Below, one piece after another: positions 1 through 40,255 of a DNA stretch of 40,255 nt. Made by a program: the position numbers and the translations under genes. Positions within the stretch are counted from its first letter, which is position 1; each line of letters opens with the position of its first letter. Origin of the DNA: a virus; the IMG/VR virus record IMGVR_UViG_3300006104_000005, positions 1 to 40,255 of that record. The stretch is one strand, 5' to 3'. The notes beneath the pieces were generated by a model, which saw nothing but the letters and a program-made list of their open reading frames with translations, ran no database searches and was not told the origin of the DNA.

Positions 1-50
1 ACCCGTTGAAATTGAGGCAAACCGATTCTTTCACGTTTTTGATCCTTCTC
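1..50. repeat. Terminal overlap, left copy
   Basis: These 50 bases are identical to 40206-40255. The portal reading frame is continuous across the join, so this is most simply the assembly overlap of a circular contig (a circular or circularly permuted molecule). It is not likely to be a biological terminal repeat. The non-redundant genome is 40,205 bp. Confidence 0.95.
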
Positions 51-1477
51 GCATTGATCAAATGAGGGGAGTAACGGCACTTGATGCTGCAATCGACACT
101 GCAAGAGACATTTACGACATCATGCAGTACGAGAAGTTTGCAGTTAAGTGGGCATCTGCTCAAACGGGAGTTATTACCCGTGAAGAGGGCGAGCCTGATG
201 AGTGGGAGACAAAGCAGGGATACTCCGAAGACGGCAAGGCCATTGAAGAGCTTACTTTCGGAAGACTGAACTACCTTAAAGAAGGTGAAAACATTCAGTC
301 GTTCATGTCTCAACGTCCCTCATCGGCGTTCAGCGGCTTTATTTCAACCCTTCAACGGGATGTATGCCATGCCATCGGCGCACCCTACGGATTCTTTGTG
401 GACAATTCCGCTCTTGGGGGAAACGCAGGCCGCATGGATAGCCAAAAGGCCAATCGTGTGTGTGAGCGTTACCAAAACCTCATGTGCGAAAAGTTCCTGA
501 ACAAGGTAAAAGACCTCTATCTTGCATGGGGTATTTCACAGGGAATAATTCCTGCTGTATCTTCATGGAGATCGGGTAAATGGCAGTTCCCAGCATGGCC
601 TACTGCCGACATTGGCAGGGATAGTGATGCAGCAATCAACGAGTTCCGCATTGGACTCCGCACCGCTGCCGACATCTACGCAGAGCAAAACAAGGATTGG
701 GAAGAGGAGTTCGAGCAGATTGGTCGTGAGCAAGAGCTACTTCAAAACATTGCCGACCGTCTCAACCTTCCGGTTGATCGACTCTCACAACGCAATCCCA
801 ACATCCTTCCGGATGAAGAGCAAAACGGGAAGCAGCCCACCAAGTCATCCCAGCCAGAAGAGAAGAAGCTGCAAGAAGTAAAAAAAAAAGACCCAGCCAA
901 AGTAGAGGCCGCAAAAAAGAACGCTCGTCCTCCGACATATAAATCGAACGTAGAGGCTAGCGACTGGGAGCATAAAATCGCTGAATATCTATCTTTGAAC
1001 GGGATAGAGGCGCACGTTACCGGACAAGCGTATCGCATGGGGGATGAAAAGTACGGGAAGACGTACAACCCTTCAGATATTCACGCTACAATCCCGATGA
1101 CAGATGGAAAAACCCGTGATGTCTGCATCGAGGTAAAAACCGTCGGTCTTCAGGGGGTACGAAGCAATCGCAAGCTGAAAATCACATCAAAGACGGCAAG
1201 TCGGAACGTGAAGCACATGGAAGCCGCAAGGCTGAAACGGAATCTGATTACAATTGCCGTTGACGCTCTTCATGCACGTCGAGATGCCTCCGGAAAACTT
1301 CAATCCATTGCAGGGGCAAGATTCTTTGTGTTCAGGGGAGTTGGAAACCCAAGGCTTGATACGAAGTCTACAGAAGCAATTGCAACGGGCATCGACGGGT
1401 TGATCGACAAACTTAAAAACGCACAGACCGCACCTATTGCTGGTAAGGACATCGAAAACAGTTCGTATTTTGTGTAG
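1..1477 (+). CDS. Portal protein, 3' part, with nuclease-like C-terminal domain
   Basis: This is the continuation of the gene that starts at 39568. Position 1 is the third base of a codon, and the joined product is about 704 residues. Residues up to about 480 form the portal, the dodecameric head vertex through which DNA is packaged; it resembles the lambda gpB family (Phage_portal_2), with the conserved stretch around FFHVFDPSRIDQMRG spanning the join. A Lys/Glu-rich linker (about 490-525) then leads to an extra C-terminal domain of about 160 residues. That domain shows an acidic residue (D572) followed by an E-x-K motif (E590, K592), a Lys-rich segment, a hydrophobic strand and an RGVGNPRL element. 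This looks like the nuclease-like tail domains seen on MuF and portal proteins, but the activity is inferred. It is followed by a TTGACAA word and the protease gene. Confidence 0.88.
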   Translation, partial: PVEIEANRFFHVFDPSRIDQMRGVTALDAAIDTARDIYDIMQYEKFAVKWASAQTGVITREEGEPDEWETKQGYSEDGKAIEELTFGRLNYLKEGENIQSFMSQRPSSAFSGFISTLQRDVCHAIGAPYGFFVDNSALGGNAGRMDSQKANRVCERYQNLMCEKFLNKVKDLYLAWGISQGIIPAVSSWRSGKWQFPAWPTADIGRDSDAAINEFRIGLRTAADIYAEQNKDWEEEFEQIGREQELLQNIADRLNLPVDRLSQRNPNILPDEEQNGKQPTKSSQPEEKKLQEVKKKDPAKVEAAKKNARPPTYKSNVEASDWEHKIAEYLSLNGIEAHVTGQAYRMGDEKYGKTYNPSDIHATIPMTDGKTRDVCIEVKTVGLQGVRSNRKLKITSKTASRNVKHMEAARLKRNLITIAVDALHARRDASGKLQSIAGARFFVFRGVGNPRLDTKSTEAIATGIDGLIDKLKNAQTAPIAGKDIENSSYFV

Positions 1478-1498
1478 GTTGACAATCTTAGCAAGGGC

Positions 1499-2527
1499 AT
1501 GGACGAAAACCTTGCCCTATTTGCTGAATTTGACGGTCAGATCGACCCTGAAAATGGCATCCTCCGTGGAGTAAGCCTTATCAAACTTGGGGAAGCCCGT
1601 GGTCATGGTCAAAAGATTGACTCCACTACGCTGGATCAGGTCATCACTACTTGTGGTGCATTCAAAAACGGGGTGAAGGTCAAACTCAACCACGAAGGTG
1701 GTGCTGGGGACATTGTTGGAGTAATTAAGAACGTCCGTCTCTCCGATGACGCAAGCAAGGCAATCGGCGATCTTCATCTACTGAAGAACCACCCAAGCAG
1801 GGATTACATCTTGGAACTTGCAGCAACTGCTCCAGACACGTTTGGTCTTTCGATCAACTTTATGAACAAGCCGTTTTTCGACGGCAAAGATTTGTTTGCC
1901 CGTTGCGAAAGAATCAGGTCGGCAGACATCGTGGCAGACCCAGCAGCCAACGATACCGGACTATTTTCACTCCCCGCTCACACCATCAAAGTTGACAACC
2001 AAAAAATCAGTATGAACGAAATCAAGAAACTCCAAGAGGCCATCGAGGCCATGAAAACCGAGTTCTCCGCTAAACAGGAAGAACTTACGACCCGCATCAC
2101 CTCGCTTGAAGAGGAAAACACTTCCCTCAAGACTGCTCTCAAGGAGGGCAAGAAGGACGACAAGTCCAAGGAAGAGGATGAAAATCAGGACGACAAGGAC
2201 GAGGAGGATGACGATGAAGTGAACGAGGGCGAAATGTCTGAAGCCCAGAAGAAGCACTTTTCTGAACTGACCACCAAGATCGAGGCTCTTTCGGAACTCG
2301 TTAAGACCGGAGCAGGCCAAGTCTCTAAGAACCCTTCCATGACTGGATCTGATTCTTCTGCCGCTGCCGAAGGCGAGAAGACTCCTGCCACTTTCGAGGA
2401 GATCGTTGAATCCCTTGTGAAGGAAGGAAAGTTCAAGTCCAAGAGCGAGGCAACCTCCTTTGCCGTGAAGAATCACACTGACGAACACAAGGCTTACCTT
2501 GTTCGCATCGGTGCAATCAAAGCCTGA
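1499..2527 (+). CDS. Prohead serine protease fused to scaffold domain
   Basis: This 342-residue protein combines the maturation protease and the scaffold of the procapsid. The protease domain is about residues 1-160, with a histidine in LNHEGG (H65), a serine in TFGLSINF (S118) and an acidic site in SADIVADPAA (D143 or D147) as the likely catalytic set. From residue 172 the protein changes character: a long charged coiled coil, a very acidic Lys/Glu/Asp stretch (about 215-245), and a short C-terminal domain such as scaffolds use to bind capsid protein. It lies between portal and capsid genes, as lambda C/Nu3 does. An internal in-frame ATG at 2012 may make the scaffold alone. The upstream spacer has AAGG but no strong Shine-Dalgarno site. 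Confidence 0.82.
   Translation: MDENLALFAEFDGQIDPENGILRGVSLIKLGEARGHGQKIDSTTLDQVITTCGAFKNGVKVKLNHEGGAGDIVGVIKNVRLSDDASKAIGDLHLLKNHPSRDYILELAATAPDTFGLSINFMNKPFFDGKDLFARCERIRSADIVADPAANDTGLFSLPAHTIKVDNQKISMNEIKKLQEAIEAMKTEFSAKQEELTTRITSLEEENTSLKTALKEGKKDDKSKEEDENQDDKDEEDDDEVNEGEMSEAQKKHFSELTTKIEALSELVKTGAGQVSKNPSMTGSDSSAAAEGEKTPATFEEIVESLVKEGKFKSKSEATSFAVKNHTDEHKAYLVRIGAIKA
2012..2527 (+). CDS. Possible internal scaffold protein (in-frame start)
   Basis: The ATG at 2012 is in frame with the protease gene and would give a 171-residue protein: coiled coil, acidic linker and C-terminal capsid-binding domain. Lambda makes Nu3 from inside gene C in this way. Supporting this start, a TTGACAA word begins exactly 20 bases before it, the same spacing as before the protease start at 1499. 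That the same word marks other late gene junctions is seen directly; that it drives initiation here is inference. Confidence 0.45.
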   Translation: MNEIKKLQEAIEAMKTEFSAKQEELTTRITSLEEENTSLKTALKEGKKDDKSKEEDENQDDKDEEDDDEVNEGEMSEAQKKHFSELTTKIEALSELVKTGAGQVSKNPSMTGSDSSAAAEGEKTPATFEEIVESLVKEGKFKSKSEATSFAVKNHTDEHKAYLVRIGAIKA

Positions 2528-2553
2528 TCCCAACCAACCAACAAACTCAATCA

Positions 2554-2937
2554 ATGAAAAACACAACTGGCTATCGTAGCTTCCTCGTTGGTTCCACGGC
2601 ACTTACCCGTGGGCAGCGGGTTCAGCTTGCATCGAATGGCAGCATCTCCCCCGCTGACCATAACAACGGAGAATTTATCGGTGTTGTCACCGATGATCTT
2701 CAGGCTTCCGCAGCGGGCGCACCCGTTTATGGAACCGTTCAACTCATTTCTGCTCCTGGCACTTTTGAAATGGTTGCCTCCGGAGCCGTTTCTGTCGCTG
2801 GCCTTGTCTATCCTGATGCCAGTGGTGCAGTCAGTGGAACTTCGGTTTCGAGCAACACGGCCATCGGTCGTGCGCTTACCGCAGCCACTGCCGCCGGAGA
2901 CATCATCGAGGTTCTTATCCAGACCCCCGCTGAGTAA
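2554..2937 (+). CDS. Head decoration (capsid cement) protein
   Basis: This 127-residue Ala/Gly/Ser/Val-rich protein sits between the protease-scaffold and major capsid genes, the position of lambda gpD. The segment GQRVQLASNG followed by a GVVTDD strand and an alternating beta pattern resembles small DUF2190-type or gpD-type decoration proteins that clamp the expanded shell. It lacks cysteine. The leader is a CAA/CCAA-rich stretch without Shine-Dalgarno sequence, and a similar CCAATCAACCAAC stretch occurs just before the capsid gene. The assignment rests mainly on position, size and composition. Confidence 0.7.
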   Translation: MKNTTGYRSFLVGSTALTRGQRVQLASNGSISPADHNNGEFIGVVTDDLQASAAGAPVYGTVQLISAPGTFEMVASGAVSVAGLVYPDASGAVSGTSVSSNTAIGRALTAATAAGDIIEVLIQTPAE

Positions 2938-2968
2938 CCAATCAACCAACTACTAGGAGAACACTTCC

Positions 2969-3922
2969 ATGTATAACAGCACAGGCGCAACAATCAGGCA
3001 CGACATCAACACTTATGTGTTGCAGGCTGCCGACACCGAGAACCTTCTTATCGGACAGAAGGTGCTTCCTCCTCTTCAGGTTCCGACCAAGGCAGGCATC
3101 TACCCCAAGATCAAGATTGCCAAGGGTGGCCTTCTCCGTGAGGACTCCTCCGAGCGCGCCAGCGATGGCAGCTACAACGAGGTAAGCCGTGCGGTCGAGC
3201 AGGACACCTACGCTTGTCAGGATCGTGGTCTCGTTGAGCGTATCGACGATGCCTACGCAACCGACATGAGCCGTTTCTTCGATGCCAACGTGACTGCTGC
3301 CAAGCTCCTGCTTCGCAACATCATGATTGGTCAGGAAATGCGTGTTGCCAGCACCGTGTTCAACTCATCCACGTTCACCACGCAGAATGCAGCCGTTGGA
3401 TACACCGCTGGAAATCTCTCCACGATTGATTTCGCTGAGGACATCCTTACCGCAATCGACTATCTCACCGGAGTTGGACAGATTCCTAACACACTGGTTC
3501 TGAACCGTGGCGTGTTTAACCTGCTCCGTCGCTCACCCAAGCTCCAGACTTACCTCTTTGGTAATCTGCCTTCGGGTCTCCAGCGCATCGTTCAGGCTCA
3601 GGACATTGCAGGGGCTTTTGGCCTTGAGCAGGTTCTGGTCGCAGATGCCAAGTACGATTCCTCGAATGCTGGTCAGTCCAGCCCGAACCTGAACTACATC
3701 TGGTCTTCCGACTTCGTGTGGCTCGGAAAGGTTGCTGGTGGCGAGTTCAACGCAGGTGGTGCAGGCCGCATCACGGTCTGGAACGCCGACGCTCCTGATC
3801 TCTTCGTTACCGAGACCTATCGTGACGAGGATCGCCGCAGCGACATGGTTCGTGTTCGTCAGAACTCTGACGAGAAGATCGTTGACGAGACCGCAGGTCT
3901 GCTCATCGTTGCCAATCCCTAA
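2969..3922 (+). CDS. Major capsid protein
   Basis: This 317-residue protein is the main shell subunit, probably of the HK97 fold. Supporting signs are its size, its place after protease/scaffold and decoration genes, an N-terminal region compatible with a flexible arm, the segment ITVWNADAPDLFVTETYRDEDRR near the C terminus that resembles capsid subunits of lambda-like phages, and strongly optimised codon use compared with the tail genes. It is one of the few late genes with a clear Shine-Dalgarno sequence (AGGAG, about 11 bases before ATG), fitting high expression. An intrinsic terminator follows within 30 bases. Confidence 0.85.
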   Translation: MYNSTGATIRHDINTYVLQAADTENLLIGQKVLPPLQVPTKAGIYPKIKIAKGGLLREDSSERASDGSYNEVSRAVEQDTYACQDRGLVERIDDAYATDMSRFFDANVTAAKLLLRNIMIGQEMRVASTVFNSSTFTTQNAAVGYTAGNLSTIDFAEDILTAIDYLTGVGQIPNTLVLNRGVFNLLRRSPKLQTYLFGNLPSGLQRIVQAQDIAGAFGLEQVLVADAKYDSSNAGQSSPNLNYIWSSDFVWLGKVAGGEFNAGGAGRITVWNADAPDLFVTETYRDEDRRSDMVRVRQNSDEKIVDETAGLLIVANP

Positions 3923-3947
3923 TCCCAAGGGTTGACATAACAATTAG

Positions 3948-3977
3948 GGGTGGGGGCCAAAAGCCCTCACCCTTTTT
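3948..3977 (+). terminator. Intrinsic terminator after the capsid gene
   Basis: A 10-bp GC-rich stem (GGGTGGGGGC with GCCCTCACCC, one G-T wobble) with a five-base loop CAAAA is followed by five T. It lies in the spacer between the capsid and connector genes and would lower expression of tail genes relative to the head. Confidence 0.85.
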
Positions 3978-3983
3978 GTTTAT

Positions 3984-4310
3984 ATGGCTAACCCCATCTT
4001 TTTAACCGCAATGTCTTCTGCTCTTGAGGCGCAGTTGGCAACTTTTTCGGTTACTGTAAATCTTAACGGTAATCCCATCTCCGCAATACCAAACGACGAA
4101 ACTGGCAAGGCTACTTTGGTCAAGGGTGGACTAGAAATGCAGGAGTCCATCGAGATAACCGTTAGAAAGTCTGAGTACGATAGCATTATTGCTCAATATC
4201 CACGTCGCCAAAACCTTGTTGAGGTCGAGGGAATGGAGTTGATGATCAATTCAGTAAAGCGCAAACCCTCGATGCCGTTTGTCGTACTCGATTGTACCCG
4301 ATACCGCTAA
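3984..4310 (+). CDS. Head-tail connector or stopper-like protein
   Basis: This 108-residue protein follows the capsid gene at the position used for small connector proteins (lambda FI/FII region). It has an alpha-helical N terminus, a beta-rich centre with GLEMQESIEITVRKSEYDSI and a C-terminal strand ending DCTRYR. No family can be assigned with certainty. Its start is preceded by GTTTAT directly before ATG, the same hexamer as before the gene at 5422, with no Shine-Dalgarno site. Its stop overlaps the next start as TAATG, so the two genes are probably translationally coupled. Confidence 0.6.
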   Translation: MANPIFLTAMSSALEAQLATFSVTVNLNGNPISAIPNDETGKATLVKGGLEMQESIEITVRKSEYDSIIAQYPRRQNLVEVEGMELMINSVKRKPSMPFVVLDCTRYR

Positions 4311-4693
4311 TGAACATCCCAGAAATCCAGCAAAGCATTATCGAGGCTATACAAGCGAAGTTTGTTGGAATTCCTGTTGTGGGGGAAATCAACGACGAAA
4401 CAATCCCCAATCAAGGCAGCTTTATTGTTGTTGGATTAGAGAACGTGCAGAACGTGGTCGGGCCTTTGTGGAAGGCAAATGCCGTGTTTTCAGTGGTTTC
4501 TTATGCTCCACAAGTTACTCAGGTAGATCATTCGGCCCTAGTTGCCTCAATCTCAGGAATACTCAATACGGGCAGCTTTTTTTCATCAATACCCCTGATG
4601 GCGGGGTTCAAGTTTCAATCCTCTCAATCCATGCCACAAGACAATGCTTATCACACAATGGTGACAGTTTTGGTGGGCATCCAATCAAGTTGA
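4310..4693 (+). CDS. Tail terminator or completion protein (putative)
   Basis: The start is the ATG whose A is the last base of the preceding TAA stop. The 127-residue product has an N-terminal helix (IQQSIIEAIQAKF), then beta strands and a central helix, as in small minor tail proteins (lambda gpU-like) that cap the tail tube. It lies between the connector and the two tube-like proteins, which fits. Its own TGA stop forms part of a TTGACAA word 22 bases before the next start. Function is inferred from position. Confidence 0.5.
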   Translation: MNIPEIQQSIIEAIQAKFVGIPVVGEINDETIPNQGSFIVVGLENVQNVVGPLWKANAVFSVVSYAPQVTQVDHSALVASISGILNTGSFFSSIPLMAGFKFQSSQSMPQDNAYHTMVTVLVGIQSS

Positions 4694-4711
4694 CAAATCT
4701 TCTTTTCAATA

Positions 4712-5038
4712 ATGAGTGCTACCGCAGTTGGAGTAACTGAATTGTTTGGTCAAACGACCCCATCTGGGTGCGTTGTAAATCAGTCTTCTCAAGAAAGGAC
4801 TGTTTCCAAAAAGGACATCAAGGATGAAACGGGTGTAACGAAACTGCTCACCTCGTTGAATCTGATTACAACCAAAACAACGCTTTCAGGGTATGGATTC
4901 CCAGCCCTCAGCATGGTCGTTGAAAACAGAACCATCGGATCAAATGTTGCTGTTTGCACAAGCCTGCAAATCTCCGAGTCGAATGACGATCATCCAAAGT
5001 GGACGGCTGAATATACCAGTTGGTCATCCGACGGCTAA
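4712..5038 (+). CDS. Tail tube-like protein, paralogue 1
   Basis: This 108-residue beta-rich protein appears to be a diverged tandem copy of the next gene. Both have a Lys-rich strand, then a strand ending in a G-Y-G-x-P turn, an Asn/Val/Gly loop and a final strand with N-D-D before a Trp. Such small beta proteins upstream of tail chaperones are typically tail tube subunits or tube-like chaperoned proteins. It carries two cysteines that the neighbour lacks. There is no Shine-Dalgarno site before the start. Confidence 0.55.
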   Translation: MSATAVGVTELFGQTTPSGCVVNQSSQERTVSKKDIKDETGVTKLLTSLNLITTKTTLSGYGFPALSMVVENRTIGSNVAVCTSLQISESNDDHPKWTAEYTSWSSDG

Positions 5039-5057
5039 AATCTAAAGAACAAATCAA

Positions 5058-5387
5058 ATGCCTGCCGTAAATTCAAATCTTGGAGTTAATAGCTTTGGCT
5101 CCGGTCTTATCACACGAGTTTCTGTTACTAAAAAAGTAGAGACAAAGGTGATCATGGACTATGGGTCAAATTTTGGAGCGGCTGCGATCATAGATCCAAC
5201 CATAGAATTCACGGTAGAAGGTTACGGAGACCCGCTTACGACCAATGTGGGAACGGAATCGTCAGCAAACCCATCACACGTTGGTTCCGCTGGAAGCACC
5301 ATCATTACCAGCAATGAAGTCACCTACAAAAACGATGATTTCAACTCTTGGAAAATATCTGGATCGGTTGCGCCAAGTGCTTACTAA
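5058..5387 (+). CDS. Tail tube-like protein, paralogue 2
   Basis: This 109-residue beta-rich protein has the same strand order as the gene before it, with VEGYGDP at about 53-59 and NDDF followed by W near the C terminus. Its position before the frameshifting chaperone pair favours it, or its paralogue, as the major tail tube protein. It has no cysteine and an AAATCAA leader without Shine-Dalgarno sequence. Which copy builds the tube and what the other does cannot be told from sequence. Confidence 0.55.
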   Translation: MPAVNSNLGVNSFGSGLITRVSVTKKVETKVIMDYGSNFGAAAIIDPTIEFTVEGYGDPLTTNVGTESSANPSHVGSAGSTIITSNEVTYKNDDFNSWKISGSVAPSAY

Positions 5388-5421
5388 GGGTTTTAGGCCA
5401 ATCTAGGCCGATACAGTTTAT

Positions 5422-5886
5422 ATGATCCCACAAAAACCTTTTATTACGCTGCACGAGGAGAACGTAAATCCCCTGTCATCGTTAAATACGCAACTCGTAG
5501 CGGCTTTTCTGTCTTGTGGTGGGCGACTGATGCCGATGGGTTATTCTTGTTACGAAACCAACGAGGACAACGGAAGCAAATCGCTTCATGTTAAATATCA
5601 CCTCGAAGACATGACCATTGAGTTCAAGACCAACGATGGGCCAAGCAAAATCAGAACGGCTGATTTTATACGTCTCTGGAATGATCACGAATGGCACAAA
5701 AAACACGCCGATCACCCATACGCCTACATTCGGTGCTTTGTTACTACGCAAGCCAAATGCAGGGATAACATTCGTGCATTGGGAAGCCAGTTCCACAAAA
5801 AGCGTGGTGTGCGTGAAGTGTTTATCGACCCACGACTCCCTGAAGACAAGAAGAAGAAATTCATGGATGCGTTTAACGCACCCTAA
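5422..5886 (+). CDS. Uncharacterised tail-region protein
   Basis: This 154-residue protein of unknown family lies between the tube-like proteins and the tail chaperones. The N-terminal third is mixed, the centre has a beta hairpin (VKYHLEDMTIEFKTNDG), and the C terminus is Lys/Arg-rich. GTTTAT lies directly before the ATG, as at 3984. It may be a minor tail or chaperone-associated protein. No catalytic motif is visible. Confidence 0.5.
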   Translation: MIPQKPFITLHEENVNPLSSLNTQLVAAFLSCGGRLMPMGYSCYETNEDNGSKSLHVKYHLEDMTIEFKTNDGPSKIRTADFIRLWNDHEWHKKHADHPYAYIRCFVTTQAKCRDNIRALGSQFHKKRGVREVFIDPRLPEDKKKKFMDAFNAP

Positions 5887-5897
5887 CCGATCCAAAC

Positions 5898-6302
5898 ATG
5901 AAAACATCCGATCCCACATTAAACGAAGACCTCTGGAAAAACCCTCCGATAATCGCAGGCAAGCAACTGCGGCATCATGACTTCTGGGTAGACGCCTCGA
6001 TCTTTAAGGCAAGCGTTTGGTATGAAAGCGAAGGCACGTTCAGGCCAATCGCAATTACGAACGCCAGTTTCTACATTTACGCAGGGGATGAGGATGAAGT
6101 GATTGAAGCACTTCAAGATGAAGCTGTTTTTCGGCGTTCTGTGGATAAATTCTTTATCAAGAACCGAATCCAGTCACATCACATGAAAGAGTTCAATAAC
6201 TGGTTGAAAAAACTAGAAGAACTTAATGATGCTGTGTCTGTAGATGTAGAACCGGAGCCCGTTAGGGCAGGGGAAGAAAGGCCCGAAACAAACCCAAACT
6301 AA
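5898..6302 (+). CDS. Tail assembly chaperone G-like (short product)
   Basis: This 134-residue protein lies immediately upstream of an open region in the -1 frame, the arrangement of lambda G and T. The helical centre and the acidic Glu/Pro-rich C terminus are like tail assembly chaperones, which coat the tape measure during tail building. The last codons contain AAACCCAAAC, which holds two overlapping perfect X-XXY-YYZ slippery heptamers in the zero frame (AAACCCA and CCCAAAC). The stop codon TAA follows at once. Most ribosomes should make this short form. Confidence 0.75.
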   Translation: MKTSDPTLNEDLWKNPPIIAGKQLRHHDFWVDASIFKASVWYESEGTFRPIAITNASFYIYAGDEDEVIEALQDEAVFRRSVDKFFIKNRIQSHHMKEFNNWLKKLEELNDAVSVDVEPEPVRAGEERPETNPN

Positions 6303-6559
6303 TCGAGCCACCCTCTCATGCTTGGGTAATCTTTAGGATTGCCTCGGCAACAGGGTGGCCTGAGTCCTACATCCGGAAAATGCCTACCTATAGAGCAAAG
6401 GCTTATCTTTGGTGCATTTTGAGAAGTGAAGGAAGGGTGACGACTCCTTCAAAGCCAAGGCAGCTTTCTGTGGAGCAAAGAATCAAATCGGAACAGGATC
6501 TTTCCCAGTTAAAGGATACGGGGAGTCTTTTTGACAGATTAGCTGTTGATGAGGATTAG
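5898..6559 (+). CDS. Tail assembly chaperone GT-like (-1 frameshift product)
   Basis: Slipping back one base at 6290-6299 moves ribosomes into a frame that stays open to TAG at 6557-6559. This adds about 87 residues including the stretch ASATGWPESYIRKMPTYRAK. A Gly-Trp-Pro followed by a short helix of this type is common in T-like chaperone domains. The extension has no sensible start of its own and would otherwise leave a 257-base gap without a gene. The next gene begins directly after its stop. The frame relation and slippery site are seen directly; the efficiency is unknown. Confidence 0.75.
6290..6299 (+). promoter_or_regulatory. Programmed -1 frameshift site
   Basis: AAACCCAAAC contains AAACCCA (codons AAC CCA) and CCCAAAC (codons CCA AAC), both fitting X-XXY-YYZ in the zero frame. 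A TAA stop follows immediately. The -1 frame has a stop at 6263, so the shift must happen between there and 6302, and this is the only slippery site in that interval. Confidence 0.75.
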
Positions 6560-7252
6560 ATGAGCGCAACTGTATCCATAGAAATCAACACCAAGCCCGT
6601 AACGGATGCTTGTGAGAAGTATATGTCCGTGTATTCAAGCGCAGATCGTCTTCAGGTAATGAAGAAAGCAGCCGCTGGAATCATCAGAAAGGTTATAGAC
6701 GTAACGCCCCCATCTCACGACGGCATAACCGGAAAAGCAGCGCAACGTCTTGGAGAGGGATGCGTCAAGTCAGACATTCTAAAGACGCTCAAGGCAGCCC
6801 ACGGCAAGGAAAAGCCGAACAACATCAACCCAGCCACAATTCATCAAAAGTATCGTTCTTCCAAGACGGGACGTGTCACAACAAATCTCAAAGGACAAGA
6901 AGATCGACGCTATCGTGTGGATAACGGAACACTTCAACAGTATATCAAACTCGTTCAGCAACGTGTTGGACTGCTTGCAAGTGGATGGGTTCCAGCAGCC
7001 GATGCCCTTGGGGTAAAGGGGATTCCTGCTTGGATTACACGACACAAAGGCACTGGATACGTCAAAATCCTACAGGATAAAAATGGCATTACCATTACGG
7101 CAGGAAATGCCTGCGGATTTGCAGGTAACGTCAAAGATCTAAAACGTCGCATCGACTGGGCCGTAGAAAGCCAATCCGCATCTGTAATGCGTGAGGTTGA
7201 ACACAGGGAAAAGCAACTTCTGGGGGAGGCAGGTTTTCATAAAGCACCATGA
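6560..7252 (+). CDS. Putative minor tail or neck protein
   Basis: This 230-residue protein starts directly after the stop of the frameshift extension. It has an amphipathic N-terminal region, a basic centre and a segment LLASGWVPAADALGVKGIPAW that recurs in minor tail or neck-type proteins of other phages. That comparison is from memory of related architectures, not from a search. It lies between chaperones and tape measure, where lambda has no gene. Its end overlaps the tape measure start as ATGA. Confidence 0.5.
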   Translation: MSATVSIEINTKPVTDACEKYMSVYSSADRLQVMKKAAAGIIRKVIDVTPPSHDGITGKAAQRLGEGCVKSDILKTLKAAHGKEKPNNINPATIHQKYRSSKTGRVTTNLKGQEDRRYRVDNGTLQQYIKLVQQRVGLLASGWVPAADALGVKGIPAWITRHKGTGYVKILQDKNGITITAGNACGFAGNVKDLKRRIDWAVESQSASVMREVEHREKQLLGEAGFHKAP

Positions 7253-8430
7253 GCATGGGAAGCGCAATCATGGAGATTATCACCAAATTCAACTCATCAG
7301 AGTTGGAAAGGGGGATTCATCGCTCAAAAGAACTGTTGAAGGATCTTGCCCGTGAAAAACTCACGGAAATTGGAGTTCCTAGTCAATTGCTAGACAAAGC
7401 AGCGGTTCTTGGGCCGTATGCAATGGCAGCAGGAGCAGGGGCAGGAGTGGCAATTGCAATGAAAGAAGCCGTTGAAACGGCAAGTGAGCTTGGCGAGCAG
7501 ATGCAACTGATTCACCTCAGAACGGGAATATCCGTTTCATCAATCTATGATATGAGACATGCACTTAGAGAGGCAGGGATGGAAGTAAGTGATTTGAACA
7601 TGGCGATGATGCGTATGCAACGTAGCCTTTCCACCGCATTTCAAACCGGAATTGGTGGCAGTGTGCTTACGCAAATGGGGCTCGATCCAGAGCAACTGAA
7701 AAAAGCCAATCCAGAAGAACAGTTCAGAATGATTGGTAAGGCCATTGCTGCATTAAAGAACCCAATGGATCAGACTCGTGTTGCAATGGAGTTCTTTGGA
7801 CGTTCAGGAGCTAGAATGCTTCCATTGTTCAAATCGGAAGAATTCCAAGAAGGTGGAGAGCATCACTCAGAAGCAGGCAAGCTACTTGAGGAAAATGCCG
7901 TTCAATTAAAAGAACACGCTGAAAACAGCAAGTATTTGATTTCGCAAATATGGGACGACATGAGCATCGGGTTTGCAACCCAGATACTTCCACAACTGAT
8001 CATGTTTGAGAATGCGATTAAAAGAATACAACAAAGCAGTGCTTTTACATTTACCGGAAAAGCAATTGGCGAATTGACTGCATTTGCAATGAATCCAGCG
8101 GGTGAGACTGCCCGTGGACTTGGGTATGCCTTTGGACTAGGAAAGGGTAAAGATGGGAAAACCCCAAAAACTGAAGGAGGGGGGGCTGAGGGAGAAAACG
8201 GAGCCGATTCTATCTTTGGTCAACATTTTGCAATTTACGCTGATGAACTGGCAAAGATTGGTGGTGGAGGAAACTACATTACAACGGCATCGGCAATCTC
8301 ACCTGAAGGGCAGAAGACGCATGAATTACTTAGAGAAGTGCGTGATGCCATAAAAGAAAAGAAAGCCACAAGCGATAATACATTTAGGTCTGGAAAGACA
8401 CAGTGGTCAGAAACCGCTCAATTCGCATAA
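7249..8430 (+). CDS. Tape measure protein (short)
   Basis: This 393-residue protein follows the tail chaperones. It is mostly helical with an Ala/Gly-rich hydrophobic segment (about 62-80, GPYAMAAGAGAGVAIAM) and a stretch TGISVSSIYDMRHALREAGM that is characteristic of tape measure N-terminal regions. Tape measures set tail length at roughly 1.5 angstrom per residue, so a protein of this size would give a tail of about 60 nm or less, short for a siphovirus. It has a Gly-rich linker near 300 and no lysozyme or peptidase domain. The start overlaps the preceding stop (ATGA). Confidence 0.75.
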   Translation: MSMGSAIMEIITKFNSSELERGIHRSKELLKDLAREKLTEIGVPSQLLDKAAVLGPYAMAAGAGAGVAIAMKEAVETASELGEQMQLIHLRTGISVSSIYDMRHALREAGMEVSDLNMAMMRMQRSLSTAFQTGIGGSVLTQMGLDPEQLKKANPEEQFRMIGKAIAALKNPMDQTRVAMEFFGRSGARMLPLFKSEEFQEGGEHHSEAGKLLEENAVQLKEHAENSKYLISQIWDDMSIGFATQILPQLIMFENAIKRIQQSSAFTFTGKAIGELTAFAMNPAGETARGLGYAFGLGKGKDGKTPKTEGGGAEGENGADSIFGQHFAIYADELAKIGGGGNYITTASAISPEGQKTHELLREVRDAIKEKKATSDNTFRSGKTQWSETAQFA

Positions 8431-8433
8431 TTT

Positions 8434-9165
8434 ATGGGAGCAACAGATCCATTACAGGCAGCGGGTCAGGATTACATGGTCAGTCAAGCAGTACGCTTTG
8501 ATCCCAAATATGGTCAGAACGTAGTTACTGAAACATGGAAGAGTTTTGAAGGGGCTCATGTACCAAGTCAATCCAGCTACTTCGATTACCACGCTGAAGA
8601 AATTGCAGGGGAGTTCACGACGTCATTCCGGTATACGGTAAGTGGCACAGGTGCATACTCGTATAAAGTTCACGGGGCAATTCAAACCGCTCCCCTGATT
8701 ACTAATCCAATGTTTAGCAGCACTACACTTGGAGCAACACGATCAGGAGCATATCCGCTTACTGCCAATGATCTTAATAAAATAAAGTCAGCAGAGGCAA
8801 ACCCATCCATGTGGGAGGGTCTCAGTAAGGGTGGAACTGATATATCGGATGGATTGAAGCTCTATGCCGAACTGATATTGCAGGGAGTAACCATGTATGA
8901 AGAGCCGACGGTTATGCTATCTATTACCGTTGAAGAGGATACCCCAGCCGATTTAACGTCTTTGGCAAAGATTTGCACGGTTACGAATGCTCCAGCAGTT
9001 CCAGAAGGAACAACATGGTTACTTACTGGCGCAGACTCCGAAGCCCAGTTTTCCTCAGACGGAACTACCTATTGGCTTAATTCTTATCATTTCAAGGCAT
9101 CTGGAAAATCTGGTTGGAATACCAAACTATATGATGCTGGCAGTTGGTCGGCAGGTGGACTCTAA
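8434..9165 (+). CDS. Distal tail protein (putative)
   Basis: This 243-residue beta-rich, aromatic protein follows the tape measure gene after three bases. The pattern of alternating strands, a GKSGWNTKLYD turn near the end and its position suggest a distal tail or baseplate component. No enzymatic motif is visible. The family is not recognised. Confidence 0.5.
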   Translation: MGATDPLQAAGQDYMVSQAVRFDPKYGQNVVTETWKSFEGAHVPSQSSYFDYHAEEIAGEFTTSFRYTVSGTGAYSYKVHGAIQTAPLITNPMFSSTTLGATRSGAYPLTANDLNKIKSAEANPSMWEGLSKGGTDISDGLKLYAELILQGVTMYEEPTVMLSITVEEDTPADLTSLAKICTVTNAPAVPEGTTWLLTGADSEAQFSSDGTTYWLNSYHFKASGKSGWNTKLYDAGSWSAGGL

Positions 9166-9170
9166 AAGCA

Positions 9171-9722
9171 ATGAGGGATACACCCAGACTCAGGCAGGGT
9201 GGCGTTCTTGAGCTATCGTCATGGAACGGTCGTGTTGCTCCTACCTTGGACGCAAACTTTCGTGAATTACAGATTTTACCCGGCATTGGGTACACGTTAA
9301 AGAAGTCTGCTGGTGGGGTTAGCCTTGTAATTCAACAACAAAGTGCATCCAAGCCACCAACAAACCCTTTCGATATAATACCATCAGTGGATAGCTCTGG
9401 ATCAACTGCAATCAATCTATGGGCTGGGTCAGTGAATGGAATTATGCCAACCAATATGTTTGATAGCTTCACCGTGGATGATACCTCTTTATGGTATGCA
9501 AAAGCCACGGTAGATACCGACGGCAGTGCTGTCACCGAAGTTACGATTAACGTGGATACGTCTGCACCTGATGTTCAACATTCAGCCGACGGGGAGCTTC
9601 CAAGTGGCTTCGATGTGATTCTTGGACTCTATAAAGCTGGAATGATCTACAACATTGCTGGCGGCAATGTAACCCTGACCGCAACGCAAGCATTCAATCT
9701 AGGATACTGGGCAGTGAGTTAA
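9171..9722 (+). CDS. Tail tip protein, uncharacterised
   Basis: The ATG at 9171 is preferred because it lies five bases after the previous stop; an upstream start at 9144 would overlap that gene. The 183-residue product begins with a basic N terminus followed by beta strands rich in Ser, Thr, Asn and Gly, as in tail tip and fibre-attachment proteins. It contains a segment LSSWNGRVAPTLDANFRELQ like an N-terminal docking element. Function is inferred from neighbours. Confidence 0.5.
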   Translation: MRDTPRLRQGGVLELSSWNGRVAPTLDANFRELQILPGIGYTLKKSAGGVSLVIQQQSASKPPTNPFDIIPSVDSSGSTAINLWAGSVNGIMPTNMFDSFTVDDTSLWYAKATVDTDGSAVTEVTINVDTSAPDVQHSADGELPSGFDVILGLYKAGMIYNIAGGNVTLTATQAFNLGYWAVS

Positions 9723-9728
9723 ACCCTT

Positions 9729-11285
9729 ATGAGTTACTCCTTGGAGACTCCTGCTGCGACGACTAGCACCACTCAGGAAGTGGATGTTTACGAATACACA
9801 TGGGATCTCTACACGACAACATCAGTTAATGCGGAAAACAGTACCGTATCAGACACTTACACGACCACTTCCTATGCCTCAACATCTTCGTCAAGCGCGG
9901 CATCTTCAATTCCAATAACATACTCTTCTTTTTCATTAGAACCAACTGATTGGACATCAAACAATGATATTGTGAGCGTCAGTTACACGGGATGTTTTGT
10001 TGCTGTAGAGGCCGATGTTTTTACTACCTACGGAACGAGTGACATGGTTTCTTCAATTAGTCTTGAGCAATCCACATCTTCAAGCAGTTCATCTTCATCT
10101 AGTTATTATGAAGCTGGAAATACTTACACGGCCAGAGAAATAACCACCACACAACAAGTTGTAGTTACAACTGCTTCATCATGGAACACATTTAGTGGAT
10201 ATGATTTTGAAGGTGCAATTATTTTACCCCACGAAGATGATTATTTGATTTATGGAACATCAACCATAACCCTGCAAAGTAGCACTTCTGAAGAAAGCTC
10301 AACAAGCTCATCCACTTCAGAGTCAACATCATGGTCGGGTGTTGTTGGTTTCCCTTATGTTGGTGGGTATCCATTTGTAGGAGGTGCTATATTTGAAGGC
10401 ACGACTTATCCGTCGCTTCCGATATTCGATGATAACTCATCTTATGGAGCAGAAATGTTCCCACAATACGACACATCATCAATTCATCCGAATGTAATTG
10501 CTCCGGTATCGTATCTTTCATTTACGCCAGTCGAATACTGGTGGGTAAATGATCCTTACGCAAACACATCGACAACATTTCCTGACGGGTATTTCTCGCA
10601 AAGCGACTCAACTGTATTTGTGCTGCAATCTTCAAAAACTACAGAGTCTGATGGGGCAACATTAACTGTATGGGAAACAACATCCAGTACCTACACGCTT
10701 ACTTATACAATCGAAAACTACACAAGCACTTTTAATGCGTACTTCTCAAAAACATCTCTTGGCGGAGGGCAGGCATATTCTTTGACGTTTGATGTTGGGT
10801 TTTATGCTTGGACAATAAACGGACAAACAGAATCAATGACCGATTCATGCTCTTTTAGTATGCAAGCATCAATTCCAACAACAACAACCTCTACAACATA
10901 CGAAGTTATTACTGGGGGCTACTCTCGACAGACTTATGGAAATTCTGATGCGGGAGGGACGCAAATTGTTTATACATCCACGATAACCGACGCAACTACC
11001 ACATGGGTAACAAATGCTGAACAAGGAACCAATTACGACACATCAAGTTCATCTGCCTCATGGAGCGGATTAAGTTTTCCCGAAGGGATTACAACTTCTT
11101 CATGTTCTTCAACATCCGGAAATGTAGCGGGTTCATTTTATTCTAACATTTCATCTGCTGGAGTATCTTCTACAGAAATATCGGTTCCGGATGGTTCAGT
11201 ATTTGTTTTTAGTGCGTTGTATTATTATGGGAATAGCCTCAGTGATTCCTATTACTGGAATGCACCCACTGTAACGACCTTGTAA
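9729..11285 (+). CDS. Ser/Thr-rich, mucin-like tail protein
   Basis: This 518-residue protein is about 37 percent serine plus threonine by manual count, with clusters such as nine consecutive serines near residue 120 and blocks of SSTSEESSTSSS around 185. It is rich in Tyr and almost free of lysine (two). Between the clusters are beta-type segments with aromatic residues. It has no signal peptide, so it is probably a virion component made in the cytoplasm. It lies among tail fibre genes and is followed after 30 bases by a glycosyltransferase. Together these suggest an O-glycosylated surface fibre, which is inference. The hairpin GGGG...CCCC just before the next ATG may tune expression of that enzyme. 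Confidence 0.65.
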   Translation: MSYSLETPAATTSTTQEVDVYEYTWDLYTTTSVNAENSTVSDTYTTTSYASTSSSSAASSIPITYSSFSLEPTDWTSNNDIVSVSYTGCFVAVEADVFTTYGTSDMVSSISLEQSTSSSSSSSSSYYEAGNTYTAREITTTQQVVVTTASSWNTFSGYDFEGAIILPHEDDYLIYGTSTITLQSSTSEESSTSSSTSESTSWSGVVGFPYVGGYPFVGGAIFEGTTYPSLPIFDDNSSYGAEMFPQYDTSSIHPNVIAPVSYLSFTPVEYWWVNDPYANTSTTFPDGYFSQSDSTVFVLQSSKTTESDGATLTVWETTSSTYTLTYTIENYTSTFNAYFSKTSLGGGQAYSLTFDVGFYAWTINGQTESMTDSCSFSMQASIPTTTTSTTYEVITGGYSRQTYGNSDAGGTQIVYTSTITDATTTWVTNAEQGTNYDTSSSSASWSGLSFPEGITTSSCSSTSGNVAGSFYSNISSAGVSSTEISVPDGSVFVFSALYYYGNSLSDSYYWNAPTVTTL

Positions 11286-11315
11286 CTGACAATTGCCACT
11301 GGGGTAACGATCCCC

Positions 11316-12326
11316 ATGCTTGCCGTAGTTACCGCTGCAACCCGCAGTTATCTTCATGTCTGGCCCCAACTCATAAGGGCCATATCTACTTCAGCGTCAC
11401 ATCATTCTGACGCTCATTTCATCTTTGCAACGGATGCCAGTAAAGAAAGCAGGGATGCCGAAGAATTTGCAAAGTCGCATTTGCCTGAAGGCTGGAGAGT
11501 TACCGCGATAAGGCTACCAATCTCCGAGGATGCCAAAGACTACAAAGAAGAGGCTCAGATCCGGATTGCCCGTTTACAAGGGGCAGCATTTTCTTTTGCA
11601 CGACGGATTAAAGCCACGTTTTGCTGGTCTGTAGAAAGCGATACTATTCCTACACCGGATGCACTTCGAGTCCTAGAATGGACACTTCAGATGCCCGATC
11701 CAGTTGGAAGTCAATACTATGACATTGCTGCTGCCACTTATCCTAATGGATTGTTCCTTGGTGGGTTTGGAACCAGAGCAAATCAAATTGCCGAGGATTT
11801 CTTGCCGCATGAACGCATCTTAAAACCAAGACTGAAGCTATGTTTTGAAGAATGCGAACGCCGACTAAAGCAGGCCAAGGATAGAAAAACCGGAGAGAAA
11901 GAAGGAAAACGAATGGCTAGGCTGAGAGATCGCATTAAAAAATGCCCTCCAGACGGCAATATCTGGGATGTTACCGCAAAACACGGGTGGCGCAGGAGGG
12001 GCTGGATGGATCACGCATACCCGTCAATCGGATTGGGGGCAGTAGTTCCTTCGGACTGGTGCGGACTTGGATGCACCTTGCTATCAGCAAAAGCATTGGC
12101 ATTGGCAGATTTCAATGGTTATGAAGGCAAGGGGACTCAGGATTTGTTTCTTTGCTGGCATCGGTGGCATCCAAATGGGCTTAGAATTGCCTGTGTTCCC
12201 CATGTTGCTTGTGACCACATCAAGCGCAAGGAAGACAAGATTGTCCACTATCGGGCATACCATGAACAAGACCCTGCTTACTTTGGACACCTGAGACAAA
12301 GAGAGCAGCCGTTTGTTCCTCTGTAA
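11316..12326 (+). CDS. GT-A type glycosyltransferase
   Basis: This 336-residue enzyme has the order of a GT-A fold (GT2-like) glycosyltransferase: an N-terminal strand LAVVTAATR, an E-S-D motif (E107-D109) at the end of a strand in FCWSVESDTIPTPDAL (the DxD position that binds nucleotide sugar through a metal), and a C-terminal GLGCTLLS...GYEGKGTQDLFL segment with an acidic catalytic-base position and a final HIKR histidine (H301). A Lys/Arg-rich insertion (about 175-212) interrupts the fold. It has no membrane segment. It is encoded between a Ser/Thr-rich virion protein and a fibre, so a virion protein is the likely acceptor rather than DNA or host lipopolysaccharide. The acceptor is inferred. 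Confidence 0.75.
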   Translation: MLAVVTAATRSYLHVWPQLIRAISTSASHHSDAHFIFATDASKESRDAEEFAKSHLPEGWRVTAIRLPISEDAKDYKEEAQIRIARLQGAAFSFARRIKATFCWSVESDTIPTPDALRVLEWTLQMPDPVGSQYYDIAAATYPNGLFLGGFGTRANQIAEDFLPHERILKPRLKLCFEECERRLKQAKDRKTGEKEGKRMARLRDRIKKCPPDGNIWDVTAKHGWRRRGWMDHAYPSIGLGAVVPSDWCGLGCTLLSAKALALADFNGYEGKGTQDLFLCWHRWHPNGLRIACVPHVACDHIKRKEDKIVHYRAYHEQDPAYFGHLRQREQPFVPL

Positions 12327-12348
12327 AAGCTGACAAACCGATAAGGGT

Positions 12349-13647
12349 ATGAACTTGGTAGTTGACCTCGCTACACTGTCAATTAAGACACCCACGACTC
12401 CGTTTTTTTCCACATCAGGTAAAACGGCAACTTTCAATGTTCAGTTTATGCTGAACGGCATTCCTCAGCAACTCTCGGAGGGAAGCACTGGGTATGTAGG
12501 GATTACGGTATCCGACAATCTAGTTGCTGGCGGGTCTACTGATGGTGTTTGGACATCAAGCGGATCTGGAAGCTCAAGTGTCTATTCATCGACATTCAGC
12601 ATGAATACAACGGAAGTAGTTAATCTATTTTCCGGTGAGAATGCTCCAGAAATGGTCATGGGAGTTATCACGGTTGATTGGCTTGATAGCTCAAACGATT
12701 ATGAGACATCTCCGTTCCCAATAACGATTTACAAGGCAAACATTACCGGAGGAGAAGGCACTCCATCGGAACTTCCAGATTTCAAAGCAACGACTGAGCA
12801 GGCTCAGGCTGGAACAGATGACAGTCACTGGATGACTCCATTGAAGACATCGCAGGCAATTGCTGCAAAAGCTACCGGAGATATTGAATCGCAACTAGGG
12901 TATACCCCTACATCTCCCTCGTTTGTTTCTTCAGCAATCAGCACTGCAATTGCTGCTCTTTCAGGTGTCTACACTACTGCATCGGCAGTTGCCTCTCAGA
13001 TTGCTGCACATGGATACCAAACAGCTTCACAGGTAACGACGGCCATCACGTCCTATGGTTATCAAACCGCAAGCCAAGTATCTTCCTCAATTGCTACTGC
13101 ATTAAATGGATATGATACAATTTCAGCACGAACATCGGCCATTTCTGCCCTTTCATCCGTTTATACTACTACAGCAGCAGTAGCATCTCAGATTTCATCC
13201 GCTCTTTCTGGATACGCAACACAGTCTTGGGTTTCGGCTCAGGGATTTATTACCGGAAGCCCTTTCAATCAGTCCCTTAACACTGGAGATTCGGCAACTT
13301 TTCAGCAAATCGAGATAGCGGGGTCTGCTTCATTTGCCAATGGAGCCGCAACGATTGATGCCAGTGGAAACCTCCATGCAGCAAACTACAACGGGCTTGC
13401 AAATCTATTCCCCCTCGGATCTTCAGCTTATGCAGACGGTGGAACCGGAGCAAATCCCGCTCGATACATCGTCCAAGACCAGTCCTCGAACGTCATAGGC
13501 TACGTCAATCTTTCATGGGATGGTTCACCAACTATCCTGATCGGCATTCAGGCAACCGACGTTTCTGGAAACCCTCTGACTCATGGCACTTTTGCTATGA
13601 GTTATGATGGATCAGGAAACCTCACTTCAGTTGTTTGTTCTAACTAG
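12349..13647 (+). CDS. Tail fibre / receptor-binding protein
   Basis: This 432-residue protein has an N-terminal beta domain (about 1-130) such as baseplate-attached fibres use to dock, then a long repeat region (about 170-300) built of units resembling GYQTASQVTTAI, typical of trimeric fibre shafts. A small C-terminal domain (about 305-432) with G/S/T/N-rich strands follows. The segment TDDSHWMTPLKTSQAI is common where fibre shafts begin. It is preceded by a CTGACAA word 19 bases before the start. It likely contacts the host surface. Confidence 0.75.
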   Translation: MNLVVDLATLSIKTPTTPFFSTSGKTATFNVQFMLNGIPQQLSEGSTGYVGITVSDNLVAGGSTDGVWTSSGSGSSSVYSSTFSMNTTEVVNLFSGENAPEMVMGVITVDWLDSSNDYETSPFPITIYKANITGGEGTPSELPDFKATTEQAQAGTDDSHWMTPLKTSQAIAAKATGDIESQLGYTPTSPSFVSSAISTAIAALSGVYTTASAVASQIAAHGYQTASQVTTAITSYGYQTASQVSSSIATALNGYDTISARTSAISALSSVYTTTAAVASQISSALSGYATQSWVSAQGFITGSPFNQSLNTGDSATFQQIEIAGSASFANGAATIDASGNLHAANYNGLANLFPLGSSAYADGGTGANPARYIVQDQSSNVIGYVNLSWDGSPTILIGIQATDVSGNPLTHGTFAMSYDGSGNLTSVVCSN

Positions 13648-13655
13648 GAATTGCT

Positions 13656-14678
13656 ATGCCGTGCGATTCTAGCGTTTACGGGTATGAAAAATCGTGTGGA
13701 GTAGATGAGAATGGGGATTGTTTGTATCCCGACATCAATGGAGATTGCACAAGTTACACGAATTGTTCTGACACTAATGCAGCACAATGGTATTGTAACG
13801 GACTTTGTGGCCCCGATTTAGGAATATCATCTTCGCAAGCAGGGGCTGATTGCAATGGTGTATGCGGTGGATCTTCAACATTGGATGCTCTTGGATACTG
13901 CAACGGAGATGCAATTATTGATTGCTCGGGTGTAAATTACTATTCCCCCTCAAACGAGGATGGAAATACTTTTTATGATTTTAGTGATTACAATATTACA
14001 GAATGCTCCCCTCAAAGTGTCAACGCAGGAGGGCATTGTTGTAGTGAGTGTGGAACAAATGATTGTGGTTGTTTAGACAACAACGGATTATCTCCTTGCA
14101 TTTGCAATGGTTTTGGTTCTATTTGCAACATTATCTGGGGAGTTGGTTGCGAATATAGCGATTACCAAAATGTTTGCGGTGGGAATTGCTGGGATGTCTC
14201 TGCTTGTGGAGAGGACAGCAATGGAAACTGCATCTATCTTGATTGTTTAGGATATTGCAACGGGGATGCTACTCTCGATTGTAATGGGCTTTGTTATTCC
14301 CCCACCAATGAAGCAGGTGTTAATAATAATAATAATTGGGATTGCAACGCATTATCTTTAGATTGCGCAAACAACTGCTGTGGGAATGCCGTCCTTGACG
14401 ATTGTGGAGTGTGTAATGGTGGAGATACGGCACAAGACGCTCATGGTGTGTGTTTTGGACCGTGCTACGATTATTCGTCTTGTGGTGAAAACTCCGAAGG
14501 ATGTCTCTACACTTCTTGTGACGGATCTTGCACCTCTGCAACTCCAAACCCGACTTGCTTTTCTCAAGTTCAAAGCATGATCGGTCAGATGATGGGGATT
14601 CCGTCGTTCATCAACCTCGGATCTCCCAAGCCGAAAGTCGATCTATCCGCCCTCTTGGGCATTCCCATACTCCAATGA
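13656..14678 (+). CDS. Cysteine-rich repeat protein of the tail cluster
   Basis: This 340-residue protein has about 42 cysteines, all within the first 300 residues. Recurrent units are visible: C-G-x4-G-x-C-L/I-Y-x-x-C (three copies, near 14, 185 and 275), G-Y-C-N-G-D-A-x-x-D-C (two copies, near 80 and 200), and D-C-N-G-x-C-G-G or D-D-C-G-V-C-N-G. These resemble the DCxGxCGG repeats of large secreted adhesins. The C-terminal 45 residues lack cysteine and contain a Met/Pro/Leu-rich segment. There is no signal peptide, so disulfides would have to form after lysis, or the cysteines bind metal. It follows the fibre gene after eight bases. Role in adhesion is inference. Confidence 0.65.
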   Translation: MPCDSSVYGYEKSCGVDENGDCLYPDINGDCTSYTNCSDTNAAQWYCNGLCGPDLGISSSQAGADCNGVCGGSSTLDALGYCNGDAIIDCSGVNYYSPSNEDGNTFYDFSDYNITECSPQSVNAGGHCCSECGTNDCGCLDNNGLSPCICNGFGSICNIIWGVGCEYSDYQNVCGGNCWDVSACGEDSNGNCIYLDCLGYCNGDATLDCNGLCYSPTNEAGVNNNNNWDCNALSLDCANNCCGNAVLDDCGVCNGGDTAQDAHGVCFGPCYDYSSCGENSEGCLYTSCDGSCTSATPNPTCFSQVQSMIGQMMGIPSFINLGSPKPKVDLSALLGIPILQ

Positions 14679-14938
14679 GCTGTAACTGTTCTATGAAACC
14701 CACACCACCACCCCTGATGACCCAAGTAGCCAACTTTGGTAAAGCCCTTGTGGCGGAAGCTGGGGCAATTGTATCCGGTCAAGATCCTGTAACTTCTGAA
14801 GAGCAACATCAACGGCTTGTAATTTGTATGTCGTGCAACTTTTACGACAATGGTCGCTGCCTACTTTGTGGGTGCAACATGGACGCAAAAACTGGGTTCA
14901 GGTCTGCCAAATGTGCTGCAACTCCTGCAAAGTGGTAG
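14675..14938 (+). CDS. Small zinc-binding-like protein
   Basis: This 87-residue protein starts at the ATG overlapping the preceding stop (ATGA). The C-terminal half has CMSCNFYDNGRCLLCGC and a later KC, a treble-clef or zinc-ribbon-like cysteine set ending in A-K-W. The N-terminal half is a predicted helix with Pro-rich start (MSCNCSMKPTPPP). Similar short cysteine proteins occur beside tail genes of environmental phages. A role in folding or modifying the cysteine-rich neighbour is possible but not shown. Confidence 0.6.
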   Translation: MSCNCSMKPTPPPLMTQVANFGKALVAEAGAIVSGQDPVTSEEQHQRLVICMSCNFYDNGRCLLCGCNMDAKTGFRSAKCAATPAKW

Positions 14939-15054
14939 TTGTTGACAAAACGTCCTCTGATTGGAACCCCCAACGCATAAATGCTGCCCCCAATACTTTA
15001 AGGTAAAGGGATAAGCATAATGCGAAAAAAGGAGACCATAACCAAACTCTAAAG

Positions 15055-15249
15055 ATGCCAATCACGCTTCAAACCCAGCCCGTCACCGCAAATGCAGCCC
15101 TTGCCGCTGCCGACATCGCAGCCATCACCGCTGCTCTAACCCCTGTTCTTACCCTTCCTAACGGTGAGTCTTGGGCCAACCTGACGGCAATGAACATCAC
15201 GATCCAGCCTTCTGGCACTGGTGTGTTGAACATCCGTTTTAGCAAGTAA
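15055..15249 (+). CDS. Small uncharacterised protein
   Basis: This 64-residue protein has an Ala-rich helix (residues 14-32) followed by a short beta region. No membrane segment or motif is recognised. Codon use resembles the capsid region, with many GCC and CTT codons, so it may be well expressed. The 116 bases before it hold a TTGACAA word and no other convincing gene. Confidence 0.5.
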   Translation: MPITLQTQPVTANAALAAADIAAITAALTPVLTLPNGESWANLTAMNITIQPSGTGVLNIRFSK

Positions 15250-15269
15250 TCGTCTGCCCCACAGAATCG

Positions 15270-15297
15270 GCTCCAAGGTCAGAAATGGCCTTGGGGC
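15270..15297 (+). other. Strong stem-loop with GAAA tetraloop
   Basis: A 12-bp stem with two G-T wobbles closes a GAAA tetraloop. Only ATTCTT follows, so it is a weak terminator at best. It stands between the small protein gene and the lysis genes and may limit read-through or protect mRNA ends. Confidence 0.55.
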
Positions 15298-15313
15298 ATT
15301 CTTGGCATAAAGA

Positions 15314-15559
15314 ATGAGCGCACATTCTCAAAACATAGCTGGAGTCGCATCACTGGTTACTGGAATTGGTGGCACGATTACATCTAAAGTCGCACTTGCT
15401 GTTTCCCTTACCCCCACAATCTCAATATCTGAACAACTTGTTCAGCAGCAAATTATTGCCACAGAGGTATCTACAATTGCTGGCATTATTGGTGCATTTG
15501 CCAGTGTTTGCGCCGCAGCGTTCTACATAACCAGAATTCGAGGCAATAAGAACGATTAA
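15314..15559 (+). CDS. Holin-like membrane protein 1
   Basis: This 81-residue protein has two hydrophobic segments (about 8-33 with Gly/Ala/Val, and 52-73, TIAGIIGAFASVCAAAFYIT) followed by a basic, charged tail RIRGNKND. Size and topology fit a class II holin or antiholin, which forms the inner-membrane lesion that releases endolysin. It starts the lysis module. No specific family can be assigned. Confidence 0.55.
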   Translation: MSAHSQNIAGVASLVTGIGGTITSKVALAVSLTPTISISEQLVQQQIIATEVSTIAGIIGAFASVCAAAFYITRIRGNKND

Positions 15560-15597
15560 CGCTTTTTAGAAATAGGCGCATACAACCGATTTCAAAC

Positions 15598-16236
15598 GTG
15601 AGAAAGATTCTTCCCTTAGTTTTAGAAGTATCGCTTTACGTTTTTGCCATCATATTGGCATTAGCATTGGTTTTTTTTGTATCGGGTTGCGCTCATCCGG
15701 TTGCAAACAAGACGCAACCCATTATTATCCCATCAACAATTGGGTTATCTTCAGCAGCGCATACTCTCCAAACGGCAAATCAATCTGATGCCCAAGCGAT
15801 AAGCGTCATTGCACCACTTGCAACGAACGCTACACAACGCATAGCCATTGATACTTTGGAGACAAATCAAGCTATCGAATCAAACACAATTGCTTCTCTC
15901 TGGACAAATACCCAGATACTTGAAGGACAGATTTCAAATCTTGTTACGGACAATAGCAATACCCATGCGGCCCTAGTTACTGAGCAATCTTTGACTAGGG
16001 CCGCAACAGCAAAGGTTCAAAAAGAATCGAGGATTAACACGTTTGTTGTCTTCCTTCTATCGACGATTACCACTGGTGTTTTTCTTGGTGCTTTTTGGAA
16101 GCCGATGACCGGATCGGGAGGATGGATTTCCATATTGGTTGCCCTAGTTGTTACGGGCATTGTTTTTGCCGCTGGATGTGCGTTTTGGTATTACGTCCTG
16201 ATTTACGTCAGTCAGTGGTTCCCAGCCATTTTTTAA
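15598..16236 (+). CDS. Lipobox membrane protein, possible unimolecular spanin
   Basis: This gene uses a GTG start at 15598. The 212-residue product has an N-terminal hydrophobic segment (about 8-29) ending in VSGCAHP, a good lipobox. A long Asn/Thr/Ala-rich helical region follows (about 35-145), then two C-terminal membrane segments (about 150-170 and 176-205). A unimolecular spanin links outer and inner membranes with just such a lipid anchor and C-terminal membrane segment, though normally with one segment. Its place between two holin-like genes and upstream of the endolysin supports a lysis role. It implies an outer membrane in the host. Confidence in the spanin role is moderate. Confidence 0.55.
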   Translation: MRKILPLVLEVSLYVFAIILALALVFFVSGCAHPVANKTQPIIIPSTIGLSSAAHTLQTANQSDAQAISVIAPLATNATQRIAIDTLETNQAIESNTIASLWTNTQILEGQISNLVTDNSNTHAALVTEQSLTRAATAKVQKESRINTFVVFLLSTITTGVFLGAFWKPMTGSGGWISILVALVVTGIVFAAGCAFWYYVLIYVSQWFPAIF

Positions 16237-16239
16237 TCC

Positions 16240-16539
16240 ATGAGCGATTCCTATCTGGGAAAGGCATTCTCGACCGTTACGGGGATGCCTTCAGCCATTC
16301 GGCTGCTCTTTGGTGCAGTTATTCTTACTGATTGCGCTTTTATGTGGGCTCAGATTCTTAGACTTGCTTTGGATGGCAAGATTCCCCCGATTGACGCAGG
16401 AACCGTGGCATTCTCGGCAGGAATAACAACTATCCTGACGCTTCTTTTGGGATGGGCAAGATGGCAAGAATCCCTGAGCCATTTTCCATCCGCTCCAGAT
16501 TCACCGTTGCCGCAACCTCCTGAGCCCCCATCGGCATGA
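16240..16539 (+). CDS. Holin-like membrane protein 2
   Basis: This 99-residue protein has two membrane segments (about 20-45 and 53-72), each with few charges, a short loop with DGKIPPIDAG and a Pro-rich C-terminal tail. It lies directly before the endolysin and overlaps it by ATGA. This arrangement and topology make it the better holin candidate of the two. Confidence 0.6.
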   Translation: MSDSYLGKAFSTVTGMPSAIRLLFGAVILTDCAFMWAQILRLALDGKIPPIDAGTVAFSAGITTILTLLLGWARWQESLSHFPSAPDSPLPQPPEPPSA

Positions 16540-17111
16540 AACTGGAAGACATCCTCGACGCAGCAGATCAAGAGTCTAGCTATTTTCAGCAGGCACTTGC
16601 CATTGTTTTACCGGATGAAATTGTTACCGACTCACAAGGGAACATTATTCCAGAAAGACCAGATTCCCACGGGTTGACTTTTGCTGGATTGAATCAAGTC
16701 GATGACAACCTTCCGGTTGACGAAACGGGAACCGTTACGGCTACTCCGGAGTGGATCATGATGACCTACTTGGAAAACTACTGGGAGGGTTGCAAGTGCT
16801 ATGGATTGCCGTACCCCTTGTGCATTCTAGTGTTCGTACAGGCAGTAAATCAGGGTGACTCAGAGGAGATTAAACTGCTTCAGTTTGCCTTGAACGACTA
16901 TGGGGCGCATCTAACCGTAGACGGGGTTATGGGTCAAAAGACACTGAATGCTGCCATGCAATGCCCTGACAGCAATGGGTTGGCTTTGGCTTTCCTTGCA
17001 AAAAGCAAAGCGCATTACCAGTCCATAGTAGCCAACAACCCGAATGAATATAAAAACCTGCAAGGGTGGCTGAATCGCATCAACGATCTACAAAAACAGT
17101 TTTCTATATGA
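16536..17111 (+). CDS. Endolysin, GH108-type muramidase with PG-binding domain
   Basis: This 191-residue enzyme should cut peptidoglycan glycan strands at lysis. The N-terminal domain has the layout of GH108 lysozymes: a helix ending LPDEIV with the likely catalytic E28, then a loop (E40-R-P-D-S-H-G) in the place of the usual DPGG-TNYGI segment, LTFAGLN. The C-terminal domain has the PG_binding_3 pattern: QAVNQGD, LLQFALNDYG and VDGVMGQKTLNA, then YKNLQGWLNRI. It has no signal peptide and so would need a holin. It overlaps both neighbours by ATGA. Confidence 0.8.
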   Translation: MKLEDILDAADQESSYFQQALAIVLPDEIVTDSQGNIIPERPDSHGLTFAGLNQVDDNLPVDETGTVTATPEWIMMTYLENYWEGCKCYGLPYPLCILVFVQAVNQGDSEEIKLLQFALNDYGAHLTVDGVMGQKTLNAAMQCPDSNGLALAFLAKSKAHYQSIVANNPNEYKNLQGWLNRINDLQKQFSI

Positions 17112-18106
17112 GTAGCAGCAATCCCATCGGCGCATCTCTTGTAAAAGATATTTTAAGACGCTTTTCAGAAATCCCCACTCTGACGCTAGCAAAAAAACTT
17201 TACGCAAATAACCCAGAGGTGTGGACAAGCCTTGAATCTTGTAGATCCCATCTAAGAAACTTTCGCGGGAATAACGGCAAGACAGCAAGGGATGGTATAA
17301 AAAACCGTGAGTTTTATCGAGCAAACGGCAAGCCGCAAGATCCAACCAAGCTGCCCACAAGTTACAAAAGGAAATGGGAGCCGTACATACTTGAGGGCAA
17401 AAAAGTCGGCATCATCAATGATGTCCATGTGCCATTCCATTGCAACGTAGCTCTGAAAGCAGCATTGGATTACCTAAAAAAGCGCAAGGTGGACGTAATC
17501 CTGCTGAATGGAGACACGATTGATTTCTACCAGTTGTCTAGGTTTGAAAAAGATCCAAGGGAGAGAAATACCCACCATGAAATCAAGGCAACCAAGCAAT
17601 TCTTGGACTATCTAGCTGAGAAATTTCCAAAGACAAAAATCATCTGGAAGGATGGCAATCATGACGAGCGTTACCAGTCGTTCTTGAGGTGCAAAGCCCC
17701 TGAGTTGCTAGACATCCCTGAGTTTCGGTTTCCGGTTCTCATGGATTTTGAAAACAGAGGGATTGATTACGTTACCGAAAAGCAGCTGATCCAAATTGAA
17801 GACCTGACGATCCTTCATGGTCACGAGTACGCAACCCCACTAATCGGCCCAGTCAACGCAGCCCGTGGATTGTTTCTCAGGGCAAAGTCATGTGCGCTAG
17901 TTGGTCATCACCATCAGACGAGCGAACACACAGAAAGCACCATTCAGGGCAAAATGATTACCACTTGGTCATTGGGCTGCCTTTGTGATTTGCATCCACG
18001 GTATATGCCCATCAACAAGTGGGGACACGGCTTTGCTGTTGTTGAGCGTGGCAGTGGGTGGTTCGAGGTAGACAACAAAAGGATTCTCAATGGCAAGGTG
18101 CTATGA
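17108..18106 (+). CDS. Calcineurin-like metallophosphoesterase
   Basis: This 332-residue enzyme starts at the ATG overlapping the endolysin stop. The C-terminal two thirds carry all metal-binding motifs of the family: NDVHVPFH (D105, H107), LNGDTID (D136), DGNHDER (N184, H185), LHGHE (H237) and VGHHH (H267, H269). The N-terminal 90 residues are a basic, helical region that could bind DNA or position a substrate. Such enzymes hydrolyse phosphodiesters or phosphomonoesters; the substrate is unknown. It stands between lysis and integration genes, coupled to the next gene by ATGA. Confidence 0.8.
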   Translation: MSSSNPIGASLVKDILRRFSEIPTLTLAKKLYANNPEVWTSLESCRSHLRNFRGNNGKTARDGIKNREFYRANGKPQDPTKLPTSYKRKWEPYILEGKKVGIINDVHVPFHCNVALKAALDYLKKRKVDVILLNGDTIDFYQLSRFEKDPRERNTHHEIKATKQFLDYLAEKFPKTKIIWKDGNHDERYQSFLRCKAPELLDIPEFRFPVLMDFENRGIDYVTEKQLIQIEDLTILHGHEYATPLIGPVNAARGLFLRAKSCALVGHHHQTSEHTESTIQGKMITTWSLGCLCDLHPRYMPINKWGHGFAVVERGSGWFEVDNKRILNGKVL

Positions 18107-18471
18107 CCGAAATCAAGATTCAAACCGGAGTCTTCGATGACGTGGTGTGGATTGTTGCTCCCTGTGACCACAAGCAGGCAGTTGAATGGTTGAAAAAGAA
18201 AAAGATCACTGATTTTGACCATATCGACGAATACAAAGAGGCCCGTGGGATGTGTGCTAGGAGGACTAAACGGTCTGCCTCGATCATCTTTCTAAAAAAA
18301 CGTCCTGTAGACGCAGATACCATTGCCCTGCTTTGCCACGAGGCAATACACGCCGCAAACCAAATCATGTCGGATAGTGGGGTTAGGGATAAGGGGGATG
18401 AGGCAACCTGCTATCTTGCCCATTTTATCGTCCGAAAAGCCTTGGGTGTTTTCTTGAAAAAGGTTGCTTAA
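18103..18471 (+). CDS. Small HExxH metallopeptidase-like protein
   Basis: This 122-residue protein starts inside the previous stop (ATGA). It has CHEAIHAAN (H79-E80-x-x-H83), and 17 residues later DEATCYLAHFIV, where E100 could be the third zinc ligand. This is the minimal active site of zincin peptidases. The rest is a small alpha/beta fold. A substrate cannot be predicted. Its stop lies within a GGTTGCTTAAACC word that recurs at 33532 and 34417. Confidence 0.65.
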   Translation: MTEIKIQTGVFDDVVWIVAPCDHKQAVEWLKKKKITDFDHIDEYKEARGMCARRTKRSASIIFLKKRPVDADTIALLCHEAIHAANQIMSDSGVRDKGDEATCYLAHFIVRKALGVFLKKVA

Positions 18472-18513
18472 ACCACTTGCATCAATTGGAGGAAGGATGT
18501 AACTAGGTGATCC

Positions 18514-18963
18514 ATGCGAGAAGCATCATTCACCCCAGACATGGCAGATGAGATTGATTCCCTAGAGGACATTCTCAAAGAAATTCATCGGGAATCAGGG
18601 TGGACTGGCGTTGCTGCTTTTATACGGCAATCCACCAGTCGCACTATCACGGTTTCCGAAAGTCACTACCTCCAACGAATCATCCAGAAGCTCCTGATTC
18701 CATCGAATCTATGGGTATCCGTGGTTGGACTCATGTTTGCCACGGGATTGAATCGTTTGAACATTTACAAGTCTCAGCGTGATGCAGCCAAGCAGTACGG
18801 CCTCACGCCAGCAGCAATCAATGCCGCTGCGAATGAGTGGCTGGAAACACTAGACCTTCCCAGAAACGAGCATTTCAAGTCCGAGGCAGCGGTTGCCTCC
18901 TACAAAAAGAACGGAAAAGAAAACCACTGGAGATCCCAATGCAAACCACCAACCAAAGCCTAG
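18514..18963 (+). CDS. Uncharacterised protein with HTH-like segment
   Basis: This 149-residue protein is unrecognised. Residues about 87-115 (SQRDAAKQYGLTPAAINAAANEW) read like a helix-turn-helix, and the C-terminal tail is basic. A GGAGG lies upstream but 22 or more bases from the ATG, and an ACTAGGTGA word, also found in the attP repeats, lies directly before the start. It may be a regulator or DNA-binding protein linked with integration. Its end overlaps the next gene by 25 bases. Confidence 0.5.
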   Translation: MREASFTPDMADEIDSLEDILKEIHRESGWTGVAAFIRQSTSRTITVSESHYLQRIIQKLLIPSNLWVSVVGLMFATGLNRLNIYKSQRDAAKQYGLTPAAINAAANEWLETLDLPRNEHFKSEAAVASYKKNGKENHWRSQCKPPTKA

Positions 18964-19586
18964 CCAACATTCAGCAGCGCATTTCTCAATGCGCCACATT
19001 CAGCCCCAACGGCCTCGTCCTATCTGCCGATTGCACCCAAGAGGATGCGGTAGATGTCCTGAAGTACCTCCGGTCTATCGACACGTCGATGGAGTTTTTG
19101 ATTGGTGATTGGGTATCTCAGGCCAAGGAAAAGTACGGGGAGCAGTTCACCAATGAGGCTCTTCAGCAGTTGGAATTTGACTGGGTAAGGGTTTCTCGTG
19201 CCGAAAAACTGGCAGGCATCCCGTCCGAAATCCGCAATCCCAAGCTCAGTTCGGCCCATCATGCAGCAGTCTTGAGGCATACTTCTGACCCAATGAAGCA
19301 GGCCGAGTTGCTTGAAATGGCAGCCCAGAATCACCTTTCCCCGATGGAAACGAGTCGTTCGGCCCGTGGTGGAAGGCTCATCACCAAGGATGAGATAAAG
19401 AAGCAATGCCCTCCGAGGGTTGGGTTCTACACCATTCAGGCAATCATGCAGGACTTCGAGAAATGGGTGCGTCAATGCCCATACGATCACTGGAATGATG
19501 ACGACCGGAAGATGTTCCTTCGGGAGGTGAGGGTGTTCACGGATTTTGTGGAAACCCAAAAAGCCCGAATGGGGTCTTCTGTTTAA
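18939..19586 (+). CDS. ParB-HTH-like DNA-binding protein (putative)
   Basis: The ATG at 18939 is chosen over an upstream in-frame start because it gives a 215-residue product with less overlap. The centre (about 80-150) has SRAEKLAGIPSEIRNPKLSSAHHAAVLR followed by MKQAELLEMAAQNHLSPMETSRSAR. This two-step helical pattern resembles the KorB/ParB-type helix-turn-helix and DUF3102-like phage proteins, without the N-terminal ParB box. It is the last gene before attP and might act in lysogeny control or integration. No repressor of the CI type is otherwise evident. Confidence 0.5.
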   Translation: MQTTNQSLANIQQRISQCATFSPNGLVLSADCTQEDAVDVLKYLRSIDTSMEFLIGDWVSQAKEKYGEQFTNEALQQLEFDWVRVSRAEKLAGIPSEIRNPKLSSAHHAAVLRHTSDPMKQAELLEMAAQNHLSPMETSRSARGGRLITKDEIKKQCPPRVGFYTIQAIMQDFEKWVRQCPYDHWNDDDRKMFLREVRVFTDFVETQKARMGSSV

Positions 19587-19609
19587 TTAAACACTTGGTT
19601 AATGCTCAA

Positions 19610-19687
19610 GGTTTAAGCCGATGCAAAAAAGACTAGGTGAAAGACTAGGTTTTCCCATTTTCACCTAGTCTTTAGGTTCCTTAAACC
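19610..19687. repeat. Large inverted repeat bordering attP
   Basis: GGTTTAAG (19610) and AAGACTAGGTGAAA (19629-19642) are mirrored by TTTTCACCTAGTCTTT (19658-19673) and CTTAAACC (19680-19687). The left arm also contains a second GACTAGGTTTT. Similar sequence occurs again just before the integrase (19862). These are good candidates for integrase or excisionase arm sites, or an operator. A 15-codon ORF across it is not counted as a gene. Confidence 0.65.
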
Positions 19688-19694
19688 TGCCGTG

Positions 19695-19744
19695 AACTGC
19701 CTCAGCAGCGAAATCCTACAGAGTAACTGCCTAGAACTGCCTAG
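19695..19744 (+). repeat. AACTGCCT direct repeats next to attP
   Basis: AACTGCCT occurs at 19695, 19725 and 19735. The last two are perfect tandem copies of AACTGCCTAG. The offsets of 30 and 10 bases keep them on one face of the helix. They lie 21 bases or more left of the tRNA-like core, where arm-type integrase sites are expected. Confidence 0.6.
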
Positions 19745-19764
19745 AAGCCAACAGTGTGGGGAGA

Positions 19765-19806
19765 CTCTTAATCAATTGGTTGAAGGTTCGAGTCCTTCCC
19801 GATCCA
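19765..19806 (+). other. attP core matching 3' half of tRNA-Lys(CTT)
   Basis: The sequence folds as the 3' half of a tRNA: anticodon loop CTCTTAA (anticodon CTT, lysine), 3' anticodon stem TCAAT, variable loop TGGTT, T stem and loop GAAGG-TTCGAGT-CCTTC, acceptor strand CCGATCC and discriminator A. The lengths are exact for a class I tRNA. The 5' half is absent (the preceding bases do not pair), so this is not a working tRNA. It is the identity segment by which integration would rebuild the host gene. No CCA follows. Confidence 0.8.
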
Positions 19807-19861
19807 CTCCCTTAAATGCTAGCCCTACGGGGCATTCGAGGGTGAAGAAAAAAGGTGACGT

Positions 19862-19884
19862 ACTAGGTGAAAAGACTAGGTTTC
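19862..19884 (+). repeat. ACTAGGTGAAAAGACTAGGT repeat before integrase
   Basis: This segment repeats 19632-19652 with one extra A. It ends five bases before the integrase ATG and could let the integrase or a regulator control its own gene. Confidence 0.6.
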
Positions 19885-19888
19885 TCTT

Positions 19889-20950
19889 ATGAGCCAATTC
19901 ACCGCAACAGCTACGCAGTACCTGATCCGCAACGAAAAGACCGGAACCTACTTCATCCGGAAGTGGGTTTCTGGAAGGGCCGTTAGGATTTCTTTGAAGA
20001 CCAAGCAGCTATCCGTGGCGAAAGCCAAGTTGCCGCAAGAACTCGCAAAGCTGCCCTCTAGCAAAGCAGGGGATGCATCATTCAACGAGGCAACCAATCT
20101 CGGTCAGTGCATCGAAAACGTGAAACGCCGCACGGAGATAAATCCCAACCTGCGTGAGGCATCGAGGAAGTACCGACTCAACACGATCATCTTTCTCGAA
20201 AAGACGTTTCCCAAGATCAAGACGATGAAGCCAAAGGAGCTTACGCCGATCAAGTGTGAGGAGTGGTTCACGTCATTGAAGGGGAAATACTCAGGAGCGT
20301 TGGTGAACAATGCCCTTGGCAGCCTTCGCATGATTGTGGACGAGGCCGTTAAAAGCGGTCTAATCCTGAGAGACCCGACGACCGGAATCAAACGGGCAAG
20401 GGTGAAGGCAAAGAACATGAGCCTTCCCTCAACTGCGGATTTCAAGCGGTTGGTTGCCGCAATCAGGAAGCCAAAGGACGAGAAAAAGCACAGCTACCGA
20501 TCCGACGCAGCAGCCGACCTCGTTGAGTTTCTCGCCTACTCAGGTTGCCGCATAGCTGAGGCAAATGGCCTCAAGTGGTCTGACGTTCGTCGAGAGGCAA
20601 AGAACCCGACCATCTACGTCACGGGCAAGGGGGGTTATTCCCGACACATTCCAATCATCGCCCCGATGAAGGATCTACTTTCCAGACTTCCGGTGAAGGG
20701 TGATTACGTCCTACGGGTCAAAGAAGCGGAGCAATCACTTTCCCGTGCCTGTGGTGACATTGGCATTGAACGCATCACTCACCACGACCTGCGTCACCTG
20801 TTTGCCACGACTTGCATTGAGTCCGGTGTGGACATCCCTACCGTTTCCCGATGGTTGGGCCATAAGGACGGGGGCGTGTTGGCCCTCAGAACGTATGGAC
20901 ACCTTCGTGAGACTCATAGTGCAAGCGTGGCAGACAAGGTGAAGTTTTAG
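19889..20950 (+). CDS. int: Tyrosine integrase
   Basis: This 353-residue site-specific recombinase inserts the phage at attB and, with an excisionase, removes it. The N-terminal arm-binding region (about 1-60) begins with a short beta-type segment. A core-binding SAM-like domain follows (about 65-165). The catalytic domain has all family residues: R221 (SGCRIAEANGLKW), K247 (VTGKGG), H299-x-x-R302 (HHDLRHLFAT), W322/H325 (RWLGHK) and nucleophile Y336 (RTYGHLR). It lies directly beside the tRNA-Lys-type attP core. The start follows repeats of ACTAGGT. The stop overlaps by four bases the stop of the convergent gene on the other strand. Confidence 0.95.
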   Translation: MSQFTATATQYLIRNEKTGTYFIRKWVSGRAVRISLKTKQLSVAKAKLPQELAKLPSSKAGDASFNEATNLGQCIENVKRRTEINPNLREASRKYRLNTIIFLEKTFPKIKTMKPKELTPIKCEEWFTSLKGKYSGALVNNALGSLRMIVDEAVKSGLILRDPTTGIKRARVKAKNMSLPSTADFKRLVAAIRKPKDEKKHSYRSDAAADLVEFLAYSGCRIAEANGLKWSDVRREAKNPTIYVTGKGGYSRHIPIIAPMKDLLSRLPVKGDYVLRVKEAEQSLSRACGDIGIERITHHDLRHLFATTCIESGVDIPTVSRWLGHKDGGVLALRTYGHLRETHSASVADKVKF

Positions 20951-21138
20951 ACCTTTGCCTCGGCCTTGGTTGCCTCAGAAGCAACATCGCTGAGAACGTC
21001 TTTCGATTCCGTTTCAGCAGATGCCTCGACGTGGGCAATCAGGTTTTTGATGTGGGTCAGTGCGCTTTCGAGTTCGGCTTCGGCTCCGGTCTCGATGCGC
21101 TGAAGGAAGGCTTTCGCCTCTACCATTGCATTACTCAT
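20947..21138 (-). CDS. Small acidic helical protein
   Basis: This 63-residue, Ala/Glu-rich protein is probably entirely helical (IETGAEAELESALTHIKNLIAHVEASAE). No family is recognised. It is the last gene of the leftward block and ends tail to tail with the integrase gene. It has no cysteine or membrane segment. Confidence 0.5.
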   Translation of the reverse strand: MSNAMVEAKAFLQRIETGAEAELESALTHIKNLIAHVEASAETESKDVLSDVASEATKAEAKV

Positions 21139-21185
21139 GTTTTTTTGGGGTTGCCCTAGAGGATCATTCCACTAGGAAATTTTTG

Positions 21186-21392
21186 TTAATCTGCCTCTGA
21201 AGTGTCTTCGTAATTGAATGCGCCTTCGCATCCGCAATGTGGACAGTCTTCAGGCTCAACGTAACCACCTTCATCTGGGTAGTTGTCCTCGTATTGACCT
21301 GAGCGGTATCCGCGCACAAACGGATAGACCTTCACGTCCGTTTCCTCTTCGCACTCAGGGCAGGTCATGCCCTCACGATATGGACGGCTCAT
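21186..21392 (-). CDS. Zinc-ribbon-like small protein
   Basis: The start MSRPYREGM is preferred because GGAGG lies seven bases upstream and its ATG overlaps the preceding stop (ATGA). The 68-residue product has CPEC near the N terminus and CPHCGC near the C terminus, a two-knuckle zinc ribbon, with an acidic, Gly/Tyr-rich middle. Such proteins can bind nucleic acid or another protein. The function is unknown. Confidence 0.6.
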   Translation of the reverse strand: MSRPYREGMTCPECEEETDVKVYPFVRGYRSGQYEDNYPDEGGYVEPEDCPHCGCEGAFNYEDTSEAD

Positions 21393-21571
21393 TCGACCTC
21401 CTCCGTTTCGACTGCCGCAATCCAAGCATCGTCCGGAAGGTCAAACTCACTGAGTCCACACCTTCTTCCAGCATTGAATGCAGCTATAACTCGATCTTCC
21501 ACGGATGGAATAGAGTTGTCTGGGTTCAGCATCCTGATCCCTTCCGTATCCCAGTATTCTTTACCGTTCAT
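21389..21571 (-). CDS. Uncharacterised small acidic protein
   Basis: The ATG at 21571 gives MNGKEYWDTEGIRML and a 60-residue protein with a predicted helix EDRVIAAFNAGRRCGLSEFDLP. A longer upstream reading would run through the membrane-protein gene. It overlaps that gene by 11 bases and the next by four, so all are probably translated in a coupled chain. Confidence 0.5.
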   Translation of the reverse strand: MNGKEYWDTEGIRMLNPDNSIPSVEDRVIAAFNAGRRCGLSEFDLPDDAWIAAVETEEVE

Positions 21572-21737
21572 GGTTAAGTGCTTGGTGGAAGTGAACAAAC
21601 CGATCAACGGTTTCGGATACGAAAACAGCAGTGACTGCGAACAAGCACAGTATCGTGCAAATGCACAGTACCGAACCCAGCATTGGCAGCCATACATCCA
21701 AAAAGACGCACGTTGGGATTTCTTCTGTTGCTTTCAT
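21561..21737 (-). CDS. Small single-span membrane protein, 58 aa
   Basis: This short gene begins with an ATG overlapping the previous TAA by one base (TAATG) and ends with a TAA inside the start region of the next gene. The product has a charged N terminus (MKATEEIP), one strongly hydrophobic segment (about residues 12-40, WLPMLGSVLCICTILCLFAV) and a polar His-containing tail. Coupled starts on both sides make it likely real. No function is known. Confidence 0.6.
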   Translation of the reverse strand: MKATEEIPTCVFLDVWLPMLGSVLCICTILCLFAVTAVFVSETVDRFVHFHQALNHER

Positions 21738-22096
21738 TATGATCGAAAGATGAATGAATCCGGAGCAGGTGAGGCATGATCCAAGATGGCGAGGATTTTT
21801 GCCGCACGTTGCTGCATTTTTTGGGCCTGACGTTGCAGCCTCATCACGGTTGATATGGCATCGGAATGAGGAACGTCGTGGATAAAGGCATAGCCTTCAT
21901 TACTGCTAACGATCAGTCCTTCACTTGCCTCAGCAATCGAACGAAGTTTCCGTTTTGTGAATGTTGTGAGCCAGACGAGTTTATCGGCTGAAACCCAACC
22001 CTTGCCTCGAAGCAAAGCGATGACTGCATCGACTTGACCTCGTGTTGCCGTTCGTTCTTCTAGGACGAACTCTTCCTGCGTTGTTTGTGTTGTCAT
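21737..22096 (-). CDS. Winged-helix-like regulator (putative)
   Basis: This 119-residue protein has a central segment (about 18-75) that reads as a winged helix: QVDAVIALLRGKGWVSADKLVWL, then TKRKLRSIAEASEGLIVSSNEGYAFI, in which the last part would be the wing. A C-terminal coiled region (RLQRQAQKMQQRAAKIL) could dimerise. It could be a transcription or replication regulator. The leader has a CACACACACA tract directly before ATG and GGTTTAAG 32 bases upstream, with no Shine-Dalgarno site. Confidence 0.55.
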   Translation of the reverse strand: MTTQTTQEEFVLEERTATRGQVDAVIALLRGKGWVSADKLVWLTTFTKRKLRSIAEASEGLIVSSNEGYAFIHDVPHSDAISTVMRLQRQAQKMQQRAAKILAILDHASPAPDSFIFRS

Positions 22097-22143
22097 TGTG
22101 TGTGTGTGAGATGACTTGATGATGGTTACTTAAACCGTCGTTT

Positions 22144-22338
22144 TTAACAAGTCGTTTTTTGCCTTGCTTGGATTTCCCGAATCAACTCGATGAATTGATC
22201 CGCTGCCATTTCAGCGTACACCTCATAACTTTGCTGGAGCATATTGGTGACGTGGAAGAATTGCTGTGGCGATTCACGGAACTGACGATCCCACTCCATA
22301 AAAACCGACGCAATTTCAGACTTTGTGGCGTGGATCAT
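22144..22338 (-). CDS. Small helical protein
   Basis: This 64-residue protein is predicted almost wholly helical, with aromatic and Gln-rich surface (FRESPQQFFHVTNMLQQSYEVY). It has a good Shine-Dalgarno sequence (GGAGGG) six bases before the ATG, which overlaps the preceding stop as ATGA. The function is unknown. Confidence 0.5.
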   Translation of the reverse strand: MIHATKSEIASVFMEWDRQFRESPQQFFHVTNMLQQSYEVYAEMAADQFIELIREIQARQKTTC

Positions 22339-22910
22339 TTTCCCTCCTTTAGCTTCTGGATCTCTTTCTTCAGCTTTTCAATCTCTCCAAAGTTGTATCC
22401 ACTATCTTCTGCACCGACATTAAGGGCGCGATAAATTTGCTGCACCTCGTCGCGTAGGTAATGCAGGGAATACTCAATCGACTGAAACACTCGGCAAGTG
22501 GCGCAAGTCGGGTTAGAAGGTTCCGTGCTTTCAACGTTTGAGAAACCTCCATACCATTCTTTCATCGTTGCCCCGTCTTGGGTTTCCTCTGGCGTGGGGG
22601 CGTGACGCATAAGATCGTCTGCCTGCCTATCGAATCCGTTTTTACGCAGGAATGTAGCGTGATCCTTGAGGAGATCACGGAGCCTTTCGACCTCTTTCTC
22701 CTGCTCAATAAAAGCCTTCTTGAATTTTTGCGCCTTGGAAGCCTCGTCTCTGTAATGTTGATGATAGTTGGAAGCCTCGTTGGTTTTCTCGGCAAGTTCG
22801 CGTTCTAGCATTTCGCTTATTGTAAAATGCACCCAATCAGAGCTTATGCTTTCATGTCTTCGCAAACGGGCAGAATCCGTCATCGGCGTTGGTGTTGTGG
22901 AGGGGTTCAT
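22335..22910 (-). CDS. Coiled-coil phage protein, uncharacterised
   Basis: The start at 22910 (MNPSTTPTPMTDSARLRR) lies one base after the stop of the helicase loader and is preferred over upstream starts. The 191-residue product has a Pro/Thr-rich N terminus, a long coiled coil (about 35-90, LERELAEKTNEASNYHQ), a cysteine pair (CATC) near 130 and another coiled coil at the C terminus. The opening TPMTDSARLRR and LERELA are frequent in phage early-region proteins of unknown function. Confidence 0.6.
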   Translation of the reverse strand: MNPSTTPTPMTDSARLRRHESISSDWVHFTISEMLERELAEKTNEASNYHQHYRDEASKAQKFKKAFIEQEKEVERLRDLLKDHATFLRKNGFDRQADDLMRHAPTPEETQDGATMKEWYGGFSNVESTEPSNPTCATCRVFQSIEYSLHYLRDEVQQIYRALNVGAEDSGYNFGEIEKLKKEIQKLKEGK

Positions 22911-22911
22911 G

Positions 22912-23589
22912 TTATTTTTTCCGGTATGAAGGCCAATTGCACTCGGCAACACCTCCGGTTTCCTCGATACGGCTCGTGATGCTTTCACCCATCGACTCAA
23001 GAAACGCCGGCTTGGTTTGGTTTGAGATGAGAAGCGTGTCCTTTTCCGCTCCATATCTCCGGTCAATCAGATGCGTGAGCAACCGATCCTCCCACGGTGT
23101 TTCCCCTCTCTCCTGAGTTTCGTCGAGGATTAGAAGGCTTGGTTTTGCATATTCGGCAATGACATCCCTCTCGGTTTTCCCCGTCTGGTGAAACGACGCT
23201 TTGATGTCCAAAAAGAAATCCATCGTCGTTTTGTAGGTCACGCTACGTTTCTGGTATGCCGCTTGCTGAGCGCAGGAGGCTGCCAGTCGAGTTTTTCCAG
23301 TGCCTCGGCCCCCACATAGCGCAATGAGGAATCCGGAGCCAATTTTTGCCTTTAATCGAGTTTCCAACTTAATCCATGCCTCGCCCATCGGCTCAATTGC
23401 AGCCATGTGTTTCTCAGGAAGTCCCGACGCATCAAGGATTTGCTTTGCTTTGATAGCATTTTTTTTAGCTTCGGAATCCTCCCGTTCCTTCTCCCACTCC
23501 CTTTGACGGGCATCAATCTCCTCCTCAGTCAGCGAGAAGATCGAGAACTTGGGGAGGTGGTTCTGGATACTCTCTGGATCGTTTTGCAT
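22912..23589 (-). CDS. DnaC/IstB-like helicase loader ATPase
   Basis: This 225-residue AAA+ protein probably loads the host replicative helicase at the phage origin. It has Walker A GGRGTGKT (93-100), Walker B LLILDE (152-157), sensor I ISN (about 188-190) and a candidate arginine finger R207. The N-terminal region is a charged helix (EEIDARQREWEKERED), as in DnaC. The start MQNDPESIQ is chosen because the CACACACA leader lies just upstream; a longer start would translate that leader. The gene begins 65 bases inside the end of the replication initiator gene. Confidence 0.8.
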   Translation of the reverse strand: MQNDPESIQNHLPKFSIFSLTEEEIDARQREWEKEREDSEAKKNAIKAKQILDASGLPEKHMAAIEPMGEAWIKLETRLKAKIGSGFLIALCGGRGTGKTRLAASCAQQAAYQKRSVTYKTTMDFFLDIKASFHQTGKTERDVIAEYAKPSLLILDETQERGETPWEDRLLTHLIDRRYGAEKDTLLISNQTKPAFLESMGESITSRIEETGGVAECNWPSYRKK

Positions 23590-24211
23590 CTCTGTGGCTT
23601 GTGTGTGTGTGTGCATTTTTTGGTTTGTTGTTGTTGGGGAAAATCCCCCTCCATCCGTTTTTGATCGACGTTTCCACGGCCATGATTGCTTCCGAAAGGC
23701 TCAGGTCTTCGAGATCCTTCAGGAGGCGTTTCTCAGCCAGTGGGGTAAGTTTGTTTCTGATCTGCTTTCTGTGTGTTCTGAACTCTTCCCAGATATTTCT
23801 GAAGGTCGTGCAATCCAACTTTTCCGGAAACACCGGAGCAGCTTGCTGCGCTTTCTTCTCTGTCTCTACCTCTGTCTCTGTCTCTCTCTCTCTCTCTGTC
23901 TCTGGGATAGCAACTTGATAGCAGCCTGCTAGCAACTCGAAGAAACCACTGGAAATCAACGGCTTAATAGCATCCTCAATTTCCTTCCTCGAAATCCGCA
24001 AACGGAACTCCAATTCGTCCGTTGTTGCATCAAATGAACCATCTGGTGATTCACTCGCAAGCAACCAGAGCAGGGGTGCTAGCCCCTTGCTAGCAAGCGG
24101 CAACGACATGAAATCCCGATTGTTCAGGAGATCACGATGCAACTTGATCCAAGGAGGGCAGCGATCCTTGTAGTGTTGGAATTTCTCCCAGCCCTTTGGA
24201 CGCAACTTCAT
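23525..24211 (-). CDS. Replication initiator (O/DnaD-like)
   Basis: This 228-residue protein has an N-terminal winged-helix region (about 18-100, WIKLHRDLLNNRDFMSLPLASKGL through SRKEIEDAIKPLISSGFFE). It then has a charged repeat ERERETETEVETEKK encoded by a CT-rich microsatellite. A C-terminal domain (about 130-190) contains FRNIWEEFRTHRKQIRNKLT and NGWRGIFP, as in many replisome organisers that bind the origin and recruit the helicase loader. The loader is the next gene. The end encodes HTHT, since it overlaps the CA leader of that gene. It overlaps the resolvase stop by ATGA. Confidence 0.75.
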   Translation of the reverse strand: MKLRPKGWEKFQHYKDRCPPWIKLHRDLLNNRDFMSLPLASKGLAPLLWLLASESPDGSFDATTDELEFRLRISRKEIEDAIKPLISSGFFELLAGCYQVAIPETERERETETEVETEKKAQQAAPVFPEKLDCTTFRNIWEEFRTHRKQIRNKLTPLAEKRLLKDLEDLSLSEAIMAVETSIKNGWRGIFPNNNKPKNAHTHTSHRDAKRSREYPEPPPQVLDLLAD

Positions 24212-24645
24212 AACTCGATCTTTCCGATGCAGACCTCGATGTGAGAATCCTCACCGATTGCAGCGTAGGTTTTTTTCACCAACTCGACGCAAATCTGACT
24301 GTCGTCCACCCAGAACGCCGAAAGGGAATCCTTGAGTGGCTTGATCAGATTATCCGTGTCGGGCCTGACCCAGCACGGTTGTCGGTTAGGGTTCTTTTTT
24401 CCAAGCCGCTGCGGCCTTGGCATTACGAACTCGACGGCAAGTATCAATGGGCCGCTCAAGGCAGTTTTAGGACGGTGTGGCCTAGCCAGTGTCGCAATCA
24501 ACTGCTGGTAGAGTTGAGCATCCTTGGTCTTGAAAAACCTTGGTTGCCCACCTCGCACAGTCAGACGCTTTCCGGAAAACTGCAATGACTTGGGTTCAAG
24601 TGGAACCGTAAACGAAATCATCTCGATTGGGAAATTGTCGCTCAT
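24208..24645 (-). CDS. RusA-type Holliday junction resolvase
   Basis: This 145-residue endonuclease resolves four-way junctions made during recombination and replication. It shows the family signature WVRPDTDNLIKPLKDSLSAFWVDDSQI with the metal-binding aspartates D96, D98, D106 and D114/D115, and a late Lys in ELVKKTY. The start MSDNFPIEM is preferred: GGTTTAAGCCG lies directly before the ATG, as before the small gene at 29890, and longer starts would overlap the previous gene. Confidence 0.85.
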   Translation of the reverse strand: MSDNFPIEMISFTVPLEPKSLQFSGKRLTVRGGQPRFFKTKDAQLYQQLIATLARPHRPKTALSGPLILAVEFVMPRPQRLGKKNPNRQPCWVRPDTDNLIKPLKDSLSAFWVDDSQICVELVKKTYAAIGEDSHIEVCIGKIEL

Positions 24646-24649
24646 CGGC

Positions 24650-24874
24650 TTAAACCCTCCAGACTCGAACGTATCCGTTTCGTCCCTCTTCCTTTCTGCT
24701 AACGCATTTGATCTTTTTGCGCCGAAAAATACTGATCGCAGTATTCCGACTTTCCGCAGGGATGACGAACGAATCACCCGCTTCCATCTCGTCGATAGTC
24801 GCAGAGTAATCAGTCACACCCTCTCGGTAGATCGTTGGTATCGTCACTCCCTTTTCAATTGTAAGTTTGCTCAT
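24650..24874 (-). CDS. Small conserved-type phage protein
   Basis: This 74-residue protein has EMEAGDSFVIPAESRNTAISIFRRKKIKCVSRK and ends GYVRVWRV. Small proteins of this layout (a Gly-Asp-Ser-Phe turn, a basic helix, then a strand ending in aromatic-Arg-Val) are common near recombination genes in phages, without known function. It starts three bases after the nuclease stop. Its own stop TAA is part of the GGTTTAAG word preceding the resolvase. Confidence 0.6.
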   Translation of the reverse strand: MSKLTIEKGVTIPTIYREGVTDYSATIDEMEAGDSFVIPAESRNTAISIFRRKKIKCVSRKEEGRNGYVRVWRV

Positions 24875-24877
24875 CGG

Positions 24878-26035
24878 TTACTTGTCCTTTTTCTTTTTGA
24901 TTGTTTTCGCACCCTCTTTGACTTCGACGCACTTGGCCTCAGTCAATCTCCCCATCACAAATAGTTCTGCATCGTCCAACTTGCACTGCGTGGCAGCGGC
25001 AACGGACTTGATTAGTTCAGGCAATGAAGGCTTGCAGCACTCCATGAACTGATTCCTCCCAAGCACGTCACTCAATGATTCAGATGCCGCTTTCGGATCA
25101 GTCACAGTCTTGGTCTCACGGCCACGGCTCAACGTGTATCCCTCAACACTATCCGGATCATTCTCAAGCATCGTTCGAGCAATCTCCTTCATGTCGGCAA
25201 GCCAATCACGAGCAGCCTTCTCTTTGTCCAAGAAGATGCGCCACTGACTAGGTGTCCATTCGGTCGGCAACGGGAGATTTCGCAACTCAATCGTCATCTC
25301 ACTACGCACCCACGAATGGTATTGCTGGCAATGATCTTTGAACGGGCAGTATTGGCATTGTTTCACGCCAGCACTCCGGTTCGTTGGTGGTGAATCAATC
25401 GCATCCTCAACGATCTTACGGACGTGCGCTTTGGCCTGAGCCAAAGACTCCTCCGGATAAACCGTGAGAGGCACGGAGTTCGACACCATCGGTTGTATGA
25501 TGCCAACGCTAATTGTCGCCCTCGATCCAGCCTCGATGTGATTTGCCAACAATGTAGCCAATCCACGGAGTTGAAGGTTTCTAGGTGACTCGACCTGCTC
25601 ACCATACAACGTCTTGAAATCCAGAATCAGGATGTCTCCCGATTCGGTCACAGCAACGATGTCGGGCTTTCCGCTATATTGATACTGACCCTTGTCGCCC
25701 CATTTCTCAGACCAGAAACGCTTCTCAACGCAAAGGATGGTGTAGTTTCTGCCACTCGACCATTGGTCGATAGCATTTTGGGCCATCCGCTTGCACTTGT
25801 TGAATGTCTCCAAATGATCCGGATGGACAGGAGATGTCCTACCCTCCAGAAACCATTCGGCTAAGTGATTGTGAACGACATTTCCGTATTCGGCATAGTC
25901 AGCCTGCTTCTCATCAAGTTTCTCCATCAGGCCGAGTGACCTGACGGAGTTGAACTTGCCGAGGCAAAGCGACAACGACTCAAGGGAACTGCACGAAGGC
26001 ATTCCCATACGCTCGTCTATAACGTGATTCGTCAT
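24878..26035 (-). CDS. PD-(D/E)XK exonuclease, DUF2800-type
   Basis: This 385-residue nuclease is the likely exonuclease partner of the Bet annealing protein. The catalytic core is seen as H55/H57, SGKPDIVAV (D125), LILDFKT (D139-x-K141) and a QLRGLA helix (Q155). Cys24 with C227-x2-C230-x5-C236 reproduces the Cas4/AddB pattern that ties an Fe-S cluster across the domain. The C-terminal third is helical and ends in Lys-rich sequence. A GGAGG site lies five bases before the ATG. The same combination in other phages replaces RecE or lambda Exo. Confidence 0.78.
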   Translation of the reverse strand: MTNHVIDERMGMPSCSSLESLSLCLGKFNSVRSLGLMEKLDEKQADYAEYGNVVHNHLAEWFLEGRTSPVHPDHLETFNKCKRMAQNAIDQWSSGRNYTILCVEKRFWSEKWGDKGQYQYSGKPDIVAVTESGDILILDFKTLYGEQVESPRNLQLRGLATLLANHIEAGSRATISVGIIQPMVSNSVPLTVYPEESLAQAKAHVRKIVEDAIDSPPTNRSAGVKQCQYCPFKDHCQQYHSWVRSEMTIELRNLPLPTEWTPSQWRIFLDKEKAARDWLADMKEIARTMLENDPDSVEGYTLSRGRETKTVTDPKAASESLSDVLGRNQFMECCKPSLPELIKSVAAATQCKLDDAELFVMGRLTEAKCVEVKEGAKTIKKKKDK

Positions 26036-26038
26036 GGT

Positions 26039-26131
26039 CTAGTCCTCCTTGTCGTGGAATAGATCGACCAATATCAGAAAGGCATAACCGATGATAATGC
26101 CTGCTACCAAGATGCAGAATTTCTCGATCAT
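26039..26131 (-). CDS. Micro-membrane protein, 30 aa
   Basis: This tiny gene starts with an ATG overlapping the preceding TGA (ATGA) and stops three bases before the nuclease ATG. The product has a short charged start (MIEKF), one hydrophobic segment (about 6-23, CILVAGIIIGYAFLILV) and an acidic tail (DLFHDKED). The downstream Shine-Dalgarno sequence for the nuclease is encoded in its last codons. The role is unknown. Confidence 0.5.
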   Translation of the reverse strand: MIEKFCILVAGIIIGYAFLILVDLFHDKED

Positions 26132-26469
26132 TTGTGTGCCTCGATTAGGTCGCTAAAACTTGGATAGCCGACTATGCCTAGTTCGACTTCAACACGACGA
26201 AGACGTGCTGAAAGCGATTGATAACCCTCGATCAAAGAACGTGGATCAAATCCATCTCCGGTCTTTGGTCGCCCGACCCGTTGATTCTTCAACTCAAGAA
26301 ACGAGGTGTAGATCATGTAACGCAATTGCGACACACCAACATCAATGCCGAGATCACTAGCAATCTGCTCGATGATGTCGTTGTGTTTATTCCGTTTGAT
26401 GAACTCCTGATTGTCCTTGATCCACTCGTAAAGAGCAGCCTTTGAGGCAAGGGGAAGATGAACGCTCAT
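26128..26469 (-). CDS. Uncharacterised recombination-region protein
   Basis: This 113-residue protein is mainly helical. Residues about 30-70 (DIIEQIASDLGIDVGVSQLRYMIYTSFLEL) could be a helix-turn-helix-like module, and a Lys/Arg-Pro linker and coiled coil (SLSARLRRVEVEL) follow. It lies between the Bet gene and the nuclease gene, with a two-base gap and an ATGA overlap. No family is recognised. Confidence 0.5.
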   Translation of the reverse strand: MSVHLPLASKAALYEWIKDNQEFIKRNKHNDIIEQIASDLGIDVGVSQLRYMIYTSFLELKNQRVGRPKTGDGFDPRSLIEGYQSLSARLRRVEVELGIVGYPSFSDLIEAHK

Positions 26470-26471
26470 GG

Positions 26472-27290
26472 TTAGGAAAGGGATAGGACTTCAGCCTTTT
26501 CTTCTGCCAGTTCACGAAGACGAATCTCTTCCATCTCCTCCGGTGACGGGCCACGCTTTGCCATCCCAGACTCTTCTGCCTCACGAGCAGTGATCAGTTT
26601 CCGTGCTTTTTTTGGCTCAGGAATCGGAACCGCTGAAACTGGCGCACCCATAGGAATGTCGTCATCTCCATGAATCGAATCCACCACTTCAACGGCATCA
26701 TCAAAAACCGGAGCCGATGTAGTCACAACAGACTTTGCTGCAACATCACGAACCTCATCCTCGTCATAGATTCCGGAGAATCCAAACGCCACACGGCTGC
26801 ACTGCATCAGTGCCTTGTGCCGCAGCATTCGACGTGGGGACTTGTTCCAAGGATCGGTATTCCGATGTGTCTCGCTATAGAACTCAGTCACCTTGGTCGG
26901 ACGTGAACGATCCTTACGATAGATCGAAGCAGTGCAAGAATACGGCTTGCCGTCCTCGCCATCGACGTACTCAAACTCAACGCCATCAAACTGCGGATGA
27001 TCATTGACGATACGAATCCATCCATCGACCGATACCATCGGAGCAATCCCTCCACCTTTCGCAGGAAAAGCATATAGCTCCTTGGTAAAGGGATTAAGAC
27101 CGTATTGATTCGCCACGACGGTCAACGCCATGACTTCCTCATTGGTCGCACCCTTGAAGACTGTGGACTTCAACGTGTGAAGCAGCTTCTCAGGATCTGC
27201 CTGTAGTCTCGCAGCCAATACGGTCAAGGCACTCGCCTTGTTAGCTACGGTTTGGGTTTTTTGTTGCGTCTGAACGCTCAGTGTGTTCAT
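26472..27290 (-). CDS. bet: Bet/RecT-family single-strand annealing protein
   Basis: This 272-residue protein should anneal complementary single strands during phage recombination. The family signature is clear from about 30 to 185: LLHTLKSTVFKGATNEEVMAL, then ANQYGLNPFTKELYAFPAKG, SVDGWIRIVNDHPQFDGVEF, and PWNKSPRRMLRHKALMQCSRVAFGF. The C-terminal 80 residues are acidic and Pro-rich, as in tails that contact SSB or the exonuclease. The leader has CACACACACACA eight bases before ATG and no Shine-Dalgarno site. The nuclease three genes downstream is the likely partner. Confidence 0.88.
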   Translation of the reverse strand: MNTLSVQTQQKTQTVANKASALTVLAARLQADPEKLLHTLKSTVFKGATNEEVMALTVVANQYGLNPFTKELYAFPAKGGGIAPMVSVDGWIRIVNDHPQFDGVEFEYVDGEDGKPYSCTASIYRKDRSRPTKVTEFYSETHRNTDPWNKSPRRMLRHKALMQCSRVAFGFSGIYDEDEVRDVAAKSVVTTSAPVFDDAVEVVDSIHGDDDIPMGAPVSAVPIPEPKKARKLITAREAEESGMAKRGPSPEEMEEIRLRELAEEKAEVLSLS

Positions 27291-27345
27291 GTTTCTGTGT
27301 GTGTGTGAGCATCTACTCGTTGTTCACCAATTGAAGGGCAGGGGT

Positions 27346-27690
27346 TTAACGACCTCTGCCTTTCTTTTTGCCGCCGCTACTATCAGCAACGGAATCACGG
27401 CAAAATCTTTCTAGTTCCACTAAGGGAATGATCTTGTGACGGAACTGAGGCAGCGGCCTCAAGTCACCACGATGGATCAACTTCAAAACGGAATCCTCAT
27501 GTTTGAATCCGAGGATCTGGGCTGCCTCTTTCGTCGTGTATCCCAGCTTGGGTAAATCACGAACTCGTTTAGGCAACGAAGGCGTAACATTCGGCATCTG
27601 TTCAACAATTTCGTGTTCTGTTTCCGTAACAACGTCCTGAATGTCCGGAGAAGTGACTTTCAACTTAGCTTTTACAATGTTGGTTTCCAT
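27346..27690 (-). CDS. Excisionase/MerR-type HTH protein
   Basis: This 114-residue protein has a C-terminal helix-turn-helix of the HTH_17 type: LGYTTKEAAQILGFKHEDSVLKLIHRGDLRPL followed by IPLVELERFCRD. The N-terminal 45 residues are an acidic leader and the tail is Lys/Arg/Gly-rich. Proteins like this act as excisionases or small regulators. With an integrase present, the excisionase role is plausible. It is the second gene of the leftward early operon. GGTTTAAG lies 10 bases before its start. Confidence 0.7.
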   Translation of the reverse strand: METNIVKAKLKVTSPDIQDVVTETEHEIVEQMPNVTPSLPKRVRDLPKLGYTTKEAAQILGFKHEDSVLKLIHRGDLRPLPQFRHKIIPLVELERFCRDSVADSSGGKKKGRGR

Positions 27691-27735
27691 AGTTGGGTGA
27701 CTTAAACCTTTGAGTGTTTTTTTAAGAGTTGGAGA

Positions 27736-28023
27736 TCAGCCAACTTTCTTTCCAGAACCTGAACCGGATTTAATTCTGCGTTTTCCAGCTTTTTCAGCGT
27801 TTCTCTTCGCAGAGGCACGTTCAGCTTCACGAGTTTCTTTGGCGATTGTTTCATATTCCGTAGGGGTTAGATCATAGCTTCTTACCGACTCGGTGAGGGT
27901 ATCCTCAACAAAGTCAGTTATGGTCTTCCTCTGGGCCGCAGCAGCTTTACGAATCAAGGCATTGAGCGTTCTAGGAATATAGAACGACAGAACCTTGTGG
28001 TCGGGAGCGTGTTGGTTAGGCAT
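27736..28023 (-). CDS. Ribbon-helix-helix-like DNA-binding protein
   Basis: This 95-residue protein has an N-terminal segment (about 9-50) in the form of a ribbon-helix-helix domain: a strand KVLSFYIP, a helix TLNALIRKAAAAQ, a turn and a second helix ITDFVEDTLTESV. The C-terminal half is Ala/Glu/Lys-rich, ending with a Gly/Ser/Lys tail. It is the first gene of the leftward operon after the 0.48 kb spacer, the place of an autoregulator. A GGTTTAAG word lies 29 bases upstream of the start. Confidence 0.65.
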   Translation of the reverse strand: MPNQHAPDHKVLSFYIPRTLNALIRKAAAAQRKTITDFVEDTLTESVRSYDLTPTEYETIAKETREAERASAKRNAEKAGKRRIKSGSGSGKKVG

Positions 28024-28508
28024 GAGGATCGGGGATATGAATACCGTTACACCTTAAACCTCGCAAGAAAAAAGATGCAGTCAACTGGTTTTTTTATATT
28101 GTTTAAATGTTGTATTACCTGCGACATCAATCGAGCAAGCACATCGTAGCATACCGCTAGCATTGTGATTGCAATATGATCGAAGCATTACACCAACGTA
28201 ACAGTGCTTCTACTATAGCATTGAGCCCTTCCGCTGCCCCCACCCCCCCACTAAGGAATCTCTTAGGACGGTGCGAAAAGCCGCAGGTCAGCCGTCCCCC
28301 CGACGATTTTTCGTGAATGCTCAAAAATTATGTGTCCCACGCAAGGCAGTTCATGGCAGTTCATTGCTTTTGGGTGGCAGCTTTGAGTTGCACTACGACA
28401 CTTCCTGTCACCGGACTGGGGCGAAAAAGGCAAAAAAAAGCAGGAGTCAGAGAGACGTTAATCTCTCCAACTCCTGCTCCCATTTCGCACTACACTAACA
28501 ATCTTTTT
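28024..28508. other. Non-coding spacer upstream of the early leftward operon
   Basis: These 485 bases contain no convincing gene. They hold the presumed promoter region for the genes to the left (AT-rich part 28060-28220, with a weak TTGATG-17-TTTAAA pair read on the minus strand), a C-tract (28239-28255), one copy of GGTGGCAGCT (28373) and the terminator at 28432-28478. A short repeated word GGCAGTTCAT occurs near 28345-28362. A replication or operator role is possible but not shown. Confidence 0.6.
28432..28478 (-). terminator. Intrinsic terminator of the leftward middle operon
   Basis: Read on the minus strand, a nine-bp stem (AGCAGGAGT with ACTCCTGCT), an inner GAGAGA/TCTCTC stem and a six-base loop are followed by eight T. 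It lies 31 bases after the stop of the gene at 28509 and would end transcription arriving from the MoxR/VWA region before the next operon. Confidence 0.88.
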
Positions 28509-28934
28509 CTAATGTTTGGATGCCATCTCCTTGAACCTTTCAACACGACCCTGATGAACAGCCTCAGCGTATTCCATCGACGGGGCATAGAATGAAAGCA
28601 CAGGGACAGAGTTAAAGACTTCGCTACTGATAGCCAACTCACCATCCTTATCCACTTCGACCGGAACAACCTTTGTACCCCACAACTCCGGATGAACCGA
28701 ATTATCTTCGGCTATTTTTGCCATGTTTTTGGGGAACCCGACAAATATAGAGGTGATGAGGAATTTGTTTCCGACTTCATCCTCTACCACATCTTGACCA
28801 ACCAAATGCTTTCCAGTTGTAGCACCCAATGCCTGCATCATCAGAAACATCGGATGCTCCACACCTTTGAAGGGTAGAATTTTCACAACCCCTCTGTCAT
28901 TGAGGGTATAGAGATCGAATAAATCTTTGCTCAT
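28509..28934 (-). CDS. Uncharacterised protein before terminator
   Basis: This 141-residue alpha/beta protein is not recognised. It has several beta strands (VVKILPF, KFLITSIFVGFP, KVVPVEV, SVPVLSFYAP) and one helical end (YAEAVHQGRVERFKEMAS). It has no cysteine and no catalytic motif. It is the last gene of its operon, directly followed by a strong terminator. Confidence 0.55.
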   Translation of the reverse strand: MSKDLFDLYTLNDRGVVKILPFKGVEHPMFLMMQALGATTGKHLVGQDVVEDEVGNKFLITSIFVGFPKNMAKIAEDNSVHPELWGTKVVPVEVDKDGELAISSEVFNSVPVLSFYAPSMEYAEAVHQGRVERFKEMASKH

Positions 28935-28937
28935 ACT

Positions 28938-29201
28938 TTAGTAATCCTCGTCAATCGTCTCCCCGATTTCGATCAGTTCACGGTATCCATCGGTTCCATG
29001 TTTCGACCATCCGCAGTAACAAAGGCTGAGACCCTTGTGATCGCCGCATGAATCACAGACATAAGCACCGCAGCTTCTGTCGATTCTCTGTGGGTAGTAT
29101 GAACCGCAACTGCACCGTTCGGGCTTTTCACGACCACACTCAGGGCAGTGACCATCTTTCCCAAAAGGGACTTCACATCGTTCGCAAGTTTTAACGCTCA
29201 T
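28938..29201 (-). CDS. Zinc-ribbon protein
   Basis: The start MSVKTCERCE is chosen because its ATG overlaps the preceding stop (ATGA). The 87-residue product has five cysteine knuckles: CERC, CPEC, CSC, CDSC with a preceding C, and CYCGWSKHG. It ends ELIEIGETIDEDY, an acidic tail seen in other phage zinc-ribbon proteins. It probably binds two or more zinc ions and may bind nucleic acid. The role is unknown. Confidence 0.65.
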   Translation of the reverse strand: MSVKTCERCEVPFGKDGHCPECGREKPERCSCGSYYPQRIDRSCGAYVCDSCGDHKGLSLCYCGWSKHGTDGYRELIEIGETIDEDY

Positions 29202-29383
29202 GATAATTTCTTGGCTAGGTTGATAATTCTGGAAGCTAGAACTTCCATGTTGCATTTATTGCAGCACCGTCCGGTTGCACTAAGGGGTGCTGGATTGTTT
29301 CCATACTTGTTTTCGCAGGGTTTCCCGCAGATGACGCAAGTCGGGTTGGTGTTTGGTATGCTTACGTTTAGTTTGATTCTCAT
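29198..29383 (-). CDS. Small zinc-finger-like protein
   Basis: This 61-residue protein has CVICGKPCENKYGNN and CCNKC, a treble-clef-like pair of knuckles, with a helical end ASRIINLAKKL. It overlaps both neighbours by ATGA, so the three cysteine-rich or small genes here are translated as a coupled set. Confidence 0.6.
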   Translation of the reverse strand: MRIKLNVSIPNTNPTCVICGKPCENKYGNNPAPLSATGRCCNKCNMEVLASRIINLAKKLS

Positions 29384-29775
29384 TTGAATTTGATTCCTAT
29401 GGCATGATGTCCATTGCGGTCATATACCTGTGTTTCAACGTCGTGACTCACCTCTTCGAGATCGCACAAGCAATCCTCGATGATCATTTCCATCTTGAAC
29501 TTTGCAGCGATTCTTAGACCTGCATACAAGTTCGTAACCGATGACGTTTGCCGTCCCGTCCTCTCACTACGCAAGGGGATGGACACATATCCGTCACGAT
29601 GCAGCTTTAGAGGAAGCCAATCCTCTAGCCAAAGAACGCCATCGTCCGTTATGTCCGGAGTGCATCCGGAGCTATCTTTAAGGGAAACCAATCCGGAAAT
29701 CTCATCCCTCCAAAAGGAGTGACTTCCGTTTGTGCCACGCAAGATGCGTGTCCAAGAGTATTTTGGTTTTAACAT
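29380..29775 (-). CDS. Uncharacterised protein
   Basis: This 131-residue protein is not recognised. It begins with a basic aromatic strand (KPKYSWTRILRG), has a Trp-rich centre (DGVLWLEDWLPLKLH) and a C-terminal beta region. The leader contains CCGCAACCACCAA, also present before the VWA gene start at 31882, but here the CACACA tract is absent. Confidence 0.5.
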   Translation of the reverse strand: MLKPKYSWTRILRGTNGSHSFWRDEISGLVSLKDSSGCTPDITDDGVLWLEDWLPLKLHRDGYVSIPLRSERTGRQTSSVTNLYAGLRIAAKFKMEMIIEDCLCDLEEVSHDVETQVYDRNGHHAIGIKFK

Positions 29776-29794
29776 AGGTTTTGGTGGTTGCGGT

Positions 29795-29890
29795 TTAGTT
29801 CCAAATAAGGGCTAGGAAAATTCCAACGATGAATGCTTCAACAAACAGAAGTTGTAGAACCATTGAGGCAAGAAATAGAACGGGTTTCAT
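29795..29890 (-). CDS. Micro-membrane protein, 31 aa
   Basis: The gene starts with ATG overlapping the previous TGA (ATGA) and is preceded by GGTTTAAGCCG, the same 11 bases that precede the RusA start. The product is nearly all hydrophobic (MKPVLFLASMVLQLLFVEAF and on to LALIWN), a single membrane span with one Lys and one Glu. It may be a toxin-like, holin-like or signalling micropeptide; no evidence favours one. Confidence 0.5.
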   Translation of the reverse strand: MKPVLFLASMVLQLLFVEAFIVGIFLALIWN

Positions 29891-30126
29891 CGGCTTAAAC
29901 CCGTGAAGGTTGGTTTAACTTTAGGACGCTTGCCGTATGCAATGGTGAGATCGACTTTCTCAGAATCAGAAAGCCCATTGTAAATCTCGTGCTGCATAGC
30001 CAAAGGCAGTGAGAATATGCCATTCAGGTCAACCATCCCCTTAAATGGAGATGTAGGGTCTGACGCTATCTTGATGAGATTGATCCAATCTTGGACATCT
30101 TCAGGTTTTAGTTCTTCTGCGCTCAT
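29887..30126 (-). CDS. Small acidic protein
   Basis: This 79-residue protein has a helical start (SAEELKPEDVQDWINLIKIA) and a middle helix (PLAMQHEIYNGLSDSEKVDL). No family is recognised. The leader has two CACACACA tracts, the nearer one two bases before ATG. The end (TGLSR) is encoded by the GGTTTAAGCCG word used by the next gene. Confidence 0.5.
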   Translation of the reverse strand: MSAEELKPEDVQDWINLIKIASDPTSPFKGMVDLNGIFSLPLAMQHEIYNGLSDSEKVDLTIAYGKRPKVKPTFTGLSR

Positions 30127-30169
30127 TGTGTGTGTGAGTTAGTGTGTGTGTTGTTTGTGACCAACGCCG

Positions 30170-30185
30170 CACCCCTTTCGGGGTG
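30170..30185 (-). other. Intercistronic stem-loop with GAAA loop
   Basis: On the minus strand CACCCC-GAAA-GGGGTG forms a six-bp stem with a GNRA tetraloop between the VWA gene and the next gene. No T run follows. It joins directly to a GGTGGCAGCT copy. It may stabilise or process the mRNA. Confidence 0.5.
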
Positions 30186-30208
30186 GCAGCTTTGATCGGG
30201 ATTTTTGT

Positions 30209-31882
30209 TTAGCCAACGGTCGCAAGCCTACGGGCAAGGACATCGGCAACTTTGGTTGCGGTCTCACGGGTGATCTGTTGATCAAATCCGTATTCTTTCA
30301 TCGACTCAGTAACGTCAGTGGTTCCGACATAGAGGCCGATTGTGTAGACCCCATGCTCGTGAAGTTGTTTCACTGGTATCGGGCCATCGGTGATCTGGGC
30401 ATCGGTGTAGACCAGAGCAATCTTTGACTTGGCAATCTCTGCCATGTGCTTGGGGAACGTGTGGACAAATCCTTCCGAACCTTGCAGCGAATGGTTGTGA
30501 CGGCATTGGTCAATATCCTTTGCCGTAGCACTCCCAAGATCGAATGTGTGGAAAGCACCACCGCAAGCTGAGAGATAAACCTTACCGGTAATAACTCCGG
30601 TCTTGGCAAGATCACGAAGAGCGTAGAGCAGCACTCGACCCTCTGAATCGTGCCGAATCCATTCCTTGCCGTCGGCTGATCTACGAATCCGTCCACCCAT
30701 CGAACCGGAGCAATCCATCACGATTGAAATGTGAGGAACGCCACGATTGTTGTTGCGCTTGACCGTGTACGGATTGACTGGCGCACCGGAAACGATCTCA
30801 CGCATCCGGAGCCTACGGGAAGGTGACGAAGACTTCTGCTTGCCAACCCCCATCTTGGAACGGAAGGCAGAACTAAGCATGGATGCAATCCGTGCAGCGT
30901 CTTTCTCCTCAAACGACCGACGATCAACACCCTTTGCACCGTCACGCTTTGGGCCTGACGGAGTAGCATGGGATGGTTCGTATTTGCCCTGCTCGAAGTT
31001 ATTAACCTCTTCACCGTCTTTCGGGTCACAGATACTGTCACCACTGCCTGCTCCGTGACTTGCATCACCCTCGGTATCCTTACCTCCCTTTTCCTCACCG
31101 GAGGGGCTTTTGGCACGTCCCTTGGAAGATCCTTCCGGATCGAGGATCATAGAGTCGGACAGATCGCCACCATGAACACCGCTGCCGACTGGATTCTCAC
31201 CCTCAGCCTTCTCAGGAAACTCCTTGAGCCAATCAACAAGAACCGGAACCAAGTCCAACGTGGTGGCTGCTGAAACAAACCGACGATAGAACCTGCCGAT
31301 CTTCCTAGCTAACTCACGGGTCATCGGATCGGAATACACACCACGCAACTTAGGGTTACGAAGTGCGGATACGTTGTAACCAGTGCCAGTAATCTCGCAG
31401 TGAATGAATGCCAGAAGAATCGACTTGGGATTGCTGATGTCGAAACTTCCGTCGTTCCATTTCAACCAACCAAACTTCTTACGATATTTGGTGCGGTAGG
31501 CGTATTCGATTCTGGCATCCTCAGCCAGATTCCACAGATTGAATGGGATGCCATGCAACTTCTGCTGATCACTGATTGCACGGTGGTCACGTTCAGTCAT
31601 GATGGAGTGCATCCATTCATGGAGATAGATGGCCTTGGTGATTCCCAGCTTGTCGCCAGTCTTCAGGTCATCGTGAAGAGCCCACGCACCTTCATTGAGG
31701 TAGATGAAATGCTCACTACCGTCGTGAGTCCAGCAACCCGTTTTGGTTATACGGGAGAGAGTTGGGATGAAGTTGAGTTGATACCGCTCATTCGCACCTC
31801 CGTCTGAAACGTACTGGGTGCGTGTCTTGATGTGCAGGTTTTGCACTGCCGTCTTGGTGCGGCGGGGTAGTCGTAGTGACAT
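30209..31882 (-). CDS. HExxH and VWA-domain protein, CobT-like
   Basis: This 557-residue protein is the VWA partner of the AAA ATPase encoded just upstream. The N-terminal domain (about 1-225) has YLHEWMHS (H88-E89-x-x-H92) and NLAEDARIE (E121, D122), a zincin-like arrangement common in phage CobT-like proteins. Residues 225-330 are an acidic, Gly/Ser-rich linker. The C-terminal VWA domain has MDCSGSM (D390, S392, S394) and VYTDAQITDG (D494), a complete metal-ion-dependent adhesion site. MoxR/VWA pairs act as chaperone-like systems that insert metals or remodel partners; the phage target is unknown. The leader is CACACACACAACT before ATG. Confidence 0.78.
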   Translation of the reverse strand: MSLRLPRRTKTAVQNLHIKTRTQYVSDGGANERYQLNFIPTLSRITKTGCWTHDGSEHFIYLNEGAWALHDDLKTGDKLGITKAIYLHEWMHSIMTERDHRAISDQQKLHGIPFNLWNLAEDARIEYAYRTKYRKKFGWLKWNDGSFDISNPKSILLAFIHCEITGTGYNVSALRNPKLRGVYSDPMTRELARKIGRFYRRFVSAATTLDLVPVLVDWLKEFPEKAEGENPVGSGVHGGDLSDSMILDPEGSSKGRAKSPSGEEKGGKDTEGDASHGAGSGDSICDPKDGEEVNNFEQGKYEPSHATPSGPKRDGAKGVDRRSFEEKDAARIASMLSSAFRSKMGVGKQKSSSPSRRLRMREIVSGAPVNPYTVKRNNNRGVPHISIVMDCSGSMGGRIRRSADGKEWIRHDSEGRVLLYALRDLAKTGVITGKVYLSACGGAFHTFDLGSATAKDIDQCRHNHSLQGSEGFVHTFPKHMAEIAKSKIALVYTDAQITDGPIPVKQLHEHGVYTIGLYVGTTDVTESMKEYGFDQQITRETATKVADVLARRLATVG

Positions 31883-31909
31883 AGTTGTGTGTGTGTTGGT
31901 GGTTGCGGC

Positions 31910-33175
31910 TTAGCCCCAGATGGACTTGATGACCGATTTGACTTTGTTGATCTGCTCAGTTTCGGGACGACCATTAAGGTCGATGCCAACGTAGGAATAG
32001 ATGCCTTCCTCGACGGCTGCCCCGATGTCTTTCTTGTCATCGGATTTGGCAATCGAAATTGCCCTCTCGATGGTGCGGTACGTTGGGCAATCCTCGATAT
32101 ACCCATCTGCCTTGAGGACGCTCATCTCAGTCCAGAACCGTGTAAGCTCATTGGCGACCGACTCACGGAACTTAGCACCCTTGACGTAACCGAGGACGAC
32201 GCTCTTGAAGTCATCAGCAGTCAGGTGAACGTAGACCATGACCCAACGTGTCTTCATGGCTGGATCGGGCGACTCGATCTGGAACTGACCTCCGACATTG
32301 GTCGTTCCAACGATTGCTAGATTCTCAACTGGGCATTCGACAACCTCTGGGATGAGGTTGCCATGACCGTCGTCAATCGGCTTGTCCGAGCAGAGACGGT
32401 AGACCTTGCTGCCGTCTGGTTTTGTAACCGGAGAGAGGAAGCCAAGCAGGGCATTCATCTCACGCTGCGGCGCACGGTAGATTTCATCCAGAAGCAGGAG
32501 AACCGACTTGCCTGCCGCTGCCATACGCACCGCATAGGTGACTCGACCGTCAACCCAACGGGAGATCATGCCACCGCTCTTAGGGCAACTCGTGAGGATG
32601 TTACCTCCGAGAATGTCACGGGCCTCGATGCCTTGGTGGCAGCTTTGTTCGATGAACAGATCGAATTTGGACTCGCCCCACTTGCGGGTGGTGTATGTCT
32701 TGCCAGCAGAAGGATCACCCATAACCAGCACCGGATAAGCTGAGTTCTTAGGTTCGCAATACTGTTGCATGGCCTGCTCAACAGGGTTGGCTCCGGTCGA
32801 TGGAGTCGGAGAAACAAGGGCTGCCTTGATCCTCCTGACCGTCGTTACTGACGTTGACTTGTCTGCCAACGCTTTCTCGACCTTCTCCATAGTTGCCTTG
32901 TAGATGGCATCGGTTCCCTGACTCAGTTCCAATGCTGCCCGTGACTGGTTCGTGGCATTTACCACGTCTCGACGCATTGCATCGAGCAGATGCTCCGTTG
33001 AGCGTTGTGCCTTGGCTCCGACGGTGGCAGCTAGTTTTTCGGAGTGTTCGCCAGTAACGATAGCATTCACGATGCTTTCGACTGGGATGTCTACGTCGAG
33101 ACTTTCGATCATGGCCTTGACCTGACCAACGGTGCAGGGCATCGAATCGGGATTAAGTTTAGCTGTTGTTTTCAT
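31910..33175 (-). CDS. MoxR/CobS-type AAA+ ATPase
   Basis: This 421-residue ATPase has a helical N-terminal region (about 1-135), Walker A GDPSAGKT (153-160), Walker B LLLLDE (226-231), sensor 1 VGTTN (N293) and a candidate arginine finger in MKTRW (R310). Residues DEIYRAPQREMNALL after Walker B are typical of the MoxR/CobS group, whose rings act with VWA proteins. The VWA gene follows after 27 bases. The leader is CACACACACAAC before ATG. It contains two GGTGGCAGCT copies, read in different frames. Confidence 0.85.
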   Translation of the reverse strand: MKTTAKLNPDSMPCTVGQVKAMIESLDVDIPVESIVNAIVTGEHSEKLAATVGAKAQRSTEHLLDAMRRDVVNATNQSRAALELSQGTDAIYKATMEKVEKALADKSTSVTTVRRIKAALVSPTPSTGANPVEQAMQQYCEPKNSAYPVLVMGDPSAGKTYTTRKWGESKFDLFIEQSCHQGIEARDILGGNILTSCPKSGGMISRWVDGRVTYAVRMAAAGKSVLLLLDEIYRAPQREMNALLGFLSPVTKPDGSKVYRLCSDKPIDDGHGNLIPEVVECPVENLAIVGTTNVGGQFQIESPDPAMKTRWVMVYVHLTADDFKSVVLGYVKGAKFRESVANELTRFWTEMSVLKADGYIEDCPTYRTIERAISIAKSDDKKDIGAAVEEGIYSYVGIDLNGRPETEQINKVKSVIKSIWG

Positions 33176-33211
33176 GTTGTGTGTGTGTGCTTGTTGTTGG
33201 GTTGGAATGGA

Positions 33212-33514
33212 TTAACTAACTAGGGTTGCTTTCGCTTTGATGGTTTTGATGGTGGGAGACGGAAGGAATCCGGAAGCACCAAAATCCAGCAGCAGGTAGA
33301 AGAAGTCCTGCGGCTTTTCTTCGACTGAATTGTCTCCAAAAGATGCAATCCATTTATTGATGTGCTTGGTGGTCGTTGGTGAGAACCAAGCTGATGTCCG
33401 ATAAACCCTGCCCTTATAGACGGCAGCAACCGGAGTATCATAAGAGATAAGAACCACTGTTCCGTCGGGAAAGGTGGCTTGTCGTTGATTGGAACCGATA
33501 GAAGTAGTGTTCAT
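33212..33514 (-). CDS. Uncharacterised protein of the MoxR operon
   Basis: This 100-residue protein is beta-rich at the start (ATFPDGTVVLISYDTPVAAVYKG), then has a Thr-rich SPTTTKHINKWI helix start and an Ala/Lys-rich tail. It is not assigned to a family. The leader is CGCACACACATT before ATG, and GGTTTAAGCAACCCC lies 22 bases further upstream. Confidence 0.5.
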   Translation of the reverse strand: MNTTSIGSNQRQATFPDGTVVLISYDTPVAAVYKGRVYRTSAWFSPTTTKHINKWIASFGDNSVEEKPQDFFYLLLDFGASGFLPSPTIKTIKAKATLVS

Positions 33515-33550
33515 AATGTGTGTGCGAATGGGGTTGCTTAAACCTTACCA

Positions 33551-33578
33551 CCTCACCGTCTAGCTTGTAGACGGGAGG
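33551..33578 (-). other. Intercistronic stem-loop
   Basis: CCGTCTA and TAGACGG form a seven-bp stem with a five-base loop, extended by CCT/AGG beyond an internal loop. It lies between the genes at 33594 and 33514 without a T run, so it is more likely an mRNA structure than a terminator. Confidence 0.45.
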
Positions 33579-33593
33579 CAGGTTAGTGGCTTG

Positions 33594-33911
33594 TTACCGA
33601 ACTTTGACCTTGAGTTTGATGCCCTCGGTCTTGGTGGCAGCTTTCTTGCCTACGACTTTCTGCATGATCTCAGCAGCTTTCGCAGGGGTGGAGCCGTTCA
33701 CGGCAGAACCGATAACGGCAGACATGATCTCTTGCTTGAGAGCCTTGTCCGTAGTGAATGCCAGTCGAATAGCTTCAGCCAACGACTCGCTATCGAAGTC
33801 AACCTCAGTGAGGGTTAGCTCATTGTTGTCGATCATCTCGTAGATCACCGCTTTAACCGCATCTTTGAGTTCGGTGGTGGCAGCTACGTCTTTCTTTTTT
33901 GTGTTACTCAT
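33594..33911 (-). CDS. First gene of the leftward block, Lys/Ala-rich protein
   Basis: The start MSNTKKKDVAATTE is chosen since CACACACACA lies one base before it; a start 36 bases further would translate the leader. The 105-residue product is helical (about 10-75) with a basic C-terminal region (VGKKAATKTEGIKLKVKVR) that could bind nucleic acid. It contains two GGTGGCAGCT copies. The function is unknown. Confidence 0.55.
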   Translation of the reverse strand: MSNTKKKDVAATTELKDAVKAVIYEMIDNNELTLTEVDFDSESLAEAIRLAFTTDKALKQEIMSAVIGSAVNGSTPAKAAEIMQKVVGKKAATKTEGIKLKVKVR

Positions 33912-34662
33912 TGTGTGTGTGCTTGGTTGTTCACTCTGCATTGGCATATTGGTTGCGCCTTTCCTGACTTGTGACAGGCAGCAAGTCCATGCGGACTAAC
34001 TGGTTGCATTACCCATGCCCAGCCATAAGGTGAACGGGTTCGGGTGGCAGCTTTGTATTATTTAATGCCCCGAAGTATCGTTTAATCTACCTATGCTGGG
34101 TGGCCCCCCTACTTTTGAATCAGTAGGCCGAGCCTGATAGTTGCGTGTTGGCCGTTCACTGCCAGAACTGAATTTGTCGCTCGTCTATTGGCGTTGGGGT
34201 AAGCCTTGCTATCCCAGACCTCGACTACACTCGCTCAACCCCCTCGTTCTAAAGGTTTGCAGGATTCGTATGACTCGGACTCAGTGGGTAGGCTTATTCG
34301 ATTTGCCTTTTATCGTTAGTCCGTCCTGCGGGTGGGCTCCAGTGAACCTTGACCGCTCAACTATGTATTTCAAAGATCAGTGAGGAATGTCTTACCTCGA
34401 TGATTCAAGACTACTGGGTTGCTTAAACCTTAGCAACAAAAAAAGCACCTTTTTTAGGCCGATGCTTAACGTGTATTAAGTATTGATGTAAGGCCAATTG
34501 GGGACATCCCAGAGACCCATGATTTCATTGTCATACAAAAACAGGTAGGAACCACTACACCTAGATGGTGGCAGCTTCTCTGACCACAACCCCTATTGTA
34601 AAATTGACACCCCCCTAAAATTGAATCTGCAACGCATCCGTGTTGCTTAACCCATCTAAATC
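33912..34662. other. Divergent non-coding region, 0.75 kb
   Basis: No convincing gene is present; an 80-codon open frame at 34141-34383 has Arg/Pro/Trp-rich composition typical of chance. The region separates the leftward and rightward blocks, so it should hold promoters for both. It has two GGTGGCAGCT copies (34043, 34567), a GGTTGCTTAAACC dyad (34417), small hairpins (AGTCC-ATGC-GGACT at 33984-33997 and CCTACT/AGTAGG near 34110) and AT-rich stretches. It is the best candidate for an origin, cos site or structured RNA. Confidence 0.65.
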
Positions 34663-34854
34663 ATGCCTACCAAGAAAGCATCCGGAGCCGCTAAGGGTTC
34701 CAAAAAGGCCATCAAAAAGGCCGTCGTCAAGCGCAAGGCTCCCTCGAAGAAGCCTGCTGGTCGTAAGCCCAAGCAGCGCAAGAGTGAGTCGCGCAACGCC
34801 TACCGCAGCCGTCTTCGTGACGCAGGTCATGGCGCAGGTGCTGACCACAAGTAA
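34663..34854 (+). CDS. Histone H1-like basic protein
   Basis: This 63-residue protein is about a third Lys plus Arg, with KKASGAAKGSKKAIKKAVVK and KRKAPSKKPAGRKPK, the Lys-Ala-Pro composition of histone H1 tails and bacterial Hc1/AlgP-like proteins. The C-terminal part (ESRNAYRSRLRDAGHGAG) is less basic. It probably binds and neutralises DNA, for example during packaging or early in infection. It is the first rightward gene. The leader has GTTGCTTAACCC before ATCTAAATC and ATG, with no Shine-Dalgarno site. Confidence 0.65.
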   Translation: MPTKKASGAAKGSKKAIKKAVVKRKAPSKKPAGRKPKQRKSESRNAYRSRLRDAGHGAGADHK

Positions 34855-34870
34855 GCCTTAATCCGATTCT

Positions 34871-34913
34871 GGACGGCCCCTGAGTTTACGGGGAATGAGT
34901 TTGGGGGTCGTCC
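34871..34913 (+). promoter_or_regulatory. Possible regulatory hairpin upstream of the PP-loop gene
   Basis: GGACGGCCCC pairs with GGGGTCGTCC across 23 bases (10 pairs, one wobble). The CCCC can instead pair with a nearer GGGG (34890-34893). Two exclusive folds upstream of a start 64 bases away could act as an attenuator or leader switch. There is no T run. Confidence 0.4.
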
Positions 34914-34976
34914 GGTCGGGTTGCGGTTGAATCTAGTTCCCTACGGCACGGAGTCGTTAATTCCGAAAGATCCAAC

Positions 34977-35681
34977 ATGGCAAACAAACTCCAAGAAACA
35001 CTGCGCTCATTGTCTGAGTTGGCAGAAAAACACGAGGAGATCACCGTAGCATTCAGTGCAGGGAAAGATTCCCTAGCAGTAATGGAGCTATGTTCTAGGA
35101 CGTTTAAGAAGGTTTCTGCCTTCTACTTTTTCGTTGTTCCTGACTTAGAAGTCACCAATCGGTATATGCGGCTTGCCCGTGATAGATGGAATATCAAGGT
35201 TGCCGAATACCCGTCCGATGGATTCTGCATGGCACTAAAGACGGGGCTATATTGCAACCCATCTGAGGCATTTGCCAACTATGAGGAACGGAATCTGAAA
35301 ACCGTTTATGCCCAGTCGCTTTATGTAACCACTGGAAACATAACTGGACTCGTTGCAACTGGGATGAAAGCAGCGGATGGACTCAAGCGCAGGCAGTTCT
35401 TTGCCAATATCGACCCAGCAAACGGAGGAGACCCGTTCTGGTCACAGGTACACCACCCGCTGAAGAGGTGGAACAAGCAGGAGGTTTTGGATTTCCTGAA
35501 AGATTGCGACATACCAATTCCTCCCACTGCCAAGGGAACCATCACAACCGGAGTTGGATTTGCACACGATGAGTTGTGTTTTCTACACGATCAATATCCG
35601 GATGATTTCGACAAGATGGAAAAGCTATTCCCGTACATAAGATCAACCATTTACCGGAGGAAATATCATGGAGTCGAATGA
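34977..35681 (+). CDS. PP-loop ATPase, PAPS reductase/DndC-like
   Basis: This 234-residue protein has the PP-loop FSAGKDSL (S27-S32), which adenylates a substrate with ATP. It then shows a Rossmann-like order, with FYFFVVPDLEVTNRYMRLAR, and a C-terminal segment SQVHHPLKRWNKQEVLDFLKDC typical of PAPS reductase-like and DndC-like proteins. The catalytic cysteine of true PAPS reductases at the C terminus is not seen, so sulfite production is unlikely. Base or backbone modification of nucleic acid is possible. It overlaps the ParB-like gene by 14 bases, a pairing frequent near phage terminases. Confidence 0.78.
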   Translation: MANKLQETLRSLSELAEKHEEITVAFSAGKDSLAVMELCSRTFKKVSAFYFFVVPDLEVTNRYMRLARDRWNIKVAEYPSDGFCMALKTGLYCNPSEAFANYEERNLKTVYAQSLYVTTGNITGLVATGMKAADGLKRRQFFANIDPANGGDPFWSQVHHPLKRWNKQEVLDFLKDCDIPIPPTAKGTITTGVGFAHDELCFLHDQYPDDFDKMEKLFPYIRSTIYRRKYHGVE

Positions 35682-36519
35682 CGAAAAACCAAAGAAGCGC
35701 AAGAAAGACGAGACGTTGAAAGCAGACCAACTTGATAGGTCTACCGCTCATCAGTCAAAGTTCCAAACATTCACCACAGAGTCGGTACATCGTGCCGACA
35801 TGAAGGGAGCCCCGTATAATCCAAGAAAGATCAGCGACGATGCCAAGAGAAGGCTGAAACAAAGTCTAGGCAAGGTCGGGCTTGTCCAGCCAATCGTCTG
35901 GAATAGGCAGACAGGAAATGTCGTTGGTGGGCATCAACGCCTTTCACAACTCGATGCACTTGAGGGAACGATCAACTATACCCTCACGGTTGCTGTTGTG
36001 GACGTGGATGAAACACGGGAAAAGGAAATCAACGTCCTCCTGAACAACACGCTAGTAACTGGAGATTGGGATTACGACCAACTGAAATCAGTCCTAAACT
36101 CTGAGGGGCTTGATCTTGAGTCTACCGGATTCGACGTGGCAGAAGTGATGAAACTTTTGGGTGACGATCAACACGCACGAAACGAAACCCTGACCACGGT
36201 TGCTCACGACTTGGATGCCGTGAAGCAAGCCTACGAAGACCTATTGGCATCTGGAGCCAACAAAGACGACGTAGACTTCTACAACGTGCTTGTGTTCGCA
36301 CGGTACGAAGACCGTGCAGAGTTTACGGAGATGATTGAGGTTGAAGACAACCGATACGTCGATGGATCGACTGTGGTAAAACTAATACGCTCCCTTCAGG
36401 ATCGAATTAGGAACCTCGAAGAGGCCCAACTTCCCGTCGAAGGGGATGGGGGAGTTGAAGCGGATGGGGTCACGCAGAACCCAGCCGAACCCATGCCCAG
36501 TGAACCACTCGGAGTCTGA
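35668..36519 (+). CDS. ParB/Srx-like nuclease-fold protein
   Basis: This 283-residue protein has a ParB N-terminal domain (about 42-150): YNPRKISDDA (N51-R53), LKQSLGKVGLVQPIVW and GGHQRLSQL (87-95), where the GGHQR motif replaces the GExR box of chromosomal ParB. Proteins of this fold bind CTP or cut DNA. No ParA is encoded, so partition is unlikely. The C-terminal region is acidic and Pro-rich. The last 138 bases overlap the ASCH gene on the opposite strand. The gene is coupled to the PP-loop ATPase. Confidence 0.75.
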   Translation: MESNDEKPKKRKKDETLKADQLDRSTAHQSKFQTFTTESVHRADMKGAPYNPRKISDDAKRRLKQSLGKVGLVQPIVWNRQTGNVVGGHQRLSQLDALEGTINYTLTVAVVDVDETREKEINVLLNNTLVTGDWDYDQLKSVLNSEGLDLESTGFDVAEVMKLLGDDQHARNETLTTVAHDLDAVKQAYEDLLASGANKDDVDFYNVLVFARYEDRAEFTEMIEVEDNRYVDGSTVVKLIRSLQDRIRNLEEAQLPVEGDGGVEADGVTQNPAEPMPSEPLGV

Positions 36520-36774
36520 TTCCGTAACAATGTCTACAAGCTCTACCATTCCAAGAATCGCCCCTCGTGGTGGCTGAGGTGGAATGATTGGGCCATAAGA
36601 CCCGTCAGAGTTCTCTTCATTTAACGACTCTATGACACCGGATTTCACCCGTGATGAACTAGCATGGATGAGCAGCTTGCCACGATACGGAGTCTGCCAA
36701 GTACGGTTTTCAATATCCTTCTCTCCAATTACTACGGAGAAGGCATAGAGGTATTTTAATGAGATCGCTTTCAA
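36382..36774 (-). CDS. ASCH-domain protein (TTG start)
   Basis: This protein of about 130 residues has the ASCH pattern: an N-terminal SLKYLYAFSVVIGEKDIENRTW, then PYRGKLLIHAS, IIPPQPPRGAILGMVELVDI and a C-terminal W-x-L region ending GKLGLFEVPNS. ASCH proteins bind RNA or modified nucleosides; some hydrolyse N4-acetylcytidine. The only start fitting the family length is TTG at 36774. It is supported by the CACACACACAC tract immediately before it, as in eight other leftward genes. It is the only leftward gene in the rightward block, and its end runs 138 bases antisense to the ParB-like gene. Confidence 0.75.
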   Translation of the reverse strand: MKAISLKYLYAFSVVIGEKDIENRTWQTPYRGKLLIHASSSRVKSGVIESLNEENSDGSYGPIIPPQPPRGAILGMVELVDIVTESDSEWFTGHGFGWVLRDPIRFNSPIPFDGKLGLFEVPNSILKGAY

Positions 36775-36804
36775 GTGTGTGTGTGAGTTGAGGTTTAAGC
36801 CGAC

Positions 36805-37488
36805 ATGAACAATATCGACGATGACGGTGATGAAGTCCATGAAGAAGTAACTGATGCTCAACTAAAAGCACGTCAGTCAGATCCCTTGCGGATGATTCAA
36901 CAAAAGAACATTCGCAACCTCATCAAGAAAGTTGGAGACGGAAAAACCCTTACCTCCCACGAAGAGGCAACGCTTGCCAGATACTATGAAGGTCAGAATG
37001 GTGGAGGGGCCGTTGTCTACGCAAAGAACAAAACAGAATTAGCTGATCAACTTGGCATCGACAGGAGAACCATTAACCGATGGGTGAAAGTTGAGGGTAG
37101 TCCTTCCGCACGTTCAAACGGATCATGGTCAGTGCTAGAATGGAGAGACTGGGCAGAAAGAACGGGAAGAAAACTGGCACTTGATGATGACGACACCGAC
37201 ACGGAACGGGAGAGGCTTGAATTGCGCCGACTCCGGACAATCTGTGAAAAGATCGAGTTCGATTTCCAAATATCAAAGGGGTATTACACGGCAAACGAAG
37301 ACGTGGAAATCATGGTGCGGCGAATGGTTGGAGCAAGCCGCAAGATATTGGCACAAGTCCCAAGCAGTCTAGCACCTCAGCTAGCAGGTCTCCCGATAGC
37401 AGAGATTGAGCAACGACTTAAAAACGCAATCGAAGATGCTCTCAAGCATCTACACACTGGTGAATGGTCAACTGAGGATGACGAATGA
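36805..37488 (+). CDS. Terminase small subunit
   Basis: This 227-residue DNA-binding subunit recognises the packaging site for the large terminase. A helix-turn-helix of the Nu1 type is visible: KTELADQLGIDRRTINRWVKVEGSP (about 73-98). A following charged coiled region (TERERLELRRLRTICEKIEFDFQISKG) and a C-terminal domain that should contact the large subunit complete it. GGTTTAAGCCG lies five bases before the ATG. The gene overlaps the large subunit by ATGA. It is somewhat longer than lambda Nu1 (181 aa). Confidence 0.75.
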   Translation: MNNIDDDGDEVHEEVTDAQLKARQSDPLRMIQQKNIRNLIKKVGDGKTLTSHEEATLARYYEGQNGGGAVVYAKNKTELADQLGIDRRTINRWVKVEGSPSARSNGSWSVLEWRDWAERTGRKLALDDDDTDTERERLELRRLRTICEKIEFDFQISKGYYTANEDVEIMVRRMVGASRKILAQVPSSLAPQLAGLPIAEIEQRLKNAIEDALKHLHTGEWSTEDDE

Positions 37489-39287
37489 ACATCGTTGAGA
37501 AGGCAGCACGGGCAGCATGGAAGCCAATAGACCAAAGACCTCCTTGGGCATGGGCTGAAGAGCATATCCAGATCGACAAAACATCTCCTTTTCCGGGCAA
37601 GTACCGCTCAGATACTGCACCGTGGACAAAAGAACTGATGGAGGTTTTTGCGGATAACCGCATCAACGACATTTCCGTGATGTGTTCAGCCCAGAGTGCC
37701 AAGACACAAACCATTATGATCCTGCTCGCATGGGCAATTGCAGAAGATCCAGCCCCTGCAATGTGGGTTATGGCAGCACAGGATGAAGCAAAAACATTTT
37801 GCCAGACACGACTGATGCCAACCCTGCGTGAATGCAAGCCAGTTGCCGACCTGATGCCGAACAACCGGAGTTCAATTCGTGGACTAGAAATCGACTTTAC
37901 GTCCATGCCGCTTGTTGTGAATGGGTCGAATAGCCCATCCAAACTTCAATCCAAGCCAATCCGATGGTTGTTTTTGGATGAGGTAAGAAACTATCCAGCA
38001 GGTGCTTTGGAAATGGCACTAAAGCGCACCAGATCGTTTTGGAATGCCCGTCGAGTCATCATATCAACCCCAGACATGGAGAGTGATGCTGTTCACATGG
38101 CTTTCTTGGCTGGGGATCAAAGGCATTACTACGTTTCGTGTCCGGATTGCTCTCATTATTTTGTTTTGTCGTGGGAGACAATCAAATGGGACGACACCCC
38201 ATTCACAAGACCGGACGGGGCATGGATCATGGATAACGTGGCTGAAACAATCAGGTGTGAATGCCCTAAGTGTGGTCATCGAATCTATGACAAGCCGCAA
38301 GTGCGACGTGAATTGGCAATTTCAGGGAAATGGATTCCGCACAATCCCAACGCCCCGAAAAACCGTGTTTCCTTTACTTGGAATGCCCTTGTTCCCCCTT
38401 GGGTGCGGTGGCGTGATCTTGTTGAAGAGTTTTTAGAGGCAAACAAGTCACTTACTTGGAAGGATCACGAGAAGCTCAAGTCCTTTGTAAATGAATCACT
38501 AGGTCAGCCTTGGGCTGATACCATGAAGGACATCAGGGATTGGTCGTGGGTTTCCGAACGCAAAGCCACCTACGAGTTACGGGAGCATTGGTCAGCTGAA
38601 TACAAACGATTCCTTACCGTGGACGTGCAAAAAGACCATATCTGGTACTTGTGCAGGGCATGGGCCAAAGGTGGTGCTAGTCGATTGGTTGATTTTGGCA
38701 AGGTGTGGAATTTCGACGAACTCAGGCAAATTCAAAAAGACCTACGGGTCAATGACGACGACGTTGCAATCGACTCAGGATACAACGCTACGATGGTCTA
38801 TTCCGAGATCGTTAAATCCGGATACCGATGGAAGGCTTTCAAGGGAGATCGAGCCACCTACTTCTCACACAACGGTGTACGCAAATGCTGGACATCTAGC
38901 AGTGCCGATCCAGCAATAGGAACGTCCATGCAGGGCAAAATGAAGCCCGTGAAGCTGTTCATTTGGGCAAACCACCTAACCAAGGACACCCTTGCAATGT
39001 ATATGAAGGGGTTGGCTGCGCCTTGGGAAATACCAGAATCTGCATCCCAGCAATACCTCGACCAGATCACGGCAGAAAGCAGGGAGCAATTAGTATCCGC
39101 TAAAGGGGTCGTTTCTTACGAATGGGTTAGAGTCAGAAAGGATAACCACGCATTTGACTTGGAGTGCATGAACCTTATCTGCGCTTTAATCACCAAAGTC
39201 ACCTCAATGCCGTCACTGCCTGAAGACGCAAGCCCAACTGACACAGTTTCTGCTATTTCAACCGAAACTGACACTTCCGAAAATTAG
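37485..39287 (+). CDS. Terminase large subunit, GpA family
   Basis: This 600-residue packaging motor has an ATPase domain with an atypical Walker A region in SAQSAKTQT (68-76) and Walker B WLFLDE (161-166). Characteristic GpA-family knuckles follow: CPDC (219-222) and CECPKCGH (258-265). The C-terminal nuclease domain has TVDVQKDHIWYL and DDDVAIDSGY acidic sites for metal. GpA-type terminases usually cut at cos sites, so the phage probably has cohesive ends, although the ends cannot be seen in a circular contig. It overlaps the small subunit (ATGA). Confidence 0.9.
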   Translation: MNIVEKAARAAWKPIDQRPPWAWAEEHIQIDKTSPFPGKYRSDTAPWTKELMEVFADNRINDISVMCSAQSAKTQTIMILLAWAIAEDPAPAMWVMAAQDEAKTFCQTRLMPTLRECKPVADLMPNNRSSIRGLEIDFTSMPLVVNGSNSPSKLQSKPIRWLFLDEVRNYPAGALEMALKRTRSFWNARRVIISTPDMESDAVHMAFLAGDQRHYYVSCPDCSHYFVLSWETIKWDDTPFTRPDGAWIMDNVAETIRCECPKCGHRIYDKPQVRRELAISGKWIPHNPNAPKNRVSFTWNALVPPWVRWRDLVEEFLEANKSLTWKDHEKLKSFVNESLGQPWADTMKDIRDWSWVSERKATYELREHWSAEYKRFLTVDVQKDHIWYLCRAWAKGGASRLVDFGKVWNFDELRQIQKDLRVNDDDVAIDSGYNATMVYSEIVKSGYRWKAFKGDRATYFSHNGVRKCWTSSSADPAIGTSMQGKMKPVKLFIWANHLTKDTLAMYMKGLAAPWEIPESASQQYLDQITAESREQLVSAKGVVSYEWVRVRKDNHAFDLECMNLICALITKVTSMPSLPEDASPTDTVSAISTETDTSEN

Positions 39288-39288
39288 T

Positions 39289-39564
39289 ATGGCTCAAGAA
39301 GCAAACTTCCTCCGGATCTACCGTCGTTACACCGACGCAGAACTGGCTGCCGAGATAGCTACTCTCAAGACGCAACTCCAAGACCCCTACATCTCTGTAG
39401 GAAGTGGAGGAAGTACGGCACAAAAGGACATCGACTTTATTGCCAAGAAGCTAGATGGAGCCTTGCAGGCCCAGTTTGAGCGCACAAACGGCAAAAGGGG
39501 AACACGCACAACCCTTGCATCGTTCGGAGGAAGCCGACGCAATTGGTCGGGTCGCTATTTCTAA
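39289..39564 (+). CDS. gpW-position head-tail joining protein (putative)
   Basis: This 91-residue protein lies between large terminase and portal, where lambda has gene W (68 aa, head-tail joining). It has a helix-forming N terminus (YRRYTDAELAAEIATLKTQL) that matches the tetrahedral small helix arrangement only loosely. The C-terminal tail is basic with GGSRRNWSGRYF. The role is inferred mainly from position. Confidence 0.5.
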   Translation: MAQEANFLRIYRRYTDAELAAEIATLKTQLQDPYISVGSGGSTAQKDIDFIAKKLDGALQAQFERTNGKRGTRTTLASFGGSRRNWSGRYF

Positions 39565-39567
39565 AAC

Positions 39568-40255
39568 ATGATCCCAAAAACAAAACCAAACTTTATCGAC
39601 CGACTCGTCGGGTTTGTCGATCCGTCCGCTGGAATCAAGCGCATTAAAGCCCGTGAGGCACTGGCACTTACTCAGTTTTCATACAATGCTGCCAAAGGGG
39701 GGCGCGATAGGGCATTGGTTCCTACTACAGGCAATTCTTCATCGGAAGCAGGAATCAATCAAAGAGACCGCATTCAACTTATTTGGGAAGCCCGTGCATT
39801 GTGCTATAACTTCCCACTGGTCAAGGGGTTAATCAACAATCTGGCACTATATTCGTTTGGTTCATTGCGGTATCAGCCCAGAACCGGAGATAAGAATGTT
39901 GATCGGCAATACTCAGATTACCTGAACTACGCATTTGAAAACTGCGATGTTACCCGTCGCCACAATCTTACCACCCTTGCCAACCTTGTATTCAAGGGGA
40001 TGCTGCGAGATGGAGATATTGGAGTTGTTGTACGTTGGACTCCAGAAGGCCCGATGCTTCAACTTGTTGAATCTGATTGTATTGGTCGCCCATTAGAAGC
40101 CCCACACTCAGAAGTCTACATTGGGGGAATTACAAGAGACCCGAATACCGGAGCCCCGCTGCTGTATCGTGTGTATTACCGAACCCGTGAAGGGCTTTAC
40201 ATCGAACCCGTTGAAATTGAGGCAAACCGATTCTTTCACGTTTTTGATCCTTCTC
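39568..40255 (+). CDS. Portal protein, 5' part
   Basis: This is the N-terminal 229 residues of the portal gene, continued at position 1 (the final 50 bases are duplicated there). It starts MIPKTKPNFIDRLVGFVDP and contains GINQRDRIQLIWEARALCYNFPLVKGLINNL and LVFKGMLRDGDIGVVV, typical of lambda-type portals. There are three bases between the previous stop and the ATG. Together with 1-1477 it makes a product of about 704 residues with a nuclease-like C-terminal domain. Confidence 0.9.
   Translation, partial: MIPKTKPNFIDRLVGFVDPSAGIKRIKAREALALTQFSYNAAKGGRDRALVPTTGNSSSEAGINQRDRIQLIWEARALCYNFPLVKGLINNLALYSFGSLRYQPRTGDKNVDRQYSDYLNYAFENCDVTRRHNLTTLANLVFKGMLRDGDIGVVVRWTPEGPMLQLVESDCIGRPLEAPHSEVYIGGITRDPNTGAPLLYRVYYRTREGLYIEPVEIEANRFFHVFDPS
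40206..40255. repeat. Terminal overlap, right copy
   Basis: These bases are identical to positions 1-50. They mark circular closure of the assembly within the portal gene. Confidence 0.95.

What the first reader, a model, noticed from the sequence alone, without database searches (positions are those of the whole stretch)
953..1477. Portal protein carrying a nuclease-like C-terminal domain
After a Lys/Glu linker the portal gains about 160 residues with D572, E590 and K592 in D-x(17)-E-x-K spacing, then a Lys-rich stretch and an RGVGNPRL motif. MuF-type proteins in other phages carry toxin or nuclease domains that may be delivered with DNA; fusion to the portal would place such a domain at the packaging vertex. 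It could act on infecting competitors, host DNA or phage ends.
Basis: partly seen in the sequence, partly recalled or inferred. Interest (0 to 1): 0.65.

Follow-up and report, generated by a model that had tools for sequence, protein, structure and literature searches.

The report
Phage portal with DNA-cutting tail domain
In this phage the protein ring through which DNA enters and leaves the virus head carries an extra domain predicted to be a DNA-cutting enzyme, and close relatives carry other enzymes at the same spot, which suggests the ring is used as a carrier for swappable cargo.

Summary
The window is a circular phage contig (50-bp end repeat). The portal gene crosses the contig ends and encodes 704 aa: a complete lambda-type portal, a Lys/Glu linker, and a C-terminal domain with D572, E590 and K592. 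The spacing motif alone is weak evidence (4% of shuffles). Better evidence comes from a relative, L009, whose portal carries a homologous domain (32% identity, E 5e-16) that keeps E536, D572, E590 and K592. A two-sequence AlphaFold model (pTM 0.69) has the restriction-enzyme-like fold. Its leading PDB matches are PD-(D/E)XK nucleases, led by Hjc Holliday-junction resolvases, at marginal E-values. I take it to be a PD-(D/E)XK nuclease domain with an intact-looking active site.

Related portals differ exactly at this C-terminus: ADP-ribosyltransferase plus nuclease (L009), topoisomerase IB (L010), a short unknown domain, or nothing. L009 and L010 are collinear at 83% DNA identity up to a Cys/Gly linker, where a different cassette begins. 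Best explanation: swappable virion-carried enzymatic cargo, in the manner of MuF toxins. Activity, delivery and target are untested; a packaging-linked debranching role is the main rival. Enzyme-portal fusions are already published, so this is a new variant of a known kind.

The parts
39568..40205 (+). Portal gene, first part (residues 1-213); 40206-40255 repeats window 1-50
   Evidence: 50-bp terminal repeat; one 704-aa frame when joined; PF05136 7.5e-13
1..847 (+). Portal core, second part (to about residue 495)
   Evidence: PF05136 1.9e-20; phrog_21 1.5e-30; unextended relatives end near here
848..949 (+). Lys/Glu/Pro-rich linker (about residues 496-529)
   Evidence: sequence
950..1435 (+). 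PD-(D/E)XK nuclease-like domain (about residues 530-691)
   Evidence: homologous to the end of the L009 portal, 32% identity, E 4.6e-16; AlphaFold pTM 0.69; Foldseek matches to Hjc, SPARDA nuclease, RecU
968..970 (+). E536, helix 1, putative catalytic glutamate
   Evidence: conserved in L009; in helix 8-21 of the model
1070..1078 (+). P570-S571-D572
   Evidence: conserved as NPSD; opens strand 2 of the model
1130..1138 (+). E590-V-K592
   Evidence: conserved as EVK; strand 3 of the model
1334..1357 (+). RGVGNPRL (658-665), conserved as KGVGSPRI in L009
1499..2527 (+). Next gene, probably prohead protease/scaffold (inferred from position and sequence; no Pfam match). It starts 21 bases after the portal stop, so there is no room for an immunity gene directly downstream
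37485..39287 (+). Terminase large subunit, ATPase and nuclease domains present
   Evidence: PF05876 4.3e-49, PF20454 2.2e-29

Best explanation
The portal of this temperate-type phage carries a PD-(D/E)XK nuclease domain with an intact-looking active site as C-terminal cargo. The extension follows a complete portal core, so it should project from the crown into the capsid interior, up to twelve copies per virion. It is carried with the packaged genome and acts at infection, either passing into the cell with the DNA or acting at the vertex, to cut host, plasmid or rival-phage DNA. It would work like MuF-borne effectors, with the portal itself as carrier. Shown here: the fusion, the homology, the conserved active-site residues, the predicted fold, and gain/loss/exchange of C-terminal cassettes among relatives. 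Inferred: catalysis, lumen-side position, delivery and target.
For: Intact portal core with appended domain. Homologous domain on the L009 portal with E536, D572, E590 and K592 kept. Predicted restriction-like fold; leading PDB matches are PD-(D/E)XK enzymes. Relatives carry ADP-ribosyltransferase+nuclease (L009) or topoisomerase IB (L010) at the same place. L009 and L010 are collinear at 83% DNA identity up to a Cys/Gly linker, then differ, then resume at 79%. The nuclease is patchy on the portal tree: the window groups with L131 (no extension), L009 with L010 (no nuclease). Published PBECR, 2H, InPase, Nudix and ART domains fused to MuF or portals are read as head-packaged effectors. The C-terminal crown of T4 portal is the innermost part (PMC4493910).
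Against: No activity, virion or delivery data. Only two independent sequences carry the domain. The model is of medium confidence and single Foldseek E-values are marginal (best 5e-3). No release site is identified. No small ORF follows the portal in the window, unlike most MuF toxin genes, which are followed by a candidate immunity gene. A nuclease next to packaged DNA needs restraint that is not explained.
Confidence: 0.55

Rival explanations
1. Packaging-linked DNA processing. The domain is a structure-specific (Hjc-like) nuclease tethered to the packaging vertex that debranches concatemers or trims DNA during packaging, as T4 endonuclease VII does in association with portal gp20. The topoisomerase IB on the L010 portal would be an equivalent aid.
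For: Leading fold matches are Holliday-junction resolvases. T4 endonuclease VII is targeted to gp20 and releases stalled Y-DNA; endonuclease VII or topoisomerase II defects impair packaging. A structure-specific enzyme would spare the packaged duplex.
Against: The phage already has a RusA-like resolvase (24208-24777, 1.8e-25) and a terminase with its own nuclease domain. The portal C-terminus is expected on the lumen side, away from incoming branched DNA (inferred by homology). The ADP-ribosyltransferase in L009 does not fit. Close relatives package without any extension. Fold similarity to Hjc does not show junction specificity.
Confidence: 0.22
2. The domain acts late in the producing cell, on host or competing DNA, while portals are being made, rather than after delivery.
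For: The gene lies in the head/packaging block, so newly made portal would be abundant late; nuclease active-site residues are conserved.
Against: A virion protein is an awkward place for a purely intracellular enzyme; the phage's own replicating DNA would be exposed. Related fusions are read as delivered effectors.
Confidence: 0.1
3. An inert domain that only binds DNA or helps portal assembly, kept in a nuclease-like fold.
For: Lys-rich stretches. Inactive relatives in virions are known: the PBECR domain of Mu MuF is reported as inactive (PMC5512222).
Against: All four expected catalytic residues are kept between two domains only 32-37% identical.
Confidence: 0.1

Closest known systems
MuF polymorphic toxins (PMC5576092)
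   Same: Head protein at the portal vertex with exchangeable C-terminal enzymatic domains, often nucleases; temperate phages
   Different: Carrier here is the portal itself; no MuF domain; no immunity gene directly downstream in the window; the nuclease family is PD-(D/E)XK
Enzyme-portal fusions and polyvalent proteins: PBECR, 2H, InPase, Nudix, ART fused to portal (PMC5512222, PMC9503650)
   Same: Enzymatic domain fused directly to a portal, interpreted as packaged and delivered
   Different: I found no PD-(D/E)XK nuclease or topoisomerase IB on a portal in the papers read; here sister phages show the exchange at one joint
T4 endonuclease VII with portal gp20
   Same: A DNA-cutting enzyme at the portal vertex
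   Different: A separate protein that associates with gp20; here covalently fused, predicted lumen-side, and of a different nuclease fold (fold of endonuclease VII from my own knowledge)
Hjc/RecU-type PD-(D/E)XK nucleases
   Same: Predicted fold and order of catalytic residues
   Different: No detectable sequence similarity; junction specificity untested

Membership tests
PD-(D/E)XK nuclease superfamily | alpha-beta-beta-beta-alpha-beta core | tested here: met
   AlphaFold two-sequence model, pLDDT 67, pTM 0.69; leading PDB matches are PD-(D/E)XK enzymes, best E 5e-3. Medium confidence
PD-(D/E)XK nuclease superfamily | Acidic residue opening strand 2 and (D/E)-x-K in strand 3, often with a helix-1 Glu | tested here: met
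   D572, E590, K592 and E536 at these positions and conserved in L009
PD-(D/E)XK nuclease superfamily | Match to a curated sequence family of the superfamily | tested here: not met
   No Pfam, PHROG, NCBIfam or PDB-sequence match. The superfamily is known to be highly divergent, so this does not exclude it
PD-(D/E)XK nuclease superfamily | Metal-dependent DNA cleavage | not testable with these tools
   needs a biochemical assay
Hjc-type Holliday-junction resolvases | Cleavage specific for four-way junctions | not testable with these tools
   only fold similarity
MuF polymorphic toxins | MuF domain carrying the C-terminal effector | tested here: not met
   carrier matches PF05136 portal, no MuF match
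MuF polymorphic toxins | Candidate immunity gene directly downstream | tested here: not met
   next ORF, 342 aa, starts 21 bases after the portal stop; L009 does have a 97-aa ORF directly after its portal
Enzyme-portal fusions (published) | Complete portal plus enzymatic domain in one frame | tested here: met
   seen in several contigs
Enzyme-portal fusions (published) | Presence in virions and transfer into the cell | not testable with these tools
   needs virion proteomics and a translocation test

The most novel reading that the evidence does not exclude
In this phage clade the portal is a dedicated carrier of interchangeable DNA- and protein-acting enzymes (PD-(D/E)XK nuclease, ADP-ribosyltransferase, topoisomerase IB), exchanged as cassettes at a fixed linker after the portal core: a portal-based polymorphic effector system parallel to, and independent of, MuF.
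Probability: 0.4. Interest if true: 0.7.

Novelty: new variant of a known kind. Interest (0 to 1): 0.5.

Why it matters
Portals are usually treated as pure channel and packaging parts. A portal with up to twelve tethered nuclease copies, and sister phages that carry an ADP-ribosyltransferase or a topoisomerase at the same joint, would make the virion vertex a cargo platform and would raise a testable question: how a packaged genome survives next to a nuclease. It also gives natural examples of portals that tolerate C-terminal fusions of 180-530 residues.

Tried and rejected
Barnase/EndoU/RelE (PBECR) fold: the model and the E...PSD...EVK residues fit PD-(D/E)XK instead. Assembly chimera: rejected, two further contigs are identical and L009 is independent. 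Single-sequence AlphaFold (pLDDT 46) and its Foldseek hits were discarded as meaningless. The domain was not found in annotated phages, plasmids or GTDB genomes; a TerL-based GTDB scan also found nothing, so the host is unknown. A degenerate helix-motif scan of viral contigs returned the known phages plus two chance hits, a helicase-like ORF and a low-complexity ORF. Capsid-protein and other gene searches gave only distant hits in mixed hosts.

Full report
WHAT IS THERE. The 40,255-base window is a circular phage contig: its first and last 50 bases are identical. The portal gene is split by the arbitrary ends. Residues up to about 495 are a lambda-type portal (PF05136, phrog_21, TIGR01539 below its cut-off) encoded behind a GpA-type terminase. 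Then come a Lys/Glu linker and about 175 further residues with no match in Pfam, PHROGs, NCBIfam or PDB sequences. Two contigs from other metagenome data sets encode the identical 704-aa protein, so the fusion is real. The phage has an integrase (19889-20950), so it is of temperate type; no host could be assigned.

IS THE MOTIF MORE THAN CHANCE? On its own, barely: D-x17-E-x-K is found in 4.2% of shuffles of the domain, a looser spacing in 45%, and P-[ST]-D...[DE]-x-K in 0.7%. Homology is the better test. A terminase-based search of viral contigs brought in L009, a phage whose 1044-aa portal ends in a relative of the window domain (32% identity over 190 aa, E 4.6e-16). Across that distance NPSD, EVK, the helix-1 glutamate E536, TS[KR]...R..KH.E and GVG.PR are kept.

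FOLD. AlphaFold on one sequence failed (pLDDT 46) and its structural matches were discarded. With the L009 relative as the only other row, the model rose to pLDDT 67 and pTM 0.69, in the order helix, strand, strand, strand, helix, strand. E536 lies in helix 1, D572 opens strand 2, and E590/K592 lie in strand 3. Against the PDB the leading matches are archaeal Hjc Holliday-junction resolvases, SPARDA nuclease-complex chains and RecU, with tRNA-splicing endonucleases further down (best E 5e-3, Foldseek probability 0.9-1.0 for most of the leaders). The viral structure library gives DUF4365, Holliday resolvases and PD-(D/E)XK proteins among its hits. Each single match is marginal; their agreement is what counts. 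I take the domain to be a PD-(D/E)XK nuclease with an intact-looking active site (about 0.85).

RELATIVES. I surveyed portals in the related viral contigs. Most end at about 475-520 aa with no extension. One group carries a short shared domain (RGMT.VG.ARARDL...GWGGDAG, phrog_2859). The three longest portals are those of the window (nuclease), L009 (DRAT-like ADP-ribosyltransferase, PF07357 2.6e-8, then the nuclease) and L010 (topoisomerase IB, PF01028 1.5e-7). L009 and L010 are collinear at 83% DNA identity for 9 kb up to a Cys/Gly linker (FNCGTGAGGFK.GN.C); homology then stops and resumes at 79% after the cassette. In L009 that linker is repeated, 88% identical DNA over 68 bases, between the ART and the nuclease. 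On a tree of portal cores the window groups with L131, which has no extension (support 0.97), and L009 with L010, which has no nuclease (support 1.0). So the nuclease is patchy, and the position after the portal core is a site of cassette gain, loss or exchange. In L131 the same interval holds two separate ORFs, each with a G.FAPKG motif near its start.

HOW IT PROBABLY WORKS. Shown: fusion, homology, conserved residues, predicted fold, cassette exchange. From published work: the crown is the innermost part of the T4, SPP1 and P22 portals, and in T4 it is made of the C-terminal residues 451-524 (PMC4493910), so a C-terminal extension should sit inside the capsid, in up to twelve copies (inference by homology). 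Enzymatic domains fused to MuF or portals are interpreted as effectors carried in the head and delivered with DNA (PMC5512222, PMC9503650, PMC5576092). The simplest reading is that this nuclease is such cargo. Delivery would need release or passage of the domain; the linker is a candidate cleavage site, untested. The target (host chromosome, plasmid, rival phage) is unknown. How the packaged genome is spared is unknown; structure specificity, lack of metal, or masking until release are possibilities.

MAIN RIVAL. The Hjc-like fold, and the topoisomerase in L010, suggest a role in packaging. T4 endonuclease VII is targeted to portal gp20, and endonuclease VII or topoisomerase II defects impair packaging (PMC10893049, PMC3485210). 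Against this, the window phage has its own RusA-type resolvase (24208-24777) and a terminase with a nuclease domain, the cargo is expected on the lumen side, close relatives manage without it, and an ART does not fit. I give it about 0.22.

NOVELTY. Enzyme-portal fusions are published, so this is not a new kind. I did not find a PD-(D/E)XK nuclease or a topoisomerase IB on a portal in the library searched, which holds open-access papers only. The side-by-side cassette exchange at one joint is a clear, testable example. I class it as a new variant of a known kind.

LIMITS. Only two independent sequences carry the nuclease, the model is of medium confidence, no coordinates were available to inspect the active site, and nothing is known of activity, delivery or host.

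Noticed in passing
L010:7969-10692: Portal with a C-terminal topoisomerase IB domain (PF01028 1.5e-7), including an NTP...KYIDP stretch that resembles the tyrosine region of bacterial topoisomerase IB (resemblance from memory).
   Followed up: partly
L009:9466-10400: Portal with a DRAT-like ADP-ribosyltransferase domain (PF07357 2.6e-8) ahead of the nuclease, between two copies of a Cys/Gly linker.
   Followed up: partly
L009:11083-11376: Acidic 97-aa ORF directly after the ART-nuclease portal, inside the swapped cassette and absent from L010 and the window; a possible immunity or accessory gene.
   Followed up: partly
L009:11363-11752, L010:10892-11284: A 129-130 aa ORF (phrog_7595; ...RSRHNC...PGPKWKARYWSCKFW) between the portal cassette and the protease in both phages, 86% identical.
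   Followed up: no
L131:4400-5615: Two ORFs after an unextended portal, each with a W.E.K.R..G.FAPKG motif near its start; perhaps unfused cargo with a shared head-targeting motif.
   Followed up: no
L011, L047, L050, L051, L055, L057, L134-L138: Portals with a shared short C-terminal domain (RGMT.VG.ARARDL...GWGGDAG; phrog_2859, unknown function).
   Followed up: no
window 34977-36519: PAPS-reductase-like gene followed by a ParB-like gene just upstream of the terminase genes; resembles the IbrA/IbrB pair (from memory).
   Followed up: no
window 24208-27290: RusA-like resolvase, RecE-like PD-(D/E)XK exonuclease (DUF2800) and RecT: a recombination block.
   Followed up: partly
window 30209-31882: A 557-aa protein with no Pfam, PHROG or phage-record match.
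   Followed up: no
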